Source: Solirubrobacterales bacterium (lineage in GTDB: Bacteria > Actinomycetota > Thermoleophilia > Solirubrobacterales > 70-9). Taken from it: a stretch of DNA of 64,000 nt. Every line of letters starts with the position of its first letter. Within the stretch, counting starts at the first letter, position 1. The translations under genes were made by a program, and so were the position numbers. Location of the stretch: assembly GCA_025936755.1 (NCBI GenBank), contig JAICSS010000005.1, positions 1 through 64,000 on the forward strand, written 5' to 3'. Below, piece after piece: positions 1 through 64,000 of the stretch. Below the pieces are notes generated by a model. That model did no database searches and was not told the DNA's origin. It saw only the letters and a list, made by a program, of their open reading frames with translations.

Positions 1-1
1 A

Positions 2-1225
2 TTAGATGGTATCACTATCGGCGTCGTCACCACCTCGATGACGATCAACGCCCCGGCGTCGATTCTGCTCGCCTTATACGACCTCGTCGGCGATCAGCAG
101 GGGGTCCCGGCCGAGAACCTCGGCGGCACGATCCAGACCGACATCCTCAAGGAGTACATCGCCCAGAAAGAGTGGTGCTTCCCGATCGAGCCGGCGCTGC
201 GACTGGTCACCGACATGATCGAGTGGTGCACGGAGAACATGCCCCGCTGGCACCCCGTCTCGATCTCCGGGTACCACATCCGCGAGGCCGGCTCGACCGC
301 GCAGCAGGAGCTGGCCTTCACCCTCAAGGACGGCTTCACCTACGTCGAGCGGGCGATTGAGCGCGGCCTCGACGTCGACGACTTCGCCCCGCGCCTCTCC
401 TTCTTCTTCAACTCCCACATCGACTTCTTCGAGGAGATCGCCAAGTACCGGGCGGCGCGCCGGATCTGGGCGCGGGAGATGAAGGAGACCTACGGCGCGA
501 CCCGGGAGGAGTCGATGCGGCTGCGCTTCCACACCCAAACCGCCGGCGTCAGCCTGACCGCGCAGCAGCCCCTCAACAACATCGTCCGCACCGCCCTGGA
601 GGCCCTGGCGGCGGTGATGGGCGGGACCCAGTCGCTGCACACCAACTCCTTCGACGAGGCGCTGGCGCTGCCGACCGAGGAGGCGGTGCGGGTGGCGCTG
701 CGAACGCAGCAGATCATCGCCACCGAGACCGGCGTCCCGAGCACCGCCGACCCCCTCGGCGGCTCGTACTTCGTCGAGAAGCTGACCGACGAGATGGAGG
801 AGGCGGCCTACGGCTACTTCGCCCGTATCGACGAGCTGGGCGGGATGGTCGAGGCGATCCGCCGCAACTTCCCCCAGCGCGAGATCGCCGACGCCTCCTT
901 CCGCTACCAGCAGGAGCTGAACGAACGGCGGCGGATCGTCGTCGGCGTCAACGACTTCACCCAGGACGACGAAGAGCCGACGCCGATCCTGAAGATCGAC
1001 CCCGCCCTGGAAGGCAAGCAGCGCGACCGCCTGGCCGCGACCCGGGCCGCCCGCGACGCGAGCGCCGTCGAGGCCGCCCTGGCCGAGCTGAAGCGCGCCG
1101 CCGCCGGCGAGGGCAACCTGATGCCGCCGATCCTCGAGGCGGCCCGCGCCCAGGCCACCGAGGGCGAGATGATCAGCGCCATGCAGGAGGTCTTCGGCAC
1201 CTACACCGAGTCGCCGGTCTTCTGA
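2..1225 (+). CDS. Methylmalonyl-CoA mutase large-subunit catalytic domain (5' truncated)
   Basis: The reading frame is open from base 2, so the gene begins outside the window; 407 residues are visible. The protein is the adenosylcobalamin-dependent mutase barrel that interconverts methylmalonyl-CoA and succinyl-CoA in propionate and branched-chain catabolism. Diagnostic stretches include [35 protein letters not shown] and [18 protein letters not shown], which line the CoA/barrel site in this family. The chain ends without the C-terminal B12-binding domain, as in mutases whose cobalamin-binding domain is a separate small protein (family knowledge). An acyl-CoA dehydrogenase remnant follows after 16 nt. 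An isobutyryl-CoA mutase-like relative is possible; the family call is secure. Confidence 0.93.
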
Positions 1226-1241
1226 AAGGGTTCCGCCTCAC

Positions 1242-2405
1242 ATGACCGACGCCCTCGCAGACACCGCCGCCCACGACCTCTACTCGATCCCGCAGGACCT
1301 CGTCGACTTCCGGGAAACGATCCGCCAGATCGCCCGCGAGCGGATCGCGCCGCGGGCGGGGGAGATCGACCGCGAGGCCTCCTACCCGTGGGACATCCGC
1401 AAGCTGCTGGCCGAGCAGGACATCCTCGGCCTGCCCTTCGCCGAGCGCTACGGCGGCACCGGAACGGGGACGCTGATGCTGCAGATCGGGGTCGAGGAGC
1501 TCGCCCGCGCCTGCGCCACCAGCGCCCTGATCCTGATGGTGCAGGAGCTCGGCACCCTGCCGATCCAGCTCTTCGCCTCCGAGGAGCAGAAAGAAAAGTG
1601 GCTGCCGAAATGCGCCAGCGGCGAGTGGTCGCCGGCCTTCGCGCTCTCCGAGCCCGAGGCCGGCTCGGACCCGGCGGCGATGCGAACCAGCGCCGTCCGC
1701 GACGGCGACGAATGGGTGATCAACGGCCAGAAGGCCTGGATCACCAATGCCACCGTCGCCGACTTCTACGTCGTCTTCGCCACCACCGACCGCGAGAACC
1801 GCCGCACCTCTGCGTTCATCGTCGAGAAGGACCGCGGCGGCTTCGACCCCGGCCAGCTCGAGCACAAGCTCGGGATCAAGGGATCGCCGACCGGCTCGCC
1901 GAGCTTCACCGACGTCCGCGTCCCGGCCGAGAACCTGATCGGCGAGGAGGGGATGGGCCTGCGGATCGCCCTCGGGACGCTGGAGCGGACCCGGCTCGGC
2001 GCCGCCGCCCAGGCGGTCGGGATCGCCCAGGGGGCGATCGACTAAGCCCGCGACTACGCCAAGGTGCGGATCGCCTTCGGCAAGCCGATCATCGAGTTCC
2101 AGGGCCTGCAGTGGAAGCTCGCCGACATGGAGACCGGCACCGCCGCCGCCCGCGAGCTCCTCTACAAGGCCTGCGCGATGGCCGACCGCAGCGAGCCCCT
2201 CCTGCCCAAGTACTCCTCGATGGCCAAGCTCTTCGCCTCCGACAACGCGATGAAGGTGACGGTCGAGGCGGTCCAGGTGCTCGGCGGCTACGGCTACGTC
2301 AACGAGTACCCGGTCGAGCGGATGATGCGCGACGCCAAGATCACCCAGATCTACGAGGGCACGAACGAGATCCAGCGGGTGGTCATCGCGCGATCGATGA
2401 CCTGA
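1242..2405 (+). pseudogene. Acyl-CoA dehydrogenase interrupted by an in-frame stop
   Basis: Two open segments in one frame (1242-2042 and 2046-2405) together encode a full-length acyl-CoA dehydrogenase of about 387 residues. They are separated by TAA at 2043-2045. The context around the stop reads GAID-stop-ARDYAKVRIAFGKP, where homologues carry an aromatic residue, so a single C-to-A change in TAC explains it. Visible family features are the FAD-loop LSEPEAGSDPAAM, NGQKAWITNA, and after the stop the C-terminal LGGYGYVNEYPVERMMRDAK and QIYEGTNEIQR, with the Glu of EGT as the likely catalytic base. A truncated 267-residue product would lack the C-terminal helical domain and that base. It could be a true pseudogene or a consensus error. 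AAAGGG upstream of ATG 1242 is the probable ribosome-binding site. Confidence 0.85.
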
Positions 2406-2434
2406 CCCGCCGGGCGCCAGACACGGGTTTTTTT
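2405..2434 (+). terminator. Possible intrinsic terminator after the acyl-CoA dehydrogenase
   Basis: ACCCG at 2405-2409 can pair with CGGGT at 2424-2428, followed directly by a run of seven T (2428-2434). The stem is short, so it would be weak, but it sits right after the stop codon and ahead of the next operon. Confidence 0.4.
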
Positions 2435-2639
2435 CCTGCCGGCCGGAGAGCCAGTGGCGATCAGCCGGATTCCGCTTGACGGTGCCGTTTCGCGAGCTTG
2501 GAACAACTGTCCAATCTGACACGAAATCGCGATAAAGTTGCAGTTGGATCAAGGCGGGAGGGCCTGGGAGAGTTCTCGCAAGATCCGGGTATTCAGTCTG
2601 GCAGGCCGACATTCCTTCTGGACCTCCAGACAGGAGCGA
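2435..2639. other. Leader region of the glycan operon, no gene seen
   Basis: About 205 bp between the terminator-like hairpin and the GTG start at 2640. It is clearly more AT-rich than its flanks, as expected for a promoter region. The frame upstream of GTG 2640 is open back to ATG 2538, but that stretch lacks the codon bias of the gene. No convincing -35/-10 pair or operator could be fixed by eye, so the operon promoter is placed here by position only. Confidence 0.4.
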
Positions 2640-5204
2640 GTGACCGTTTCCAAACTTCATCCGGCAGAGGTACGACCCCGTGTCCACGGGCGCTCGGTGC
2701 TGGTCGGCGGCGAGAAGTTCCACGTTCGCGGGGCCACCTATGGGACCTTCCGCGGCGAGGAGGGCTCCTCGTTCCCGGCGCCCGAGCGGGTGCGCGAGGA
2801 CTTCGCGGCGATGGCGGCGGCGCGGATCAACGCCGTCCGCACCTACGTGCCGCCGCCGGCCTGGCTGCTCGACCTCGCTCTCGAGCACGGGCTTCGGGTC
2901 ATGGTCGGGTTCGCCTGGGAGCAGCACGTCGCCTTCCTCGACGACGAGGAGCGGGCGCGGCGGATCGAGCGCCGGCTCGCCGACGAGGTCCGCGCCCTCG
3001 AGCGGCACCCGGCGATCCTCTGCTACTCGATCGGCAACGAGATCCCGGCGCCGATCGTGCGCTGGCACGGCAAGCGGGGGATCGAGGAGTTCCTCGAGCG
3101 GCTGCACTGGGTGACGAAGTGCGTCGACCCCGCGGGGCTCGTCACCTACGTCAACTTCCCCTCGACCGAGTACCTGGAGCTGCCCTTCCTCGACCTCAGC
3201 GCCTTCAACGTCTTCCTCGAGGGAGAGCGGGACTTCGACGCCTACCTGGCGCGGCTGCAGAACCTCTCCGGCGACCGGCCGCTGCTGATCACCGAGCTCG
3301 GGCTCGACAGCCGCCGCAACGGGGCCGAGGAGCAGGCGCGCAGCCTCGAGTGGCAGGTCCGCAGCGCCTTCGCCACCGGCGCCGCCGGCACCTTCGTCTT
3401 CGCCTGGACCGACGAGTGGCACCGTGGCGGGCACGAGGTCGGGGACTGGGACTTCGGCCTCGTCGACCGCGAGCGCGAGCCGAAGCCGGCGCTGGCCGCG
3501 GTCAGCCGCGCCTACGCAGGGGTCCCGTTCTCGAACCGCGGCCCCTGGCCCCCCGTCTCGGTCGTCGTCTGCACCCACAGGGGCTCGGCCACCCTCGACG
3601 AGTGCCTGGCGCGGGCGGGGGAGCTGACCTATCCCGACTACGAGGTGATCGTCGTCAACGACGGCGCCGACGAGGCGTGCGCGGCGATCGCCCGCGCCCA
3701 CGGCGTCGAGCTGATCCAGACCGAGCACCGCGGCCTCGGCCATGCGCGCAACCGGGGGATCGAGGCGGCGCGGGGGGAGATCGTCGCCTTCCTCGACGAC
3801 GACGCCTACCCCGACGCCGACTGGCTCCACTACGTCGCGGCGCTGCTGCGGGCAAACGGGCACGCCGGAGTCGGCGGTCCCAACATCCCGCCCGAGGACG
3901 ACGGCTTCGTCGCCGAATGCGTCGCCGCGGCGCCGGGCGGGCCGATCCACGTCCTCGTCTCCGACCGCGAGGCCGAGCACGTCCCCGGCTGCAACATGGC
4001 CTTCCGCAAGGACCTGCTGGAGCAGGTCGGCGGCTTCGACGAGCGCTTCCGGGTCGCCGGCGACGACGTCGACCTCTGCTGGCGGCTGCAGAAGGCGGGG
4101 CGGACGCTCGGCTTCAGCGCCGGCGCCGTGGTCATGCACCGCCGCCGCGACTCGATCCGCCGCTACCTGCGCCAGCAGTACGGCTACGGCAAAGCCGAGG
4201 CGCTGCTGGAGCGCAAGTGGCCGACCCACTACAACCGCGCCGGCGCCTCCCGCTGGTCGGGGCGGATCTACGAGGCGCCCGCGGCGCAGGCGCCGCGGCG
4301 GCGCTCGCTGGTCCGCTACGGCACCTGGGGCACCGACCTCTTCCAGTCGGTCTACGACTCCCCCCGCGCGCTCTCGGGGATGCTGAAGGCGCCGGAGGGC
4401 CTGCTCCTGGTCGCGCTGCTGGGCGAGATCTCCGCCCTCGGCCTGCTCTGGTCGCCGCTGCTCGTCGCCGCCCCGGCCTTCCTCGCCGCCCTCGCCTGGA
4501 TGCTCGCGGCCTCGGTCGCGAGCGGCTGGCGGGCCCACCACCACGTCCCTGGCCGGCCCGGCGCCGAGACGCTGAAGCGGCGCGCGGTCACCTCCCTGCT
4601 CTTCTTCCTCCAGCCTTTCGCCCGCCTCGCCGGACGCCTGCGCAACGGGCTCTCGCCCTGGCGGCGCCGGGCCCAGGCGCGGCCGACCCTGCCCCGGCCG
4701 CGTTCGGTCGAAGTCTGGAGCGAACGCTGGCGCGAGCCCCGGGCCTGGGTCGAGCAGCTGCAGGACGAACTCACCGCCGCCGGCGGCTTCGTCCGCAGCG
4801 GCGGGCCCTTCGACCGCTGGGACCTCGACCTCCGCGCCGGCGCCCTCGGCGGGGTCAAGATCCGCACCGCGGTCGAGGAGCACGGCGAGGGCAGACAGCT
4901 GCTGCGGGCCAAGGTCTGGCCGCGGACGACCGCCGCCGGCCGCCTCGTCGTCCTGATCCTGATCCTGCTGGCGAGCGTCGCGGTCGAGCAGCACCGCCCC
5001 GAGATCGCGATCGGGATCGCCGTCGGCCTCACCCTCCTGGTCACCTTCGGCGTCGAGGGGATGGCGACGGCGACGCGCCTGGCGGTGGCGGAGATCGAAG
5101 GGCTGGGGGAGGGGGGAGGGACGACGGAAGCGAGCGAGGTAGGCCCTGCGGTCACCCGCTCGGAGTCCCGCATCGGCCTGGCGGCGATGGAGGAGCGGCG
5201 ATGA
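2640..5204 (+). CDS. GH-A glycosidase / GT2 glycosyltransferase fusion, membrane anchored
   Basis: 854 residues from GTG 2640, chosen because AGGAG lies at 2632-2636 and conservation begins there. Residues about 15-295 form a clan GH-A TIM-barrel hydrolase: acid/base Glu134 in YSIGNEIPAP and nucleophile Glu219 in LLITELGLDS are both kept. Residues about 303-545 form a GT2 transferase (VSVVVCTHRG, VIVVNDGAD, VAFLDDDAYPDADW, RVAGDDVDLCWRL). Hydrophobic segments near 585-640 and 755-805 probably anchor the protein. It may trim and extend a glycan at the membrane face. This is the first gene of the large operon and overlaps the ABC exporter by ATGA. Domain calls are firm; the substrate is unknown. 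Confidence 0.85.
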   Translation: MTVSKLHPAEVRPRVHGRSVLVGGEKFHVRGATYGTFRGEEGSSFPAPERVREDFAAMAAARINAVRTYVPPPAWLLDLALEHGLRVMVGFAWEQHVAFLDDEERARRIERRLADEVRALERHPAILCYSIGNEIPAPIVRWHGKRGIEEFLERLHWVTKCVDPAGLVTYVNFPSTEYLELPFLDLSAFNVFLEGERDFDAYLARLQNLSGDRPLLITELGLDSRRNGAEEQARSLEWQVRSAFATGAAGTFVFAWTDEWHRGGHEVGDWDFGLVDREREPKPALAAVSRAYAGVPFSNRGPWPPVSVVVCTHRGSATLDECLARAGELTYPDYEVIVVNDGADEACAAIARAHGVELIQTEHRGLGHARNRGIEAARGEIVAFLDDDAYPDADWLHYVAALLRANGHAGVGGPNIPPEDDGFVAECVAAAPGGPIHVLVSDREAEHVPGCNMAFRKDLLEQVGGFDERFRVAGDDVDLCWRLQKAGRTLGFSAGAVVMHRRRDSIRRYLRQQYGYGKAEALLERKWPTHYNRAGASRWSGRIYEAPAAQAPRRRSLVRYGTWGTDLFQSVYDSPRALSGMLKAPEGLLLVALLGEISALGLLWSPLLVAAPAFLAALAWMLAASVASGWRAHHHVPGRPGAETLKRRAVTSLLFFLQPFARLAGRLRNGLSPWRRRAQARPTLPRPRSVEVWSERWREPRAWVEQLQDELTAAGGFVRSGGPFDRWDLDLRAGALGGVKIRTAVEEHGEGRQLLRAKVWPRTTAAGRLVVLILILLASVAVEQHRPEIAIGIAVGLTLLVTFGVEGMATATRLAVAEIEGLGEGGGTTEASEVGPAVTRSESRIGLAAMEERR

Positions 5205-7162
5205 GCCCGAGCCTCGGTCCCGTGCGGATGCGGGTTCCGCTGAAAAAAGTCCGCCGTCGTCCAGAGGCCAAGCGCAGCGCCTGGGAGCTGTGGAAGGCGC
5301 TGCCGCGCGTAAAGCCGTATCTCGCGCCCTATCGCCGCACCTTGATTGCGGTAACCATTCTCACCGCGGGAACGGCCCTGTTCGGGCTTGCCGAGCCCTG
5401 GCCGCTGGCGGTGATCCTGAACCAGGCTCTCCACGAAGAAACGGCGAGCGGGCTCCTTGGGTCCATCTACGGCGCCAATCCGGACGTCTGGAAGGTCCTG
5501 ATCTCGATGCTGTTGCTGCGTCTCCTGATCGTGGTGGTCGGAAACGCCATGACGGTGGTCAACCACTACCTGGGGGCGAAGACCGAGCAGAACATGGTGC
5601 TCGACCTGCGCAGCGATCTCTTCCGCCACGTCCAGCGCCTCTCGCTCACCTTCCACGACGAGCGGGCCACCGGCGCGCTGATGAGCCAGATCAACATCCA
5701 GGCCGCCGCGGTTGGGAACATCGTCATGGTGATCCCGCCGATCGCCGAGGCGGCCTTGACGCTGATCGGGATGTTCGTCATCGCCGCTTTCGTGGACTGG
5801 CAGCTGGCGATCCTCTCGCTGATCATCATCCCCCTCCTCTGGTGGTCGTTCGGCGTGTACGGGAAGCGGATCGTGCCGCGGATACAGCGAGTTCAGGAAC
5901 TGGAGTGGCGGTCGCTCTCGATCGTCCACGAGGCGATGGCGATGTTGAGGGTGATCGTCTCCTTCGGCCGGGAGAAGTACGAGCACGACCGCTTTCGCGA
6001 GCAGGGACAGACCGCCGTCGACGAGCGGGTGAAGCTGACCGTCAGCCAGAGCCTCTACACGCTTGGGGTCCAGACCGCCACCGCCGTGGGCGCGACGTTG
6101 ATCATGGGCGTCGGCTCCTGGCACGTCATCGAGGGAAAAATCTCCGTCGGGGAGCTGATCGTCCTCCTCACCTACATCGTCTCCGTCTACCAGCCGCTGG
6201 AACAGATCAGCGGCACCGTGGCGATGATCCACGAGCAGCTGGTCCAGTTCAACGCCTCCCTGGGGCTGTTGGACAAAGAGCCCGAGGTGAAGGAGAGCCC
6301 CCACGCGATCGCCCTGGGCAGAGCGCGTGGCCGAATGGCCGTCGAGCACGTCTCGTTCGCCTATCAGGGGAGGCAGGAAACCCTCAAGGACCTCAACTTC
6401 GAGGTCGCGGCCGGGGAACGGGTGGCGATCGTCGGTCACACCGGAGCGGGGAAGAGCACCCTGATGAGCCTCTTGATCCGGTTCTACGACCCGGCAGAGG
6501 GGCGGATCACGATAGACGGGGTCGACATTCGCGACATCACGCTTGACTCGCTGCGGGAGCAGATCAGCGTGGTTCTGCAGGAGCCCCTTCTCTTCTCCGG
6601 AACGATCGCGGAAAACATCCGCTACGGAAGCCTGGGCGCTTCTCAGGAGGCAATCGAGAGGGCTGCCCGGGGAGCCAATGCCCACGACTTCATCCACGAT
6701 CTGCCCAACGGGTACGCGACCGTGGTCGGAGAGCGCGGCGCCCAGCTTTCAGGAGGCGAGCGTCAGCGGATTTGCGTCGCCCGCGCCTTCTTGAAGGACG
6801 CGCCGATCCTGATCCTCGACGAGCCCACCTCGTCGATCGACTCGCGAACCGAGGGGGTGATCCTCGACGCCCTCGACGATCTGATGGTGGGAAGAACTTC
6901 GTTCATGATCGCCCACCGTCTCTCGACCATCCACCACGCGGATCAAATCCTCGTCCTCTCCAAGGGGGAGCTGGTGGAAGCGGGATCCCATGATCGGCTG
7001 CTTTCGCAGGACGGCACCTACAGCCGCCTCTATGAGGCGCAGACCCGCGACCGCCGCAAAGGCGGCAACGGCAACGGCAACGGCCATCGGCTCGGCCCTG
7101 GATCCGGAGGGGGGCAGAGCGGAATGGTGGCCTGGCGGCAGATCGGAGGCGGTGGCTCGTGA
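5201..7162 (+). CDS. ABCB-type ABC exporter (fused permease and ATPase)
   Basis: 653 residues. Start ATG 5201 overlaps the upstream stop and has AGGAG at 5191-5195. Residues about 35-310 are a six-helix exporter membrane domain; about 345-590 are the ATPase with Walker A GHTGAGKST, signature LSGGERQR, Walker B ILILDEP and H-loop IAHRLSTI. The tail is a low-complexity Gly/Asn stretch. Half-transporters of this type dimerise and move lipids, lipid-linked oligosaccharides or peptides. Here, among glycosyltransferases, a role as flippase or exporter of the assembled glycan is the best inference, comparable to PglK or MsbA. Third codon positions are visibly less G/C-biased than in the flanking genes, which hints at a separate origin. 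Confidence 0.9.
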   Translation: MSPSLGPVRMRVPLKKVRRRPEAKRSAWELWKALPRVKPYLAPYRRTLIAVTILTAGTALFGLAEPWPLAVILNQALHEETASGLLGSIYGANPDVWKVLISMLLLRLLIVVVGNAMTVVNHYLGAKTEQNMVLDLRSDLFRHVQRLSLTFHDERATGALMSQINIQAAAVGNIVMVIPPIAEAALTLIGMFVIAAFVDWQLAILSLIIIPLLWWSFGVYGKRIVPRIQRVQELEWRSLSIVHEAMAMLRVIVSFGREKYEHDRFREQGQTAVDERVKLTVSQSLYTLGVQTATAVGATLIMGVGSWHVIEGKISVGELIVLLTYIVSVYQPLEQISGTVAMIHEQLVQFNASLGLLDKEPEVKESPHAIALGRARGRMAVEHVSFAYQGRQETLKDLNFEVAAGERVAIVGHTGAGKSTLMSLLIRFYDPAEGRITIDGVDIRDITLDSLREQISVVLQEPLLFSGTIAENIRYGSLGASQEAIERAARGANAHDFIHDLPNGYATVVGERGAQLSGGERQRICVARAFLKDAPILILDEPTSSIDSRTEGVILDALDDLMVGRTSFMIAHRLSTIHHADQILVLSKGELVEAGSHDRLLSQDGTYSRLYEAQTRDRRKGGNGNGNGHRLGPGSGGGQSGMVAWRQIGGGGS

Positions 7163-9621
7163 GCGGCCGGCCCAAGGTCGTCCTCCTCGGGATGATGACC
7201 AAGATGCCGGTGGCGGGGGTCGTCTGGCAGAACCTGCACTACCTGCTCGGCTTCGAGCGGCTGGGCTGCGAGGCCTACTACGTGGAGACGCACGCGCGGA
7301 CGCCGTCGATGCTGATGACCGACGCCGAGGACGACAGCTCGGCCTTGGCGGCCGAGTTCATCGCCGCGATCATGCGGCGCTTCGGGCTCGCCGACCGCTG
7401 GGCCTTCCGGGCGCTGCACGACGACGGCAGCTGCTTCGGGATGAGCGAGGGGCAGCTGGAACGGCTCTACGGCTCGGCCGACCTGATCGTCAACCTGCAT
7501 GGGGGTACGCAGCCGCTGCCGGAGCTGACCGCGAGCGGCCGGCTGGTGTATCTCGAGACCGACCCGGTTCAGCTCCAGCTCGAGCTGCGCCACGGGGTCC
7601 AGGAGACGCTCGACTTCCTCGAGCCCCACTCCGCCTTCTTCACCTTCGCCGAGAACTGGGGCCAGGCCGATTGCGGACTCCCGGTTCAGGAGCGCTACCG
7701 GTTCGTCCCCACCCGCCAGCCGGTGGTGACCGACCTCTGGCCCGACCGCTCCGCCCAGCCGGCCGACCTCTTCACGACGATCGGCAACTGGCGACAGGAC
7801 TGGCGCGACGTCACCTTCGAGGGCGAGCGCTACACCTGGAGCAAGCACTACGAGTTCCTCAAGCACCTCGACCTGCCGCAGCGGACCGGCGCCGCCTTCG
7901 AGCTGGCGTTGAGCAGCTGCGAGGACTCCGAACGGCAGATGCTGCGCGAACGCGGCTGGCGCGTCCGCGACGGGCTCGAGATCTCGCGCGGGATCGACCG
8001 CTACCGCGACTACGTCGGCGCCTCGCGCGGCGAGTTCACCGTCGCCAAGGACCAGAACGTGCGCCTGCGGACCGGCTGGTTCAGCGACCGCACCGCCACC
8101 TACCTCGCCTCCGGCCGGCCGGCGGTCACCCAGGACACCGGCTTCGGCGTCGCCCTCCCCACCGGCGAGGGACTGTTCGCCTTCGACTCCTTCGACTCGG
8201 CTGCGGCAGCCGTCGAAACGATCGACGCCGACTACGCCCGCCATGCCCGCGCCGCCCGCGAGCTGGCGCGGGAGCACTTCGGGCACGAGGCGGTGCTGCG
8301 GCCGCTGCTCGAGCACGTCGGCATCCGCCCGGGGGCGCAGGCGCCGCGCCGGGCACCTGGCCTCTTCCCGCCGGAGATGGTCCTCGAGCCCGTCTCGCGG
8401 CGGCCGACGACCCTGCCCCGGGAGACGATCGAGACCTCCTTGCGGCAGCCGACCTCGCGGCACCCGGAGGCGCCCCGGATGGGAGCCAGCAGCGTCAGCG
8501 TGGTCGTGGTCACCTACAACGGCCTTCCCTTCACGCGGCTCTGCCTGGAGACCGTGCTCGCCCACGGCGGCGGGGTCGACTTCGAGGTGGTGGTCGTCGA
8601 CAACGGCTCCGAGGACGGGACCCCCGAGTACCTGACCCGGCTCTCGCGCTCCGACGCCCGGGTCCGGGTCCTGCTCAACGGGCGCAACGCCGGCTTCGCG
8701 GTCGCCTGCAACCAGGGCCTCGGCCTCGCCGCCGGCGACCACCTCGTCCTCCTCAACAACGACACCATGGTGCCGCCGCGATGGTTGGAGAAGCTGCTCG
8801 CGCATCTGCGCAACCCCGAGGTCGGCCTGGTCGGCCCGGTGACCAACCGGATCGGCAACGAGGCCGAGGTCGAGGCCGACTACCGCACCTGGGGCGAGTA
8901 CCTCGACTTCGCCGCCCGGCGCGCTGAGAGGCACGGGGGCGACTGGCTGGAGCTGCGCTCGCCGGCGATGTTCTGCCTGGCGATGCGGCGCCAGACCTAC
9001 GTCCACCTCGGCGGCCTCGACGAGCGCTACGAGGTCGGGCTGCTGGAGGACGACGACTACGCCGATCGCGCCCGCGAGGCCGGGTACGAGCTGCGCTGCA
9101 TCGAGGACCTCGTGGTCCACCACTTCGGCGAGGCATCCTTCGGCCGCCTCGTCTCCGACGGGGAGTACAGCCGCATCCTTCGTGCCAACCAGGAGCGCTA
9201 CGCGGAGAAGTGGGGCCGCGACTGGCAGCCATACGGGCGGCGGCCGAACCCGCGCTACGAGCGCGAGACCCAGCACCTGCGCGAAGCGGTCTGCTCGACC
9301 GTGCCCGAGGACGCGACGGTGCTGGTCGTCTCCCGCGGCGACGAGTCGCTGCTGCAGCTCGACGGCCGCATGGCCCAGCACTTCCCGCAGTCTCGGGAGG
9401 GCGGCTGGGCGGGACACCATCCAGCCGACAGCGAAGAGGCGATCGGCCACCTGGAGGCGCTGCGCGGCAACGGCGCCCGGTACCTGGTGGTGCCGCCGAC
9501 CTACCGCTGGTGGTTGAGCTACTACGAGGGTCTGCGGGACCACCTCGACTCCCACTACCAGTCGGTTCTCTCCGACGAGCGCTCCGGCGAGATCTACCTG
9601 CTCGAGGAGGCGGGGCGGTGA
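7159..9621 (+). CDS. Tripartite glycosyltransferase: CgeB-like, GT2 and RGD/HFPQ/WW module
   Basis: 820 residues from GTG 7159 (GTGA overlap). Residues about 1-400 resemble the CgeB/GT1-like proteins repeated in this operon, sharing RTGWFSDRTATYLASGRP and TQDTGFG. Residues about 445-690 are a GT2 domain (VSVVVVTYNG, EVVVVDNGSEDGTPEYL, HLVLLNNDTMVPPRWL, LLEDDDYADRAREAGY). The last 100 residues from about 719 form a module (VLVVSRGDESLLQLDG, QHFPQ, GHHPADSEEAI, WWLSYYEGLRDHL) that recurs in the next two genes. Two transferase domains on one chain suggest consecutive sugar additions. The acceptor and donor cannot be read from sequence. Confidence 0.85.
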   Translation: MSGRPKVVLLGMMTKMPVAGVVWQNLHYLLGFERLGCEAYYVETHARTPSMLMTDAEDDSSALAAEFIAAIMRRFGLADRWAFRALHDDGSCFGMSEGQLERLYGSADLIVNLHGGTQPLPELTASGRLVYLETDPVQLQLELRHGVQETLDFLEPHSAFFTFAENWGQADCGLPVQERYRFVPTRQPVVTDLWPDRSAQPADLFTTIGNWRQDWRDVTFEGERYTWSKHYEFLKHLDLPQRTGAAFELALSSCEDSERQMLRERGWRVRDGLEISRGIDRYRDYVGASRGEFTVAKDQNVRLRTGWFSDRTATYLASGRPAVTQDTGFGVALPTGEGLFAFDSFDSAAAAVETIDADYARHARAARELAREHFGHEAVLRPLLEHVGIRPGAQAPRRAPGLFPPEMVLEPVSRRPTTLPRETIETSLRQPTSRHPEAPRMGASSVSVVVVTYNGLPFTRLCLETVLAHGGGVDFEVVVVDNGSEDGTPEYLTRLSRSDARVRVLLNGRNAGFAVACNQGLGLAAGDHLVLLNNDTMVPPRWLEKLLAHLRNPEVGLVGPVTNRIGNEAEVEADYRTWGEYLDFAARRAERHGGDWLELRSPAMFCLAMRRQTYVHLGGLDERYEVGLLEDDDYADRAREAGYELRCIEDLVVHHFGEASFGRLVSDGEYSRILRANQERYAEKWGRDWQPYGRRPNPRYERETQHLREAVCSTVPEDATVLVVSRGDESLLQLDGRMAQHFPQSREGGWAGHHPADSEEAIGHLEALRGNGARYLVVPPTYRWWLSYYEGLRDHLDSHYQSVLSDERSGEIYLLEEAGR

Positions 9622-11096
9622 GCCGCGTCTCCGTCGTCGTCCCGGTCCACGGCAACGCCGCGCTCACCCGTCGCTGCCTCGAGCTGGTGCTGGCCGATCT
9701 GCCGCCGGACTGCGAGGTCGTGGTCGTCGACGACGCTTCGGCGGACGAGACCCCTGAGCTGCTGGTCTCGTTCGGCGAGCGGATTCGGGTGCTGAGGATG
9801 GAGGAGAACGTCGGCTTTGCCCGTGCCTGCAACGAAGGCGCGGCGGCGGCCGCCGGCGAGCTGCTCGTCTTCCTCAACAACGACACCGAACCGCGGGCCG
9901 GCTGGCTCGAGGCGCTCGTGGCCTGCGCCGAGCGCGAGCCGGGAGCGGATGCGATCGGCGCGAAGCTCGTCTACCCGACCGGCACCGTCCAGCACGCGGG
10001 GGTCGTCTTCGGCCAGGACGGCTATCCCCACAACCTCTACGCGGGGCTGCCCGAGGAGCACCCCGCGGTCAACCGCTCGCGCCGGCTGCAGGCCGTCACC
10101 GCCGCCTGCATGCTCGTCCGCCGCGTGTCCTTCGAACGGGTCGACGGGTTCGACGAGGGTTATGAGAACTCGCTCGAGGACGTCGACCTCTGCCTGCGGA
10201 TCGGTGCCGGGGGCGGGGAGGTCCACTACTGCCCCGAGGCCGTGGTCGTACACCTGGAGTCGGTCTCGCGCGGCCGCCGCGATCGCTTCGAGCGCAGCGT
10301 CGACCTCTACCGGCGGCGCTGGCGCGAGCAGGTGCGGCGGGACGATCTCTCGATCTATGCCGAAGACGGCCTGATCGAGGTCGAGTACCCGGCGTCCTAT
10401 CCGCTGCGAATCGAAGTCTCGCCGCAGCTGGCGAGCGTCGACGACGCCCGCGAGTCGGAGGCGGAGGAGCTGCTCGAGTCCTACGCCCGCCGCACCTCCG
10501 ACCTCCTCGCCGAGGTGATGCGCCTGACCGCGCTCGCCGGTGCGCCGGCCGAGCCGCCGGAGAGCGGTCCCGAGACGGGTCGCAGCAGCGACCACCGCGC
10601 CCTCCTCGCCGAAGCGAGCCGCCTGGAAGAGGAGGCGCGCACCCTTCAGGAGCGCTTCGTCAAGGCGGGCGGCAAAGGTGTCGCGACGAGCTTCTCCGCC
10701 ACCGACCAGCTCGGGTACCGGCGCCTGGTCGAGCGGATCCGGGACGCGGTCCTGGAGGAGGTGCCGGCCGCCGCGCAGGTGCTGGTGGTCAGCCGTGGCG
10801 ACCGCGGGCTGGTCGACCTCGGCGAGCTCGATGCCGGTCACTTCCCGCAGGGCCCGGAGGGCCGCTACCTCGGCCACCACCCGCGCGACAGCGATGACGC
10901 GATCGCCCAGCTCGAGGCTCTGCGAGAGGCGGGGGCCGAGTACCTGGTGCTGCCCGCCACCTCGTTCTGGTGGCTCGACCACTACGAGGAGCTGGCGGCT
11001 CGCCTGCGCGAGCGCTGCGAGGGGACCGAGCTCGGCTTCTGCACGATCTACCGGCTGGCGCCGCTGCGGGCGACGCCGGGAGAACGGGTCGGATGA
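9618..11096 (+). CDS. GT2 glycosyltransferase with C-terminal RGD/HFPQ/WW module
   Basis: 492 residues from GTG 9618, overlapping the previous stop. Residues 1-260 are a GT2 domain: VSVVVPVHGNAALTRRCLEL, CEVVVVDDASADETPELL, LLVFLNNDTEPRAGWLEAL, SLEDVDLCLRIG. A Glu/Arg-rich probable coiled coil spans about 300-360. Residues about 386-485 carry the recurrent module (VLVVSRGDRGLVDLGE, HFPQGPEGRYLGHHPRDSDD, FWWLDHYEELAARL). The domain order repeats the C-terminal two thirds of the upstream protein, suggesting tandem duplication. It is likely cytoplasmic or membrane-associated and adds a sugar to a growing chain. Confidence 0.87.
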   Translation: MSRVSVVVPVHGNAALTRRCLELVLADLPPDCEVVVVDDASADETPELLVSFGERIRVLRMEENVGFARACNEGAAAAAGELLVFLNNDTEPRAGWLEALVACAEREPGADAIGAKLVYPTGTVQHAGVVFGQDGYPHNLYAGLPEEHPAVNRSRRLQAVTAACMLVRRVSFERVDGFDEGYENSLEDVDLCLRIGAGGGEVHYCPEAVVVHLESVSRGRRDRFERSVDLYRRRWREQVRRDDLSIYAEDGLIEVEYPASYPLRIEVSPQLASVDDARESEAEELLESYARRTSDLLAEVMRLTALAGAPAEPPESGPETGRSSDHRALLAEASRLEEEARTLQERFVKAGGKGVATSFSATDQLGYRRLVERIRDAVLEEVPAAAQVLVVSRGDRGLVDLGELDAGHFPQGPEGRYLGHHPRDSDDAIAQLEALREAGAEYLVLPATSFWWLDHYEELAARLRERCEGTELGFCTIYRLAPLRATPGERVG

Positions 11097-11878
11097 GCGG
11101 CAACGGCCGACTCAGCCAGAGCGAGTACGCGGAGCTGGTTTCGCGCGTGCAGGCGAGCGTCGCCGAGCACGTGCCGCCGGGCTCCTCGGTGCTGGTCGTC
11201 AGCAAGGGCGACACCTCCCTGATCGAGCTCGCTGGGGTCACCGCCGCGCACTTCCCCCAGGACTCGAACGGCGGCTACGCCGGCCACCACCCGCATGACA
11301 GCGCCGCCGCCACCGCCCAGCTCGAGGAGCTGCGCCGCCGCGGCGCCGAATACCTGGTCATGCCGGCCAGCTCGCGCTGGTGGCTCGACTTCTACGGCGA
11401 GTTCGCCGCCCACCTCGCCAGCCACGGAGAGCTGGTCGCCGACCTGCCCGATTCCTGTCTGATCTACGGCCTCGGTCGCAGCGTTCAGCCGCCGGCCGGG
11501 GCGCCGCTCGCCGGGCGTCCGCGAGCCAGCGTCGCCCAGATCAGGGACTATCTCGAGAACCTGTTCGCCGAGGAGCGGCTGGTGGTGCTCGAGGCCGACG
11601 GCGGTGTCGCCGAGGGGCTGGCGCCGCTGCGTGCGATCGGGCTGCGTGTGGCGGACATCGCCGCCGGCGATCCACTGCAGAGGCTGCGCAGATCCACCCG
11701 CAGCGGAGCCGAATATCTGGTGGTGCCCCGCGCCGCTGACGGGTGGCTGCGGGATCACGCCGAGGTCGCCGAAGAGATCGAGGAAGGCTGCCGGAAGATC
11801 GCGGATCAGCGTCACCTCTGCCGCGTCTACGAGCTGACCGAGTTGGGAGAGGACTCATATATGGGAGAAGAGGCATGA
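11093..11878 (+). CDS. Stand-alone protein made of two RGD/HFPQ/WW modules
   Basis: 261 residues, start ATG 11093 overlapping the upstream stop. Unlike its neighbours it has no glycosyltransferase domain. Residues about 32-127 are a clear copy of the module (VLVVSKGDTSLIELAG, HFPQDSNGGYAGHHPHDSAA, RWWLDFYGEFAAHL, LIYGL). Residues about 160-255 are a second, diverged copy (LVVLEADGGVAEGLAPLR, GAEYLVVPRAADGWLRDH, LCRVYEL). The alternation of hydrophobic strands and helices looks Rossmann-like, which is inference. I know no function. The stand-alone form next to module-bearing transferases suggests a scaffold, carrier-recognition or regulatory role in the same complex. Confidence 0.75.
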   Translation: MSGNGRLSQSEYAELVSRVQASVAEHVPPGSSVLVVSKGDTSLIELAGVTAAHFPQDSNGGYAGHHPHDSAAATAQLEELRRRGAEYLVMPASSRWWLDFYGEFAAHLASHGELVADLPDSCLIYGLGRSVQPPAGAPLAGRPRASVAQIRDYLENLFAEERLVVLEADGGVAEGLAPLRAIGLRVADIAAGDPLQRLRRSTRSGAEYLVVPRAADGWLRDHAEVAEEIEEGCRKIADQRHLCRVYELTELGEDSYMGEEA

Positions 11879-13167
11879 GCGATTTGCGCGTTCTGTACGT
11901 GGCCCACAACCACCCGACGCTGCACCCGGGCGGGGCCGAGGCCTACTCGCTGGAGCTCTACGAAGCGATGCGGCGGCAGCCCGGGGTCGAACCGGTCCTG
12001 CTGGCGCGGATCGGCAGCAACGTGGCGCGCCGCCGCGTCGCCCACCCCGGCACGCCCTTCGGCTCCGTGAACGACGATCCCAACCAGTACTTCGTCTTCA
12101 CCGAGACCGACCACTTCGACTTCTTCACCCTCACCTCGCGGGACAAGAGCCTCTACTCCCGGCACCTGACCGACTTCCTGCTCGCCCAGCGGCCGGACGT
12201 CGTCCACCTCCAGCACACCCACTTCATCGGCGTCGACCTGTTGAGCCAGATCCGCCGCGTCCTCCCCGACGCCGCGATCGTCTACACGCTGCACGAGTTC
12301 CTCCCGATCTGCAACCACCACGGCCAGATGGTGCGGACCTTCGCCGACGAGCTCTGCCCGGAAGCCTCGCCGCGGCGCTGCAACGAATGCTTCCCGGAGA
12401 TCAGCCCGCAGTCGTTCTTCCTGCGCGAACGCTTCGTCAAGGGCCACTTCGCCAGCGTCGACCGCTTTCTCGCCCCCAGCGCGCAACTGATGGACAAGTA
12501 CCTGCGCTGGGGGATCGGCCCGCAGCGGATCGAAGTCGAGGAGTACGGCCGGCTGATGCCCGACCGGCGCGCCGGCGACCCGGCGCAGGCGAAGTCGCCG
12601 GCCAACATCGGTTTCTTCGGCCAGCTCAGCCACTTCAAGGGCGCCGAGGTGATGATGGAGGCGATGGCGATGGTCGACCCCGGCGTCGACGCCCACCTCT
12701 GGCTCAACGGCGCCAACCTCGAGCTGCAGACGGAGGAGTTCCAGGAGGAGTTCGCGCGCCTGCAGGAGGGGCTGCGGGGACGGGTCACCTTCCGCGGCCC
12801 CTACGAACACGCCGAGCTGCCGAAGCTGATGGAAGACCTGCACTGGGCGCTGATCCCTTCGATCTGGTGGGAGAACTCGCCGCTGGTGATCCAGGAGGCC
12901 TTCTTCCACCGCCGCCCGATCATCTGCAGCGACATCGGCGGCATGGCCGAGAAAGTGCGCGACGGGGTCGACGGGCTCCACTTCCGCGGCGGCGACCCGG
13001 TCAGCCTGGCGCGGACGATCGAACGGGCGACGACGAACCCGCGGCTCTGGCGCTCGCTGCGGGAGGGGATCGAGGACCCGTACCCGATGGACGCGCACGT
13101 GTCGAAGCTCTTGGGCCTGTACGAGGAAACGATCGAGCAGCGGAAGGGGGTGGCCGTAAGTGCCTGA
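11875..13167 (+). CDS. GT4-family glycosyltransferase
   Basis: 430 residues from ATG 11875 (ATGA overlap). The N-terminal domain has the retaining GT-B pattern LRVLYVAHNHPTLHPGGAEA and RPDVVHLQHTHFIG. The C-terminal donor-binding half shows IGFFGQLSHFKGAEVMMEAM and IPSIWWENSPLVIQEAFFHR, equivalent to the E-x7-E region of GT4 enzymes, then PIICSDIGGMAEKVRDG. A four-Cys cluster (C in LPICNH, ELCPEAS, RRCNECF) may bind metal; such insertions are seen in some GT4 proteins. It transfers a nucleotide-activated sugar in the cytoplasm. It is the only typical GT4 enzyme in the operon. Confidence 0.9.
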   Translation: MSDLRVLYVAHNHPTLHPGGAEAYSLELYEAMRRQPGVEPVLLARIGSNVARRRVAHPGTPFGSVNDDPNQYFVFTETDHFDFFTLTSRDKSLYSRHLTDFLLAQRPDVVHLQHTHFIGVDLLSQIRRVLPDAAIVYTLHEFLPICNHHGQMVRTFADELCPEASPRRCNECFPEISPQSFFLRERFVKGHFASVDRFLAPSAQLMDKYLRWGIGPQRIEVEEYGRLMPDRRAGDPAQAKSPANIGFFGQLSHFKGAEVMMEAMAMVDPGVDAHLWLNGANLELQTEEFQEEFARLQEGLRGRVTFRGPYEHAELPKLMEDLHWALIPSIWWENSPLVIQEAFFHRRPIICSDIGGMAEKVRDGVDGLHFRGGDPVSLARTIERATTNPRLWRSLREGIEDPYPMDAHVSKLLGLYEETIEQRKGVAVSA

Positions 13168-14818
13168 CGCGGTCAAAGCCAAGAACGGGGCCCGGCGGCG
13201 TTCGGGCCGAGCGGAAGAGCAGGCGACGCGCCTTTCCCCAGACGTCGACCTGGTTGTCGACGCCGGCGCTGTCGAGTTGCGGAAGAGCAGGACCGCGGGT
13301 GAGCCCGACGGCAGCCTCAAGGCCCTGCTCCGAGAGGAGCTGGCGGCGCTCGATGCCGACCGCCGCAACGAGATCTCCGCCGAGCTGGGCGCCTCGCCCT
13401 TGGTCGGCGAGCACCCCTCGCTGCCGTTGAGCGGATCGCTCTACGAAATCCGCGAGGTGCTGCGGGAGCGGCTACCGGCCTGCGCCGTCGACGCCCGCCA
13501 GCCCGTCGGCCTCGCGATCGAACAGATCCTCGCGATCGACGAGCGCTCGTTCTGGGTCAGCGGCTGGATGCACGACGAGGACGGCGAGGGCGCGGTGACC
13601 CTGGTCTCTCCCGAGGGCGTCCGAGTCGAGGTGACGAAGGGCGCCCTCCGGTTCGAACGCCCCGACGTCGTCCAGTTCTACGCCACTCTTCGCGGCACGA
13701 CAAGGAACCACGGCTTCACCGCCTTCTTCGAGCTGCCGGCGCCGAGCCTGCTGACCGACGGCTGGATCGCGGAGCTGCAGACCAGCGAGGGGGTGGCGGT
13801 GGAGATCCGCTGCCCGGCTGTCGTCGTCGATCCGCTGGCGATCCGCGCGACGATCCTCGGCGAGCTCGGCAATCGCGGCCCTGTCGGCGGCGAGCTGGCC
13901 GCGGAGCACGGCCGCCACGCGCTCACGCGGCTGCAGGAACGGATCGTCGCCGACTCCGAGGTCGAGTCGGTGGACCTCTACGGCGAGCTGCCGAGCGAAC
14001 CGGTTGCCTCGATCGTGATCCCGCTCTACAAGCGCCTCGACTTCATCGAGCACCAGTTCCTCCAGTTCTCCACCGACCCCGACTTCGCCGGGGTGGAGCT
14101 GGTCTACGTCCTCGACTCGGTCGAGCAGAAGGACGAGCTGGCGGCGAAGGCGCGAGAACTGTTTGCCCTCTACGGGCTCCCGTTCAAGGTCGTCAACCTC
14201 ACCGCCGGCGCCGGGTTCGCCGGCGCCAACCGGCACGGGATCGAGGCCTCGACCGCACCGCAGCTGCTGCTGCTCAACAGCGACGTGATCCCCGACCGGC
14301 CCGGCTGGCTGACGGCGATGCGCGAGTTCTACGAAGGACAGGAGGGGATCGGCGCCCTCGGGCCCAAGCTCCTCTACGAGGACGACTCGCTCCAGCACGC
14401 CGGCCTCTATTTCCACCGCGCCCCCGGCGCCGAGCTGTGGGAGAACGCCCACTGCTTCAAGGGCCTGCACCGAGCGTTCCCGGCGGCGAACGTCGCCCGT
14501 CCCGTGCCCGCGGTGACCGCCGCCTGCATGCTGATCGACCGCGAGCGCTACGAGGAAGCCGGCGGCCTGCCGCTGCATTACGTCCAGGGCGACTACGAGG
14601 ACTCCGAGCTCTGCCTGCGCCTCTCCAAGGCCGGCTACGAGAACTGGTACCTGCCGCAGGTCGAGCTCTACCACCTCGAGGGCCAGTCCTACGTCGCCGA
14701 TACCCGCCGCATCCCCAGCGAGTACAACATGTGGCTCCACAGCGAGATCTGGGGCCGCCGGATCGAGGAGCTGATGGCCGAGTTCGATCCATTCGAGGAA
14801 GGAGATCCCATTGAGTGA
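13160..14818 (+). CDS. GT2 glycosyltransferase with N-terminal GW/RPD module
   Basis: 552 residues from GTG 13160, overlapping the upstream gene by 8 bp. Residues about 122-225 hold the module SFWVSGWMHDEDGEG, RFERPDVVQFY, NHGFTAFFELP that recurs in four other proteins of the operon. Residues about 285-530 form a GT2 domain: ASIVIPLYKRLDFIEHQFLQ, LLLLNSDVIPDRPGWL, AVTAACMLIDRERYEEAGG and GDYEDSELCLRLSKAGY. The first 120 residues are not recognised. The combination suggests a transferase targeted or gated by a beta-sandwich accessory domain. Confidence 0.85.
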   Translation: MPDAVKAKNGARRRSGRAEEQATRLSPDVDLVVDAGAVELRKSRTAGEPDGSLKALLREELAALDADRRNEISAELGASPLVGEHPSLPLSGSLYEIREVLRERLPACAVDARQPVGLAIEQILAIDERSFWVSGWMHDEDGEGAVTLVSPEGVRVEVTKGALRFERPDVVQFYATLRGTTRNHGFTAFFELPAPSLLTDGWIAELQTSEGVAVEIRCPAVVVDPLAIRATILGELGNRGPVGGELAAEHGRHALTRLQERIVADSEVESVDLYGELPSEPVASIVIPLYKRLDFIEHQFLQFSTDPDFAGVELVYVLDSVEQKDELAAKARELFALYGLPFKVVNLTAGAGFAGANRHGIEASTAPQLLLLNSDVIPDRPGWLTAMREFYEGQEGIGALGPKLLYEDDSLQHAGLYFHRAPGAELWENAHCFKGLHRAFPAANVARPVPAVTAACMLIDRERYEEAGGLPLHYVQGDYEDSELCLRLSKAGYENWYLPQVELYHLEGQSYVADTRRIPSEYNMWLHSEIWGRRIEELMAEFDPFEEGDPIE

Positions 14819-15731
14819 CGGCAGCACCGACTCTTCCCGCGACATCTCCAGTCGGCTGGTCTGGATGCTGGGCTCTCCCCGCACCGGGAGCACCTGGCTG
14901 ATGCAGTTGTTCTCCGAGATCCCTGACATCTCGGTTATCGACGAGAGCTACATCCCGCTGCACCTGGTGCCGATCGACCACGCGCTCAACGAGGGCGAGT
15001 TCTTCCAGGAGGGGCCGCGGGGGAACGACCCGCACTACTTCTTCGCCAAGCGGTATCTCCCCGAGGCGTTCCCGGAACTGCGGCAGCTGTTCATGCGCGG
15101 GCTGCTGCGGCAGCTGGAGGAGCTGGGCCAGAAAACCGACGCCCGCTGGATCGTGGTCAAGGAGCCGAACGGCTCGCACGCCTCCGACTCGCTGATGTCG
15201 CTCTTCCCCGAGTCGCGGTTGCTGTTCCTGGTACGCGACGGCAGGGACGTGATCGATTCCATGATCGACGCGATGCTCTCCGAGGATTCGTGGTGGCAGC
15301 AGGCCCAGGGCGCCGAGGAGCCGCGGTTCGTCAACGAGCGGATGTCCTTCATCGGCCACCACGCGCGGCTCTGGCTGCAACGGACCCAGTCGACCCAGCG
15401 CGCTTACGCGGGGCTGGCCGAGGAGCAGCGCCACCAGGTCGGGTACGAGGATCTCCTGGCCGACACGACGGCCGAATTCGGCGCGATGCTGGACTGGCTT
15501 GGGATGGACATTGCTCCCGACCAGCTGCAGGCCGTAGTGGAGAAACGCGCCTTCAAGGCGATCCCGGACTCGCAGAAAGGCCCCGGCAAGAGGGCGCGCA
15601 GCGCCAACCCGGGCCAGTGGAAGGAGCGTCTGCGTCCAAACGAGATCGAGGTCGTCGAAAACGTGATGGGCGCGAAGCTGCGGGAGCTGGGCTACGAGGC
15701 CGAGGGGGCGATCCAGGTACAGGCGGAGTGA
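14811..15731 (+). CDS. PAPS-dependent sulfotransferase family protein
   Basis: 306 residues, start TTG 14811 supported by GAGGAAGGAG at 14795-14804 with a 6-nt spacer. The 5'-phosphosulfate loop is WMLGSPRTGSTWLMQLF near residues 18-34, and the 3'-phosphate-binding segment is LFLVRDGRDVIDSMIDAM near residue 140. These are the two hallmarks of sulfotransferases using 3'-phosphoadenylylsulfate. In this operon it most likely sulfates a hydroxyl of the glycan. The start overlaps the preceding GT2 gene and the end overlaps the CgeB-like gene by GTGA, so it is co-translated with them. A second family member lies at 48251-49141. Confidence 0.9.
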   Translation: MSDGSTDSSRDISSRLVWMLGSPRTGSTWLMQLFSEIPDISVIDESYIPLHLVPIDHALNEGEFFQEGPRGNDPHYFFAKRYLPEAFPELRQLFMRGLLRQLEELGQKTDARWIVVKEPNGSHASDSLMSLFPESRLLFLVRDGRDVIDSMIDAMLSEDSWWQQAQGAEEPRFVNERMSFIGHHARLWLQRTQSTQRAYAGLAEEQRHQVGYEDLLADTTAEFGAMLDWLGMDIAPDQLQAVVEKRAFKAIPDSQKGPGKRARSANPGQWKERLRPNEIEVVENVMGAKLRELGYEAEGAIQVQAE

Positions 15732-16849
15732 AGGCGCCGCTGCCGGTCGCGGCCTCCATCGCCCAACGTCCCGGCTACGGCGGCCACGCCTGGGCATTCC
15801 TGCAGTTCGCCCTGGGGCTCAAAGACCTCGGATACGAACCGATCCTGATCGACCGTCTCTCCGGCGGGATGCCGGGTCAGGAGGCAGGGGTCGAGTGGTT
15901 CCGCGAGGTGACGGCGGCAGCTGGCCTCGGCGATCGCTGCGCCCTCCTGCTCGACGACGGCGCCCCGGTCGGGCTCGGCAGGGACCGGCTGCGCAAGCTG
16001 ATCGCGGAGGCCCCGTTCGTCCTCAACATCATGGGCTTCCTCGACGACCCGGAGCTTCGCGAGGCGGCGCAGATGCTGGTCTTCCTCGACGTCGACCCCG
16101 GTTTCACCCAGATCTGGCAGGACCGGGGCGAAGCCGATCTGCTCGGCGGCCACGACCGCTTCGTCACGGTGGGAACCAACATCGGGTCCCCCGATTGCCC
16201 GATCCCGGACTGCGGACGGAGTTGGATCGCGATTCGCCCTCCGGTGGTCCTCTCGCGATGGCCGGCCTCGCCTGCCAGCTCGAAGAGCTTCCGCAGCGTC
16301 GCTACCTGGCGTGGGCCCTACGACCCGATCTGGGAGGGTGACAAGAAGCTCGGTCTCCGCGTCCACGAGTTCCGTAAGTTCGTCGACCTGCCACGGCGGG
16401 TCGATGCGCCTTTCGAGCTGGCCCTCGACATCGACGCGGCCGACGAGGGCGATGCGCGCCTCCTCCGCGAGCACGGATGGTCCCTGCCCGAACCGAAGGC
16501 CGTGGCTGGAACCATGCCCGCCTACGCTGATTTCGTGCGCGGCTCGGGAGCTGAGATTTCGATTGCGAAGAACATCTACGTCGAGACCGGGAGCGGCTGG
16601 TTCAGCGATCGCAGCGCCTGCTTCCTCGCAAGCGGCAGACCCGTCCTCGCGCAGGACACGGGCTGGAGCAACGAACTGCGATCAGACGGTTTGGTTCCCT
16701 TCTCGACTGTGGAAGAGGCCGTCGACGGCGCTCGGAAGATCGAAGAGGACCGGGTCACCAGGGGGGAGGCGGCACGGTCGCTGGCAGAGGAAGCATTCGA
16801 CTCGAGAGTGGTGCTCGGCGGACTCCTTACCGAGCTCGACGCGGGTTGA
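15728..16849 (+). CDS. CgeB/GT1-like glycosyltransferase, paralogue 2
   Basis: 373 residues from GTG 15728. Shares with the products at 7159, 22744 and 25083 the signatures LVFLDVDPGFTQIWQD, VTVGTNIG and SGWFSDRSACFLASGRPVLA, ending in a helix-rich tail. The fold is predicted to be GT-B (two Rossmann domains); the GWFSDR-YLASGRP-QDTG region corresponds to the nucleotide-sugar site of GT1/GT4 proteins (family inference). Codon third positions are a little more relaxed here than in the earlier genes. It likely adds a sugar to the operon product. Confidence 0.8.
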   Translation: MKAPLPVAASIAQRPGYGGHAWAFLQFALGLKDLGYEPILIDRLSGGMPGQEAGVEWFREVTAAAGLGDRCALLLDDGAPVGLGRDRLRKLIAEAPFVLNIMGFLDDPELREAAQMLVFLDVDPGFTQIWQDRGEADLLGGHDRFVTVGTNIGSPDCPIPDCGRSWIAIRPPVVLSRWPASPASSKSFRSVATWRGPYDPIWEGDKKLGLRVHEFRKFVDLPRRVDAPFELALDIDAADEGDARLLREHGWSLPEPKAVAGTMPAYADFVRGSGAEISIAKNIYVETGSGWFSDRSACFLASGRPVLAQDTGWSNELRSDGLVPFSTVEEAVDGARKIEEDRVTRGEAARSLAEEAFDSRVVLGGLLTELDAG

Positions 16850-16856
16850 CAGGTAG

Positions 16857-17834
16857 ATGACTCAGAGGCTCAATTGGGGATGCGGGGACCATCTGGGGGC
16901 GGGGTGGATCAACTCCGACGTGAAGAACGGCGGTGGGGTCGACCTTGTCGCTGACGTCAGGCGAGGCCTGCCCTTGAGCGACGCTTGCATCGACTACGCA
17001 GTCAGCATCCATGCGCTTCCCGAGCTGTCGATCCCGGAGATCGAGAAAGCCTTGGCGGAGCTGTTGCGAGTTCTCAAGCCAGGAGGGGTCCTGCGCCTTG
17101 CGCTGCCGGATCTCCGGTTGAGCGTCGCCGCTTACGCCGAGGGGAGGGAGGAGTTCTTCAAGATCGAGCCGGATGCGGCCCAAACGCCAGACGGTCGCTT
17201 TATTCGGCACATCCTCTGGTACGGCTACACCCGCACGCTGTTCACCCCTGACTTCACCCGCGAACTGCTGGAGGCCGCCGGGTTCCTCGACGTCCGCACC
17301 TGCGGGTTCGGCACGACCGAGAGCCCGTTTCCGGAGATCGTCCAGCTCGACAACAGGGAGGACGAGAGCTTCTTCGTCGAGGGCTCGCGAAGCGAAGACG
17401 ACCGCTCGACTTCCGAATACAATGCCGCCGTGGTCCAGCCGCCGCCGATTACGGTTTCGGAGATCGTCCATCTCGCGCCGAACGACGACGTCAGAGGGCA
17501 TTTCCGAATCGAACAATCCGGCTCCACGCTCGAGCTGATCGGCTGGGTGCTCGCGGTCGACGCGGCGGTCGATCAGGTCATGGTCGTCAGCGGCGGCACG
17601 GTCGTGGCGCGGTCGCCGGCGGTGCTCGAGCGACCGGACATCGGCCAGACCTTCCCCGAGGTGGAGGGCGCCGACACCTGCGGCTTCAAGATGACCCTCG
17701 AACCGATGGGCGAGGGGACCAGCAACCTGCTGATCCAGGCCGAGCTCCGGGACGGGAAAGCGGCGCCCCTTGGAGAACTGCAGGTCCAAACCGCCCGCCG
17801 GAAGCGGAAGGGGCTCTTCGGATTCAGCAGGTGA
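16857..17834 (+). CDS. Class I SAM methyltransferase fused to a GW/RPD module
   Basis: 325 residues, ATG 16857, 7 nt after the upstream stop. Residues 1-165 are a small Rossmann methyltransferase: RLNWGCGDHLGAGWINSDV is the SAM motif I, VDLVADVRRGLP motif II-like, and LRVLKPGGVLRLALPD the post-III motif. Residues about 205-315 carry the operon's recurrent module (LELIGWVLAVDAAVDQV, VLERPDIGQTFPEVEG, CGFKMTLE). The likely reaction is O-methylation of a sugar or acceptor hydroxyl. It overlaps the next GT2 gene by GTGA. Confidence 0.85.
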   Translation: MTQRLNWGCGDHLGAGWINSDVKNGGGVDLVADVRRGLPLSDACIDYAVSIHALPELSIPEIEKALAELLRVLKPGGVLRLALPDLRLSVAAYAEGREEFFKIEPDAAQTPDGRFIRHILWYGYTRTLFTPDFTRELLEAAGFLDVRTCGFGTTESPFPEIVQLDNREDESFFVEGSRSEDDRSTSEYNAAVVQPPPITVSEIVHLAPNDDVRGHFRIEQSGSTLELIGWVLAVDAAVDQVMVVSGGTVVARSPAVLERPDIGQTFPEVEGADTCGFKMTLEPMGEGTSNLLIQAELRDGKAAPLGELQVQTARRKRKGLFGFSR

Positions 17835-18715
17835 CGGAAGCGGCGGCGCCTGCTGTGGCCGTCGTAATCCCCTGCTTCAACCAGGCGCACTACCTCGCCG
17901 AGGCGATCGAGAGCGTGTTGGGGCAGACCCGGCCCCCGGCCGAGCTGCTCGTCGTCGACGACGGCTCTGAAGACAACTCCTATGAAGTCGCCGGCCGCTA
18001 CGAGGCGGTGACCCGGATGCAGCAGCTAAATCGCGGCGTCGCCGCGGCTCGCAACGCCGGCTGGGAAGCGAGCGACGCGGAGTTCCTGGCCTTCCTCGAC
18101 GCCGACGACCGGCTGCTGCCGGACGCCTTGGAGATCGGTGCGCAGGCTCTGAGTCGGCGCCCGAACGTCGCCTTCGTCTCCGGCGTCTCGCGGGACATCG
18201 GCGACGACGGCAGGGTGATCGCGGCCCTGCGCCAGCCCCTCGTCGGCCAGGACCACTATCTGCGCCTGCTCGAAGACTGCTTCATCTGGTCGGGCTCCTC
18301 GATCGTCTATCGGCGTTCGGCGCTGGAGGCTGTCGGTGGGTTCGACGAAAGCCTGTGGGCGGCCGACGACTACGAGCTGTACCTGCGGCTCGCCAGGCGC
18401 TTCCCGGTGTTCTGCCACGAGGAGGTGGTGACCGAGTACCGGCGGCATGGCACCAACACCACCCGCGATGCCGCAGTAGTCCTCGCCTCCCAGCTGGAGG
18501 TCCAGGGCCGCCAGAAGCGCATGGTTCGCGACCCGCTCGAGCGCGAGGCGCTGCGCCGCGGCATCCGCAAAACGCGCAGCGAGCATGGCGGCGCCCTCGT
18601 CGAGCAGATCGGCGATGACTGGCGCCAGCGTCAGCGCCTCCGTGCCTTGAAGGGCCTGCGAACGCTTTTCAGGCGTGATCCGCGCAGGCTGGCGCGCCTG
18701 GTGGAGGCGGCATGA
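17831..18715 (+). CDS. GT2 glycosyltransferase (unit A)
   Basis: 294 residues from GTG 17831. A classical GT2 domain fills residues 10-230: VAVVIPCFNQAHYLAEAIES, LLVVDDGSEDNSYEVA, FLAFLDADDRLLPDAL (DxD metal site), WAADDYELYLRLARRFPV. The C-terminus is a basic helical tail. The whole protein is paralogous to residues about 528-822 of the product at 20268, down to the basic tail. No transmembrane segment is obvious. Confidence 0.9.
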   Translation: MTEAAAPAVAVVIPCFNQAHYLAEAIESVLGQTRPPAELLVVDDGSEDNSYEVAGRYEAVTRMQQLNRGVAAARNAGWEASDAEFLAFLDADDRLLPDALEIGAQALSRRPNVAFVSGVSRDIGDDGRVIAALRQPLVGQDHYLRLLEDCFIWSGSSIVYRRSALEAVGGFDESLWAADDYELYLRLARRFPVFCHEEVVTEYRRHGTNTTRDAAVVLASQLEVQGRQKRMVRDPLEREALRRGIRKTRSEHGGALVEQIGDDWRQRQRLRALKGLRTLFRRDPRRLARLVEAA

Positions 18716-20271
18716 ACGAGCAGGCGCCTCTCGTCAGCGTCGTCCTGCGCACCTACGGCCACGCCCCCTTCGTCGCCCAGGCGATCGAGAGCGTGCTGAT
18801 CCAGCGGACCGGGTTCCCCTTCGAGCTGGTGATCGGCGAGGACTGCTCGACCGACGGAACGCGGGAGATCGTCGAGGCCTACGGACGGGCGTATCCGGAG
18901 ATCGTCAGGCCGGTGCTGCCGGAGCGGAACGTCGGCCACGGGGAGATGCTGCGGATGGCGCTGGCGGCGACGCGGGGGGAGCTGATCGCCTACCTCGACG
19001 GCGACGACTACTGGAGCTCGACCGCGAAGCTGGCGCGGCAGGTGGAGTTCATGCGGGCGAACCCGGAGTGCCACGACTGCTTCCACGACGTCAGCCTCGT
19101 CTACGACGAGGCGGGGGCGCCCTCGGGGACGATCACGCCGCGGCTCGCCGAGGAGCATTTCGGGATCGAGCAGATCCTGATGGAGTGCTTCGTGCCGGCG
19201 CCGGCGATGATGTTCCGCCGCAGCGTCTTCGAGGAGCTGGAGCGCGAGGCCTTCGACTCTGCCTGGCTCGACTGGATCATCCACGTCCAGTCAGCCACTC
19301 ACGGCCCGCTCGGCTACGTGCCCGAGCCGATGGCCTGCTACCGCGTCCACCGCGGCGGCATGTTCTCGGCCCTGGACCGGGTCAGCCAGCTGGAAGAGGA
19401 CGCGAACTTCTACGCCAGGTTCCTGGCGCAGCTGCCGGAGCAGCGCGGCTTGATCGAGCGCTGCCTCGCCCACCGCAAGGCGCAGCTGGCGATCGAGCGC
19501 CTCGCCGTCCCCTTCGACGCCTGCGTGGTCCTGGTCGACCCGCGCCGCGAGTTCCGGCCGTACTTCAACGGCCGCCACGCGCGAGCGCTGCCGCGGCGCG
19601 AGGGTCGCGAGGTGACCGAGCTGCAGGCGATCCGCGAAGCGGCCGCGCGCCTGCCGCCGGCGGTGGAGGACTACGGGACGGGGGTGGCGACCTCGGCCGA
19701 CGGAGAGCGAAGCTGCCTCCTCGTCGTCCCCGGTCCGGCAGCGGAATGGTTCGAGCGGCATCCCGATCTCACCGACTACCTGGGGAAGAACGGGCGCGTG
19801 GTCTGGGAGGACGGCTGGGTAACGGTCCACCAGCTCGAAGCGTTGCCGAGCGAGGGCGACGGAACGCGGGAGCGCGACATGCGGCGGGTGCGGGTGAAGC
19901 CGCTTCGCGGCCCCGCCGAGCTGCCGGCCGCTTTCTTCGACACGCCCACCGACGGGGCGCTGCTCCCTGCCCACGCGGTGATGATCACCGGCTGGCTCGC
20001 CGGGTCCGGAGGGGCGGCGCGGGCGATCGAATTCGAGCACGAGGGAGAGCTGATCTGGCGGGCGCCGGTGGGACGGATGCGGCCCGACGTCGCCCGGCGC
20101 TTCCCGGACGCGGAGGCCGGGACGCCGGGCTTCCAGACCACCCTCAACGTTCGCGACCTGCCGCCGGGGGCACGTGTCCAGGTAGCCGGCCGCTTCGCCG
20201 ACGGCAGCCGCGTCGCGATCGGCGAGCTCGGCTTCGAGCCGCCTGGCGATTCGTCCGAGGCGGGGGAATGA
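18712..20271 (+). CDS. GT2 glycosyltransferase with C-terminal GW/RPD module (unit B)
   Basis: 519 residues, ATG 18712 overlapping the upstream stop. Residues 1-230 are GT2 (VSVVLRTYGHAPFVAQAIES, LVIGEDCSTDGTREIVEAYG, LIAYLDGDDYWSSTAKLARQ). Residues about 245-400 are an unrecognised linker containing RPYFNGRHA and a Trp-rich WFERHPDLTDYLGK segment. Residues about 415-510 are the recurrent module (MITGWLAGSGGAARAIEFEH, GRMRPDVARRFPDAEAG, GFQTTLNV). The same three-part order, including YFNGR, forms the first half of the next protein. Confidence 0.87.
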   Translation: MNEQAPLVSVVLRTYGHAPFVAQAIESVLIQRTGFPFELVIGEDCSTDGTREIVEAYGRAYPEIVRPVLPERNVGHGEMLRMALAATRGELIAYLDGDDYWSSTAKLARQVEFMRANPECHDCFHDVSLVYDEAGAPSGTITPRLAEEHFGIEQILMECFVPAPAMMFRRSVFEELEREAFDSAWLDWIIHVQSATHGPLGYVPEPMACYRVHRGGMFSALDRVSQLEEDANFYARFLAQLPEQRGLIERCLAHRKAQLAIERLAVPFDACVVLVDPRREFRPYFNGRHARALPRREGREVTELQAIREAAARLPPAVEDYGTGVATSADGERSCLLVVPGPAAEWFERHPDLTDYLGKNGRVVWEDGWVTVHQLEALPSEGDGTRERDMRRVRVKPLRGPAELPAAFFDTPTDGALLPAHAVMITGWLAGSGGAARAIEFEHEGELIWRAPVGRMRPDVARRFPDAEAGTPGFQTTLNVRDLPPGARVQVAGRFADGSRVAIGELGFEPPGDSSEAGE

Positions 20272-22736
20272 CGGCGGCGCCGAAGGCAAGCGTCTTCGTC
20301 CTCACCCACGACCACGTCGACTGGATCGGACAGGCCCTCGACAGCGCCCTCGCACAGGAGGCGCCGTTCGAGTACGAGCTGGTGGTCGCCGACGACTTCT
20401 CCAGCGACGGCACCCGCGAGCGCGTGCTCGAGTACGCCGCCCGCCATCCCGGCCGGATCCGCACCTTCCTCCCCGACCGCAATCTCGGGATCGCCGGCAT
20501 CTGGCTGCAGGCGGCGCGCCGGTGCCGGGGCGAGTACGTCGCGATCCTCGAGGGCGACGACTACTGGACCTCGCCGCGCAAGCTGGCCCGGCAGGTCGAG
20601 CTTCTCGACCGCAACTCCGGCTGGAGCACCTGCTTCCATCGCGCCACCCTCTTCTTCGACGACGGCAGCCGTCCCTCGCGGCCGGCGACCCCGGCCTTCG
20701 GCAAGGATGTCTTCGACCTCGGCGACATCCTCCGCAGCTGCTTCATCCCCTTCCTCACCGTCGTCTTCCGCCGCGACGTCCTTGCGACGGTGCCGGAGTG
20801 GCTGTTCGAGTACCGCTGGTTCGACTGGCTCTTCCATATCTGGTGCGCGCGGCGGGGGGCGATCGGGTTCCTCGAGGAGGACATGGCCTCCTACCGGGTC
20901 CACGGGGCGGGCAACTGGTCGGCGCGGAGCCGGCTCGACCAGCTGGCGGAAGACCTGCGCGTCTACGAGCGGCTGGCCGCCGAGCTCCCCGATCGCCGCC
21001 AGCTGATCGAGCGCTGCGCCGAGAACCGCCGCTGCCAGCTCGCGGTCGAGGAAGCCGGCGTCGCAGCCTCGACTCCCGTCGTCCTGGTCGAGCCGACGGG
21101 GGAGGGGGAGCGGGCGACCGACGCCTACTTCAACGGCCGCCCGGCGCTCTCCGTCGCCCCCACGGCGGCGGAGCCGCTTGCCGGCGTCGCCGGCCTGGCC
21201 GCCGCCCCGGCCGAGGGCGAGGGGGAGCTGCACTATCCCGTTCCCGGATTTGAGCGCAGCCCGTCGCGACCGGGCGCCTGCGCGCTGGTCGCGCCTCGCT
21301 CGCTCGGCCCGCTCGAATCGCCGCCGCTCTCCGCTCTCCTCGCCGGCAAGGATCCTCTCTGGAGCGACGAGTGGTGCCGGATCTGGGAACTCGATGTAGA
21401 TTCCCCCGCCTCGGAGCGGCGAGAGAAAGCGGCGGGAGAGATGGGCGCGCTGGTTGAAATCGGGGAGGTGTCGCTGGTCGAGCCCCGGCCGAGCGAGCTG
21501 GCTGGCTGCTTTCTCGACGAACCGCGGCCGGGCGCCGTCCTCGACGCCAAGGCTTTCGACATGATCGGCTGGACGATCGGGGCCGAGCGCGAAGCGGTCG
21601 CGGTCGAGTTCTCCTACGAGGGCAAGCCCTTCTGGCGCGCCAGCCTGCGGGCCGAGCGCCCCGACCTGGCCGAGGCCTTTCCCGGCCGGGGCGAGGCGGG
21701 GCGGGCCGGCTTTCGCACCACGCTCAACCTGCTGGGCACCGCGGCCGAGTTCGAGGTCGGGGTCGCCGCGGTCCTCGAGGGCCAGCGCCGCGTCCCCTTC
21801 GCGACGATCCGCGGCCGCCACAAGTGGCGGCGCGACCGCTCGCCGGCCTTCGCCGAGCTGGTCTCGGTGGTGATCCCCTGCTACCAGCAGGCGCAGTACC
21901 TCGGGGAGGCGATCGAGAGCGTCCTCGCCCAGACCTACCCGCACCTGGAGATCGTCGTGGTCGACGACGGCTCCACCGACAACGTCGGCGCGATCGCCTC
22001 GCGCTACCCCGGCGTGCGCTGCGTCCGCGAACCGAACTCCGGTCCTGCCGCCGCCCGCAACGCCGGCATCCGCAGCAGCAACGGCGACTTCCTGGTCTTC
22101 CTCGACGCCGACGACCGGCTGCTGCCGCAGGGAGTGCAGGCCGGGGTGCAAGCGCTTGACGCGCGACCGGAGTGCGCGGCGGCGATCGGCACCTACCGGC
22201 GCACGACCTTCGACAACCGCCCGATCGACACCCACGAGCAGCCGGCGGTGAACGAGCGCCAGTACGAGCAGATGATGGAAGACAACTGGGCCGGATTTCC
22301 GGCCCGGGCGATCTACCGCCGCTCGCTGCTCGAGCACGTACGCGGTTTCGACTCGGAGATCGACGCCGCCGCCGACTTCGGCTTCAACCTCGCCGTCGCC
22401 CGCGAGTTCCCGATCGCCAGCCACGAGACGATGGTCGCCGAGCACCGCGAGCACGGCCGCAACCTCAGCGCCGACGCCTCGGTGATGCTGACCGAGACGC
22501 TGGCGGCGATGCGCAAGCAGCGCCCCTACCTGCGCGGCGACGGCGAGCGCAAGCGCGCCTACCGCCGGGGGATGCGGAACTGGAAGCGCTACTGGGGCGA
22601 CCTCCTGGCGGTGCAGGCGGCGCGGGCCCGGCGGGAGGGCCGCCGGGGGGACGCCCTGCGGGGAGCGGCGAAGTTGGTGCGGTACCGGCCGGGTGCGCTG
22701 CCGCGGGTCTTCCGTTCCGAAGACGCGGCGGCCTGA
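20268..22736 (+). CDS. Double GT2 glycosyltransferase with a central GW/RPD module (B'-A' fusion)
   Basis: 822 residues from ATG 20268. Residues 1-230 are GT2 (SVFVLTHDHVDWIGQALDSA, LVVADDFSSDGTRERVLEYA, YVAILEGDDYWTSPRKLARQ); 245-410 a linker with DAYFNGRPA; about 415-515 the module (MIGWTIGAEREAVAVEFSY, RAERPDLAEAFPG, AGFRTTLNLLG); about 530-760 a second GT2 (VSVVIPCYQQAQYLGEAIES, IVVVDDGSTDNVGAIASRYP, FLVFLDADDRLLPQGV). The first part is paralogous to the product at 18712 and the last to the product at 17831, so the gene looks like a duplicated pair fused head to tail in reversed order. A bifunctional polymerising transferase is one possibility. Confidence 0.88.
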   Translation: MTAAPKASVFVLTHDHVDWIGQALDSALAQEAPFEYELVVADDFSSDGTRERVLEYAARHPGRIRTFLPDRNLGIAGIWLQAARRCRGEYVAILEGDDYWTSPRKLARQVELLDRNSGWSTCFHRATLFFDDGSRPSRPATPAFGKDVFDLGDILRSCFIPFLTVVFRRDVLATVPEWLFEYRWFDWLFHIWCARRGAIGFLEEDMASYRVHGAGNWSARSRLDQLAEDLRVYERLAAELPDRRQLIERCAENRRCQLAVEEAGVAASTPVVLVEPTGEGERATDAYFNGRPALSVAPTAAEPLAGVAGLAAAPAEGEGELHYPVPGFERSPSRPGACALVAPRSLGPLESPPLSALLAGKDPLWSDEWCRIWELDVDSPASERREKAAGEMGALVEIGEVSLVEPRPSELAGCFLDEPRPGAVLDAKAFDMIGWTIGAEREAVAVEFSYEGKPFWRASLRAERPDLAEAFPGRGEAGRAGFRTTLNLLGTAAEFEVGVAAVLEGQRRVPFATIRGRHKWRRDRSPAFAELVSVVIPCYQQAQYLGEAIESVLAQTYPHLEIVVVDDGSTDNVGAIASRYPGVRCVREPNSGPAAARNAGIRSSNGDFLVFLDADDRLLPQGVQAGVQALDARPECAAAIGTYRRTTFDNRPIDTHEQPAVNERQYEQMMEDNWAGFPARAIYRRSLLEHVRGFDSEIDAAADFGFNLAVAREFPIASHETMVAEHREHGRNLSADASVMLTETLAAMRKQRPYLRGDGERKRAYRRGMRNWKRYWGDLLAVQAARARREGRRGDALRGAAKLVRYRPGALPRVFRSEDAAA

Positions 22737-22743
22737 GCGCAGC

Positions 22744-23874
22744 GTGCCCGTCGCAATCGTCGCCGGAGCGCTCGCCAACAAGCCACGCAGCGGAGGGGAG
22801 GCGTGGGTCCGGCTCTCGTGGGTGCTCGGGCTGCGCCGGCTCGGCTTCGACGTCGTCTTCGTCGAGCGGCTGGCGGGAGACCATGCGGATGGGCAGCGGT
22901 ATTTCGAGGAGGTGGCGGCGGAGTTCCGGCTGGCGGAGAGCTCGGGGCTGATCGACGCCAACGGTCGATCCCGCGCCGGGATGTCCGAGGTGGCTCTGAG
23001 GGAGGCGGCCACAGGGGCTGAGGTCATCTTCAACATCAGCGGCCACCTCGACGACGGGCCGCTCCTGGCGGGGCCCCGCCACCGGGCCTACGTCGATCTC
23101 GATCCCGGCTTCACGCAGGCCTGGCACTCCGACCCCGCGATCCCGTTCAGCGTCGGCGGACACGACAGCTACGTGACGGTGGGGCTGAACGTCGGCACCG
23201 TTGCCTCCTCGATCCCGGCCGGCGGGATCGAGTGGATTCCGACGCTGCCGCCGGTCGTCCTCGACCAGTGGTCACCCGCGCCCGCGCCGGAGGTGCCGCT
23301 GCGGTTCACGACCGTGGCCACCTGGCGGAGCCCTTACGGGAAGGTGCAGGTCGGCGACCGCCTCGCGGGCCTCAAGCACCACGAGTTCCGCCGCTTCCTT
23401 CAACTCCCCGAACGGGTGCCGGAGGCGACCTTCGAGCTGGCGCTCGACATCCACGAGGGCGACCGCGCCGATCGCGAGTCGCTGCTCGGGCATGGGTGGA
23501 AGCTCGTCTCTCCGCTCGAGGCGGCGGCCAGCCCGGGGGCCTTCCGTTCCTATCTGCGCGGGTCGGACGCCGAGTTCTCGGTGGCGCAGGGGGTCTACGT
23601 CGAGGGCAGGACCGGCTGGTTCAGCGATCGCACCGCCGCCTACCTGGCGAGCGGCCGCCCGGCGCTGGTCCAGGACACCGGCCTGCCTGGGCAGCTGTCG
23701 TCCGGGGAGGGGCTGCTGGCCTACTCCCGCCCAGAGGAGGCCGCCGCGGCGGCGCGCCGGATCATCGCCGATCCGGCGGCCCACGCCACCGCTGCCAGGC
23801 AGATGGCCGAGGAGCACCTGGACTCCGATCGCGTGCTCGGGCGGCTGCTGGAGAGGATCGGAGTTCATGGCTAG
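22744..23874 (+). CDS. CgeB/GT1-like glycosyltransferase, paralogue 3
   Basis: 376 residues from GTG 22744, 7 nt after the previous stop. Family hallmarks are AYVDLDPGFTQAWHSD, GGHDSYVTVGLNVG, ATWRSPYGKVQVGD, and TGWFSDRTAAYLASGRPALV followed by QDTGLPG. It aligns by eye along its whole length with the products at 15728 and 25083 and with the N-terminal half of the product at 7159. It is predicted to be a soluble GT-B enzyme. The following gene starts inside its last codons. Confidence 0.8.
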   Translation: MPVAIVAGALANKPRSGGEAWVRLSWVLGLRRLGFDVVFVERLAGDHADGQRYFEEVAAEFRLAESSGLIDANGRSRAGMSEVALREAATGAEVIFNISGHLDDGPLLAGPRHRAYVDLDPGFTQAWHSDPAIPFSVGGHDSYVTVGLNVGTVASSIPAGGIEWIPTLPPVVLDQWSPAPAPEVPLRFTTVATWRSPYGKVQVGDRLAGLKHHEFRRFLQLPERVPEATFELALDIHEGDRADRESLLGHGWKLVSPLEAAASPGAFRSYLRGSDAEFSVAQGVYVEGRTGWFSDRTAAYLASGRPALVQDTGLPGQLSSGEGLLAYSRPEEAAAAARRIIADPAAHATAARQMAEEHLDSDRVLGRLLERIGVHG

Positions 23875-25075
23875 GGTGGGCATTACGCGCTTCCTGCCTG
23901 TCCCCGTGGTCGTCCTGGCGGCTCTTCTCTTCGGCTTTGCAGGGGCGTCTGGCGACCGCGTGCAGGTGCAGCCGCTCGCCAAGCCTCGGGTGTCGATCAT
24001 CGGCTCCCCGCAAGTCGTCTTCGATTGGAGCCGCGAGGCCTGCGTATCCGGGAGCTACCCCGATCAGCCGGCGCGGGCCTTCCGGGATCTCCGCGGCCAC
24101 ATCCAGCTCCTGCTCTCCCATTACGTCAACTACCGCCTGATCGGATCCTCCTTGAACGACCTGCGGCCCGACTGCCGCCCTGTCCTGAGCTCTCCGGAAG
24201 ATCCGCGCCCCTCCTCGTTTGCGGACCGGGAGTGGATCGCCTCGGTCTTCACGCGCGACGGCCGCAACATCTGGGCACTTGTGCACGACGAGTACCAGGG
24301 CAACCGGCATCCGGGTCGTTGCCCCAGCGGGTCCTATTACCGCTGCTGGTACAACGCGGTCACCTTGGCGCGCTCCAAGGACGGCGGCCGCACCTACGAA
24401 CCGGCCCGGCGCGGCTCGCGGGGACTCGTGGCGGCCCCGTCCTTCCGCTATCGGCCGGACCTCGGCTCGCGGGGCGTCTTCGCTCCCAGCAACATCGTCC
24501 GTGGGTCCGACGGGGCCTCCTACGCCCTCGTCCGCGTCCGCGACCTCAGCGGCCGTGAAGGCGACTGCGCGATGCGCACCGCCCACATCTCATCGCCGGG
24601 CGCGTGGCGGGCGTGGGACGGCGAGGGTTTCGAGCTGCGATTCCACGATCCCTACCGCTTTCCCGATCGGCCCCGCCTCCCCTGCGAGCTGATCGAACCC
24701 GAAGCGGTGGCGGCGATGACCGAAAGCCTCACCTACAACCGCGCCTTGCACCGGTACCTGCTCGTCGGCCTTGCGCTCCCGGGTCCGTCGAGCGTCGGAT
24801 CGAAGGTGCGGGGGCTCTACTACTCCACCTCGACCGACCTGGTCCACTGGGCTCCCCGCACCCTGATCGCGCCGGCGGTGACGAACCACAGCCATCGCTG
24901 TGGGGGGCCCTCGGCGATCGCCTATCCCTCGGTGATCGATCCGGCGAGCAGTTCGAAGACTTTCGCCACCAGCGGCAGGAGGCCCTTTCTCTATTACACG
25001 CTGCTCCATTACGACCGCTGTCATCTGACCGCCAACCGGGACCTGATGCGGGTTCGGCTCGAGATCGGCCGGTGA
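23867..25075 (+). CDS. Secreted beta-propeller protein, glycosidase-like
   Basis: 402 residues from ATG 23867, overlapping the upstream gene by 8 bp. The N-terminus is a signal peptide (basic MARVGITRF, hydrophobic core about 9-26, AGAS before the mature part). The mature protein contains an Asp-box-like ARSKDGGRTYEP and YYSTSTDLVHW, a pattern seen in five-bladed propellers of GH43/GH32-type and sialidase-type proteins. Several Cys (CVSGS, DCRPV, GRCPS, YRCW, GDCAM, LPCEL, HRCGG, YDRCH) suggest disulfides outside the cell. It may bind or trim the exported glycan. No catalytic triad could be assigned with certainty. Confidence 0.7.
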   Translation: MARVGITRFLPVPVVVLAALLFGFAGASGDRVQVQPLAKPRVSIIGSPQVVFDWSREACVSGSYPDQPARAFRDLRGHIQLLLSHYVNYRLIGSSLNDLRPDCRPVLSSPEDPRPSSFADREWIASVFTRDGRNIWALVHDEYQGNRHPGRCPSGSYYRCWYNAVTLARSKDGGRTYEPARRGSRGLVAAPSFRYRPDLGSRGVFAPSNIVRGSDGASYALVRVRDLSGREGDCAMRTAHISSPGAWRAWDGEGFELRFHDPYRFPDRPRLPCELIEPEAVAAMTESLTYNRALHRYLLVGLALPGPSSVGSKVRGLYYSTSTDLVHWAPRTLIAPAVTNHSHRCGGPSAIAYPSVIDPASSSKTFATSGRRPFLYYTLLHYDRCHLTANRDLMRVRLEIGR

Positions 25076-25082
25076 TGCGGCA

Positions 25083-26225
25083 ATGAGCGAGCGTCTGCAG
25101 ATCCTGCTCGCGGGCATGGTCGCCGGCGACCCCCACCAGGGCGGGGCGACCTGGGCGGTGCTGCAGTACGTCGCCGGGCTTTCCGAGCTCGGGCACGAGG
25201 TGATGCTGGTCGAGCCGGTGGTGGCGGAGGCGCTGGAGCCGAAGGGCGACGTGGTGCGCTACTTCGACTCGCTGCCGTTGCTGGAAGGGCGCGCTGCTCT
25301 GCTGGCGCAGGGAGGGGAGGAGACGGTGGGGCTGCCCTACGCGGACCTGCTGGATTTCGCGAACGGCGCCGACCTGCTGCTGAACATCTCGGGCATGCTC
25401 GGCGACGAGCGGCTGTTGGAGGCGGTGCCGGTGCGGGCGTTTCTCGACCTCGATCCCGGCTTCAACCAGGTCTGGGAAGCCACTGGGAGCGATATGGGCA
25501 TCGCCCTTCATACCCATTGCGTCACCGTGGGCGCTCGAGTGGGGGCTGGCGACTGCTCCGTTCCCACCCTGGGCCGCAACTGGATTCATACCCTGCCGCC
25601 GGTGGCCCTGGAGCATTGGCCGTGGACCGGGGAACCGCCGCGCCGCAGCGCCTTCACCAGCGTCGGACATTGGCGCAGCTACGGCTCAATCGAGCATGAC
25701 GGGGTCCACTACGGTCAGCGCGCGCACTCATTGCGCGACCTGCTCGAGCTGCCGCGCCTTTCCGGCGAGCGCTTCGAGCTTGCGCTCGGCATCCACCCTG
25801 ATGAGACCGAAGACCTGAGGGCGCTGGGGGAGCACGGCTGGGCGCTTCTCGATCCCTACGAGGTGGCTGGCGACCCCGATCTCTACGCCTCCTTCGTCCG
25901 CGGTTCCAAGGCGGAGCTCGGAGTCGCGAAGAGCGGCTACGTCAACTCGCGCAGCGGCTGGTTCAGCGACCGCAGCGCCGCCTACCTGGCCAGCGGGCGG
26001 CCGGTGGTCGCCCAGGACACGGGTCTTGCCGAGGTGCTTCCGGCGGGCGAGGGGCTCCTGTTGTTCGGCACCGCCGAGGAGGCGGCGGCAGCGGTGCAGG
26101 AGGTGAACGCCGGCCTCGGACGTCACGGTCGTGCGGCGCGCGACCTGGCCGAGGAGGTCTTCGACGCGGGCAAGGTCCTGCCGCGCCTGCTGGAGCGCTT
26201 GGCGGTACCGGAGGGCGAAATATGA
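25083..26225 (+). CDS. CgeB/GT1-like glycosyltransferase, paralogue 4
   Basis: 380 residues, ATG 25083. Shares LLAGMVAGDPHQGGATWAVL at the N-terminus, AFLDLDPGFNQVWEAT, HCVTVGARVGAGDCSVP, and SGWFSDRSAAYLASGRPVVA with QDTGLAEVLPAGEGLLLF. It has the same length and order of motifs as the products at 15728 and 22744. The end overlaps the AlgJ-like gene by ATGA. The role is inferred to be addition of a sugar. Confidence 0.8.
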   Translation: MSERLQILLAGMVAGDPHQGGATWAVLQYVAGLSELGHEVMLVEPVVAEALEPKGDVVRYFDSLPLLEGRAALLAQGGEETVGLPYADLLDFANGADLLLNISGMLGDERLLEAVPVRAFLDLDPGFNQVWEATGSDMGIALHTHCVTVGARVGAGDCSVPTLGRNWIHTLPPVALEHWPWTGEPPRRSAFTSVGHWRSYGSIEHDGVHYGQRAHSLRDLLELPRLSGERFELALGIHPDETEDLRALGEHGWALLDPYEVAGDPDLYASFVRGSKAELGVAKSGYVNSRSGWFSDRSAAYLASGRPVVAQDTGLAEVLPAGEGLLLFGTAEEAAAAVQEVNAGLGRHGRAARDLAEEVFDAGKVLPRLLERLAVPEGEI

Positions 26226-27547
26226 TCGCGCGCTTGAGGGGGACCGTGATCGATCAGGTAGAGGTGGAGCGCGACTCCGGATTCGACCACCGGGGTTACG
26301 GCCAGGTCCGAGGTATTGCCGCCGGCGAAACCCTGACGGTGCAGGGCTGGGCGATCGGGAAAAGATCGGTGGCTGTCGGTGTCGAGCTGCGCGACCCCGA
26401 GGGCCGCAAGATCGCCGACGTGGCGATCGATCAGCTGCGTCCGGACATCGCCGAGGCATTCGAGGGGATGGTGGGGGCGGCGACGTCGGGTTTCCGGATC
26501 ACGCTGCGCCCGCAAGGGGCCGAGAGCGAGATTCAGGTCCTGGTTGCGTTCGACGACGACGTCAAGGCCGAGCTCGCACGCATTTCCTGCAGGTTCGAAG
26601 GGGGTGCAGCCGAGGTCGACGGTGAAGGCTGGACCGTCGAAACGGAGGATCGTGAAAACGAGAAAGTCATGTTCGGCAAGGAGGGATGGCTGTACCTGCG
26701 CCGGGACTCCAACGACATCCTCGGGCAGCACACCGGCAAGGTCAGGTTCGAGAGGGAGCAGCTGGAGGAGTGGGGCGCCGTCCTCGAAGGCCGGATGAGG
26801 GAGAGCAAGCGATTGAGTGCCGTCTGGGCCTGCGTGGTCGCTCCGGACAAGGAGTCGGTCTACCCCGAGTTCCTTCCCGAGGAGATCGTCCCGGCTGCCC
26901 GTCGCCCGGTGCACGAATTCCTCGAGGTCGCCGCTGAAGTCGGAGCCCCTGTCCTGTATCCGCTCGAGGAGCTTGCGGCTGCCAAGCCGGTTTTCGACGT
27001 GTACCCGAAGACCGATACCCACTGGAACTACCGGGGGGCGTACCTCGCCTACCTGGCTTTTTGTGCGGAGGCGATCGGGCAAGGGCTCGATCTGGAGGTG
27101 GTGGGAGAAGCCGGCGTCAGCTGGGTGGACGGGCGAACGGAAGGGGACCTGGGCAGCAAGGTTCGCCCCGAGCCTCTCCTCGGCGCCACCATCGGAGCGG
27201 TCCTGAAAGAGAACCGAGGGCATCTCGTCTCCGACAACGAAGTCAACAATCACGGACGGGTGTGGTGCTTCGAACGTGAGCGGCCCGGTCCCCGGTGCGT
27301 GGTTTTCGGAGAGTCCTTCACGCCGTTCGTGCTCCCGTTCCTGAAGGAGACCTTCCAGCGGCTGGTCTTCGTGCACACCAGCATGTTCGCGACGGGGATC
27401 TTGGAGCAGGAGCGTCCCGACGTCGTCCTCAGCCTGCCGACCGAGCGTTTTCTCATCCGCGTCCCGAACGACGCCAAGGCCGACGCCGAACTGCGGGCGA
27501 CCGCGCTGCGAAAGGGCGGGAAGCTCCCGTGGCCGGCGCTGGCGTGA
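26222..27547 (+). CDS. AlgJ/AlgX-like SGNH protein with N-terminal GW/RPD module
   Basis: 441 residues from ATG 26222. Residues about 10-125 are the module (LTVQGWAIGKRSVAVGVEL, DQLRPDIAEAFEGM, SGFRITLRP). Residues about 140-440 match the AlgJ/AlgX group of SGNH O-acetyltransferases: MFGKEGWLYLRRDSND, the Asp-His pair in YPKTDTHWNYRGAYLAYLAF, and VVFGESFTPFVLPFLKETF as the Ser-containing block. In alginate systems such proteins move acetyl groups to sugars outside the membrane; here no signal peptide is visible, so the location is unclear. O-acetylation of the glycan is the likely role. Confidence 0.82.
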   Translation: MIARLRGTVIDQVEVERDSGFDHRGYGQVRGIAAGETLTVQGWAIGKRSVAVGVELRDPEGRKIADVAIDQLRPDIAEAFEGMVGAATSGFRITLRPQGAESEIQVLVAFDDDVKAELARISCRFEGGAAEVDGEGWTVETEDRENEKVMFGKEGWLYLRRDSNDILGQHTGKVRFEREQLEEWGAVLEGRMRESKRLSAVWACVVAPDKESVYPEFLPEEIVPAARRPVHEFLEVAAEVGAPVLYPLEELAAAKPVFDVYPKTDTHWNYRGAYLAYLAFCAEAIGQGLDLEVVGEAGVSWVDGRTEGDLGSKVRPEPLLGATIGAVLKENRGHLVSDNEVNNHGRVWCFERERPGPRCVVFGESFTPFVLPFLKETFQRLVFVHTSMFATGILEQERPDVVLSLPTERFLIRVPNDAKADAELRATALRKGGKLPWPALA

Positions 27548-28689
27548 GCGAGCCGATCCCCTTCAACCGTCCCTTCGTCTCCGGCAGGGAGGTGGATTAC
27601 CTGGAGCGGGCGATCGCGGCGCGGGACCTGGCCGGCGGCGGCGAGTTCACCCGGCGCTGCCAGGAGCGGCTGCGGGAGATGACCGGGTCGCCGCTGGCGC
27701 TGCTCTCGCACTCGGCGACGGGGGCGCTGGAGGCGGCGATGATGCTGGCGGAGCTGGGGCCGGGGGACGAGGCGATCATGCCCTCGTTCGGGTATCCGAC
27801 GATGGCGACGGCGGCGGTGCGGCAGGGGGCGACGCCGGTCTTCGTCGAGATCGACCCGGGGACGCTGAACGTCGACCCGGAGCGGGTCGCGGCGGCGGTG
27901 GGGGAGCGGACGAAGGCGATCGTCGCCGTCCACTACGGCGGCCTCGCCTGCGAGATGGGGCGACTGGGGGCGATCGCGGCGGAGCGCGGGCTGGCGCTGG
28001 TCGAGGACGCCGCCCACTGCCTTCTCGCCGAGCAGGACGGGCGGGCGCTGGGGGCGATCGGCGACCTCGGCGCGATCAGCTTCCACGAGACCAAGAACGT
28101 CACCAGCGGCGAGGGCGGGGTCTTGCTGGTCAACGACCCGGCCCTGGCCGAGCGGGCGCAGGTGATCTGGGACAAGGGCACCAACCGCTCCCAGTTCCTC
28201 CGCGGCGAGGTCGAGCGCTACACCTGGGTCGACGTCGGCTCCTCCTTCGGCGCCAGCGACCTCACCGCCGCCTTCCTCCTCGCCCAGCTGGAGGCGGCGG
28301 CCGAGGTGACGGCGCGGCGGCGGGCGATCTGGGACCGCTACCACCGGGCCTTCGAGGAGCTCGAGCGCGAGGGGCGGGCGCAGCGGCCGGCGACCCCGCC
28401 CGGCAGCGTCCACAACGGCCACGTCTACTACCTGGTGCTGCCGAGCGAGGAGATCCGTTCGGTTTTCATCGAGCGCCTGCGCGCGCAGGGGATCGCCACG
28501 GTCTTCCACTTCGTCCCGCTCCACAGCTCGCCGGCCGGGCAGCGCTTCGGCCGCGCCGAGGGCCCGCTCGGCCACACCGAGGAGATGGCCGGCCGACTGG
28601 TGCGGCTGCCGCTCTTCGCCGACCTCGGCGACGCCGAGGTCGAGCGCGTGATCGATGCCGCCCGCGCCGCCGTCCTCGAGCTGACCTGA
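27544..28689 (+). CDS. DegT/DnrJ/EryC1 sugar aminotransferase, WecE-like
   Basis: 381 residues from GTG 27544. A PLP fold-type I aminotransferase: LLSHSATGALEAAMMLAEL near the phosphate site, VEDAAHCLLA (the Asp that contacts the pyridine nitrogen), and SFHETKNVTSGEGG with Lys184 as the PLP lysine. The pattern IPFNRPFVSGREVDYLERAI and RGEVERYTWVDVGSSFGASD is typical of WecE/RffA, which makes dTDP-4-amino-4,6-dideoxy-galactose. It probably supplies an amino sugar to the operon's transferases. No dTDP-sugar synthesis genes are nearby, so the 4-keto donor must be made elsewhere. Confidence 0.9.
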   Translation: MSEPIPFNRPFVSGREVDYLERAIAARDLAGGGEFTRRCQERLREMTGSPLALLSHSATGALEAAMMLAELGPGDEAIMPSFGYPTMATAAVRQGATPVFVEIDPGTLNVDPERVAAAVGERTKAIVAVHYGGLACEMGRLGAIAAERGLALVEDAAHCLLAEQDGRALGAIGDLGAISFHETKNVTSGEGGVLLVNDPALAERAQVIWDKGTNRSQFLRGEVERYTWVDVGSSFGASDLTAAFLLAQLEAAAEVTARRRAIWDRYHRAFEELEREGRAQRPATPPGSVHNGHVYYLVLPSEEIRSVFIERLRAQGIATVFHFVPLHSSPAGQRFGRAEGPLGHTEEMAGRLVRLPLFADLGDAEVERVIDAARAAVLELT

Positions 28690-28691
28690 GC

Positions 28692-29675
28692 ATGGGCGCG
28701 CCGAGCGACGCCGAGCTGCGGGACGGGCTGGAACGGGCGCTGGCGGGGGTCGGCCTGGAGCTGGCCGGGGAGGTCGAGCGCCGGCCCTCGCCCTACCGGA
28801 CCAGCTTCCCGATCGAGGAGCTGCGCTTCGGGCTGGCCGGGAGGGGACCGGTCCGGGTCGGCTTCAAGCAGCTCGACTGGGACCGGCTCGAGCCGACCGG
28901 CCAGCTCGCCAAGCCCCGCTTCGTCCACGACCCCGACCGTGAGCCCGGGGTCTACCGGGCGCTGCTGCCGCAGGCGCCCAGCGGCCCGCCCGAGTTCTTC
29001 GGCTCGGTCCTGGAGGCCGGCCGGCACTGGCTCTTCGTCGAGTGGGTCGAGGGGCGGGAGCTCTTCCAGGTGGGGGAGAGGGAGCTGTGGGAGGAGGCGG
29101 CGCGGTGGCTGGCGCGCTTCCACGTCGCCCTGGCGCCGCAGAAGGAGAAGCTCCGCCTGGAGGCGCGGCTGCTCGACCACGACGCCGCCTTCCACGGCCG
29201 CTGGATCGAGCGGGCGCGCGAGTTCGTACCCGACGCGAAGGCGATCGAGTGGCTGGCGGCCCGCCACGAGCGGGCGGTCGAGGCGCTCCTCGCCCAGCCA
29301 CGGACCGTGCTCCACGGCGAGTTCTACGCTTCCAACGTGCTCGTCGCATCCGATTCCGGCCCCACCCCGCTGGGGCGAAACCCGGATGCGCGTGTCGCCC
29401 CGGTCGACTGGGAGCTGGCGGCGGTCGGCACCGGCCTCACGGATCTCGCCGCCCTGGTCAGCGGCTGGCCGGAGGCCGACCGCGAGGCGATTGCCGCCGC
29501 CTACGCCGCCGAGCCCGGCGTCCCCGCGTTCGGCCGCCGCGACCTCGACTTCGCCCGGCTCCAGGTCGCGGTCCAGTGGCTCGGCTGGGCGCCGCCGGAG
29601 TGGAAGCCGCCGCAGGGGCAGCGGCACGACTGGCTCGGCGAGGCGCTCGCGCTGGCGGAGGAGCTGGAGCTGTGA
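28692..29675 (+). CDS. Aminoglycoside phosphotransferase-family kinase
   Basis: 327 residues, ATG 28692, two bases after the aminotransferase stop. The kinase-like C-lobe shows VLHGEFYASNVLV (Brenner-type catalytic loop in which His-Gly-Glu replaces the usual HGD) and VAPVDWELAAVGTGLTDLAAL (metal-binding Asp). The N-lobe is divergent. Members phosphorylate small molecules, often sugars or amino sugars. In this context, a sugar kinase feeding donor synthesis or an enzyme modifying the product is plausible. The Glu in place of the usual catalytic Asp needs checking before activity is assumed. Confidence 0.78.
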   Translation: MGAPSDAELRDGLERALAGVGLELAGEVERRPSPYRTSFPIEELRFGLAGRGPVRVGFKQLDWDRLEPTGQLAKPRFVHDPDREPGVYRALLPQAPSGPPEFFGSVLEAGRHWLFVEWVEGRELFQVGERELWEEAARWLARFHVALAPQKEKLRLEARLLDHDAAFHGRWIERAREFVPDAKAIEWLAARHERAVEALLAQPRTVLHGEFYASNVLVASDSGPTPLGRNPDARVAPVDWELAAVGTGLTDLAALVSGWPEADREAIAAAYAAEPGVPAFGRRDLDFARLQVAVQWLGWAPPEWKPPQGQRHDWLGEALALAEELEL

Positions 29676-30376
29676 GCGAGGAGCGCTTCCTCGTCGTCAA
29701 CGCCGACGACCTCGGCCTCTCCGACGCCGTCAACGAGGGCATCTTCCGGGCGCACGCCGGCGGCGTCGTCACCAGCGCCAGCCTGATGGTCCGGCAGGGG
29801 GCGGCGCCGGCGGCAGCCGAAGCCGCGAACGGGCACCCCGAGCTGGCGATCGGCCTCCACCTGGACCTCGGTCAGTGGGATTACGAGAACGGCGAATGGA
29901 TCCAGGCCTACCTGCGCTGCGACACCGAGGACCGCGAGGCGGTCGAGAGCGAGTCCCGGGCCCAGGTCGAGCGCTTCCGCGCCCTCCTCGGCCGCGACCC
30001 GACCCACCTCGACTCCCACCAGCACGTGCACGAATCCGAGCCGGTCGCCGGCGTCGCCGAGGCGCTGGCCGCCGAGCTGGGCGTCCCCTTGCGCAACCGG
30101 GCGATTCGCTACCAGGGCGGCTTCTACGGCCAGAGCGGCAAGGGCGAGGGGTTCCCCGAGGGGATCGCGCCGGCGGCGCTGGCCGCACTGATCCGCGGGC
30201 TGCCGCCCGGCTGGACCGAGATCGGCTGCCATCCCGCCGCCGGCCCGGTCCCCACCTCCTCCTACGACGCCGAGCGCCAGGTCGAGCTGCGCACCCTTTG
30301 CGATCCGTCGATCCGCGAGGCGCTCAATGTGACAAACGTCAAGCTGTGCTCGTTCGCACAGGTAAATCGCCCCTAG
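29672..30376 (+). CDS. YdjC/ChbG-family carbohydrate deacetylase
   Basis: 234 residues from GTG 29672 (GTGA overlap). Metal-binding motifs of the family are present: VVNADDLGLSDAVNEGI at the N-terminus, IGLHLDLGQW, and THLDSHQHVHE, with GCHPAA near the end. Family members hydrolyse N-acetyl groups from amino sugars or chito-oligosaccharides. As the last large gene of the operon, beside an amino-sugar aminotransferase, it could deacetylate an N-acetylated sugar in the precursor or polymer. Confidence 0.88.
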   Translation: MSEERFLVVNADDLGLSDAVNEGIFRAHAGGVVTSASLMVRQGAAPAAAEAANGHPELAIGLHLDLGQWDYENGEWIQAYLRCDTEDREAVESESRAQVERFRALLGRDPTHLDSHQHVHESEPVAGVAEALAAELGVPLRNRAIRYQGGFYGQSGKGEGFPEGIAPAALAALIRGLPPGWTEIGCHPAAGPVPTSSYDAERQVELRTLCDPSIREALNVTNVKLCSFAQVNRP

Positions 30377-30380
30377 CGGC

Positions 30381-30393
30381 GTACCTTCGGTAC
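30381..30393 (+). other. Small hairpin GTACC-TTC-GGTAC
   Basis: A perfect 5-bp inverted repeat with a 3-nt loop lies between the deacetylase stop and the ATG of the next small ORF, touching that ATG. There is no T-run, so it is not a standard terminator. It could modulate translation of the small ORF. Confidence 0.35.
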
Positions 30394-30495
30394 ATGATCC
30401 GTTCCGCCCCACCCGCGCCGTTCAAGACGGCCCTGCTCACCTTCTTCATCGCCGGCGTCGTCGCCCTGCTCGTCGCCTCCAACGGCCTCGGCTGA
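30394..30495 (+). CDS. Predicted 33-residue single-helix membrane peptide
   Basis: ATG 30394 to TGA 30495. The peptide has a short polar N-terminus and one hydrophobic helix (LLTFFIAGVVALLVASNGLG), the composition of a small integral membrane protein. It follows the glycan operon by 17 nt in the same direction. There is no clear ribosome-binding site because the hairpin at 30381-30393 abuts the start. I do not recognise it; an open frame of this size could also be chance. Confidence 0.45.
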   Translation: MIRSAPPAPFKTALLTFFIAGVVALLVASNGLG

Positions 30496-30519
30496 CGGCA
30501 CTCCGCCGAGAGCCTTCGT

Positions 30520-31002
30520 TCAGCCGGGCAGGAGGTGCTCGACCTGGAAGCCCTGCTCGCGCCGGAGGCGCTCGGCGACCAGCGAGCGGTGGCAGGCGGC
30601 GGGGTCGCGCTCCACGCAGAGCAGCACCGCCGAGGAGTCGCCGATCCAGCGCCCCACCGGATCCAGGTCGACCCGGTCCAGGACCTCCTCGGTGTAGCGC
30701 TCCACGTAAGCGGGGGCGAGGACGGTGCGGCTGCGTTTGCCCTCGCCGCGGCGGGCGTCCTCGGCGTACTGGAGCTGGCGCATCTCGGTGGTCGGCGCCA
30801 GCTCCTTGAGGTGGGAGTAGCCGATTCCGGCCTCCGCCAGCGAAGCCTGGAGGCGCTGGGCGTTGGCCCAGGCGTACTCGCTGCCGCGAACGCCGCGCCG
30901 CTGCCGCACGTCGAGCAGGAGGTCGACCTGCGCTTCTTCGAGACGCAGCAGGAAGGCGGCCCGGTCGAAGCCGTAGACGCCGATCGTCCGCAGGGTCTTC
31001 AT
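30520..31002 (-). CDS. DUF488 family protein
   Basis: 160 residues from ATG at 31002; the longer frame to 31089 runs into the TetR gene and is not used. Motifs: TIGVYGFDRAAFLLRLEEAQ, LLLDVRQRRGVRGSEYAWA, YSHLKELAPT and LLCVERDPAACHRSLVAERL, the last holding the conserved Cys and Cys-His-Arg of the family. The biochemical role of DUF488 is unknown to me; it is often linked to stress or DNA-related genes. It overlaps the TetR gene by 4 bp, so the two form an operon. Confidence 0.85.
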   Translation of the reverse strand: MKTLRTIGVYGFDRAAFLLRLEEAQVDLLLDVRQRRGVRGSEYAWANAQRLQASLAEAGIGYSHLKELAPTTEMRQLQYAEDARRGEGKRSRTVLAPAYVERYTEEVLDRVDLDPVGRWIGDSSAVLLCVERDPAACHRSLVAERLRREQGFQVEHLLPG

Positions 31003-31619
31003 CGCTCCGGAAGCCCGCCGTGGAGCACCATCGCGCAGTAGCCGTCGGCGATCTCGGCCGGCGAGAGGCGGCCGTTCGGCCGCACCCACTGCGGGGTGTA
31101 GTTGACCATCCCCAGCAGCGCGAGGAGGGAGAGGCGGCGGTCGGCGAAGGTCATCGAGCCCTCGCTCTCGCCGCGGGCGAGGACGTCGTCGAGGATCTTC
31201 TCGAAGGCCTTGCGCTGGGAGCGGACGCGGCGCCAGCGCGGCTCGCGCTCGATCGCCTGCCGCTCCTGGGTGAAGACGAGCATGTGGTGGCGGTGCTCGA
31301 CGACGTGGCCGACCCAGGCGCCGACCAGCTCGCGCAGCTGGGCGACGGGCGGGGCCTCGGCGGCGACGATCTTCCGCGCCCGGGTCAGCAGCGGCTCCAG
31401 CAGCTCGTCGCAGATCGCGATCAGGAGGTCGTCCTTGCCCTCGATGTAGTGGTAGAGGCCGCCGGCGGCGAGGCCGGTCGCCGCGGTCAGCTCGCTGATC
31501 GAGGTCGAGTCGTAGCCGCGTTCGGCGAACAGCTCGGCGGCGGTGGCGACGACTTCGCTGCGGCGGGCGTCGTAGCGGGCTCGCAGCGCCGGGCGGGTCG
31601 GGGGAGAGGGGACCGGCAT
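30999..31619 (-). CDS. TetR-family transcriptional regulator
   Basis: 206 residues from ATG 31619; an in-frame ATG at 31649 would add ten residues. The N-terminal helix-turn-helix is ELFAERGYDSTSISELTA with GLAAGGLYHYIEGKDDLL as recognition helix and following helix. The rest is an all-helical ligand-binding domain. It is divergent from the acyl-CoA dehydrogenase operon and separated from it by under 70 bp that hold a palindrome at 31661-31674. By analogy with LiuR- or FadR-type TetR proteins it may repress that operon in response to an acyl-CoA. Confidence 0.9.
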   Translation of the reverse strand: MPVPSPPTRPALRARYDARRSEVVATAAELFAERGYDSTSISELTAATGLAAGGLYHYIEGKDDLLIAICDELLEPLLTRARKIVAAEAPPVAQLRELVGAWVGHVVEHRHHMLVFTQERQAIEREPRWRRVRSQRKAFEKILDDVLARGESEGSMTFADRRLSLLALLGMVNYTPQWVRPNGRLSPAEIADGYCAMVLHGGLPER

Positions 31620-31660
31620 CGGGCGAGGGTAGCGCAAAAACCGAACCATCCCTCTAATTT

Positions 31661-31674
31661 CGAATGCCGATTCG
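31661..31674. promoter_or_regulatory. Candidate TetR operator palindrome
   Basis: CGAAT-GCCG-ATTCG is a perfect 5-bp inverted repeat with a 4-nt spacer in the divergent TetR / acyl-CoA dehydrogenase region, ending 13 nt before ATG 31688. Additional ACCGAA (31640-31645) and TTCGGT (31671-31676) copies are in inverted orientation. The position fits an operator that would block both promoters. Confidence 0.5.
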
Positions 31675-31687
31675 GTATCTTGTCGGG

Positions 31688-32821
31688 ATGGACTTCGACC
31701 TCGGCGACGAGCATCGCCTGATCCAGCGCACGGTCCGCGACTTCGCCGCCCAGGAGGTGGCCCCGGTCGCCGAGGAGCTCGACCGCGAGAAGCGGTTCCC
31801 CTACGAGATCGTGCGCAAGCTCGCCGAGCTCGGCCTGATGGGGATCCCCTTCCCGCAGGAGTACGGCGGCGGGGGCGGCGACTCGCTCGCCTACGCCCTC
31901 GCGGTCGAGGAGCTGACCCGGGTCGACTCCTCGGTGGCGATCACCCTCTGCGCCCACACCTCGCTCGGCACCCAGCCGATCTACCTCTTCGGCTCCGAGG
32001 CCCAGAAAGCCGAGTGGCTGCCGCGGCTGACCTCCGGCGAGGTCCTCGGCGCCTTCGGCCTGACCGAGCCCGAGGCGGGCTCCGACGCCGGCAACGTCCG
32101 CACCAGGGCCCGGCTCGAGGGCGGCGAATGGGTGATCGACGGCGCCAAGCAGTTCATCACCAACGCCGGCACCGAGATCTCCGGCGTCGTCTGCATCACC
32201 GCCCGCACCGGCGAGGACGAGGTCTCCAACCTGATCGTCGCCAACGGCACCCCCGGCTACGAGCAGGGCGAGCCGTACCGGAAGATGGGCTGGAACGCCT
32301 CCGACACCCGCCCGCTCACCTTCGCCGACTGCCGGGTGCCGGAGGAGAACCTGCTCGGCCCCCGCGGGATGGGCTTCCGCCAGTTCCTGCAGGTGCTCGA
32401 CATCGGCCGCATCGGCGTCGCCGCGATGGGCGTCGGCCTCGCCCAGGGCGCCCTCGACGAGGCGCTCGCCTACGCCAAGGAGCGCCAGGCCTTCGGGCAG
32501 CCGATCTCCCGCTTCCAGTCGATCCAGGCCAAGCTCGCCGACATGGCGACCGAGATCGAGGCCACCCGCCTGCTGGTCTACAAATCCGCGCGGATGAAGG
32601 ACCGCGGCGAAAACTTCAGCCTCACCGCCGCCCAGGCGAAGCTGAAGAGCGGCCGCCTCGCCGTCCGCTGCTGCGAGGAGGCGGTGCAGATCCACGGGGG
32701 GTACGGCTACATCGAGGAGTACCCGGTCTGCCGCTTCTACCGCGACGCCAAGATCCTGACGATCGGCGAGGGCACCGACGAGGTCCAGCAGATGGTGATC
32801 GCCCGCGCCCTGGGAGCGTAG
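31688..32821 (+). CDS. Acyl-CoA dehydrogenase
   Basis: 377 residues from ATG 31688, preferred over ATG 31664 because MDFDLGDEHRLIQRTVRDFA is the normal family start. FAD and substrate motifs: GLTEPEAGSDAGNVRTRA, DGAKQFITNAG, and C-terminal IHGGYGYIEEYPVCRFYRDA followed by ILTIGEGTDEVQ. Glu in GEGT is the position used as catalytic base by short/medium-chain and branched-chain enzymes; true isovaleryl-CoA dehydrogenases usually have a different base, so the substrate is open. The operon context (HMG-CoA lyase, methylcrotonyl-CoA carboxylase) argues for leucine or another branched-chain substrate. Confidence 0.92.
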   Translation: MDFDLGDEHRLIQRTVRDFAAQEVAPVAEELDREKRFPYEIVRKLAELGLMGIPFPQEYGGGGGDSLAYALAVEELTRVDSSVAITLCAHTSLGTQPIYLFGSEAQKAEWLPRLTSGEVLGAFGLTEPEAGSDAGNVRTRARLEGGEWVIDGAKQFITNAGTEISGVVCITARTGEDEVSNLIVANGTPGYEQGEPYRKMGWNASDTRPLTFADCRVPEENLLGPRGMGFRQFLQVLDIGRIGVAAMGVGLAQGALDEALAYAKERQAFGQPISRFQSIQAKLADMATEIEATRLLVYKSARMKDRGENFSLTAAQAKLKSGRLAVRCCEEAVQIHGGYGYIEEYPVCRFYRDAKILTIGEGTDEVQQMVIARALGA

Positions 32822-32826
32822 GGTCC

Positions 32827-33771
32827 GTGATCCCGAAAGCCGTCCGCATCCGCGAGGTCGGTCCGCGCGACGGCTTCCAGAACGAGCCGGAGACGATCGC
32901 CACCGCCGACAAGGTGCGGCTGGTCGAGATGCTGGCCCGGACCGGGCTGCGGCGGCTGGAGGCGACGAGCTTCGTCCGCGCCGACGTCGTCCCGCAGCTG
33001 GCCGACGGGCGCGAGGTGCTGGAGCGGGCCGAGATCCCTGACGGGGTCTCGGTCTCGGTGCTCGTCCCCAATATGCGCGGTCTCGAAGCGGCGCTGGAGG
33101 TCCGCGACAAGATCGACGAGGTCAACGTCTTCCTCTCCGCCTCGGAGACGCACAACCGCCGCAACGTCAACCGCTCGGTAGAGGAGTCGCTCTCGGGACT
33201 CGAGCACGTGCTGGCGCGGGCGACCGAGGAAGGGCTGCGCTGCGAGGGCGTCATCAGCACCAGCTTCGGCTGCCCGTACGAGGGCTACGTGCCGTTCGAG
33301 CGCGTCTTCGAGATCGCCAAGCGGCTGTCGGTGGCCGGCGCCGTCGAGATCGGCTTCGGCGACACCACCGGGATGGCCAACCCGGTCCAGGTCGGCGAGT
33401 TCTTCCGCCGCGCCCACGAGGAGATCGTCGGTGCCGAGCTGACGGCCCACTTCCACGACACCCGCGGCCAGGCGCTCGCCAACGTCCTGGCGGCGCTCGA
33501 GACGGGCGTCGACTCCTTCGAGTCGAGCTTCGGCCAGCTCGGCGGCTGCCCGGTCCCGCCCGGCGCCACCGGCAACGTCGCCAGCGAGGACCTGGTCTCG
33601 ATGCTGCACGAGATGGGGATCGAGACCGGCGTCGACCTCGGCAGGCTGCTCGATGCGGCGCGCGCCGCCCAAGAGGTCCTCGGGCGGCCGCTCGCCTCCC
33701 ACACCCTCGTTGCCGGCCCGGTCGAGTGGCACGCCGAGCGCGACCCCTTCAAGGAGAACCCGCCGCGATGA
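32827..33771 (+). CDS. Hydroxymethylglutaryl-CoA lyase
   Basis: 314 residues from GTG 32827, 5 nt after the dehydrogenase stop. It cleaves 3-hydroxy-3-methylglutaryl-CoA to acetyl-CoA and acetoacetate, the last step of leucine degradation. Family signatures are [16 protein letters not shown] (metal/substrate loop), [38 protein letters not shown] (metal His residues) and [18 protein letters not shown], which contains the catalytic Cys. It overlaps the carboxylase gene by ATGA. Confidence 0.93.
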
Positions 33772-35300
33772 GCACCGCCGTCGAGGGGTCCCGCCAGAAG
33801 CACCTGGAGCTGATCGCCGAGCTGGACGCCGAGCTGGAGCGGGTTCGCGCCGGCGGCGGTCCGAAGGCGGTCGAGCGCCACCGCGGCCGCGGCAAGATGA
33901 CCGCGCGCGAGCGCGTCGCCGGCCTCTGCGACGAGGGCACCGGGTTCCTCGAGCTCTCGCCGCTGGCCGCGCACGGGATGTACGAGGACGCGGCGCCGGG
34001 GGCGGGGATCGTCACCGGGGTCGGTGTCGTCAGCGGGCGCCGCTGCGTCGTCGTCGCCAACGACGCCACCGTCAAAGGCGGCACCTACTACCCGGTGACG
34101 GTGAAGAAGCACCTGCGCGCCCAGGAGGTGGCGCTGCAGAACCGCCTCCCCTGCATCTACCTGGTCGACTCCGGCGGCGCCTACCTGCCGCTGCAGGACG
34201 AGGTCTTCCCCGACCGCGAGCACTTCGGCCGCATCTTCTTCAACCAGGCGACGATGTCGGCGCGGGAGATCCCGCAGCTGGCGGCGGTGATGGGCTCCTG
34301 CACCGCCGGCGGCGCCTACGTGCCGGCGATGAGCGACGAGACCGTGATCGTCCGCCACCAGGGGACGATCTTCCTCGGCGGGCCGCCGCTGGTGAAGGCG
34401 GCGACCGGGGAGGAGGTGACGGCGGAGGAGCTCGGCGGCGGCGACGTCCACGCCCGCCGCTCCGGCGTCGCCGACCACCTCGCCGCCGACGACGCCGAGG
34501 CGCTGCGGATGCTGCGCGAAATCGTCGCCACGCTGCCGCCGAGCCCAGCGCCGCCCTGGGCGCGGATCGAGCCGCGGCCGCCGCTCGGCGAGCCGGACGA
34601 GATCCTCGACGCCGTCCCGATCGGCTCCCGCGCGCCCTGGGACGTGCGCGAAGTCCTGCGCCGCCTCGTCGACGCCGGCGAGCTGCGCGAGTTCAAGGAG
34701 AAGTACGGGAAGACCCTGGTCTGCGCCTTCGCCCACCTCGACGGCCACCCGGTCGGGATCCTCGCCAACAACGGCATCCTCTTCTCCGAGAGCGCGCTCA
34801 AGGGCGCCCACTTCGTCGAGCTCTGCGACAAGCGCCGCATCCCCCTCGTCTTCGTCCAGAACGTCAACGGCTTCATGGTCGGCTCCAAGGCCGAGGCCGG
34901 CGGCATCGCCAAGGACGGGGCGAAGATGGTCGCCGCCGTCTCCACCGCCCGGGTGCCGAAGCTGACCGTGATCGTCGGCGGTTCCTTCGGGGCGGGCAAC
35001 TACGGCATGTGCGGCCGCGCCTACTCGCCCCGCTTCCTTTTCACCTGGCCCAACGCCCGCATCTCCGTGATGGGCGGCGAGATGGCGGCGGCGGTGATGA
35101 AGGAGGTCGGCCAGCCCGAGACCGCCGAAGAGCTGAAGGAGCAGTACGAGCGCCAGGGCCGCCCTCTCTTCTCAACCGCCCGCCTCTGGGACGACGGCGT
35201 CATCGACCCCCGCGACACCCGCCGCGTCCTCGCCCAGGCGCTGGACGCCTGCGCCAACGCCCCGCTGGCCGAGGCGGCGGCGCCGGTCTACCGGATGTAG
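33768..35300 (+). CDS. Methylcrotonyl-CoA carboxylase beta (carboxyltransferase) subunit
   Basis: 510 residues from ATG 33768. The crotonase-like carboxyltransferase domains are complete: [39 protein letters not shown] (typical of the methylcrotonyl enzyme), [32 protein letters not shown], and C-terminal [19 protein letters not shown] and [19 protein letters not shown]. It carboxylates 3-methylcrotonyl-CoA using biotin carried by an alpha subunit. No biotin carboxylase gene or methylglutaconyl-CoA hydratase is in this operon, so the partner is encoded elsewhere. A propionyl- or geranyl-CoA carboxylase is less likely. Confidence 0.92.
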
Positions 35301-35301
35301 A

Positions 35302-35320
35302 CCGCTACAAGCGGGTTTTT
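35302..35320 (+). terminator. Intrinsic terminator after the carboxylase gene
   Basis: CCGCT (35302-35306) and AGCGG (35310-35314) form a 5-bp stem with an ACA loop, followed by G and five T (35316-35320). It lies immediately downstream of the stop codon at 35300 and ends the leucine-degradation operon. Confidence 0.55.
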
Positions 35321-35342
35321 CAATAGAGACATATGCTCGCAA

Positions 35343-35828
35343 TTGGTGGGCAAGTCGGCACTATTTCTTGTGGCCGTCGCGCTGCTGCTGGGAGGCTGCG
35401 GCGAAGGCGGGGAATCAGGCGAAGGGGGTCACCGGCAGGGCCGGATGGAGATGCACGCCCACCATCGCCAGGCGGCGATGCGCCGTGCGAGGATGCGCCA
35501 GCGGGCGCGGGCGGCCGCCCGGCACCGCCGGCGGGCGATGGCGGCGCGCCGTCACCGGATCCAGGTCCGGGCCGAAGAAGCCCGGCGTCACGCGGCCGAA
35601 CGGGCCGCAGCCGCCGAAACGGCTGCCGCAGAAGCCGCCCCGCAGGAAGAAGCCAGCGAATGCGATCCCAACTACTCCGGCGCCTGCCTCGATCCCTACG
35701 CCTCCGACTACGACTGCGAAGGGGGCAGCGGCGACGGACCCGAGTACACGGGGACGGTGACGGTGGTGGGGGAAGACCACTACGGCCTCGACTCCGACGG
35801 CGACGGCATCGGCTGCGAGCCCTCCTAG
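35343..35828 (+). CDS. Lipoprotein with basic linker and Excalibur calcium-binding-like domain
   Basis: 161 residues from TTG 35343; GTG 35346 is equally possible. A lipoprotein signal peptide (KSALFLVAVALLLGGC, lipobox Leu-Gly-Gly-Cys) is followed by an extreme Arg/His/Ala/Met-rich stretch (residues about 30-90), then an Ala/Glu stretch. The C-terminal CDPNYSGACLDPYASDYDCE and GLDSDGDGIGCE match the Excalibur domain, whose DxDxDGxGCE motif resembles a calcium loop. The protein is predicted to be tethered outside the membrane. The basic middle section could bind nucleic acid or acidic wall polymer. The function is unknown. Confidence 0.75.
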   Translation: MVGKSALFLVAVALLLGGCGEGGESGEGGHRQGRMEMHAHHRQAAMRRARMRQRARAAARHRRRAMAARRHRIQVRAEEARRHAAERAAAAETAAAEAAPQEEASECDPNYSGACLDPYASDYDCEGGSGDGPEYTGTVTVVGEDHYGLDSDGDGIGCEPS

Positions 35829-35867
35829 CGGTCGCCGACGCCGGCGCTGGTTCAGGCGGACTCGGCC

Positions 35868-36734
35868 TCAGCTCCTGGCTTTGGCCTTTTTCCCGGATCT
35901 CGATTTCCGCTCGGTCTTGCGCTTGACGTCTCCGTCCTCGATCGTCCCGCGCCAGCCTTTGTCCGTGCGCTCCTCCATCTCGACGTAGGCCTTGAAGCGG
36001 TGGAGGTCGCCGCGGACGGCGCGCTTGGTGAAGCGCATCCCGCGGCCGGCTTTCTCCAGCAACGAGTCCGGCTTCACGTCCATCGTCACCTCGATCCGGG
36101 TCAGGCGCGGCGCCAGGCGGTGGAAGGTGACGACGCCGCTGTTCATCAGCCCGTCCTCGGAGTGCCATTCGATCCGCTCGTCCGGCCGCTGTTCGACGAT
36201 TTCGGCCTCGAACTCCTTGGTCACGCCCCAGACCTTGGTCGAGATGTGGACCGTCGAGTCGTCGACCTGCTGGACGCTGTCGACGCGGTGCATGAACTCC
36301 GGCCACTCTTCGAAGCGGGTCCACTGGTCGTAGGCCTCTTTGATCGGGACCGCGACGTCGACCGACTGCTGGATCGGCATCCGCCGCCCACTGCCGTGCG
36401 CCTCCGTCGCGTCCTCGCCCGACCCCCCGTTGCCTTTGCCGAAGAGGCCGCCGAGGCCGCCAAGCTTCTCGTCGGCGACGTCGCCGACCGCTTCCTTCGC
36501 GCCCTCGGTGGCTTTGTCTTTCGCCTTCCTGCCGAGGTCGGTGGCCTTCTCCTTCGGCGAGCCGCCGACGAGCTTGGCGATCCCCTCGGCCGCGAACGGC
36601 AGCGCCATCATCGTCGCCCCTGCCGCGGCCATCTTCCCGGGGCTTTTCAGGTTCTTCAGCGGCGCCGCCGGCGACTTCCCTTTCCTGCGCGCCAGCTGCA
36701 CCGCCGTGCTGGTGATGTCGCTTACGTCGGGCAT
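35868..36734 (-). CDS. SRPBCC (polyketide cyclase/dehydrase-like) protein with N-terminal hydrophobic segment
   Basis: 288 residues from ATG 36734; the reverse strand carries GAGGAGGAGG just upstream of it. Residues about 35-60 (MAAAGATMMALPFAAEGIAK) are hydrophobic, then a charged Lys/Glu/Gly-rich linker, then a START-like SRPBCC domain at about 120-265 (SVDVAVPIKEAYDQWTRFEE, WPEFMHRVDSVQQVDDSTV, GVVTFHRLAPRLTRIEVTMD). The C-terminus is a Lys/Arg-rich tail. SRPBCC folds bind hydrophobic ligands. A SigB-type promoter lies at 36799-36823, so it is probably stress-induced. Confidence 0.85.
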   Translation of the reverse strand: MPDVSDITSTAVQLARRKGKSPAAPLKNLKSPGKMAAAGATMMALPFAAEGIAKLVGGSPKEKATDLGRKAKDKATEGAKEAVGDVADEKLGGLGGLFGKGNGGSGEDATEAHGSGRRMPIQQSVDVAVPIKEAYDQWTRFEEWPEFMHRVDSVQQVDDSTVHISTKVWGVTKEFEAEIVEQRPDERIEWHSEDGLMNSGVVTFHRLAPRLTRIEVTMDVKPDSLLEKAGRGMRFTKRAVRGDLHRFKAYVEMEERTDKGWRGTIEDGDVKRKTERKSRSGKKAKARS

Positions 36735-36798
36735 GCGATCCCTCCTCCTCGGCGAGCATCCACGCTCGCCTTCGCGTTCATAGCGACCCTCTCTCTGG

Positions 36799-36823
36799 CT
36801 TCCCCCGCGATTAAAAGCCAAAC
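36799..36823 (-). promoter_or_regulatory. SigB/SigF-type promoter for the SRPBCC gene
   Basis: Reading the minus strand: GTTT (36823-36820), a 15-nt spacer, GGGAAG (36804-36799). The start codon is 65 nt downstream. It matches the GTTT-N15-GGGTAT pattern of stress sigma factors with T replaced by A in the fourth -10 position. Confidence 0.5.
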
Positions 36824-36850
36824 ATTCCAATCCGGTGCGAGACTCGGGGA

Positions 36851-37687
36851 ATGCCCCGCCCATTCGCCCAGGTGGACGTCTTCGGCAGCAGCTCCTGCTC
36901 GGGCAACCCGGTCGCGGTCGTGCTTGGCGCGGAGGGGATGGGGGAGGAGGAGATGCAGCGGCTCGCGCGCTGGACGAACCTCTCCGAGACCACCTTCGTG
37001 CTGCCGCCCAACAGAAGAGAGGCCGACTACCGGGTGCGGATCTTCACTCCGGTGCTGGAGCTGCCGTTCGCCGGGCACCCGACGCTCGGCACCTGCCACG
37101 CCTGGCTGGAGGCCGGGGGGGAGCCGGCGGATCCTGCCGAGATCGTGCAGGAGTGCGAGGCGGGACTGATCAGGATCCGGCGCGACGGCGGGCAGCTTGC
37201 TTTCGAGGCTCCCCCCAGGATCCGATCGGGGCCCGCTTCAGAGGAGGAGGCGACGAAAGTCGCCGGCGTCCTGGGGGTTCACCCCGCCGAGCTGCTCGCG
37301 GTCGAGTGGGTCGACAACGGGCCCGGCTGGATCGCGGTCCTGCTCGAGAGCGCCGCGCGGGTGCTGGAGCTGCGCCCCGGCGCCCTCGACTTCGACCTCG
37401 GCGTCGTCGGCTTCCACCCTCCCGGCGCCGAGGCGGCGATCGAGTTGCGTGCCTTCACCCCGGTCGACGGCCTCGCCTGGGAGGACCCGGTGACCGGCAG
37501 CCTCAACGCCTCGGTCGCCCAGTGGCTGCTCGGCGGCGGCCGGCTCGCCGCTCCCTACGTCGCCACCCAGGGCGCCGCGAGCGGCCGCGCCGGCCGCATC
37601 CACATCTCCCAGGACGACGACGGCGCCGTCTGGGTCGGCGGCCGCACCGAGACCGTGATCGCCGGCAAGTTCACGACTCCCCGATGA
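36851..37687 (+). CDS. PhzF-family isomerase
   Basis: 278 residues from ATG 36851. Two related half-barrels: QVDVFGSSSCSGNPVAVVLG at the N-terminus, PFAGHPTLGTCHAWLEAGGE, and in the second half WEDPVTGSLNASVAQWLLGG. These are the conserved active-site strips of the PhzF/DAP-epimerase fold. Family members isomerise small carboxylic acids; outside phenazine clusters the substrate is unknown, and no phenazine genes are here. It is divergent from the SRPBCC gene, with a 116-bp shared intergenic region. Confidence 0.92.
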   Translation: MPRPFAQVDVFGSSSCSGNPVAVVLGAEGMGEEEMQRLARWTNLSETTFVLPPNRREADYRVRIFTPVLELPFAGHPTLGTCHAWLEAGGEPADPAEIVQECEAGLIRIRRDGGQLAFEAPPRIRSGPASEEEATKVAGVLGVHPAELLAVEWVDNGPGWIAVLLESAARVLELRPGALDFDLGVVGFHPPGAEAAIELRAFTPVDGLAWEDPVTGSLNASVAQWLLGGGRLAAPYVATQGAASGRAGRIHISQDDDGAVWVGGRTETVIAGKFTTPR

Positions 37688-37721
37688 GCGTCGACATGCG
37701 ACGCCTGACGCGGACTCGCCG

Positions 37722-38204
37722 TCAGCCGTGGATGCCGGTTTGGTGGACGACTGCGTGGCCCTTGCCCCGTGCGATCAACCAGCGGTTGACCGGCCAGGCG
37801 ATCAGGCCGGCGACCACCAGCGCGAAGGCGAGGCTGCCCCAGAAGAGAAGGCTGTCGAGACCGGCGTCCATGGCCCCGGGGACGCCGAGGACGACGAGGT
37901 TGTCGACGACCTCCATCGTCGTGATGCTGAGGGTGTCGGAGGCGAAGGCGATCGGCGCCACCTCGTGGAGGGGCATCCCCGACCTCAGCAACGGCAGGCT
38001 GGTCAGCCCGTAGCCGAAGAAGAAAGCGAGGACCACCGCCAGCACGATCGTGCCGAGGTTGGAGAACCCGAGCGCGGTCCCGATCGCCAGCCCCGCGATC
38101 TCGCCGATCGCGCAGCCGGTGAGGCAGTGGACGGTGGCGGAGAGGGCGAGCGCGTTGAGGCTCCGGCTGCTGGGCTCCACGCGACCATCGTAGGTCCAAG
38201 CCAT
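37722..38204 (-). CDS. DUF4396 integral membrane protein
   Basis: 160 residues, ATG at 38204. Four predicted transmembrane helices, the first with ATVHCLTGCAIGEIAGLAIG, a His/Cys-containing motif characteristic of DUF4396, then TIVLAVVLAFFFGYGLTSLP, and ASDTLSITTMEVVDN between helices. The His and Cys residues in the membrane suggest metal or heme binding, which is inference. It is monocistronic and convergent with the PhzF gene. No function is known to me. Confidence 0.83.
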   Translation of the reverse strand: MAWTYDGRVEPSSRSLNALALSATVHCLTGCAIGEIAGLAIGTALGFSNLGTIVLAVVLAFFFGYGLTSLPLLRSGMPLHEVAPIAFASDTLSITTMEVVDNLVVLGVPGAMDAGLDSLLFWGSLAFALVVAGLIAWPVNRWLIARGKGHAVVHQTGIHG

Positions 38205-38221
38205 TTGACGGCGCCCACCGA

Positions 38222-38376
38222 ACCCTGAAAGGGTGCAGGGCTACCAGTCAAAGCCCCCGATGAGCACCGCCATGGCGAGTCTATCGCTATGTGACACGGT
38301 TTCGTGTAGTGAAAGGTGCTTTCGGGTGACCTTTGGAGCGAAGAAGGCGTCTGTCAGGGGACGGACGCCTTTTTCT
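38222..38376 (+). ncRNA. Candidate structured RNA ending in a terminator
   Basis: This gene-free stretch contains four successive perfect inverted repeats: ACCCT/AGGGT (38222-38226/38230-38234), ACACG/CGTGT (38294-38298/38303-38307), AAAGGT/ACCTTT (38312-38317/38329-38334) and AAGGCGTC/GACGCCTT (38344-38351/38364-38371). The last is followed by T-rich sequence. It sits between a minus-strand gene and the arsR promoter, so the terminator serves no annotated plus-strand gene. No clear promoter was found for it. Confidence 0.3.
38344..38374 (+). terminator. Intrinsic terminator upstream of the arsR promoter
   Basis: An 8-bp perfect stem (AAGGCGTC / GACGCCTT) with a 12-nt loop, ending in a T tract to 38374. 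Flanking GCGAAGAA (38338-38345) and TTCTTCGC (38373-38380) could lengthen the stem. It insulates the arsR promoter that starts 8 nt later. Confidence 0.6.
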
Positions 38377-38381
38377 TCGCC

Positions 38382-38411
38382 TTGACAGGTGACCATATAG
38401 TCACCTATAGT
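38382..38411 (+). promoter_or_regulatory. arsR promoter with operator palindrome, near-leaderless
   Basis: TTGACA (38382-38387) and TATAGT (38406-38411) form a near-consensus housekeeping promoter with an 18-nt spacer. A perfect palindrome AGGTGAC-CATATA-GTCACCT (38387-38406) fills the spacer. The expected transcription start is at or next to the GTG start codon at 38419, so the message would be leaderless. The layout is typical of an autoregulated ArsR gene. Confidence 0.75.
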
Positions 38412-38418
38412 CCGGCTT

Positions 38419-38736
38419 GTGGACGAGGTCTTCAGGGCGCTGGCGGATCCAACCCGCCGGGAGCTGCTCGACCGGCTCTTCGAGCTCGACGGGCAGAGCC
38501 TGAGCGCCCTGGAAGAGCGGTTGCCGATGTCCCGCTTCGGCGTGATGAAGCACCTGAAGGTGCTCGAGGGGGCGGGCCTGGTGACGACGCGGAAGCGCGG
38601 CCGCGAGAAGCTGCACTTCCTCAACCCCGTCCCGATCCGGCTGATCCACGACCGCTGGGTCGGCAAGTACGCGCAGCCCTGGGCCTCGGCGCTCGGCGAG
38701 CTGAAGAAAGATATCGAGAGCGAGGAGAAGCGATGA
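38419..38736 (+). CDS. ArsR-family winged-helix repressor
   Basis: 105 residues from GTG 38419. The winged helix is clear: VFRALADPTRRELLDRLFEL, then LSALEERLPMSRFGVMKHLK as the recognition region and VLEGAGLVTTRKRGREKLHF as the wing. No metal-binding Cys pair is present, so it belongs to the non-metal ArsR group often paired with AHSA1/SRPBCC proteins. The palindrome inside its own promoter suggests autoregulation, and the overlapping downstream gene would be coregulated. Confidence 0.92.
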   Translation: MDEVFRALADPTRRELLDRLFELDGQSLSALEERLPMSRFGVMKHLKVLEGAGLVTTRKRGREKLHFLNPVPIRLIHDRWVGKYAQPWASALGELKKDIESEEKR

Positions 38737-39224
38737 ACGACGAGCAGGCCTATGCCGTGGTCGGCGGGCGCGGATCGATGACCGTGTTCGAGATCTACGT
38801 CAAGACGACGCCGGAGCGCCTCTGGGAGGCGATCACCAGCGAGGAGATGCGGGCGCGCTACAGCTTCGGGGTCGGGACCGTCTCCGACTGGACCCCCGGC
38901 TCCGATTACATGGCGTCGGTCCCCGGCGTGATCGACATCGCCAGCGGGGAGAACCTCGAGGTCGACCCGCCGCGGCGCCTGGTCCAGAGCTTCACCGCGC
39001 TTTGGAGCGAGGACGTGCAGAAGGAGGGCACCTCGCGGGTGACCTGGGAGATCGAGCCGGTCGGCACCTCCTGCCGCCTCCGCGTCACCCACGACCAGCT
39101 CGGCGAGGACGCCAGCAACGAGCTCTACGGCGGCTGGCCGATGATCCTCTCCGGCCTGAAGACGCTGCTGGAGACCGGCGAGGACCTCGACACGCCGGGC
39201 TCGCTCCGTTACGCCGACGCCTAG
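38733..39224 (+). CDS. AHSA1/SRPBCC-domain protein
   Basis: 163 residues from ATG 38733, overlapping the ArsR stop by ATGA. START-like domain with FEIYVKTTPERLWEAITSEE at the N-terminus, SGENLEVDPPRRLVQSFTAL in the middle strands, and GGWPMILSGLKTLLETGEDL as the long C-terminal helix. Such proteins bind hydrophobic ligands or act as AHSA1-type cochaperones; they are commonly cotranscribed with ArsR regulators, often in response to an unknown small molecule. The ligand cannot be read from the sequence. Confidence 0.9.
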   Translation: MNDEQAYAVVGGRGSMTVFEIYVKTTPERLWEAITSEEMRARYSFGVGTVSDWTPGSDYMASVPGVIDIASGENLEVDPPRRLVQSFTALWSEDVQKEGTSRVTWEIEPVGTSCRLRVTHDQLGEDASNELYGGWPMILSGLKTLLETGEDLDTPGSLRYADA

Positions 39225-39252
39225 CCGGCGATGAGGCGCCGCCCCGCCCTCG

Positions 39253-39279
39253 GTTTTTCTTGACCGGGGGCCGGGGTAG
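39253..39279 (+). promoter_or_regulatory. SigB/SigF-type promoter for the baeRF gene
   Basis: GTTT (39253-39256), 17-nt spacer, GGGTAG (39274-39279), 32 bp before ATG 39312. The -35 lies in a GTTTTT run, so the effective spacer may be 15-17. Confidence 0.6.
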
Positions 39280-39311
39280 CCGGAGCGGACCCGAGTAAGG
39301 AGGAGGCGTCG

Positions 39312-40406
39312 ATGACCCAACCGACCTTGGAGGCTGCACGGAAGTTGAGCGAATGGCGCCCGCCGCTGGGCGTCCTCTCCGTCTTCCTGGGATTCGACCC
39401 CGCCGACCGCGGCGGCGCCTGGCGGACCGAGCTGCGCAACGGCCTCGACTCGATCCTCGAGACCCAGCAGGAAGCCGAGCACGATCGCCGGGTGGCGCTG
39501 CGGGCGACGGCGAAACGGCTGACCGAGCGCTTCGAAGACGGCGACCTGCGGCCGCCGCCGCGCGGCGAAGTCGGCTTCGTCGAAGTTTCCGAGAAGGAGG
39601 GGACCGAGCACTGGTTCGGGACCTCGGCGGCGCCCGTCGCCGGCGCCTGCGTCGAGTTCGGCGTCGACCCGGTGGTGGCGCCCCTGCTGGACATCTGCGG
39701 CCACGGCGCCGCCCGCGGGGTGGCCCTGCTCTCCTCCGAGCGGGTGCGGCTGCTGCGCTGCGCCGAAGGTTCGCTCGAGGAGCTGGAGGACTGGGAGTTG
39801 AGCGTCACCATGCTCGACTGGCGCGAGCGCAAAGCGCAGAGCGCCAACAACCCCGCCCGCGCCCAGGGCGTCAGCTCCTCCGGCCACGACCAGTTCGAAG
39901 AGCGGCTCGACCACAACCGCCAGCGCTTCCTCGGCGAGTGCGGCGGCTTCGCCGCCCGGCGCCTGGAGAAGGACGGGATCGACGAGCTGATCGTCTTCGG
40001 CCCGAGCAGGGACCGGGAGAGCTTCGAATCCGGCTTCGGCTCGCCGCAGGCGGAGCTGACACCCGGCGGCGACCAGGACCTGATCTCCGTGCCGACGGGG
40101 AAGCTGACCGACGTCGTCTCCGAGGTGGTCGGCCGCCTCGACGAGGAGCGCGACCGCGCCGTCGTCGAGCGGGCGCTGGCAGGCGCGAAGGGCGGCAGCC
40201 GCGGCGCCGCCGGCCTGCAGGAGGTGAAAGAGGCGCTGGCCGAAGGCCGCGTCGACCACCTCGTCTTCGACGGCGCGATCGGCCAGGAGGGCGAGTCGCT
40301 GATTCGCGGGGCGATGTCCAGCGGCGCCCGGGTGACGGTGGTCCGCGAGGAGCAGGCGGCGGCGCTGCACGAGGCCGAGGGAGTGGCGGCGATCCTGCGC
40401 TACTGA
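39312..40406 (+). CDS. baeRF-family (eRF1/Vms1-like) protein
   Basis: 364 residues from ATG 39312, preceded by AAGGAGGAGG. The three-part layout follows bacterial/archaeal eRF1-like proteins: an N-terminal domain with VLSVFLGFDPADRGGAW, a central domain with RGVALLSSERVRLLRCAEGS and DQFEERLDHNRQRFLGECGG, and a C-terminal domain ending in ARVTVVREEQAAALHEAEGV and AAILRY, the usual family terminus. Relatives such as Vms1 act as peptidyl-tRNA hydrolases in ribosome rescue; no GGQ motif is visible, so the activity is uncertain. It is controlled by a SigB-type promoter. Confidence 0.8.
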   Translation: MTQPTLEAARKLSEWRPPLGVLSVFLGFDPADRGGAWRTELRNGLDSILETQQEAEHDRRVALRATAKRLTERFEDGDLRPPPRGEVGFVEVSEKEGTEHWFGTSAAPVAGACVEFGVDPVVAPLLDICGHGAARGVALLSSERVRLLRCAEGSLEELEDWELSVTMLDWRERKAQSANNPARAQGVSSSGHDQFEERLDHNRQRFLGECGGFAARRLEKDGIDELIVFGPSRDRESFESGFGSPQAELTPGGDQDLISVPTGKLTDVVSEVVGRLDEERDRAVVERALAGAKGGSRGAAGLQEVKEALAEGRVDHLVFDGAIGQEGESLIRGAMSSGARVTVVREEQAAALHEAEGVAAILRY

Positions 40407-40428
40407 CCCGAAGTGTGACCTCCGTCCG

Positions 40429-40454
40429 GTTCGCTGCCCCGGCGCCAGGGGTAT
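40429..40454 (+). promoter_or_regulatory. SigB/SigF-type promoter for the CsbD-like gene
   Basis: GTTC (40429-40432), 16-nt spacer, GGGTAT (40449-40454). The -10 is an exact match to the GGGTAT consensus; the -35 has one mismatch. The TTG start is at 40496. Confidence 0.6.
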
Positions 40455-40495
40455 GGGGTACGAGGAAGCCAGGAGAGAATCGGAAGGAGACGAGC

Positions 40496-40996
40496 TTGAC
40501 TGAGCAAGAGCGGGTCGCCGGAGGCCCCCTGGGCAAGATGGTCGGCAGGGCCAAGCAGGCGGCCGGCGCGGCGCTTGGGCGCGAAGACCTCCAGCGCGAG
40601 GGAAAGTTGCAGGAGGTCCAGGCCGACGCCCGGGCCGAGGCGGCCGCGAAGGCGGCCGCGGCCGAGCGGCGGGAAGAGGAAGCCGAGATCGAGGCCGAGC
40701 GGGCCGAGACCGAGGCCGAGCGCCACGAGGTGGAGCTGGAGGCGGCCGAGATCGAGGCCGAAGAGGAGGCCGAGCGCCGGCGGGCCGAAGAGGAGCGCGA
40801 AGCCGCCAACCGAGCCCAGGCCGAGAAAGTCGCGGCCGAGCGCCAGCGGCTGGCGGGCGAAGACCGCGCCGCCGCCAAACGCCAGCAGGCCGCAGCGGAG
40901 AAGGGCGAGGCGACGCGCGAGGCGGCGGAGCTGCAGCGCGAAGCCGACCGAGCCGAAGCGGCTGCCGCCGCGATCGATCCCAAGGAGGAGAGCTAG
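40496..40996 (+). CDS. CsbD-like N-terminus with long charged coiled coil
   Basis: 166 residues from TTG 40496, chosen because GGAAGGAG (40482-40489) lies 6 nt upstream. Residues about 10-40 (GKMVGRAKQAAGAALGREDL) resemble the short helical CsbD stress protein motif. The remaining 120 residues are almost purely Ala, Glu, Arg and Gln, predicted as one continuous coiled coil. CsbD is a known SigB-regulated protein in Bacillus; here the gene also has a GGGTAT -10. It is in tandem with a second charged coiled-coil gene. Confidence 0.72.
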   Translation: MTEQERVAGGPLGKMVGRAKQAAGAALGREDLQREGKLQEVQADARAEAAAKAAAAERREEEAEIEAERAETEAERHEVELEAAEIEAEEEAERRRAEEEREAANRAQAEKVAAERQRLAGEDRAAAKRQQAAAEKGEATREAAELQREADRAEAAAAAIDPKEES

Positions 40997-40999
40997 AAG

Positions 41000-41617
41000 A
41001 TGGCAATGCCGAAAATTTCCAAGACGATCTTCGACTCGTCGCTGAAGCTCGCGAGGACGCCGTTCGACGTCGCCCTCGGCGCTCTCGGCGGCTCCGACTC
41101 CCAGGCCAAGCTCCTGCTCGACCGCGCCGAGGCCGGCGCCCGCAGCGCCACCGGCGTCCTCTTCGCCGACCCTGAGCTGCGGGAAGAAGGCCGGGCGGCG
41201 CTGCTGGCGACGAAGCAGCGCGAGCGGGCGACCGAGCTGCGCGAGCAGGCCGAGGTCCAGGAGCGCGAGGCCGCCGAGCGAGAGGCGCGGACCGCCGAAG
41301 CCGCCGGGAAAGCGGCCGCGGAGGCCCGCCGCGCGGCCGAGCAGGAGAAGCGGAGCGCCGAGAAACGGCGGCGCGAGCGCGAGGCGCGGGCGAAGAAGAC
41401 CGAGGCCGGGAAGAAGGAGAAAGCGGCGAAGGCCGCGAGCAAAGTCAAACGCGCCAACGCCAAGGCCGAGAAGACCGCGCAGCTGGAGAAGCTCGAGGCC
41501 AGGGAAGAGAGCATCGAGGCCAAGGAGGAGGCAGCCGCGACCGAGCGCGAGGCCGAGCGGCTGCGGCAGGCCGCCGCGGGGGCCAAGAAGGCGCGGAAGA
41601 ACGGTAACGGGAGCTAA
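41000..41617 (+). CDS. Ala/Glu/Lys/Arg-rich coiled-coil protein
   Basis: 205 residues from ATG 41000, 3 nt after the CsbD-like gene; ATG 41006 is an alternative. The first 60 residues are mixed (ISKTIFDSSLKLARTPFDVA, LLLDRAEAGARSATGVLFAD); from residue 70 on it is a highly charged helix ending in a Lys/Asn/Gly tail. I do not recognise a family. Co-transcription with the CsbD-like gene suggests the two proteins interact through their coiled coils. Biased composition limits homology inference. Confidence 0.7.
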   Translation: MAMPKISKTIFDSSLKLARTPFDVALGALGGSDSQAKLLLDRAEAGARSATGVLFADPELREEGRAALLATKQRERATELREQAEVQEREAAEREARTAEAAGKAAAEARRAAEQEKRSAEKRRREREARAKKTEAGKKEKAAKAASKVKRANAKAEKTAQLEKLEAREESIEAKEEAAATEREAERLRQAAAGAKKARKNGNGS

Positions 41618-41640
41618 CCGGCGGCGAGCCCGGCGGGATC

Positions 41641-42045
41641 TCAGCCCTCGCGCCCCATCGGCTCCCTGGGCTCGAGGTAGAAGACCTCGGCGCAGACGTC
41701 GACGTCCGCGTCGAGGCCGCTGATGAAGGCGCGGACCCTGCGGCCGGTCAGGCGCTCGACGATCTCGGTGAATTTGTCGTGGGTCGCGGCCTGGAAGTAG
41801 AGCCGGGTGTCGCGCAGGCGCTGGTGCTCTCCGAGATCGGCGAGGCTGCGCTCGGCCGGGGTGAAGGTGTTCTCCAGCGAGCAGATGACGATGTCGGGAC
41901 CGGCGAACTCGGTCCGCGCTTTCGTCGGCCCGCGCCCGAAGAGTTCCTTGTAGAGGCGGACCATTTCGCGCGAAATCTCGGCCCGGATCGACTCGAACCC
42001 GTTGTGGTCGCCGCTCTGCGGCTCGATCGTCTGTTCCTGTGCCAT
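41641..42045 (-). CDS. DUF2294 family protein
   Basis: 134 residues, ATG at 42045. The family signature is visible: EISREMVRLYKELFGRGPTK, ARTEFAGPDIVICSLENTFT and AERSLADLGEHQRLRDTRLY, followed by TGRRVRAFISGLDADVDVCA. Family members have been annotated, without firm basis known to me, as sodium-transport-related; the function is unknown. It is divergent from the CDGSH operon, with a 66-bp gap that contains GGGTAG-like elements on both strands. Confidence 0.83.
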   Translation of the reverse strand: MAQEQTIEPQSGDHNGFESIRAEISREMVRLYKELFGRGPTKARTEFAGPDIVICSLENTFTPAERSLADLGEHQRLRDTRLYFQAATHDKFTEIVERLTGRRVRAFISGLDADVDVCAEVFYLEPREPMGREG

Positions 42046-42073
42046 GTCGATTTCCTACCCCGCGACCGCAACG

Positions 42074-42098
42074 ATTTATCACTCCAATCTGCGGGTAG
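42074..42098 (+). promoter_or_regulatory. SigB/SigF-type promoter for the CDGSH operon
   Basis: ATTT (42074-42077), 15-nt spacer, GGGTAG (42093-42098). One mismatch in the -35. The ATG at 42112 is 13 nt after the -10, implying a leader of only a few nucleotides. Confidence 0.5.
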
Positions 42099-42111
42099 TC
42101 GAAACGGTCGC

Positions 42112-42348
42112 ATGCCAGCAGACGACGGGTCGCCCCCAGCCACCATCACCCCCTATCCCGACGGTCCTTACCTGGTCCGCGGCGACTTCGCCTTGACCGA
42201 CCAGCAGGGCAACGAGCTGCCGCTGGAGCGGCGGACGATCGCGCTCTGCCGTTGCGGCAAGTCCCGCATGCGCCCGTTTTGCGACGGCACCCACAAGCTG
42301 ATCGGGTTCAAGGCCCCGAGCGGGCCGGAGCCATGGCCGGGCGCCTGA
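42112..42348 (+). CDS. CDGSH-type iron-sulfur protein
   Basis: 78 residues from ATG 42112. The 2Fe-2S motif is complete: CRCGKSRMRPFCDGTH provides three Cys and one His ligand, as in mitoNEET and its bacterial relatives, followed by KLIGF. The N-terminal part (YLVRGDFALTDQQGNEL) is the usual bacterial extension. Such clusters are redox-active and acid-labile. It overlaps the next gene by 16 bp, suggesting electron delivery to the diiron-type oxygenase encoded there. Confidence 0.92.
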   Translation: MPADDGSPPATITPYPDGPYLVRGDFALTDQQGNELPLERRTIALCRCGKSRMRPFCDGTHKLIGFKAPSGPEPWPGA

Positions 42349-43352
42349 TCGAGCTTCCCGCGCCGCGGGGCCCCCTCAGCGAGCAGCTGTTCGAGGCCCT
42401 GGCAGGGCCCCCGCACACCCGCCTCGCCTGTCCGGGCCTGATCGAGCCGAGCGACGCGCTGGCCGACGAGGACCTGCAGCTCGCCCTCTACGTCGCCTAC
42501 GAGCTCCACTACAGCTCCATCCGCGGCGTCGACGAAAGCTGGGAGTGGTCGCCTTCGCTGCTCTCCTTCCGGGGCGCCCTGGAACGCCCGTTCGAAGAAG
42601 CCGTGGCGGAGCTGGTGCCGCCGGCCGAAGCGGCCGAGCTGGAGTCGGTCGGCGCCGCCCTGCAGGAGATCGTCGCCCGGGACCCCGGCCCGCCGCTCTC
42701 CCGCTACGTCGAGACCCAGGGGACCCGGGAGCGGGTGCTCGAGCAGGTCGTCCACCGCTCCGCCTACCAGCTGAAGGAGGCCGATCCGCATTCCTGGGCG
42801 ATCCCGCGCCTCTCGCCGCGGCCGAAGACGGCCCTGCTCGAGGTCCAGTTCGACGAGTACGGCGGCGGCAGCGGCGAGCGCATGCACTCGGCCCTGTTCG
42901 CGAAGACGATGGCGGGCCTCGGGCTCGATCCGACCTACGGGCGGTACCTCGACCGCTGGCCGGGGATCACCCTGGCGACCGTCAATTTGGTCACCAACTT
43001 CGGGCTGCACCGGCGCCGCCGCGGCGCCCTCGTCGGCCACCTCGCCGGCTTCGAGATGACCTCCTCGATCCCCAACCGCCGCTACGGCAACGCCCTGCGC
43101 CGGCTCGGGTACGGCGAGGAGGTGACGCACTTCTACGACGAGCACGTCGAGGCCGACGCCGTCCACGAGAACATCGCCGCCTGGGACCTGGCGGGCGGGC
43201 TCGCCGCCGAGGAGCCGGAGGTTGCCGCCGACATCCTCTTCGGCGCCCGGGCCCTGCTGCAGGTCGAGGCCCGCTGGGCGCGCCACCTGATGGATTCCTG
43301 GGAGCGGGGGGAGACGTCGCTGCGCACCCCCCTGGTCCCCGCCGCCGCGTGA
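42333..43352 (+). CDS. Heme-oxygenase-like (HDO-type) iron-containing redox enzyme
   Basis: 339 residues from ATG 42333. An all-helical protein with metal-ligand candidates spaced as in HDO-fold oxygenases: YELHYSS (Glu-x-x-His-type), LLEVQFDEYGGGSGERMH, and HFYDEHVEADAVHE. Known relatives (UndA, SznF central domain) are diiron or iron oxygenases acting on small molecules; this member's substrate is unknown. Overlap with the CDGSH gene upstream and GTG overlap with the glycosyltransferase downstream mark a three-gene operon. Confidence 0.82.
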   Translation: MAGRLIELPAPRGPLSEQLFEALAGPPHTRLACPGLIEPSDALADEDLQLALYVAYELHYSSIRGVDESWEWSPSLLSFRGALERPFEEAVAELVPPAEAAELESVGAALQEIVARDPGPPLSRYVETQGTRERVLEQVVHRSAYQLKEADPHSWAIPRLSPRPKTALLEVQFDEYGGGSGERMHSALFAKTMAGLGLDPTYGRYLDRWPGITLATVNLVTNFGLHRRRRGALVGHLAGFEMTSSIPNRRYGNALRRLGYGEEVTHFYDEHVEADAVHENIAAWDLAGGLAAEEPEVAADILFGARALLQVEARWARHLMDSWERGETSLRTPLVPAAA

Positions 43353-44329
43353 GCGTCCCGCTCGACCTCAGCTACGTGGTGCCGGTGCGCTGGCGCGACG
43401 GCGAGCAGCGGCGGGAGCTGGCGAGCTACCTGGCCGAGATCGCCCCGCACTGCGCCGAGACGATCGTCGTCGACGGCTCTCCGGAGGAGGTCTTCGCCGC
43501 CAACGCCGAAGCCTGGGGCGGCCTCGTCACCCACGTTGCGCCGCGCCGGGACGAGCACTGGCTGATGGGCAAGGTCTCGGGGGTCCGGACGGGGATCCGG
43601 CTCGCCTCGCGCGAGCGGGTCGTGATCGCCGACGACGACGTCCGCTACGAGCTCGAGGCGCTGCGGCGGACGGCGCGCCTGCTCGACGCCCACGACCTGG
43701 TGCGCCCGCAGAACTACTTCAGCTCGCTGCCCTGGCACGCGCGCTGGGACACCGCCCGCACCCTGCTCAACCGCTGCTTCGGGCGCGACTACCCGGGGAC
43801 GCTGGCGGTGCGGCGCTCGCGGCTGGTGGCGATGGGACTCTACGACGGCGACGTCCTCTTCGAGAACCTGGAGCTGATCCGCACCGTCCGCGCCCACGGC
43901 GGCAGCGACGTCGCCCCGCTCGACCTCTACGTCGCCCGGACCCCGCCTTCGGCCGCCCACTTCTGGGGCCAGCGCACCCGCCAGGCCTACGACGACTTCG
44001 CGCTGCCGCTGCGGATGGCGCTCTGGCTCGCGGTCGTCCCGCTGCTGGCCTGGCGCCGGCGCCAGGCGCTGCCTGCGACCGCGGTGGCGATCGCATGCGC
44101 CGAGCGCGGCCGCCGGCGCGCCCGCGGCGCAGCCTTCTTCCCCGCCTCCTCCTCCCTGCTGGCGCCGGTCTGGGTGCTCGAGCGCGGGGTCTGTGCCTGG
44201 CTGGCGGTGCTCCAGCGCCTCCGTTTCGGCGGCGTTCGCTACGGCGACTCGGTGATCCCCGTCGCCGCCCACTCCGAGCGGCAGCTGCGCCGGCGGCTCG
44301 AGCGGAGGCCCCAGCCGGCTAGGAGCTAG
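43349..44329 (+). CDS. Membrane-associated GT2-like glycosyltransferase
   Basis: 326 residues from GTG 43349 (GTGA overlap). GT2-like features: LSYVVPVRWRDGEQRRELA, ETIVVDGSPEEVFAANAEAW, RVVIADDDVRYELEALRR with the DDD metal site, and GTLAVRRSRLVAMGLYDGDV, then FENLELIRTVRAHGG. Hydrophobic segments near 220-240 and 275-290 suggest membrane attachment. The pairing with a CDGSH protein and an HDO enzyme points to synthesis of a modified lipid or glycolipid, as inference. It is distinct from the operon at 2.6-30 kb. Confidence 0.8.
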   Translation: MSVPLDLSYVVPVRWRDGEQRRELASYLAEIAPHCAETIVVDGSPEEVFAANAEAWGGLVTHVAPRRDEHWLMGKVSGVRTGIRLASRERVVIADDDVRYELEALRRTARLLDAHDLVRPQNYFSSLPWHARWDTARTLLNRCFGRDYPGTLAVRRSRLVAMGLYDGDVLFENLELIRTVRAHGGSDVAPLDLYVARTPPSAAHFWGQRTRQAYDDFALPLRMALWLAVVPLLAWRRRQALPATAVAIACAERGRRRARGAAFFPASSSLLAPVWVLERGVCAWLAVLQRLRFGGVRYGDSVIPVAAHSERQLRRRLERRPQPARS

Positions 44330-44695
44330 CTAGGCGGCGGGCTGGAGCGGCGGGCCGTCCTCGATCAAGGCGTAGGGCAGCCTCTCCTCGAGCCCGGTCA
44401 GCTTCAGCACGCGGCGCACCCCCGCCGTCTCGCTGGGAAGGAACTCGAGCCGGCGCGCGTCCGGGCGGCCGAGCGCCGTTATCAACAGGGCGATGCCGGT
44501 CGAATCGAGGAACTCCAGCTTGCTGAGGTCGATCAGCACCGGCCGGTCCGAGCCGAGGACCTTCTCGATCTGCGATTCCGCCGTGCAGGCATTGGAGAGG
44601 TCGAGCTCGCCGCGCAGGCAGAGGCGGAGGCGCTGGCCTTCGTCTTGTTCGTCGACGACGAGCAAGCCGTCTCGAACGGATGAATCGCTGGGCAC
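44330..44695 (-). CDS. STAS-domain anti-sigma factor antagonist
   Basis: 121 residues from GTG 44695; the reverse strand has GGAGG six nt upstream of this GTG, so the longer frame to 44740 is not used. STAS fold: LRLCLRGELDLSNACTAESQ, VLIDLSKLEFLDSTGIALLI with the phosphorylatable Ser of DSTG, ending with VLKLTGLEERLPYALIEDG. Such proteins free a SigB/SigF-type sigma factor by binding its anti-sigma kinase when dephosphorylated. A MEDS/HATPase kinase-like gene lies just across the divergent region at 45201. Confidence 0.9.
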   Translation of the reverse strand: MPSDSSVRDGLLVVDEQDEGQRLRLCLRGELDLSNACTAESQIEKVLGSDRPVLIDLSKLEFLDSTGIALLITALGRPDARRLEFLPSETAGVRRVLKLTGLEERLPYALIEDGPPLQPAA

Positions 44696-44717
44696 TGGGG
44701 ACCTCCATCTTGGAAAA

Positions 44718-44734
44718 TTTCGGAAGTCCCGAAA
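44718..44734. repeat. Palindrome TTTCGG-AAGTC-CCGAAA upstream of the STAS gene
   Basis: A perfect 6-bp inverted repeat with a 5-nt spacer, 23 bp before the STAS start codon. The position fits an operator or a short hairpin in the STAS leader. It does not match the SigB-type promoter pattern. Confidence 0.4.
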
Positions 44735-44822
44735 CGTCACACGATGGACGCCGCAGTCTTACCTCGCAGCTGAAGTGCCGGCCGGTCGGAAATGGCGGAC
44801 CGGCAAGACCCACTTGACGATG

Positions 44823-44999
44823 CTAGCGCAGTCGGGGAACCGGGCCGGAAGTCGGCGAAAGTCGTTTCCGCGCGGCGCGGACTCGCTGCAGCAGAACGTC
44901 GCGCTTGAGGGCGGGCCCGATCTCTGGGCCGCGAACTCCGGCTCGGGCGCGGGTCGAAGCTTGGGTACTGGCTTGGCTACTGGGGGGTGGGGCGGTCAT
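44823..44999 (-). CDS. Possible 58-residue basic small protein
   Basis: ATG at 44999 is preceded on the minus strand by GGAGG with a 6-nt spacer, one of the best ribosome-binding sites in the area. The product begins with a Ser/Thr/Ala-rich segment (MTAPPPSSQASTQASTRARA) and ends in a basic helix-prone part (ALKRDVLLQRVRAARKRL). It stops at TAG 44823, 127 nt before the STAS gene in the same direction. There is no recognised family; it is called on the start signal and location between two sigma-regulator genes. It could be chance. Confidence 0.4.
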   Translation of the reverse strand: MTAPPPSSQASTQASTRARAGVRGPEIGPALKRDVLLQRVRAARKRLSPTSGPVPRLR

Positions 45000-45155
45000 T
45001 TCTTCCTCCGGCTTTGAAATTGGGCGATCTGGATCTGGTACCTCTCCCAATCTCCGTGCGATGCCCTGAGAAGTGAGCGGTGTTCTCCCGACGCCAACTG
45101 CGCTGTGACAGCTGCGCCAAGAGTCGAGTACCCAGTGACGTAGCGCACAAACCTC
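45000..45155. other. Gene-free part of the STAS / MEDS divergent region
   Basis: Within the roughly 500-bp region between GTG 44695 and ATG 45201 the only open frame I support is the small one at 44823-44999. This remaining stretch is less GC-rich and holds ATTGGG (45018-45023) and CCCAAT (45045-45050) in inverted orientation. I see no gene or RNA in it. Confidence 0.4.
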
Positions 45156-45180
45156 GTTTCGATCCAGGTAGAGCGGGAAC
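45156..45180 (+). promoter_or_regulatory. SigB/SigF-type promoter for the MEDS/HATPase gene
   Basis: GTTT (45156-45159), 15-nt spacer, GGGAAC (45175-45180), 20 bp before ATG 45201. If functional, the candidate anti-sigma gene is under control of its own sigma factor, as is common for SigB regulators. Confidence 0.5.
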
Positions 45181-45200
45181 ACGACTTGGCAGAGGTAGCG

Positions 45201-46133
45201 ATGGAACACCCCGGTTTTCAACACGAAGCCCTGATCTACGACGGGCCCGCCGAGTACCTGGCGGGGACGGTTCCCTTCATCCAGGCCGGGATCGAGGCCG
45301 GCCAGCCGGTTCTGGTCGCGGTCGGGCCGGAGCAGGCCGCGCTTCTGCGGCGCGAGCTGGGCGCCGACGCCAGCCGGGTCGACTTCACCGATATGCGCGA
45401 GGTCGGTCGCAACCCGGCGACGATCATCCCGCTCTGGCGTGAGTTCGTCGATGCGGCTGGCGGCAGGCCGGTGCTCGGGATCGGAGAACCGGTCTGGGCC
45501 TCCCGCAGCGATGCGGCGCTCGAGGAGTGCCGGCGCCACGAGTCCCTGCTCAACGTCGCCTTCGACGGCGGCCCGGCCTGGGACCTCCTCTGTCCCTACG
45601 ACGCCGTCTCGATCGGCGACGACATCATCGAGAAGGTGGCGCAATCGCACCCCTGCCTCCGGCGCAGGGGGCGCCGCGAACCGAGCGCCAGGTTCGAGCC
45701 CAGCCCCGATTGCTTCGCCGGCGAGCTGCCGCCGCCTTCGGCGACGCCGGAAACGTTCGAGTTCGAGGAACGCGGGCTCGCCGAGGTCCGCCGCCGGGTC
45801 GCCGCCGCCGCCAGCGAAGTCGGGATGGCCTCCGGCGGGGTGGCCGACGTCGTCACCGCGACCAGCGAGCTCGCCGCCAACAGCGTCGTCCACGGCGGCG
45901 GCGGCGGCGCCCTGCGCCTCTGGCGCGACCAGGGGCGGCTGCTGGTCGAGGTCGAGGACCGGGGCCGAATCGAAGACCCCCTCGTCGGCCGCCTGCGGCC
46001 GGACGTCTCGCAGCAGGGCGGTCGCGGCCTCTGGCTCGCCAACAAGCTCTGCGACCTGGTCCAGATCCGCTCCGGCGAGCGGGGCACGAAGGTGCGACTG
46101 CACGCGCTGGCGCCGGAGATGGCCTTCGTCTAG
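45201..46133 (+). CDS. MEDS sensor / HATPase anti-sigma regulator (RsbA-like)
   Basis: 310 residues from ATG 45201 (GAGG five nt upstream), preferred to TTG 45186. Residues about 5-160 are a MEDS domain (FQHEALIYDGPAEYLAGTVP, RVDFTDMREVGRNPATIIPL, ESLLNVAFDGGPAWDLLCPY). Residues about 195-305 are a GHKL ATPase of the RsbW type: VTATSELAANSVVHGGGGGA (N-box), LLVEVEDRGRIEDP (G1) and QQGGRGLWLANKLCDLVQIR (G2). There is no HisKA domain. The architecture matches actinobacterial RsbA-like anti-sigma kinases. It probably binds the stress sigma factor and is countered by the STAS proteins at 44330 and 50006. Confidence 0.88.
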   Translation: MEHPGFQHEALIYDGPAEYLAGTVPFIQAGIEAGQPVLVAVGPEQAALLRRELGADASRVDFTDMREVGRNPATIIPLWREFVDAAGGRPVLGIGEPVWASRSDAALEECRRHESLLNVAFDGGPAWDLLCPYDAVSIGDDIIEKVAQSHPCLRRRGRREPSARFEPSPDCFAGELPPPSATPETFEFEERGLAEVRRRVAAAASEVGMASGGVADVVTATSELAANSVVHGGGGGALRLWRDQGRLLVEVEDRGRIEDPLVGRLRPDVSQQGGRGLWLANKLCDLVQIRSGERGTKVRLHALAPEMAFV

Positions 46134-46175
46134 GGACGAGGCGTGGCTTCCCCCCGTCGCGGGTAGCTGGCGGAC

Positions 46176-47126
46176 ATGCCGGCCAACGACCCCCAGACCC
46201 AGCTCGTCAAGTACCTGACCGACGTCCACTCGATCGAGGAACAGGCGCGGATCCAGATGGAACGCGCGCCGAAGCTCGTCGAGGGCGCGTTCGCCGTGGC
46301 CTTCCAGCGCCACCTCGGGGAGACCGAATCCCAGGAGCAGCGCGTGCGCGGCCGCCTGGAGGCGCACGACGCCTCCCCTTCGAGAATCAAGGACGTCGCC
46401 GGGGCGGCCGGCGGCTTCGGCATGGTCCTCTTCGCCCGCTCGCAACCGGACACGCCGGGCAAGCTGGCGATGCACGCCTTCTCCTACGAGCACATGGAGG
46501 TCGCCGCCTACGAGCTGCTGGGGATCGCCGCCCGCGAAGCCGGCGACGAGGAGACGGCGGCGATGGCGGCGACGATCGCCGGCGAGGAGCGCGAGATGGC
46601 GGGCCGGATCGCCGCCAGCTGGGACGAAGCGGTCGAGCAGGCGCTGGCGCGGGTCGAGCCCGACGACCTCGGCGACACGCTCGACACCTACCTCGCCGAC
46701 GTCCACGCGCTCGAGGGGCAGTCGAAGAAGCTGCTGGAGAAAAGCCGCGAGCTGGACGTGCCGGAGGCGCTGCGCTCGGCTCTCGACCGCCACCTGCGGG
46801 AGACCGAAGGCCACCTGGAGAAGATCGAGCGGCGGCTCGACGACCGCGGCGCCACCCCCTCGGCGATCAAGGACGCGATGCTCCGTCTGGGCGCCCTCAA
46901 CTGGGGCGTCTTCTTCGCCGCCCAGCCAGACACGCCGGCCAAGCTCGCCGGCTTCGCCTACGCGGTCGAGAACCTCGAGGTGGCCGCCTACGAGCTGCTG
47001 CTCCGCGTCGCCCGCCGCGCTGACGACGAGGAGACCGTCACCCTCGCCGAATCGATCCTCGCCGAGGAGCAGGCGGCGGCGAAATCGGTCGCCGACCAGT
47101 GGCCGGTCTCGATGTCGGTCGCCTAA
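46176..47126 (+). CDS. Tandem DUF892 (YciF-like) ferritin-like protein
   Basis: 316 residues from ATG 46176. Two homologous halves of about 155 residues: half one LVKYLTDVHSIEEQARIQME, DASPSRIKDVAGAAGGFGMV, SYEHMEVAAYELLGIAA; half two LDTYLADVHALEGQSKKLLE, GATPSAIKDAMLRLGALNWG, AVENLEVAAYELLLRVA. Each has the helix pairs of DUF892, a stress-related ferritin-like fold. Single-domain proteins are the norm, so this is a fused duplication. It probably acts in oxidative or osmotic stress. The downstream gene is convergent. Confidence 0.88.
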   Translation: MPANDPQTQLVKYLTDVHSIEEQARIQMERAPKLVEGAFAVAFQRHLGETESQEQRVRGRLEAHDASPSRIKDVAGAAGGFGMVLFARSQPDTPGKLAMHAFSYEHMEVAAYELLGIAAREAGDEETAAMAATIAGEEREMAGRIAASWDEAVEQALARVEPDDLGDTLDTYLADVHALEGQSKKLLEKSRELDVPEALRSALDRHLRETEGHLEKIERRLDDRGATPSAIKDAMLRLGALNWGVFFAAQPDTPAKLAGFAYAVENLEVAAYELLLRVARRADDEETVTLAESILAEEQAAAKSVADQWPVSMSVA

Positions 47127-47642
47127 GGGACGCCCGGATGCCGGCGGTCGCGCTCGGCAGCGCCCGCTGGGCGGCGGCGAGGTGGAGGTCTTCGACCTGC
47201 GGGCCTTGCGGTCGGCACGCTCGGCGAGGGCGTGGAAGTCGATCCCGTCGAGGCGCTCGCCGAAGCTCTGCTCGAGCGCGTTCCAGAGCTGCATCTTGCC
47301 GCCGATCCCGGAGGCGAGGACCTCCAGCTCGAGGACCCGACTGAGCGGGGAGTAGCCGCGCAGCTGGCCGTTCAGCTTCAGCCGGCCGAGGCGCTCGCCG
47401 ACCAGCGCCAGCGCCGGTTTGAACGGCCTGCGCTCGACCCCGAGCCGTTCCATCACCCGGATCATGGTCTCGCGGTCCGCTTCGATCTCGCCGCAGATCC
47501 GCCCCAGGGGCTCGCCGAACTCGGCGTCGCCGCGGTTGCTCGACCGCAGGCGGCGGGCCAGCTCGACTCCGAGCGTGGCCCCCGCCAGGTGGTCGTTCAG
47601 GTAGATGGCCAGAAGCCGATCGGGATCCGCGCTCTGGGTCAT
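47038..47642 (-). pseudogene. Helical hypothetical protein with a frameshift near its 3' end
   Basis: From ATG 47642 the frame encodes MTQSADPDRLLAIYLNDHLA, RLKLNGQLRGYSPLSRVLEL and FGERLDGIDFHALAERADR, a ferritin-like hypothetical protein type I associate with Thermoleophilia. After ERADR the original frame turns to low-complexity residues and stays open antisense through later genes to 44823. The neighbouring frame continues QGPQVEDLHLAAAQRALP, the helical end expected for this family. One base missing near 47208 (GACCGC-AAGG where GACCGCCAAGG would keep frame) accounts for it. In the restored frame the stop is at 47038, overlapping the convergent DUF892 gene. The family match is from memory. 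Confidence 0.65.
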
Positions 47643-47649
47643 CGGAGGG

Positions 47650-48138
47650 TCAGGCCTCCTCGTAGGGGTCTTTCTCGCCGGCCAGCTGCAGCGCGCACTC
47701 CTTGGTCTCGCTGAAGTGGCGTTCCTGGATCGGCAGCGCCCACTCGACCAGTTCGGAGACCTGCTCCTCGCCGGCCTGCTCGTTGAGCTTCCTCAGCACC
47801 GCCCAGTGGCCGACCTCGCCGGCCTCGGCCATGGTCATGAACTCGAAGCCGTCGAGCCCGTCGGCGTCGTCGCCGAGGTAGGTGTCCATCATCTCGGCGG
47901 CCTCGCCTTTGGTTTCTCTCGCCTTTTCGAGGATCGCCGTCTTCTTGCCCTCGCGCCGGTCGGCGACCTCGGCGCCGCGGCGCGCGGTCTCCTCGGCCTC
48001 CTCGCGCATCTGCCGCAGCTTCCGGGCGACGCTGTCGTCGTCGACGAGCCCCTCGACCTTCTCCGTCGCTTTCTGCGCCGCTTCGGCGAGGCCGATCACC
48101 TCCGCGAGCTTCTCCTCCAAGGTCGTCAACTCGGCCAT
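47650..48138 (-). CDS. Helical ferritin-like hypothetical protein
   Basis: 162 residues from ATG 48138 with GGAGG on the minus strand. The N-terminal half is a Glu/Lys/Arg-rich coiled coil (LTTLEEKLAEVIGLAEAAQK); the C-terminal half has EFMTMAEAGEVGHWAVLRKL and LPIQERHFSETKECALQLAG with Glu/His residues in helices, as in DUF892/ferritin-like proteins. It is 7 nt upstream of the frameshifted helical gene, in the same direction, so the two form an operon. A SigB-type promoter is at 48179-48204. Confidence 0.72.
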   Translation of the reverse strand: MAELTTLEEKLAEVIGLAEAAQKATEKVEGLVDDDSVARKLRQMREEAEETARRGAEVADRREGKKTAILEKARETKGEAAEMMDTYLGDDADGLDGFEFMTMAEAGEVGHWAVLRKLNEQAGEEQVSELVEWALPIQERHFSETKECALQLAGEKDPYEEA

Positions 48139-48178
48139 CGTCTTCCTCCTCTGGGTGGTTGGCGGGATGCCGTTTTCC

Positions 48179-48204
48179 CTACCCGAGCCAGAGGTGTTCG
48201 AAGC
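48179..48204 (-). promoter_or_regulatory. SigB/SigF-type promoter for the helical-protein operon
   Basis: Minus strand: GCTT (48204-48201), 16-nt spacer, GGGTAG (48184-48179). One mismatch in the -35. The start codon at 48138 is 40 nt downstream. Confidence 0.5.
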
Positions 48205-48250
48205 GCAGGCCGGCGGCGGCGGAAAGGACCGGAATCGTGGATGACCGCGA

Positions 48251-49141
48251 TCAGCCGGCGGCGGCGAGCTGGGACTCGACCTCGTAGCCGAACTCGGCCA
48301 GGGTCTCGGCCATCACCTCGTGCATCGCGTGCTGCTCGGCCGGGCTCAGGTTGTCGCGCCAGCCCCCCGGCTGGGCGCGGCGGACGAAGCGGTGGCGACC
48401 GCGGGCGGTCCGCGGCTGCTTCTCGAAGCGGTGCGCTGCGACGACCTCGGGCACCGGCCCCGGGTCGACTTCGATCATCTCGCAGATCCGGGTCAGGAGG
48501 GTCTCGGTTTCGGCGCGCAGGTCCTCGTAGCGGATCAGGATCCGGTCCTCCTCGGCCCGCGCCTCGTAGGCCCTGCGCACCTCGCGACTGCGGAAGGCCC
48601 AGACTTCCGAGAGCCAGCGGATCAGCGGGATCCGACCCTCCTCCGACACCGGGAAGGCGCCGCCGGGGATCGCCCAGGAGCCCTCGCTGTAGGCGTCGAG
48701 CCAGGAGTCGATGACGTCGCGCCCGTCGCGCAGGAGGAAGATCACCTTCGAGCGGGGGAAGAGGCCGGCCAGGAAGGGGGCGACGTGGGAGCCGGGCTCC
48801 TTGACGACGAAGGCCGCCGCGGCCGCGTCGACTCCCCCTTCGGCCTGCGCTTCGAAGCGGGCCCGGATCAGCTCCCGCAGCGGCTCCTCCCAGGCGTCGC
48901 GGTAGCGCTCGGCGAAGAAGTAGCCCGGCTCTCCGGCCTTGACCTCGAGCAGGGTGTTGAGCTGCGGCGGGTTCTCGCAGGCCGCCCAGGCGAGCGGGAT
49001 CGGCCGCCAGACGCCGAGGTGGTGGCCGAGGTGCGGGTCGTCGACCGGGACCACCGTCTCCAGCTCGGAGAGCATCTTCAGCAGCCAGGTACTGCCGCTG
49101 CGGGACGAGCCGAAGATCCATGCCAGGCGGTTCTCCTGCAT
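48251..49141 (-). CDS. Sulfotransferase family protein
   Basis: 296 residues, ATG at 49141. The 5'-phosphosulfate loop is AWIFGSSRSGSTWLLKMLSE near the N-terminus and the 3'-phosphate site is VIFLLRDGRDVIDSWLDAYS. C-terminal GRHRFVRRAQPGGWRDNLSP is the usual PAPS-gating region. It resembles the glycan-operon sulfotransferase at 14811 but is not adjacent to transferases. The substrate is unknown. It stands alone between stress genes. Confidence 0.88.
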   Translation of the reverse strand: MQENRLAWIFGSSRSGSTWLLKMLSELETVVPVDDPHLGHHLGVWRPIPLAWAACENPPQLNTLLEVKAGEPGYFFAERYRDAWEEPLRELIRARFEAQAEGGVDAAAAAFVVKEPGSHVAPFLAGLFPRSKVIFLLRDGRDVIDSWLDAYSEGSWAIPGGAFPVSEEGRIPLIRWLSEVWAFRSREVRRAYEARAEEDRILIRYEDLRAETETLLTRICEMIEVDPGPVPEVVAAHRFEKQPRTARGRHRFVRRAQPGGWRDNLSPAEQHAMHEVMAETLAEFGYEVESQLAAAG

Positions 49142-49183
49142 GTTGCGCCGAGGGTACCCTTGGGGACGGTGGCGGTAAACCTG

Positions 49184-49711
49184 CTAGCCGAGGCCCTTCT
49201 CCTCGGCTGCCTTGTAGGCGATCTGGAAGAAGTCCGAGATCGTCAGCGCCGAGAAGAGGAAGGCGGCGAAGCGGGTCAGGCGCGGGGCGAACAGCAGCCC
49301 GACCGAGAAGCCGGCGACGACCCAGAGGTCGAGGCAGTAGGGGCAGATCAGCAGCTCGCCGATCGCTTTCCGCAGGCCGGTGCCGCGGCTGCTCTCCTCG
49401 AGCTCGGCCGGGCCGCCCTTGCCTTCGAGTTCGGTGAACGGCGCCCGCAGCGGGCTCGTCACCTTGTCCTTGGCGACCAGGCGGCTGAGTTTGTGCGAGG
49501 CGGTCCCGACCAGCAGCAACTCGCCCGGGCTGACCTTCGCCGGCAGCTCGCGGCCCTGGCGCCTGGCGAGGAGCAGGGCGGCGCTGAGGAGGGCGCCGAA
49601 GATGCTCATGAAGGCCAGGTAGGGAAGGAAGAGCGGGCGTTCGTCCGGCTCGGCGTAGCCGGCTATGACAGCCTCCGGCGCCTTGAGAGCGGATCCGTCC
49701 TCTGGGGTCAC
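49184..49711 (-). CDS. DUF1360 membrane protein
   Basis: 175 residues from GTG 49711. Two or three hydrophobic helices (LPYLAFMSIFGALLSAALLL, LWVVAGFSVGLLFAP, FAAFLFSALTISDFFQIAY) flank the DUF1360 signature GTASHKLSRLVAKDKVTSPL and RAPF, and the Cys motif LLICPYCLDLWV. Related Bacillus spore proteins (YngL-type) contain this domain; the function is unknown to me. A SigB-type promoter at 49721-49746 would give an almost leaderless message. The gene upstream in the same direction is the small ORF at 49721. Confidence 0.85.
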   Translation of the reverse strand: MTPEDGSALKAPEAVIAGYAEPDERPLFLPYLAFMSIFGALLSAALLLARRQGRELPAKVSPGELLLVGTASHKLSRLVAKDKVTSPLRAPFTELEGKGGPAELEESSRGTGLRKAIGELLICPYCLDLWVVAGFSVGLLFAPRLTRFAAFLFSALTISDFFQIAYKAAEEKGLG

Positions 49712-49720
49712 CGTCCCCTG

Positions 49721-49746
49721 TTACCCATTGCGGTGACGGTTCCAAC
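49721..49746 (-). promoter_or_regulatory. SigB/SigF-type promoter for the DUF1360 gene
   Basis: Minus strand: GTTG (49746-49743), 16-nt spacer, GGGTAA (49726-49721), ten bp before GTG 49711. One mismatch in each element; the elements lie inside the end of the upstream small ORF. Confidence 0.4.
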
Positions 49747-49966
49747 CCTCGCTGCTGACCGCGAGGTGGAAGGCGCCGTCGGGCCCCCGCCGCTCGATCA
49801 CGAGGCCCTGCGCGACCGCTCGCCGCAGCGCCCGCCGCAGGTCGCGCGACTCCAGCCGCGGGAAGCTCTGCGCCAGCTCGCCGCGGCGGCAGAACCCGTC
49901 GTCGGCGAGGGCGACGATCGCCGCGACGATCTCCTCCGGCGGCGGCAGCGGCTTGCGGGGGGACAC
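49721..49966 (-). CDS. Small winged-helix-like hypothetical protein
   Basis: 81 residues from GTG 49966. EEIVAAIVALADDGFCRRGE and LESRDLRRALRRAVAQGLVI followed by ERRGPDGAFHLAVS look like a compact winged helix (helix-turn-helix plus beta wing), so a DNA-binding role is possible. Its 3' end overlaps the promoter of the DUF1360 gene. It is divergent from the STAS gene at 50006, separated by 39 bp. No family was recognised. Confidence 0.6.
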   Translation of the reverse strand: MSPRKPLPPPEEIVAAIVALADDGFCRRGELAQSFPRLESRDLRRALRRAVAQGLVIERRGPDGAFHLAVSSEGWNRHRNG

Positions 49967-50005
49967 GGGCGCGAGCTTAAGTTAGGATCGCCTGGATCTA
50001 GCCAA

Positions 50006-50362
50006 ATGCAGCGATTCAACGTCACCACCAAGGATCTGAGCCCCGGCTCTCGGGACGTGCAGGTCGAAGGCGAGCTCGACCTCGCCGTCGCCGGCCAGCT
50101 CGACGAGGTCCTGACCGCGGCCGCGGAGGAGTGCGACCGCGTCCTCGTCGGGCTCGAGCGCTGCGCCTTCATCGACTCCTCCGGGATCGCCGTCATCCTC
50201 CGCGCCCGGAGCCGGATGGAGGATGAGGGCCACCGGCTCGCCGTCTACGCGCCGACGGACCAGGTCCAGCGGGTTCTCGAGATGACCGGTCTCACCTCCA
50301 ACGGCCTCGTCTTCGCCAGCGCCGCGGAGGCGATCGCGGCAATCGCCGAGCCGGCCTCCTAG
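50006..50362 (+). CDS. STAS-domain anti-sigma factor antagonist (second)
   Basis: 118 residues from ATG 50006. STAS fold with DVQVEGELDLAVAGQLDEVL, RVLVGLERCAFIDSSGIAVI (phosphorylatable Ser in DSSG) and VQRVLEMTGLTSNGLVFASA. No clear Shine-Dalgarno; the upstream stretch is A/T-richer. It is the second antagonist within 6 kb of the MEDS/HATPase gene, which suggests that the anti-sigma switch integrates two inputs. It may alternatively serve a different kinase. Confidence 0.9.
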   Translation: MQRFNVTTKDLSPGSRDVQVEGELDLAVAGQLDEVLTAAAEECDRVLVGLERCAFIDSSGIAVILRARSRMEDEGHRLAVYAPTDQVQRVLEMTGLTSNGLVFASAAEAIAAIAEPAS

Positions 50363-50459
50363 TCCCGGCCCGCGCGCACCGGCAGGCTGCGCCGGGGCAC
50401 CGGCACGGTCGCCCCTCGCTCGCGCGTCTACCCCCGCCGGTCGCGGGCGAGAAACCGCC

Positions 50460-50690
50460 TCAGCCGAAGCGCGGTTCGAGCCGCTGGAAGGTGCGCCACC
50501 AGCCGCGGTCGAGCGTGGCGTGCTCGACCGCCTGCAGGAGCGAGCCGTCGTCGTCGTGGAGCTCGTAGCTGACGACCGGGGTCTCGTCGTCGAGGTCGAC
50601 GGCGATGACGCGAGCCATCATCAGGTAGGGCGGGCAACTGAGCCAGAACTCGCCCGGTTTGGGAAGGGTTTTTACATTGGAGCTCGCCAT
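50460..50690 (-). CDS. Small stress-associated hypothetical protein
   Basis: 76 residues from ATG 50690. The longer frame to 50711 is rejected because a SigB-type -10 at 50700-50705 lies inside it, so transcription would begin near 50693. The sequence (LPKPGEFWLSCPPYLMMARV, IAVDLDDETPVVSYELHDDD, RGWWRTFQRLEPRFG) suggests a small beta-barrel domain. No family was recognised. It is monocistronic. Confidence 0.65.
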   Translation of the reverse strand: MASSNVKTLPKPGEFWLSCPPYLMMARVIAVDLDDETPVVSYELHDDDGSLLQAVEHATLDRGWWRTFQRLEPRFG

Positions 50691-50699
50691 GGGTCTTCG

Positions 50700-50724
50700 G
50701 TACCCCTGCATTCGACGCGAAAAC
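50700..50724 (-). promoter_or_regulatory. SigB/SigF-type promoter for the 76-residue gene
   Basis: Minus strand: GTTT (50724-50721), 15-nt spacer, GGGTAC (50705-50700). Both elements are near-perfect. The start codon at 50690 is ten nt downstream, so the message is nearly leaderless. Confidence 0.65.
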
Positions 50725-50775
50725 GCCGAACCTTCCCCGAGTTTGGGCTAAGGCAAGATAAATTTTTCCGTTCGC

Positions 50776-51831
50776 TCAGGTGCCCTGGCGCTGCCCGATC
50801 CCGGTCGCGATCTCGCGGGCCCGCAGCGGCCCCCCGGCGGTCGGCTCCAGCGGCGGCGTCGGCGCCCCATCCGCGTTCCGCATCCCCCGCAGGAGGTCGT
50901 CGAGCGCCTCCAGCGAGGTGACCTGCGGCTTCCAGCCGAGCTCGGTGCGGGCGCGGGTCGCGTCCATCATCGGCACCCCGAGCGCGAGGTCGATCCAGCC
51001 GGGGGGAGAGGGCTGCAGGCGCAGCCTCCAGGTGAGATCGGCCGCGGCGCGGAGGGCGCCGGCCGGCAGCGGGAAGCTGCGGGCGCCGAAGAACTCGCGC
51101 AGCTCCCCGACCCCGATCTCGGGCTCGGCGGCGATGTTGAAGGGGCCGTGGACGTCGCGCACCACCGCCTGCCGGTAGGCCTCGCCGACGTCGCGCGAGT
51201 GGACGGCCTGGAAGCGCAGCCGCGGCACGTTCGGGACAAGCGGCACCAGCTGCTTGCGGACCAGGAAGCCGGGCAGGAAGGGCCCGGCGAAGAGGCGGCG
51301 GATCTCGCTCGCGGCCTCGGATTTGAAGATCAGGCCCGGGCGGAGGCGGACCACCCGGACCTCCGGCTCGCGGCGCTCGAAGGCGTCGAGGAGCGTTTCC
51401 ACCGCGGCCTTGTGGCGGGAGTAGAACGAGGTCGGGATCCCCTCTACCGGCCAGGACTCGTCGACCGCTCGCTGCTTCGGACCGGGGCTGTAGGCGCCGA
51501 CCGAGGAGGCGTAGACGACGGCGCCGACGCCCGCCCGCGCCACCGCGTCGAAGACCCGGCGGCTGCCCTCGACGTTGATCCGCTCGGTCACCCGCTCGTC
51601 CCGGCCGGGCTGGATCGCCCAGGCGAGGTGGACGACCGCGTCGGCGCCGGCGAAGACCGGCACCAGGTCGTCCTCGGTGACGTCGGCGCCGACCCAGCGG
51701 ACCTTCGGCATCTCCACCTCGGGCACCCGCCGGGCGACCCCGACGATCTCCTCGACCTTGCCCTCCCGGCCCAGCGCCTCGAGCACGCTGGTGCCGACGT
51801 TGCCGCTGGCTCCGGTGACGAGGACGCGCAT
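50776..51831 (-). CDS. NAD(P)-dependent epimerase/dehydratase (extended SDR)
   Basis: 351 residues, ATG at 51831. Nucleotide-binding MRVLVTGASGNVGTSVLEAL at the N-terminus, AVVHLAWAIQPG, VVYASSVGAYSPG (catalytic Ser region) and SFYSRHKAAVETLL (YxxxK). The C-terminal third is substrate-binding (RFQAVHSRDVGEAYRQAV, TELGWKP). The substrate is not readable; UDP-sugars or steroid/lipid ketones are known for relatives. It is the last gene of a three-gene minus-strand cluster with the zinc alcohol dehydrogenase and SDR, 16 nt from the former. Confidence 0.88.
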   Translation of the reverse strand: MRVLVTGASGNVGTSVLEALGREGKVEEIVGVARRVPEVEMPKVRWVGADVTEDDLVPVFAGADAVVHLAWAIQPGRDERVTERINVEGSRRVFDAVARAGVGAVVYASSVGAYSPGPKQRAVDESWPVEGIPTSFYSRHKAAVETLLDAFERREPEVRVVRLRPGLIFKSEAASEIRRLFAGPFLPGFLVRKQLVPLVPNVPRLRFQAVHSRDVGEAYRQAVVRDVHGPFNIAAEPEIGVGELREFFGARSFPLPAGALRAAADLTWRLRLQPSPPGWIDLALGVPMMDATRARTELGWKPQVTSLEALDDLLRGMRNADGAPTPPLEPTAGGPLRAREIATGIGQRQGT

Positions 51832-51847
51832 CTGGCTCAGGCTCCTC

Positions 51848-53029
51848 TCACGGCTGGATCACGAACTTGATCGCGCCGTCTTCCTTCTTCTGGAAGGTCT
51901 CGTAGGCGTCGGGCACCTCGTCGATCCCGATCTTGTGGGAGGCGAGCTCCTCGGTCCCGAGCGGGTCGGCGTCGTCGCTGACCAGCGGCATGATCTCGTC
52001 GATCCATCTCTTCACGTGCGCCTGCCCCATCCGCAGCTGCACGCCCTTGTCGAAGAGCTGCATCATCGGGATCGGGTCGACCATGCCGCCGTAGACGCCG
52101 CTGATCGAGACGGTGCCGCCGCGGCGGACGGTGTCGAAGCACTGATACAGCGCCGACATCCGGTCGATCGCCGCCTTTTCGATCAGCTTTTCGGCGACCG
52201 CATCGGGCAGCAGGCCGGCCGCTTTCTGGGCGAACTCGCCGACCGGGGCGCCGTGGGCCTCCATCCCGACTGCGTCGATCGCGCCGTCGGTGCCGCGGCC
52301 CTCGGTCATCTCGCGGATCGTCTCGGAGACGTCGTCGTGCTCCTGGAGGTCGAGCGCCTCGATCCCGTGCTTGCGCGCCAGCTCCAGGCGCTCGGGGACG
52401 ATGTCGACGCCGATCACCCGCGCCCCTTTGTGGGCGGCGATCCGAGCGGTCATCTGGCCGATCGGGCCGAGGCCGAAGACGGCGACCGAGCCGCCCTCGG
52501 GGATCGCCGCGTACTCGACCGCCTGCCAGGAGGTCGGCAGCACGTCGGAGAGGTAGAGGAAGCGGTCGTCGGGCGGGCCCTCGGGCACCTTGATCGGCCC
52601 GAACTGCGCCTGCGGCACCCGCAGGTACTCGGCCTGCCCGCCCGGCACCTGGCCGTAGAGTTTGGTGTAGCCGAACAGCGAGGCCCCCTTTTCCTCCTCG
52701 CGGTTCTGGGTCGTCTCGCACTGGGCGTAGAGCTGGCGGTCGCACATCCAGCAGTGCCCGCAGGAGATGTTGAAGGGGATCACGACGCGGTCGCCGGGGG
52801 CGATGTGGGTCACCTCCGGGCCGACCTCCTCGACGATCCCCATCGGCTCGTGGCCGAGGATGTCGCCCTCTTCCATGAACGGCGAGAGGACCTCGTAGAG
52901 GTGCAGGTCGGAGCCGCAGATCGCGCTCGAGGTGATGCGGACGATCGCGTCGGTCGCCTCCTCGATCTTCGGGTCCTCGACCTCGTCGACGCGGACGTCG
53001 CGGGGGCCGTGCCAGACGGCGGCCTTCAT
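51848..53029 (-). CDS. Zinc-dependent alcohol dehydrogenase (glutathione-independent formaldehyde-dehydrogenase type)
   Basis: 393 residues from ATG 53029. Catalytic zinc residues in SSAICGSDLHLYE and ILGHEPMGIVEEVG; structural zinc Cys in SCGHCWMCDRQLYAQCETT; NAD fold with VAVFGLGPIGQMTARIAA. The long insert and the DRMSALYQCFDTVRRGGTVS region recall class III-like and glutathione-independent aldehyde dehydrogenases. It is translationally coupled to the upstream SDR by a 4-bp overlap. It probably oxidises or reduces a small alcohol/aldehyde. Confidence 0.9.
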   Translation of the reverse strand: MKAAVWHGPRDVRVDEVEDPKIEEATDAIVRITSSAICGSDLHLYEVLSPFMEEGDILGHEPMGIVEEVGPEVTHIAPGDRVVIPFNISCGHCWMCDRQLYAQCETTQNREEEKGASLFGYTKLYGQVPGGQAEYLRVPQAQFGPIKVPEGPPDDRFLYLSDVLPTSWQAVEYAAIPEGGSVAVFGLGPIGQMTARIAAHKGARVIGVDIVPERLELARKHGIEALDLQEHDDVSETIREMTEGRGTDGAIDAVGMEAHGAPVGEFAQKAAGLLPDAVAEKLIEKAAIDRMSALYQCFDTVRRGGTVSISGVYGGMVDPIPMMQLFDKGVQLRMGQAHVKRWIDEIMPLVSDDADPLGTEELASHKIGIDEVPDAYETFQKKEDGAIKFVIQP

Positions 53030-53841
53030 CGCTCCTCCTTCTCGCCCGCCGTCGCCGGCTGGGCCATCTTGCGGTGCATCTCGGCCTTGACCGAGTCGGG
53101 CACGACCTTGCCGAGGACGGTCTGCGCCTTGTTCTTGAAGCTGCCGCCGACGACCTTTTCCCTGCCGGCCATCAGCGCCTCGTAGCCCTGGCGGGCGACT
53201 TCGGCGGGGTCGTCCTTCTCTTCTTCGCCGATCGGCGTCTCGAGCATCTCGGCCCGCTCGAAGAACTCGGTCTCGGTCGGGCCGGGCATCAGCGCGGTGA
53301 CGGTGACGCCGGTGTCCTTGAGCTCGTTGCGGATCGCCAGGGCGAAGGACTGGACGAAGGACTTGGAGGCGTTGTAGACGGCCTGGTAGGCGCCCGGCAT
53401 CGTCGAGGCGATCGAGGAGGTGAAGAGGACCCGGCCCTCGTCGCGGGCGACCATGTCCCTCACCGCCAGCTTGCAGAGGTGGACGGTGGAGCGGACGTTG
53501 AGGTCGATCAGCCGCAGCTCCTTGCGCAGGTCGGTTTCGCGGGCGAAGTCGCCGCCGGCGCCGATCCCGGCGTTGAGGACGAGGACGTCGACGGCCCGGG
53601 CGGTCGCCTGGATCCGCTCGTGGAGGCGGACCACCTCCTCCTCGCGGGAGAGGTCGAGGCGGGTGCACTCGACGCTGGCGGTGAGCTGGTTCAGCTCCCG
53701 CTGGGCCTGCTCGATCCCGGCGTCCTCGGCGGTGATCAGGAGGTCGAATCCCTCTTCGGCGAGGACCTTGGCGAGCTCGAACCCGATCCCGCTCGAGGCT
53801 CCGGTCACGACCGCGAACGGCCGCCTCTGCTGCGTGCTCAT
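53026..53841 (-). CDS. Short-chain dehydrogenase/reductase
   Basis: 271 residues, ATG at 53841. Classical SDR: AVVTGASSGIGFELAKVLAE (cofactor), LVLNAGIGAGGDFA, VLFTSSIASTMPGAYQAVYN with ASK completing the Ser-Tyr-Lys triad. The C-terminal tail has a Lys/Arg-rich stretch. It heads the minus-strand operon with the zinc alcohol dehydrogenase and epimerase. Three oxidoreductases in one operon suggest a small-molecule pathway that cannot be named from sequence. Confidence 0.9.
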   Translation of the reverse strand: MSTQQRRPFAVVTGASSGIGFELAKVLAEEGFDLLITAEDAGIEQAQRELNQLTASVECTRLDLSREEEVVRLHERIQATARAVDVLVLNAGIGAGGDFARETDLRKELRLIDLNVRSTVHLCKLAVRDMVARDEGRVLFTSSIASTMPGAYQAVYNASKSFVQSFALAIRNELKDTGVTVTALMPGPTETEFFERAEMLETPIGEEEKDDPAEVARQGYEALMAGREKVVGGSFKNKAQTVLGKVVPDSVKAEMHRKMAQPATAGEKEER

Positions 53842-53893
53842 ACTGGTGCCCTTCCCTAGCTGTACGGACCTCTCAACTCCCCGTGGCCCGGGG

Positions 53894-54919
53894 TTACGAA
53901 ACGAGCTCGATCACTTCGCGCTCGATCTTCAGGCGCTGCTTCGCGGTCATCCGGCCGTTGGCGCTCGGCGCCGGCCGGATCGTGTCGCCGTTGCGGAAAC
54001 GGTCGAGGACGCGGGGGTCGATGTAGGAGGCGCGGCAGACGGCTGGGGTGTTGCCGAGCGCCTCGGAGACCTGGTTGACGGCGCGGGTGATCGCCCGTTT
54101 GGCGGCGGCCTCGGAGCGGGGTGGCTCCTCGCCGGCGAGGGCGACCGCGGCGAGCACGGTCCCGTGCCAGGTGCGGAAGTTCTTCGCCGTGAACTCCTCG
54201 CCGATCTTCTCGTGGATGTACTCGTTGATCTCGTCGGAGCGGACGTCGACCCATTCGCCGCCGGCGCGGTAGGCGAGCAGGTCCTCGGGGCCGCTGCGGC
54301 GCCGGTGCATCGCCTCGATCGCCCGCCGCGCGGCGGCATCGCGGATCGACTGCACCCGCCGCTGGCCGCTCTTGGCCGGGAAGTCGAAGACGACCTCGCC
54401 GCGCTTGACCGTGACGTGCTCGCGGCGCACGGTGGCGAGCCCGAAGCTCTCGTTTTCCTCGGCGTAGACCTCGCCGCCGACGCGGAAGAAGCCGAGGTCG
54501 AGGAGGCGGACCGCGCAGGCGAGCGCGCGCTCGCGCGGCATCCCCTGGCGGCGCAGGTCGGCGGTGACGACCCGGCGCAGCCTCGGCAGCTTCAGCGCGA
54601 ATTCGCGCACCAGCTCGAACTTCCGTTCCGCCTGCCGCTGCTGCCAGCGCTCGTGGTAGAGGTACTGCTTGCGCCCGGCTTCGTCGTAGCCGGTGGCCTG
54701 GATGTGGCCGAAGGGGTCGGGGCAGATCCAGACCTCCTTCCAGGCGGGCGGGATCGCCAGCTGGCGGATCCGCTCCAGCGTCTCCTCGTCGGCGATCTTC
54801 TCGCCGGTCCCGTCCTCGAAGGAGAAGCCGCGGCCGCGGCGGACGCGCCGGATCCCGGGCCCCGCACAGTCGGCCCGGCGCAGGCGGCCGCGGCGGGGTG
54901 CGGTTGCGGTCGCGCTCAC
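53894..54919 (-). CDS. DNA topoisomerase IB
   Basis: 341 residues from GTG 54919, which overlaps the stop of the glycosylase gene. The bacterial type IB enzyme is recognised from FSFEDGTGEKIADEETLERI, IPPAWKEVWICPDPFGHIQA, TWHGTVLAAVALAGEEPPRS and RASYIDPRVLDRF containing the nucleophilic Tyr; VRSDEINEYIHEKIGEEFTA with AKNFRTWH is the active-site Arg/His region. It relaxes supercoils by nicking one strand. Pairing with UdgX hints at a DNA-maintenance operon. Confidence 0.92.
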   Translation of the reverse strand: MSATATAPRRGRLRRADCAGPGIRRVRRGRGFSFEDGTGEKIADEETLERIRQLAIPPAWKEVWICPDPFGHIQATGYDEAGRKQYLYHERWQQRQAERKFELVREFALKLPRLRRVVTADLRRQGMPRERALACAVRLLDLGFFRVGGEVYAEENESFGLATVRREHVTVKRGEVVFDFPAKSGQRRVQSIRDAAARRAIEAMHRRRSGPEDLLAYRAGGEWVDVRSDEINEYIHEKIGEEFTAKNFRTWHGTVLAAVALAGEEPPRSEAAAKRAITRAVNQVSEALGNTPAVCRASYIDPRVLDRFRNGDTIRPAPSANGRMTAKQRLKIEREVIELVS

Positions 54920-55545
54920 CCGGCGGCGCCCTGCAGCGCGTTCGCGACGCCTTCGAGGTCGGCGACGAAGCCGGCGAACTCGGCCTCGCGCTCGTCGTGC
55001 TCGCGCAGGCGAAGGATCGCCGAGGGGTGGATGGTCACCGCCGCGACGGGCGCCAGCGGCGACTCCAGCTGCCGTCCCCGGTCCTTGGTCACCCTCACCT
55101 TCGTCCCGAACAGCGAGCGCGCCGCCGTCGCGCCCATCGCCAGCACCGCCTGCGGTTTCACCGCCTCGACCTCCGCCGCCAGCCACGGCCTGCAGGCCTC
55201 GATCTCGCCCGCCCGCGGCGTCTGGTGCAGCCGCCGCTTGCCCCTCGGCTTCCACTTGAAGTGCTTGACGGCGTTGGTCACGTAGGCCGCCGAGCGATCG
55301 ATCCCCGCCTCCTCCAGCGCCCTGTCCAGCAGCCGCCCCGCCGGGCCCACGAACGGCTCCCCCGCCAGGTCCTCCTTGTCCCCCGGCTGCTCCCCGACCA
55401 GCATCAGCTCCGCGGCTTTCCGCCCCTGCCCGAACACCGCCTGCGTCGCCTCCTCGTAGAGCTCGCACCCCCGGCACCCCTGCACCGCCTCCTCGAGCGC
55501 CCTCAGCGAGCGGGAAGAAGGCAAGAACTCCGCAGCACTCGGCAT
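54916..55545 (-). CDS. UdgX-type uracil-DNA glycosylase
   Basis: 209 residues, ATG at 55545. Family-4-like core with LMLVGEQPGDKEDLAGEPFV, GPAGRLLDRALEEAGIDRSA and AVTIHPSAILRLRE. The loop GKRRLHQTP corresponds to the KRRIH loop unique to UdgX, whose His forms a covalent link with the uracil-DNA abasic site (established for the mycobacterial enzyme). A four-Cys cluster (CRGCELYEEA and others) should hold 4Fe-4S. A SigB-type promoter at 55555-55581 would drive both this gene and topoisomerase IB. Confidence 0.9.
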   Translation of the reverse strand: MPSAAEFLPSSRSLRALEEAVQGCRGCELYEEATQAVFGQGRKAAELMLVGEQPGDKEDLAGEPFVGPAGRLLDRALEEAGIDRSAAYVTNAVKHFKWKPRGKRRLHQTPRAGEIEACRPWLAAEVEAVKPQAVLAMGATAARSLFGTKVRVTKDRGRQLESPLAPVAAVTIHPSAILRLREHDEREAEFAGFVADLEGVANALQGAAG

Positions 55546-55554
55546 AAACCGCAG

Positions 55555-55581
55555 CTACCCAAGCGTGAGCAGGGGCGAAAC
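55555..55581 (-). promoter_or_regulatory. SigB/SigF-type promoter for the udgX-topoisomerase operon
   Basis: Minus strand: GTTT (55581-55578), 17-nt spacer, GGGTAG (55560-55555). The ATG at 55545 is ten nt downstream of the -10, so the transcript is almost leaderless. Confidence 0.6.
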
Positions 55582-55609
55582 CGAGCCCCCAAACCCTTAG
55601 AGAAGCACC

Positions 55610-56572
55610 ATGCCCCCGCCCCTTCCCGCCGAGACCGCAAAAAGGGTTCCTGGAGCACCCTTTTTGCGGTCTCGCGATGATGATCGGTGGTTGGCGGCTC
55701 TTGCCGAGCGGCAGTACGGGTTGGTGGGGCGGTGGCAGCTAGTGGAGGCGGGGTGGAGTGGCGGGGCGATCAAAGGGCGGATTCGTCGCGGGCGCCTGCA
55801 TCCTCTCTACGCGGGGGTGTACCGCGTAGGCCACGGGGTGATTTCGCGGCCGGGACGATGGATGGCGGCGGTGCTCGCTTCCGGACCGGATGCCGTTCTC
55901 AGTCATTGGTCGGCTGCAGCGCTCTGGATGATCCGGCCGAACTCGCGGTCGGTGATCGACGTCACCACGCCCCACAAGAGCAGGACTTGGGACGGGATCA
56001 AGAGGCACCACAAAGCGCTTCCGGCCGACGAGGTCGCCGTGGAGGAGGGAATACCGGTCACGACGGTTCCGCGGACGATTCTCGACCTCGCCGCCACCGA
56101 GCGGGTCGATGTCGTCGAGAACGCCCTCCGGGAGATGGAATTCCGCCAGCTATGGGATCGGCTCTCGCTTCCGGACCTGATCGACCGCTACCCGGGTCGG
56201 CGTGGGGTGCGGAAGGTGAAGCTGGCGCTCGAGCGGCTGGAGGAAGAGCCTTCCGGGCGCAAGCGCTCGCCCCTCGAGGAGCGCTTCAGCCCATTTCTTC
56301 GCCTGCACCGTCTTCCCTTGCCCCGCTACAACGACTGGATCCTCCTCCCGAACGGCAAGCGCTACCAGGTCGACTGCCACTGGTCCGGCACCGGCCGGAT
56401 CGTCGAGCTCGACGGCTGGCAGGGCCACCGCACCAAGACCGCCTTCCGTGAGGATCGCGCCCGCGACCGCCGCCTGCGCGTCGCCGGCTACTCGGTCACC
56501 CGCCTTACCTGGAACCAGCTCGATGAGGAACCGGAGGCCGTCGCTGCGGATCTTCGGGTGCTGCTGGGCTAG
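55610..56572 (+). CDS. DUF559-type protein with AbiEi-like N-terminal domain
   Basis: 320 residues from ATG 55610; a later TTG start (about 55691) cannot be excluded because a perfect 17-bp inverted repeat occupies the first codons. Residues about 20-110 resemble the winged-helix N-terminus of AbiEi antitoxins (AERQYGLVGRWQLVEAGWSG, GRLHPLYAGVYRVGHGVISR). Residues about 215-320 are DUF559, a Vsr-like nuclease fold (RSPLEERFSPFLRLHRLPLP, YQVDCHWSGTGRIVELDGWQ, FREDRARDRRLRVAGYSVTR). Its role is unknown; it is a frequent multi-copy family in actinomycetes. Confidence 0.85.
   Translation: MPPPLPAETAKRVPGAPFLRSRDDDRWLAALAERQYGLVGRWQLVEAGWSGGAIKGRIRRGRLHPLYAGVYRVGHGVISRPGRWMAAVLASGPDAVLSHWSAAALWMIRPNSRSVIDVTTPHKSRTWDGIKRHHKALPADEVAVEEGIPVTTVPRTILDLAATERVDVVENALREMEFRQLWDRLSLPDLIDRYPGRRGVRKVKLALERLEEEPSGRKRSPLEERFSPFLRLHRLPLPRYNDWILLPNGKRYQVDCHWSGTGRIVELDGWQGHRTKTAFREDRARDRRLRVAGYSVTRLTWNQLDEEPEAVAADLRVLLG
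55631..55673. repeat. Perfect 17-bp inverted repeat at the 5' end of the DUF559 gene
   Basis: Arms 55631-55647 and 55657-55673 are exact complements (GAGACCGCAAAAAGGGT and its reverse complement) with a 9-nt loop. The A5/T5 tracts sit within the stem, so it could stop transcription from either side. It overlaps codons 8-22 of the annotated frame. Confidence 0.8.
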
Positions 56573-56626
56573 ACCCCGTTCGACGGCTCGATCCGGCAGC
56601 CCCGATCCGTAGCATTCGGGCGACCG

Positions 56627-58588
56627 ATGCCGGAACCCGTCAAGCGCAACCAGCGCTACATGCCTGGGCTCGACGGGCTGCGCGCGATCGCCGTCATCGC
56701 CGTCATCCTCTTCCACCTCGGCGTCGACTGGGCCCCCGGCGGCATGCTCGGGGTCGGCGTCTTCTTCACCCTCAGCGGCTACCTGATCAGCGACATCCTG
56801 CTGAAACAGCTGAACGCCCGCGGCCGGATCGCGCTGACCGCCTTCTGGCTCGCCCGCGCCCGCCGCCTGCTGCCCGCCCTCTTCGTGATGCTGGCGCTCG
56901 TCGTCGCCTGGGTGACGATCTTCGGCCCCGCCCAGCCGGACCAGTTCCGCAAGGGGGTGATCTCGGCCGTCTTCTACGCCAACAACTGGGAGCAGATCTT
57001 CGCCGACGTCTCCTACTTCGCCCGCTTCGAAGCCGAAGGCCCGCTCGACCACCTCTGGTCGCTCTCGGTCGAGGAGCAGTTCTACATCGTCTGGCCGTTC
57101 CTGCTGCTGCTCGGCGCCAAGCTGGTCCGCGAGCGCCCGCTGCCCTCCGGCGTCCGCCCCCGCCTGGCGCTGCTGACGCTCGCCGGCGCCCTCGCTTCCT
57201 CGATCCTGATGTTCGTCCTCTACGAGCCCAGTCTCGACCCTTCGCGGATCTACTTCGGCACCGACACCCGCGCCGGCGGCCTTCTCTTCGGGGCCGCCCT
57301 GGCGATGGTCTGGCCGAGCCGCAAACTCAGCCGCCGGATCGCCCCGCAGGCTCGCAACACGCTCGACGCGATGGGCGCCGCCGGCCTCTTGGTCATCGCC
57401 CTGATGATCTGGCGCACCGGCGAACTCTCCGCCTTCAACTACCGCGGCGGCTTCGTCCTCCTCTCGCTGGCGACGGTGATGGTGCTGATGCCGCTCACCC
57501 ACCCGGCCTGCCGCCTCGGCGCCTGGCTCGGGACGAGGCCGCTGCGCTGGGTCGGCGTCCGCTCCTACGGGATCTACCTCTGGCAGACGCCGGTCATCGT
57601 CCTCACCTCGCCGCAGGGCATCCACGGCGACGACACCGTCCGCAGCCTCCTCCAGGTGGCGGCGATCTTCGCCGTCGCCGCCCTCTCCTGGCGCTTCGTC
57701 GAGGAGCCGATCCGGCACGGGGCGATCGGCCGCTTCTTCGCCCGCCGCCGCGCCGTCGGCTGGAAATGGGAGACCTTCGCGCCGGGGATGCGGGTGGCGA
57801 TCGCCGGCATGGGGATCGTCCTCCTCGTCGCCGCCGCCGGCATGGCGGGGGTCAACTCGACCGCCGCCGAAGGCGAAACCATCCGCGTCGAGCAGGCGCG
57901 GGCGGAGGGGACCACCAAGCCGCCGCCGCTGACCAAAGCGCAGGCGGAAGACTCGACCAAATCCTCCTGCAAAGCGGTCGTCCACATCGGCGACTCCACT
58001 TCCGAGGGCCTCGACGACGCCGAATACCTGCCTGAGGAAGGGGAGCGCATCCCCGCCCGCTACGCCGAAGTCGGGGTCAGGGAAGTCCACATGGAGGTCC
58101 AGGGGGCGACCTCGATCGAAGAGCGGTTCGAAGGCCACCCCAACGCCCAGGAAGTCGCCGCCGCCTGGAAGGCGGAAGGATTCGAAGGCTGCTGGGTGCT
58201 CGCCCTCGGCACCAACGAGGCCGCCGACGTCGCCGCCGGCTCCGCTGTAAGCGAGCGCGAACGGATCGAAAAGATGATGGCGATCATCGGCGGGGAACCG
58301 GTGCTGTGGGTGAACGTCCGCTCGCTGGTCGAAGCCGGCGACCCCTACTCGAAGGAAAACATGGAGAAGTGGGACGAAGAACTCGAAGCCGCCTGCGCCT
58401 CCTACCCGAACATGCGCATCTACGACTGGGCCTCCGACGTCAAAGACGACTGGTTCATCGAAGACGGCATCCACTTCACCTCGCCCGGCTACGCCGCCCG
58501 CGCCCAGCTGATCGCCCTGGCCCTGGCCCACGCCTTCCCGGAAAAAGGCGAAACCGAAGGCGGCTCGAAGAGGTGCGTCGTCAGCTGA
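56627..58588 (+). CDS. OafA/YrhL-type acyltransferase with C-terminal SGNH domain
   Basis: 653 residues from ATG 56627. Residues about 10-405 are acyltransferase-3 with about ten transmembrane helices: YMPGLDGLRAIAVIAVILFH, WAPGGMLGVGVFFTLSGYLI, LWSLSVEEQFYIVWPFLLLL. Residues about 440-650 are SGNH: VVHIGDSTSEGLDD, ALGTNEAADVA and EDGIHFTSPGYAARAQLIAL. Such fusions O-acetylate surface polysaccharide or peptidoglycan sugars. It is separate from the glycan operon but could act on its product. The last 8 bp overlap the convergent peptidase gene. Confidence 0.92.
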   Translation: MPEPVKRNQRYMPGLDGLRAIAVIAVILFHLGVDWAPGGMLGVGVFFTLSGYLISDILLKQLNARGRIALTAFWLARARRLLPALFVMLALVVAWVTIFGPAQPDQFRKGVISAVFYANNWEQIFADVSYFARFEAEGPLDHLWSLSVEEQFYIVWPFLLLLGAKLVRERPLPSGVRPRLALLTLAGALASSILMFVLYEPSLDPSRIYFGTDTRAGGLLFGAALAMVWPSRKLSRRIAPQARNTLDAMGAAGLLVIALMIWRTGELSAFNYRGGFVLLSLATVMVLMPLTHPACRLGAWLGTRPLRWVGVRSYGIYLWQTPVIVLTSPQGIHGDDTVRSLLQVAAIFAVAALSWRFVEEPIRHGAIGRFFARRRAVGWKWETFAPGMRVAIAGMGIVLLVAAAGMAGVNSTAAEGETIRVEQARAEGTTKPPPLTKAQAEDSTKSSCKAVVHIGDSTSEGLDDAEYLPEEGERIPARYAEVGVREVHMEVQGATSIEERFEGHPNAQEVAAAWKAEGFEGCWVLALGTNEAADVAAGSAVSERERIEKMMAIIGGEPVLWVNVRSLVEAGDPYSKENMEKWDEELEAACASYPNMRIYDWASDVKDDWFIEDGIHFTSPGYAARAQLIALALAHAFPEKGETEGGSKRCVVS

Positions 58589-60545
58589 GGCCGGCGATCT
58601 CGACCGGCTGGGGGTCCCCGGCCGGCTCGAAGCCCATGATCCGCCCGTAGAAGTAGAGCTCGGCTTCGAGGCAGCGGATGTTCGTCTCCGCCTTGCGGAA
58701 GCCGTGCTGCTCGCCCTCGAAGGCGAGGTAGGCGTGCGGGACCCCGTTCCGCTCCAGCGCCGCCGCCATCGTCTCCGCCTGGTTCGGCGGCACGACCTTG
58801 TCCTCCAGGCCCTGGAAGAGGATCACCGGCGAGCGCAGCTGCCGGGCGTGGTGGATCGGCGAGCGCTGGCGGTAGAGCTCGGCCTCCTGCGGATAGGGGC
58901 CGATCAGGCGGTCGAGGTAGCGGGACTCGAACTTGTGGGTGTCGCCGGCGAGCGCCTCGGCGTCGGCGACGCCGTAGTAGCTGGCGCCGGCGGCGAAGGC
59001 GTCGTGAAAGGTGAGGGCGCAGAGGGTCGCGTAGCCGCCGGCCGAGCCGCCGCGGATCGCCAGCCGCGCGCCGTCGGCGAGGCCCTCCTCGGCCAGGTAG
59101 CGCGCCGCGTTGACGCAGTCCTCGGTGTCGACCACGCCCCAGGTTCCGCGCAGCTTGTTGCGGTACTCGCGACCGTAGCCGCTGGAGCCGCGGTAGTTGA
59201 CGTCGACGACGCCGATCCCGCGGCTGGTCCAGTAGAGGTACTCGCGACTGAGCGCCGGGGTCGCGTGGGAGGTCGGCCCGCCGTGGCTCTCGACGATCAG
59301 CGGCGGCAATTCCCCCTCCGGGGCCGAGAAGCCCGGGTTCGCAGGCGGGTAGTAGAAGCCGTAGGCGAGCTCGCCCGCGCCGGTCGGGAACTCGATCGGC
59401 CGCGGCCGCGAGACGAAGGCCGGATCGACCGGCTCCTCGCTGGAGGCGCGGACGACTTCGCTCTCGCCGCCGGCGACGTGGTGGAGGACGATCGCGGTCT
59501 CGCTCTCCGGGCTCGCCGCCGCGAAGGCAACCGCCTCGCCGCGCGAGGCCAGCACGGGGTAGCCGAAGGAGGTGTAGGGGAGGCCGAGGTCGGCCGGCTC
59601 CCAGCCCTCCGGCCGCAGGAGGAACAACCGTTCCTCGCCGCGCTCGCAACGCACGCAGGCGATCGCGCCGCTCTCGAGGAACGCGTAGGTGGCGCCGCCG
59701 AAGAGCCACTGGGGATGGGCGAAATCTGCTTCCTGCTCGGTCAGCTGCACCAGCGGCCCGTCCTCGCCGCTCAACTCGGCTCCGGGCTCGCGAGCCCGGT
59801 AGAGGTTCCACCAGCCGTCGCGGTCGGAGACGAAGTGCAGGCGCCCGTCGGGCCCCCACTCGGGCTGGAAGACCGACTCCTCCGGGCCGCCGGCGACGAG
59901 CCGCTCCTCGCCGGGGTCCCGCAGCGGCGCGACCCACAACTCGGTCCCGTCCCAGGGCATGTTGGGGTGGTCCCAGCAGGTCCACGCAAGCCAGCGCCCG
60001 TCGGCGCTGACTCGCGGGGAGGAGTAGAAGTCGCGGCCGCCCGCCAGCACCTGCGGCGCGCCGGAGCCGTCGAGCGGGACGGAGACGATCTCGTTCACCG
60101 GTTCGCCCTCGCCATGGCGTTCGCGCACGCAGACGATCCGGGCGCCGTCGGGGGTCGGGCGCATGTCGGCGTAGTGCAGCGCCTCGTCCCCGGCCGGCCG
60201 GGGCGAGATCGCCTCCGGCGCCTCGCCGAGCCGCAGCCGGTAGAGGCGCTGGTCGCCGAACTCGACGAAGACGAGAAGGTCGGGCCCGACCAGGCGCCAG
60301 GCGCCGCCGCCGTACTCGTGCGCCCGCGTCCGCACGTTCGTCCCCGCCGGCGTCACCGCCTCGGGCTCGCCCTGCGGCGGCCGCCGCATCAGCGCCACGC
60401 GGCCGCCCTCGTCCGGCCGGCCCTCCAGCCACCAGACCGCGCCGTCCCCGGCCAGCGCCGGGAACGCCAGCCGCCGCCCCGCCCGCGCCACAGTCTCCGC
60501 GTCGACCGGCGAAGACCAGGAGCCGTAGCCGGCGACGGCGGCCAT
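58581..60545 (-). CDS. S9-family prolyl oligopeptidase-like serine peptidase
   Basis: 654 residues, ATG at 60545. An N-terminal beta-propeller (about 20-390; for example TNVRTRAHEYGGGAWRLVGP, SADGRWLAWTCWDHPNMPWD) precedes an alpha/beta-hydrolase domain with nucleophile Ser in AIRGGSAGGYATLCAL, Asp in GLEDKVVPP and His in EGEQHGFRK. No signal peptide, so probably cytoplasmic, cleaving short peptides. It ends one base before the carbonic anhydrase stop region begins and may be cotranscribed with it. Confidence 0.92.
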   Translation of the reverse strand: MAAVAGYGSWSSPVDAETVARAGRRLAFPALAGDGAVWWLEGRPDEGGRVALMRRPPQGEPEAVTPAGTNVRTRAHEYGGGAWRLVGPDLLVFVEFGDQRLYRLRLGEAPEAISPRPAGDEALHYADMRPTPDGARIVCVRERHGEGEPVNEIVSVPLDGSGAPQVLAGGRDFYSSPRVSADGRWLAWTCWDHPNMPWDGTELWVAPLRDPGEERLVAGGPEESVFQPEWGPDGRLHFVSDRDGWWNLYRAREPGAELSGEDGPLVQLTEQEADFAHPQWLFGGATYAFLESGAIACVRCERGEERLFLLRPEGWEPADLGLPYTSFGYPVLASRGEAVAFAAASPESETAIVLHHVAGGESEVVRASSEEPVDPAFVSRPRPIEFPTGAGELAYGFYYPPANPGFSAPEGELPPLIVESHGGPTSHATPALSREYLYWTSRGIGVVDVNYRGSSGYGREYRNKLRGTWGVVDTEDCVNAARYLAEEGLADGARLAIRGGSAGGYATLCALTFHDAFAAGASYYGVADAEALAGDTHKFESRYLDRLIGPYPQEAELYRQRSPIHHARQLRSPVILFQGLEDKVVPPNQAETMAAALERNGVPHAYLAFEGEQHGFRKAETNIRCLEAELYFYGRIMGFEPAGDPQPVEIAGLS

Positions 60546-61046
60546 CTATTCCCCTGCCTCGACCTCGCGCAGCCGGTGGGTGTCGACGTCGTAGACGAAG
60601 CCGCGAACGGTCTCGCGGTGGGGGAGGAAGGGGGAGGAGCGGACTCGCCGGATCGACTGCCGCACGTCCTCCTCGACGTCGCTGAAGGACTCGATCGCGA
60701 AGGAGGGGGCGACCCCGGTCGTCTCCTGCAGCTCGGTGCGGAAGCCTTCCTCGGTGATCTTCTGCATCCCGCAGTCGTCGTGGTGGATCAGCATCACCTC
60801 GCGCGTCCCCAGCCGCCGCTGCGAGAGCGCCAGCGAGCGGATCACGTCGTCGGTGATGATGCCGCCGGCGTTGCGCAGGACGTGCGCCTCGCCGTGGCCG
60901 AGGCCGAGGGCGGCGAAGACGTCGAGCCGGGAGTCCATGCAGGTGACGATCGCCAGGTGGCGCTGGGGTTCGACGTCGAGGTGCCGCTCCGCCAGGCCGG
61001 CGGCAAAGGTCTGGTTGTTCTCGAGCAGTGAATCGATCGTATCCAT
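60546..61046 (-). CDS. Beta-carbonic anhydrase
   Basis: 166 residues, ATG at 61046. Zinc ligands are in IVTCMDSRLDVFAALGL (Cys and Asp of the Cys-x-Asp-x-Arg motif) and MLIHHDDCGMQKIT (His and Cys). The short length and missing C-terminal extension fit the type II-like beta class found in actinomycetes. It hydrates CO2 to bicarbonate in the cytoplasm. Divergent from the ferritin-like gene; the peptidase gene follows directly. Confidence 0.93.
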   Translation of the reverse strand: MDTIDSLLENNQTFAAGLAERHLDVEPQRHLAIVTCMDSRLDVFAALGLGHGEAHVLRNAGGIITDDVIRSLALSQRRLGTREVMLIHHDDCGMQKITEEGFRTELQETTGVAPSFAIESFSDVEEDVRQSIRRVRSSPFLPHRETVRGFVYDVDTHRLREVEAGE

Positions 61047-61082
61047 GGCGGGCAGCCTAGCCAGAGACCGTCGCGCGCAGGC

Positions 61083-61107
61083 GTTTCCGTGCCTGCGGAC
61101 GGGGTAG
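61083..61107 (+). promoter_or_regulatory. SigB/SigF-type promoter for the ferritin-like gene
   Basis: GTTT (61083-61086), 15-nt spacer, GGGTAG (61102-61107), 46 bp before ATG 61154. One of the two best matches in the window. Confidence 0.65.
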
Positions 61108-61153
61108 CCGCGATGGCAGCACCGCAGACGACCGAAGAGGAAGAAGGAAGAAA

Positions 61154-61663
61154 ATGGAGTCCACCACGACCGACAAGGGGATCTTCGGCGGCGATGCCTC
61201 CGGCACCCGGGAAGAGATCGTCGCCCTGTTGACCAAGGCCTACTGGATGGAGATCGAGACGGTGATGAGCTACCTCGCCGCCTCCACCAACCTCGACGGC
61301 GTCCGCGCCCAGGAGATCCGCGAGTCCCTGGCCGAAGACGTCGAAGAGGAGCTCGGCCACGCGAAGCAGTTCGCCGCCCGGATCAAGGAGCTCTACGGCG
61401 TCGTCCCCGGCTCCGAAGCCTTCGCCGCCGAGCAGAGCTTCCTGCAGCCGCCCGCGGAGCAGGTCGACGTCGTCCACGTGATCCGCGGCGTGATCAAGGC
61501 CGAGAGCGGCGCGATCGAGCACTACACGCGGATCGTCGAGGTCACCGACGGGGTCGACCCGGTGACCCAGGACATGGTGATCGCGATCCTCCGCGACGAG
61601 CAGGGGCACCGCCGCCTCTTCGAGGGCTTCCTGCGCGAGTACGAGTTCGAGGGCAAGGCGTAG
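61154..61663 (+). CDS. Ferritin-like diiron protein
   Basis: 169 residues from ATG 61154, with AAGGAAGAAA upstream. Four-helix bundle with Glu/His ligands in WMEIETVMSYLAAS, VEEELGHAKQFAARI, ESGAIEHYTRIVE and RDEQGHRRLFEGFL, the paired E and ExxH pattern of bacterioferritin-like proteins. It could store or detoxify iron, or act as a Dps-like stress protein. Driven by a SigB-type promoter, consistent with oxidative-stress protection. Confidence 0.9.
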   Translation: MESTTTDKGIFGGDASGTREEIVALLTKAYWMEIETVMSYLAASTNLDGVRAQEIRESLAEDVEEELGHAKQFAARIKELYGVVPGSEAFAAEQSFLQPPAEQVDVVHVIRGVIKAESGAIEHYTRIVEVTDGVDPVTQDMVIAILRDEQGHRRLFEGFLREYEFEGKA

Positions 61664-61675
61664 CGCGCTTTTCCG

Positions 61676-62659
61676 ATGCGCTACCTCCACCTCTGCGCCC
61701 ACGAGCAGTTCCCGCCCGAGCAGCTGCTGCGCCAGGCGGTCGCCGCCGAGGAGGCCGGCTTCTCCGGGATCGGCTGCAGCGACCACCTGCAGCCATGGTG
61801 GGAACCGGGGGAGGCGGGGCACGCCTGGGTCTGGCTCGGCGCCGCCGCCCAGGCGACCGAGCGGGTCAGCTTCGGCACCGCGGTGACGCCGCCGGGGCCG
61901 CGCTACCACCCGGTGCTGATCGCCCAGGCCTGGGCGACGATGGAGCTGATGTTCCCCGGCCGCCCCTACCTCGGGGTCGGCTCGGGGGAGGCGCTGAACG
62001 AGGTGCCGCTGGGGGCCGAGTGGCCGACGCCGGGCGAGAAGGTCGAGCGGATGGAGGAGGCGCTGGAGACGATCCGCGCCCTCTGGGAGGGCGAGCGGCT
62101 CGACGGCGGCAGGCACTTCAAGACCGACCGCGCCTACGTCCACTCCCGGCCCGAGAACCGCCGGCCGCCGATCTACGTCTCCGCCTTCGGGCCCAAGGCC
62201 GCGGCAGTCGCCGCCCGCCAGGGCGACGGCATCTGGACCCTCGCCGATCCCGAAGCGGTGCCGGAGATCCTCGACGCCTACCGCGGCGCCGCCGAGGACG
62301 CCGGGCGGGAACCGGGTGAGGTGATCCTCCAGGCGGCCTTCTCCTGGGCGCCCGACGACGAGGCGGCGCTGGAGGGCTGCCGGGTCTGGAAGGGCGCGCA
62401 GCCGAAGGAGTTCTACCGCGACGACTGGCACGACCCGCAGGCGATGTACGAGGAGGGCGAGCGCCAGGTCTCCGACGAGGAATTGAAGGAGGCGCTGATC
62501 GTCGCCGCCGATCCGGAGACCCACGTCGAACGGATCCGCGAGGTCGAGGCGATGGGGGCAACCACGGTCGCCCTGATGAACAACTCCGGCGCCGATCCGC
62601 TGGGCGCGATCGACGTCTACAAGAGCTCGGTGCTGCCGCGCCTCCATGGCTCTGCCTGA
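61676..62659 (+). CDS. F420-dependent LLM-class oxidoreductase (TIGR03557-like)
   Basis: 327 residues from ATG 61676. Luciferase-like TIM barrel: LRQAVAAEEAGFSGIGCSDH (F420/flavin strand), AWVWLGAAAQATERVSFGTA, GRPYLGVGSGEALNEVPLGA and RPPIYVSAFGPKAAAVAARQ. These match the group of F420-dependent oxidoreductases related to glucose-6-phosphate dehydrogenase Fgd. The substrate is uncertain. It starts 12 nt after the ferritin-like gene, so it may share its stress promoter. Confidence 0.9.
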   Translation: MRYLHLCAHEQFPPEQLLRQAVAAEEAGFSGIGCSDHLQPWWEPGEAGHAWVWLGAAAQATERVSFGTAVTPPGPRYHPVLIAQAWATMELMFPGRPYLGVGSGEALNEVPLGAEWPTPGEKVERMEEALETIRALWEGERLDGGRHFKTDRAYVHSRPENRRPPIYVSAFGPKAAAVAARQGDGIWTLADPEAVPEILDAYRGAAEDAGREPGEVILQAAFSWAPDDEAALEGCRVWKGAQPKEFYRDDWHDPQAMYEEGERQVSDEELKEALIVAADPETHVERIREVEAMGATTVALMNNSGADPLGAIDVYKSSVLPRLHGSA

Positions 62660-62690
62660 CCTCCAACCGGCGGTCGCCTAGGCTGCGCGC

Positions 62691-63185
62691 ATGGCCACCG
62701 CCAACGACGTCCAGATCCGCGCGGCGAGCGAAGCCGACGTCGAGGTCCTCTACGACCTGATCGTCGAGCTCGCCTCCTACGAGAAACTCGGTGACGCCGT
62801 CGCCGGCACGACCGAGACCCTGCGCCGCTCCCTCTTCGAGCAGGAGGTGGCGGAGGCCCTGCTGCTGGAGACCGCCGACGGCGAAGCGGTCGGCTACGCG
62901 ATCTTCTTCACCAACTTCTCCACCTTCGAGTGCCGCCCCGGCATCTGGCTCGAGGACGTCTACGTGCGCCCGGAGCACCGCCGCGGCGGCATCGGCCTTG
63001 CGGTGATGGAGCACCTGGCGGGAATCGCCGCCAAGCGCGGCTACGCCCGCCTCGAATGGTGCGCCCTTCAGTGGAACGAACCGGCGCTCGACTTCTACGC
63101 CAAGCTCGGCGCCCGCCGCCTCGACGACTGGCGGATGCTGCGCCTCGAGGAGGACGGGATCAAACGGTTGGCCGGGCGCGCCTGA
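62691..63185 (+). CDS. GNAT-family N-acetyltransferase
   Basis: 164 residues from ATG 62691. The acetyl-CoA loop is YVRPEHRRGGIGLAVMEHLA and the C-terminal motif is LEWCALQWNEPALDFYAKLG, a pattern shared with spermidine/diamine acetyltransferases. VQIRAASEADVEVLYDLIVE is the standard start. It probably acetylates a small amine. Its 3' end overlaps the convergent sigma-factor gene by 26 bp. Confidence 0.9.
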   Translation: MATANDVQIRAASEADVEVLYDLIVELASYEKLGDAVAGTTETLRRSLFEQEVAEALLLETADGEAVGYAIFFTNFSTFECRPGIWLEDVYVRPEHRRGGIGLAVMEHLAGIAAKRGYARLEWCALQWNEPALDFYAKLGARRLDDWRMLRLEEDGIKRLAGRA

Positions 63186-64000
63186 GTAGCAGCTCGCGCT
63201 CGCGCTCGTTCCCGGTCATCCCGGCGGCGCGGCGGAATTCGGCGGCGGCCTCTTCGCGGCGGCCGGCTTTCTCGAGCAGATCGCCGCGGACGCTGGGGAG
63301 GAGGTGGTATCGCGCCAGCGCCGGATCGTCTTCGATCCGCTCCAGGAGCTCGAGCCCGGCCTCCGGGCCGAAGGCCATGCCGAGCGCCACCGCCCGGTTC
63401 AGCTCGACGACGGGGGAGGGGGCGATCTGGGCGAGGGCGTCGTAGAGGGCGGCGATCCGCACCCAGTCGGTTTCCTCGGCCTGGAGGGCGGCGGCGTGAC
63501 AGGCGGCGATCGCCGCCTGCAGGCCGTAGGGGCCGAGCGGTCCCGGCAGCGCTTCTGCCAGCTCCAGCGCGCGGCGGCCGCGGACGATCAGCAGGGGGTC
63601 CCAGCGGCCGCGGTCCTGGTCGAGCAGCAGCACCGGGGCGCCGTCCGGCCCGCGCCGGGCCGCGCCCCGGGATGCCTGGATCTCCATCAGCGCCACCAGG
63701 CCGTGGACCTCGGGCTCGCCCGGCGCCAGCGCGGCGAGGATCCGGCCCAGGCGCAGCGCTTCCTCGCAGAGGTCGGCGCGGACCCAGTCCTCGCCGGCGC
63801 TCGCCGCGTAGCCCTCGTTGAAGACGAGGTAGATCACTTCCAGCACCGAGGGCAGGCGCTCCTTCAGCTCCGCGTTCCGCGGCGCCTCGAACGGCACCCT
63901 GGCGTCGCGCAGCGTCCGCTTCGCCCGGACCAGGCGCTGGGCCACGGTCGCCTCCGGGGCGAGGAAGGCGCGGGCGATCTCCGGCGTCGTCAGCCCGCCC
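63160..64000 (-). CDS. ECF sigma factor with C-terminal extension (5' truncated)
   Basis: 279 residues are visible from the window edge; the N-terminus lies outside. The first visible part (GGLTTPEIARAFLAPEATVA, QRLVRAKRTL) is the helix-turn-helix of sigma region 4 that reads the -35. It is followed by a long helical extension (LERLPSVLEVIYLVFNEGYA-like, VHGLVALMEIQASRGAARRG, RYHLLPSVRGDLLEKAGRRE) with TPR-like repeats, typical of the ECF42/DUF6596 group. These are often next to a DGPF (YCII) gene, which would be beyond the window. It should control a small regulon. Confidence 0.88.
   Translation of the reverse strand, partial: GGLTTPEIARAFLAPEATVAQRLVRAKRTLRDARVPFEAPRNAELKERLPSVLEVIYLVFNEGYAASAGEDWVRADLCEEALRLGRILAALAPGEPEVHGLVALMEIQASRGAARRGPDGAPVLLLDQDRGRWDPLLIVRGRRALELAEALPGPLGPYGLQAAIAACHAAALQAEETDWVRIAALYDALAQIAPSPVVELNRAVALGMAFGPEAGLELLERIEDDPALARYHLLPSVRGDLLEKAGRREEAAAEFRRAAGMTGNERERELLLRRARPTV

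What the first reader, a model, noticed from the sequence alone, without database searches (positions are those of the whole stretch)
42112..44329. CDGSH, HDO-type oxygenase and GT2 in one overlapping operon
A redox-active 2Fe-2S protein overlaps a heme-oxygenase-like iron enzyme, which overlaps a membrane-associated transferase. Tight coupling suggests a pathway in which the CDGSH protein supplies electrons for oxidation of a lipid or sugar that is then glycosylated. The stress-type promoter suggests a protective product.
Basis: partly seen in the sequence, partly recalled or inferred. Interest (0 to 1): 0.62.

Follow-up and report, generated by a model that had tools for sequence, protein, structure and literature searches.

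The report
Stress-induced oxygenase with iron-sulfur partner gene
Three overlapping bacterial genes encode a probable iron-dependent oxygenase, a small iron-sulfur protein that sits beside it in many soil actinobacteria and probably feeds it electrons or iron, and a sugar transferase; the pairing offers a way to test how this large oxygenase family is powered in cells.

Summary
Confirmed and extended. A type-4 CDGSH [2Fe-2S] protein (42112-42348), a heme-oxygenase-like dimetal oxygenase (HDO, 42333-43352) and a membrane-anchored GT2 (43349-44329) form a fully overlapping operon behind a general-stress (SigB/SigF-type) promoter. The trio is real: the HDO occurs across Actinomycetota, CDGSH lies within 2.8 kb in 74 of 80 named loci in over 20 gene arrangements, and HDO-CDGSH travels alone on a Curtobacterium plasmid. 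The GT2 is one of several optional add-ons (41 of 149 loci); others carry a YbdK carboxylate-amine ligase and a HemK2-type methyltransferase. The HDO is not like the fatty-acid enzyme UndA. It is closest to the N-oxygenases HrmI, SznF and RohS, and keeps all seven SznF-type metal ligands (148 of 149 homologues). So the 'lipid or sugar oxidation' idea is not supported; an amine or amino-acid substrate is likelier. Electron (or iron) supply by CDGSH is the best reading but is untested. HDO electron donors are unknown, so this locus makes that question testable. No paper in the held library mentions both families. New variant of a known kind.

The parts
42073..42098 (+). SigB/SigF-type promoter, GATTTA (42073-42078) - 14 nt - GGGTAG (42093-42098); start codon 14 nt after the start of the gap that follows the -10, so the mRNA is probably near-leaderless
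   Evidence: Sequence. Same element upstream of the operon in congener L003; motif enriched upstream of HDO, CDGSH and methyltransferase genes in homologous loci.
42112..42348 (+). Type-4 CDGSH iron-sulfur protein, 78 aa; ligands C46, C48, C57, H61, with K62 after the His ligand; the only CDGSH gene found in this genome
   Evidence: PF09360 3.8e-19; best PDB match 3tbm at 7.6e-15; one copy in the genome; CxC-x8-CDGxH in 114 of 126 copies near HDO, and the 10 exceptions printed, of 12, read CDTSH with the same ligand spacing.
42333..43352 (+). Heme-oxygenase-like dimetal oxygenase (HDO), 339 aa; predicted seven-ligand (3H/4C) site E149, E175, H185, E241, H271, D275, H278; N-terminal helical domain as in HrmI
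   Evidence: PF14518 5.7e-57; AlphaFold pLDDT 91.5; HrmI Z 32.8, SznF 27.1, RohS 26.4; profile E 5e-15 to 1e-12 to RohS/HrmI/SznF; ligands in 148 of 149.
43349..44329 (+). GT-A glycosyltransferase, GT2-like, 326 aa, DDD motif 95-97, two C-terminal hydrophobic helices (about 220-262 and 272-293)
   Evidence: PF00535 0.0016, under cut-off; model pLDDT 94.7; best folds PcManGT, ArnC, hyaluronan and cellulose synthases; family alignment A2.

Best explanation
The core is a two-gene system made by actinobacteria under general stress: an SznF/RohS/HrmI-like diiron oxygenase and its dedicated [2Fe-2S] CDGSH partner. Inferred mechanism: the CDGSH homodimer docks at the HDO's flexible metal-binding helix alpha3 and passes electrons one at a time to return the diferric site to diferrous. 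The site then binds O2 as a peroxo intermediate and N-oxygenates a small amine or amino acid. In this organism the product is then presumably glycosylated at the membrane by the GT2; in other lineages an ATP-dependent carboxylate-amine ligase and a methyltransferase take that place. Shown here: the operon, the conserved linkage, the seven-ligand site, the N-oxygenase-like fold, the stress promoter. Inferred: direction of electron flow, substrate class, product and its protective role.
For: CDGSH within 2.8 kb of the HDO in 74 of 80 named loci, in over 20 arrangements counting the add-on genes, both co-directional and opposed. All 27 genomes of the order with a full HDO carry CDGSH (Fisher 1.6e-12, not corrected for relatedness), beside the HDO in the 26 loci where both were mapped together and about 1.1 kb from a split HDO copy in the 27th (G065). 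The pair stands alone on Curtobacterium plasmid pW21 with coding regions overlapping by 4 nt, and sits beside a HemK2 methyltransferase on a Streptomyces plasmid. All seven SznF ligands are conserved with identical spacing; SznF E189 and RohS E93 are the auxiliary Fe1 ligands (PMC11611611). Best folds are N-oxygenases. RohS in vitro is assayed with an artificial PMS/NADH reductant (PMC10724926), so a native donor is missing. SigB/F motifs; M. smegmatis MSMEG_1771-1773 are SigF-dependent (PMC4694148) and match the mycobacterial gene order seen here.
Against: No biochemistry: linkage does not show electron transfer, and mitoNEET-type proteins are also described as cluster donors (own knowledge). 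The review of the field states that HDOs studied so far need no protein effector (PMC13108848). 24 of 149 loci lack an adjacent CDGSH (some lie at contig ends) and about 12 genomes lack the gene altogether, most of them keeping the ligands. Foldseek/VIA similarity shows fold, not reaction. The M. smegmatis locus identity rests on gene order, not on sequence (the genome was apparently not among those searched).
Confidence: 0.45

Rival explanations
1. CDGSH is a metallochaperone: it delivers iron or a [2Fe-2S] cluster to build or repair the HDO's labile diiron site under stress, rather than feeding electrons at each turnover.
For: HDO diiron cofactors are described as very labile (PMC11611611). 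Fixed genomic linkage fits either role. The two HDO positions that differ in HDOs of CDGSH-free genomes flank alpha3 ligands H271 and H278, the helix through which iron is thought to enter.
Against: A supplied [2Fe-2S] cluster is not itself a diiron-oxo site. HDO reactions of this class need external reductant each cycle, which a chaperone would not give.
Confidence: 0.22
2. The HDO with CDGSH is a direct O2/peroxide-consuming defence (reductase or scavenger) and makes no special metabolite; the neighbouring enzymes are just other stress genes.
For: The Acinetobacter HDO DtpC shares an operon with catalase KatE and limits desiccation-induced oxidative stress (PMC13232832). Neighbouring window genes are stress or partner-switching types.
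Against: DtpC's authors themselves consider a small-molecule product. The family keeps many invariant basic residues besides the ligands (R159, K165, R227, R257), which suggests a substrate pocket. Add-on enzymes recur across lineages.
Confidence: 0.15
3. One reading: CDGSH-driven oxidation of a lipid or sugar, then glycosylated.
For: The GT2 is in the operon and membrane-anchored; in 101 genomes of the order its family occurs in only five, each with the trio.
Against: Fold and ligands are of the N-oxygenase branch, UndA being far behind. Most HDO-CDGSH loci have no GT2.
Confidence: 0.08
4. Co-regulation only: stress genes kept together by a shared promoter, without functional contact.
For: SigB/F promoters are enriched at these loci.
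Against: CDGSH stays next to the HDO even when transcribed separately from the opposite strand, and as an isolated pair on a plasmid.
Confidence: 0.08

Closest known systems
HrmI / BelK (lysine N-oxygenase, HDO superfamily)
   Same: Full-length fold including the N-terminal helical domain (Z 32.8, rmsd 2.2 A over 305 residues); six core ligands in register.
   Different: About 20% identity. HrmI has no auxiliary Glu (3H/3C); the window enzyme has E149 (predicted 3H/4C). No CDGSH partner is described for HrmI in the papers read.
SznF central HDO domain and RohS (N-oxygenases, 3H/4C)
   Same: All seven SznF ligands with identical spacing, E149/E175/H185/E241/H271/D275/H278 against E189/E215/H225/E281/H311/D315/H318 (SznF E189 confirmed in PMC11611611, the rest of the SznF list from own knowledge).
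   Different: No C-terminal cupin (SznF). Lies in a general-stress operon with CDGSH rather than in an antibiotic gene cluster.
Type-4 CDGSH proteins (RsCISD, PDB 3tbm)
   Same: CxC-x8-CDGxH ligand set and Lys after His; phmmer 7.6e-15; type 4 prevails in Actinobacteria (PMC3174974).
   Different: RsCISD has no partner described in the paper read; here the gene is fixed beside an oxygenase.
DtpC of Acinetobacter baumannii (HDO in desiccation and oxidative stress)
   Same: HDO with a stress role; E-x9-H ligand spacing as here (PMC13232832).
   Different: Partner gene is catalase KatE; the paper does not mention CDGSH.
M. smegmatis SigF regulon genes MSMEG_1770-1773
   Same: Gene order (methylase then a small gene, next gene with its own SigF promoter) matches HDO/CDGSH/HemK2 loci L148-L150.
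   Different: Annotated as conserved hypotheticals; identity not checked by sequence.

Membership tests
HDO superfamily (PF14518, heme-oxygenase-like dimetal oxygenases) | Heme-oxygenase-like helical fold | tested here: met
   Model pLDDT 91.5; top matches are all HDOs
HDO superfamily (PF14518, heme-oxygenase-like dimetal oxygenases) | Three His and three carboxylate core ligands (E, H, E, H-x3-D-x2-H) | tested here: met
   E175, H185, E241, H271, D275, H278; 148 of 149 homologues
HDO superfamily (PF14518, heme-oxygenase-like dimetal oxygenases) | Binds two metals and activates O2 | not testable with these tools
   Needs purified protein
SznF/RohS-type 3H/4C N-oxygenases | Auxiliary-helix Glu as seventh ligand | tested here: met
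   E149 aligns with SznF E189, 26 residues before E175/E215; E in 148 of 149
SznF/RohS-type 3H/4C N-oxygenases | N-oxygenation of an amine | not testable with these tools
   Substrate unknown; fold similarity only
SznF (full enzyme) | C-terminal cupin domain | tested here: not met
   339 aa, one Pfam domain
Type-4 CDGSH (CISD) proteins | CxC-x8-CDGxH, single motif, Lys/Arg after His | tested here: met
   C46, C48, C57, H61, K62; best match type-4 RsCISD 3tbm (types per PMC3174974)
Type-4 CDGSH (CISD) proteins | Binds [2Fe-2S], homodimer | not testable with these tools
   Inferred from family
GT2 glycosyltransferases | GT-A fold with DxD motif | tested here: met
   Model pLDDT 94.7; PcManGT best match; D95-D96-D97 invariant in 29
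GT2 glycosyltransferases | Passes Pfam PF00535 gathering score | tested here: inconclusive
   18.8 bits against 23.3
SigB/SigF general-stress regulon | GTTT-N15/16-GGGTA promoter | tested here: met
   ATTT-N15-GGGTA with one mismatch; conserved in congener, enriched in family
SigB/SigF general-stress regulon | Sigma-dependent transcription | not testable with these tools
   Needs expression data for this organism

The most novel reading that the evidence does not exclude
The first natural, dedicated electron-donor system for an HDO: a CDGSH [2Fe-2S] protein evolved as the obligate redox partner of a widespread actinobacterial stress N-oxygenase. Docking would be at helix alpha3, where E270 and E279 flank the His ligands and are changed in genomes without CDGSH. 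Interchangeable tailoring enzymes (GT2, or ligase with methyltransferase) would finish an undescribed protective metabolite.
Probability: 0.35. Interest if true: 0.8.

Novelty: new variant of a known kind. Interest (0 to 1): 0.57.

Why it matters
HDOs are a large enzyme superfamily (over 10,000 members by the review, PMC13108848) whose native electron donors are largely unknown; assays use artificial reductants. The cellular partner of bacterial CDGSH proteins is also largely unknown. A conserved HDO-CDGSH pair ties the two open questions together, in easily grown soil bacteria and probably in the SigF regulon of M. smegmatis. It also points to an undescribed stress metabolite.

Tried and rejected
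Fatty-acid decarboxylase (UndA-like) or lipid oxidation: rejected on fold ranking. HDO-CDGSH gene fusions: none in the fetched loci. Virus-borne copies: none found. M. smegmatis sequence check via the published 1773 promoter: the 28-mer was absent from 396 mycobacterial genomes, so the species is apparently not among those sampled; the link stays inference. Strict exclusivity of GT2 against ligase/methyltransferase: only 3 of 149 loci have both, but tree-independent pairs are too few to test, and some loci were read with only 1.5-kb flanks. CDGSH-docking residues E270/E279: strongest association in the protein, but only about 3 independent losses of CDGSH, not significant on the tree. Gene calls by GC3 in GC-rich loci are approximate; the family HMM hits, not those calls, carry the counts. 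A redox-sensor (on/off switch) role for CDGSH was considered; nothing here bears on it.

Full report
OBSERVATION. Pfam gives zf-CDGSH 3.8e-19, Haem_oxygenas_2 5.7e-57 and a sub-threshold Glycos_transf_2 0.0016. The promoter claim holds: GATTTA-N14-GGGTAG (42073-42098) lies just upstream of the ATG at 42112, and the same boxes stand in front of the operon in the congener L003, where most of the flanking sequence has changed. A strict GTTT-N14-18-GGG[AT]A motif occurs upstream of 12 of 148 family HDO genes, against 4 on the antisense strand and 0.15 in shuffles; the -10 alone in 64 against 21 and 10.6.

CONSERVATION. The HDO family occurs in 30 of 101 genomes of the order by single sequence (27 of them the full family) and in 79 of 396 genomes of the phylum by profile, the weakest hits being remote relatives. 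In 80 named loci from Solirubrobacterales, Micrococcales, Micromonosporales, Streptosporangiales and others, a CDGSH gene lies within 2.8 kb in 74; of the six others, several end at contig edges. There are over 20 distinct arrangements counting all add-ons, e.g. HDO>GT2>CDGSH> (Arthrobacter, Pseudarthrobacter, Cellulomonas), HDO>GT2> <CDGSH (Nonomuraea, Streptosporangium), HDO> <CDGSH (Micromonospora), HDO>CDGSH> (Cellulomonas), <CDGSH HDO> (Actinoplanes), and CDGSH>HDO>GT2> in the window. Such shuffling with retained adjacency indicates selection for the pair. In the order all 27 genomes with the full HDO have CDGSH, against 19 of 74 without it (Fisher 1.6e-12, not corrected for relatedness); in the window's own genome it is the only CDGSH gene. 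PGAP-annotated plasmids add an independent view: Curtobacterium pW21 carries just HDO and CDGSH with coding regions overlapping by 4 nt, and a Streptomyces plasmid has HDO, CDGSH and HemK2 methyltransferase.

ADD-ONS. The GT2 lies beside the HDO in 41 of 149 loci, with at least 18 state changes on the HDO tree. In 101 genomes of the order this GT2 family occurs in five only, each time in the trio. Other loci have a YbdK carboxylate-amine ligase (TIGR02050, 208.6 bits over 176.4) and a HemK2/MTQ2-type methyltransferase (TIGR00537, 109.5 over 87), sometimes a NAD-kinase-like gene. GT2 and ligase/methyltransferase are both present in 3 loci only, but the tree leaves too few independent pairs for a test. 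The flanks beyond these vary by lineage.

THE HDO. The AlphaFold model (pLDDT 91.5) matches HrmI over residues 13-325 at Z 32.8, rmsd 2.2 A; SznF 27.1, RohS 26.4, FlcD 24, CADD 19, BesC 16.7, UndA 16.0 (Foldseek agrees). A profile of the family finds only RohS, HrmI and SznF in PDB sequences. E149, E175, H185, E241, H271, D275 and H278 correspond to SznF E189, E215, H225, E281, H311, D315 and H318 with identical spacing (full SznF ligand list from my own knowledge, E189 confirmed in PMC11611611). All seven are kept in 148 of 149 homologues; the exception, L158, has lost nearly all of them and looks decayed. The auxiliary Glu marks the 3H/4C class, of which SznF does not need substrate to form the peroxo state (PMC13108848). 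The best-supported chemistry is therefore N-oxygenation of an amine or amino acid; this is inference from fold and ligands.

CDGSH ROLE. The protein is a type-4 CISD by best match (3tbm, 7.6e-15), motif and the lysine at the cluster opening (types and Lys57 per PMC3174974). Of 126 copies near HDOs, 114 have CxC-x8-CDGxH; the ten exceptions printed, of twelve, have CDTSH with the same ligand spacing. RohS is assayed with an artificial reductant, PMS/NADH (PMC10724926), so a native donor is wanted. In genomes with HDO but no CDGSH found, HDO positions 270 and 279, which flank ligands H271 and H278, are mostly T/Q or similar, while 117 of 125 CDGSH-linked HDOs have E/E. These are the strongest associations in the protein, but rest on about three independent losses: a lead for docking, not proof.

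STRESS CONTEXT. Window neighbours include a STAS protein, a MEDS plus HATPase_c_2 anti-sigma-type protein, DUF892, an MpsC gene and a baeRF protein. Published data fit: M. smegmatis MSMEG_1770-1773, including a methylase (1771), are among the genes most reduced in a sigF mutant, as are a GT2 (MSMEG_1097) and a carboxylate-amine ligase (MSMEG_5590) (PMC4694148), and 1770-1773 and 1097 appear in spray-drying expression tables (PMC5445863). Mycobacterial loci L148-L150 have the same layout (methyltransferase then CDGSH, HDO opposed with its own promoter). The locus tags were not matched by sequence.

VERDICT. A real, conserved stress module, with components of known kinds in an association not found in the papers held (no paper holds both 'CDGSH' and 'heme oxygenase-like'; the library lacks most subscription journals). 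Mechanism: CDGSH-powered N-oxygenase, 0.45; chaperone version 0.22; scavenger 0.15.

Noticed in passing
window 44330-47126: STAS anti-anti-sigma gene directly abutting the GT2 stop, then a MEDS plus HATPase_c_2 protein and a DUF892 (ferritin-like) protein: partner-switching stress genes next to the operon.
   Followed up: partly
window 41641-42045: MpsC-family gene (PF10057) divergent from the operon, sharing its 66-bp promoter region.
   Followed up: no
window 41000-41617: Highly charged Ala/Glu/Lys-rich coiled-coil-like protein without Pfam match; a similar charged stretch lies just upstream (about 40406-40996).
   Followed up: no
window 39312-40406: baeRF-family (bacterial release-factor-like) gene.
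   Followed up: no
L126, L129-L132, L137-L141, L151, L152: One HDO clade without adjacent CDGSH, mostly with none in the genome; carries E270T and E279Q beside the alpha3 His ligands.
   Followed up: partly
L158 (G439): HDO copy that has lost nearly all metal ligands, in a genome where no CDGSH was found: apparent decay.
   Followed up: no
L164 (Curtobacterium plasmid pW21): HDO-CDGSH pair on a 62-kb plasmid near RES and SIR2 family genes; the pair can move as a unit.
   Followed up: partly
L051, L060, L066: NAD-kinase-like gene inserted between HDO and CDGSH; below NCBIfam equivalog cut-offs.
   Followed up: no
G177, G205, G330, G390: Genomes with two copies of the HDO; in G330 the two are divergent neighbours.
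   Followed up: no
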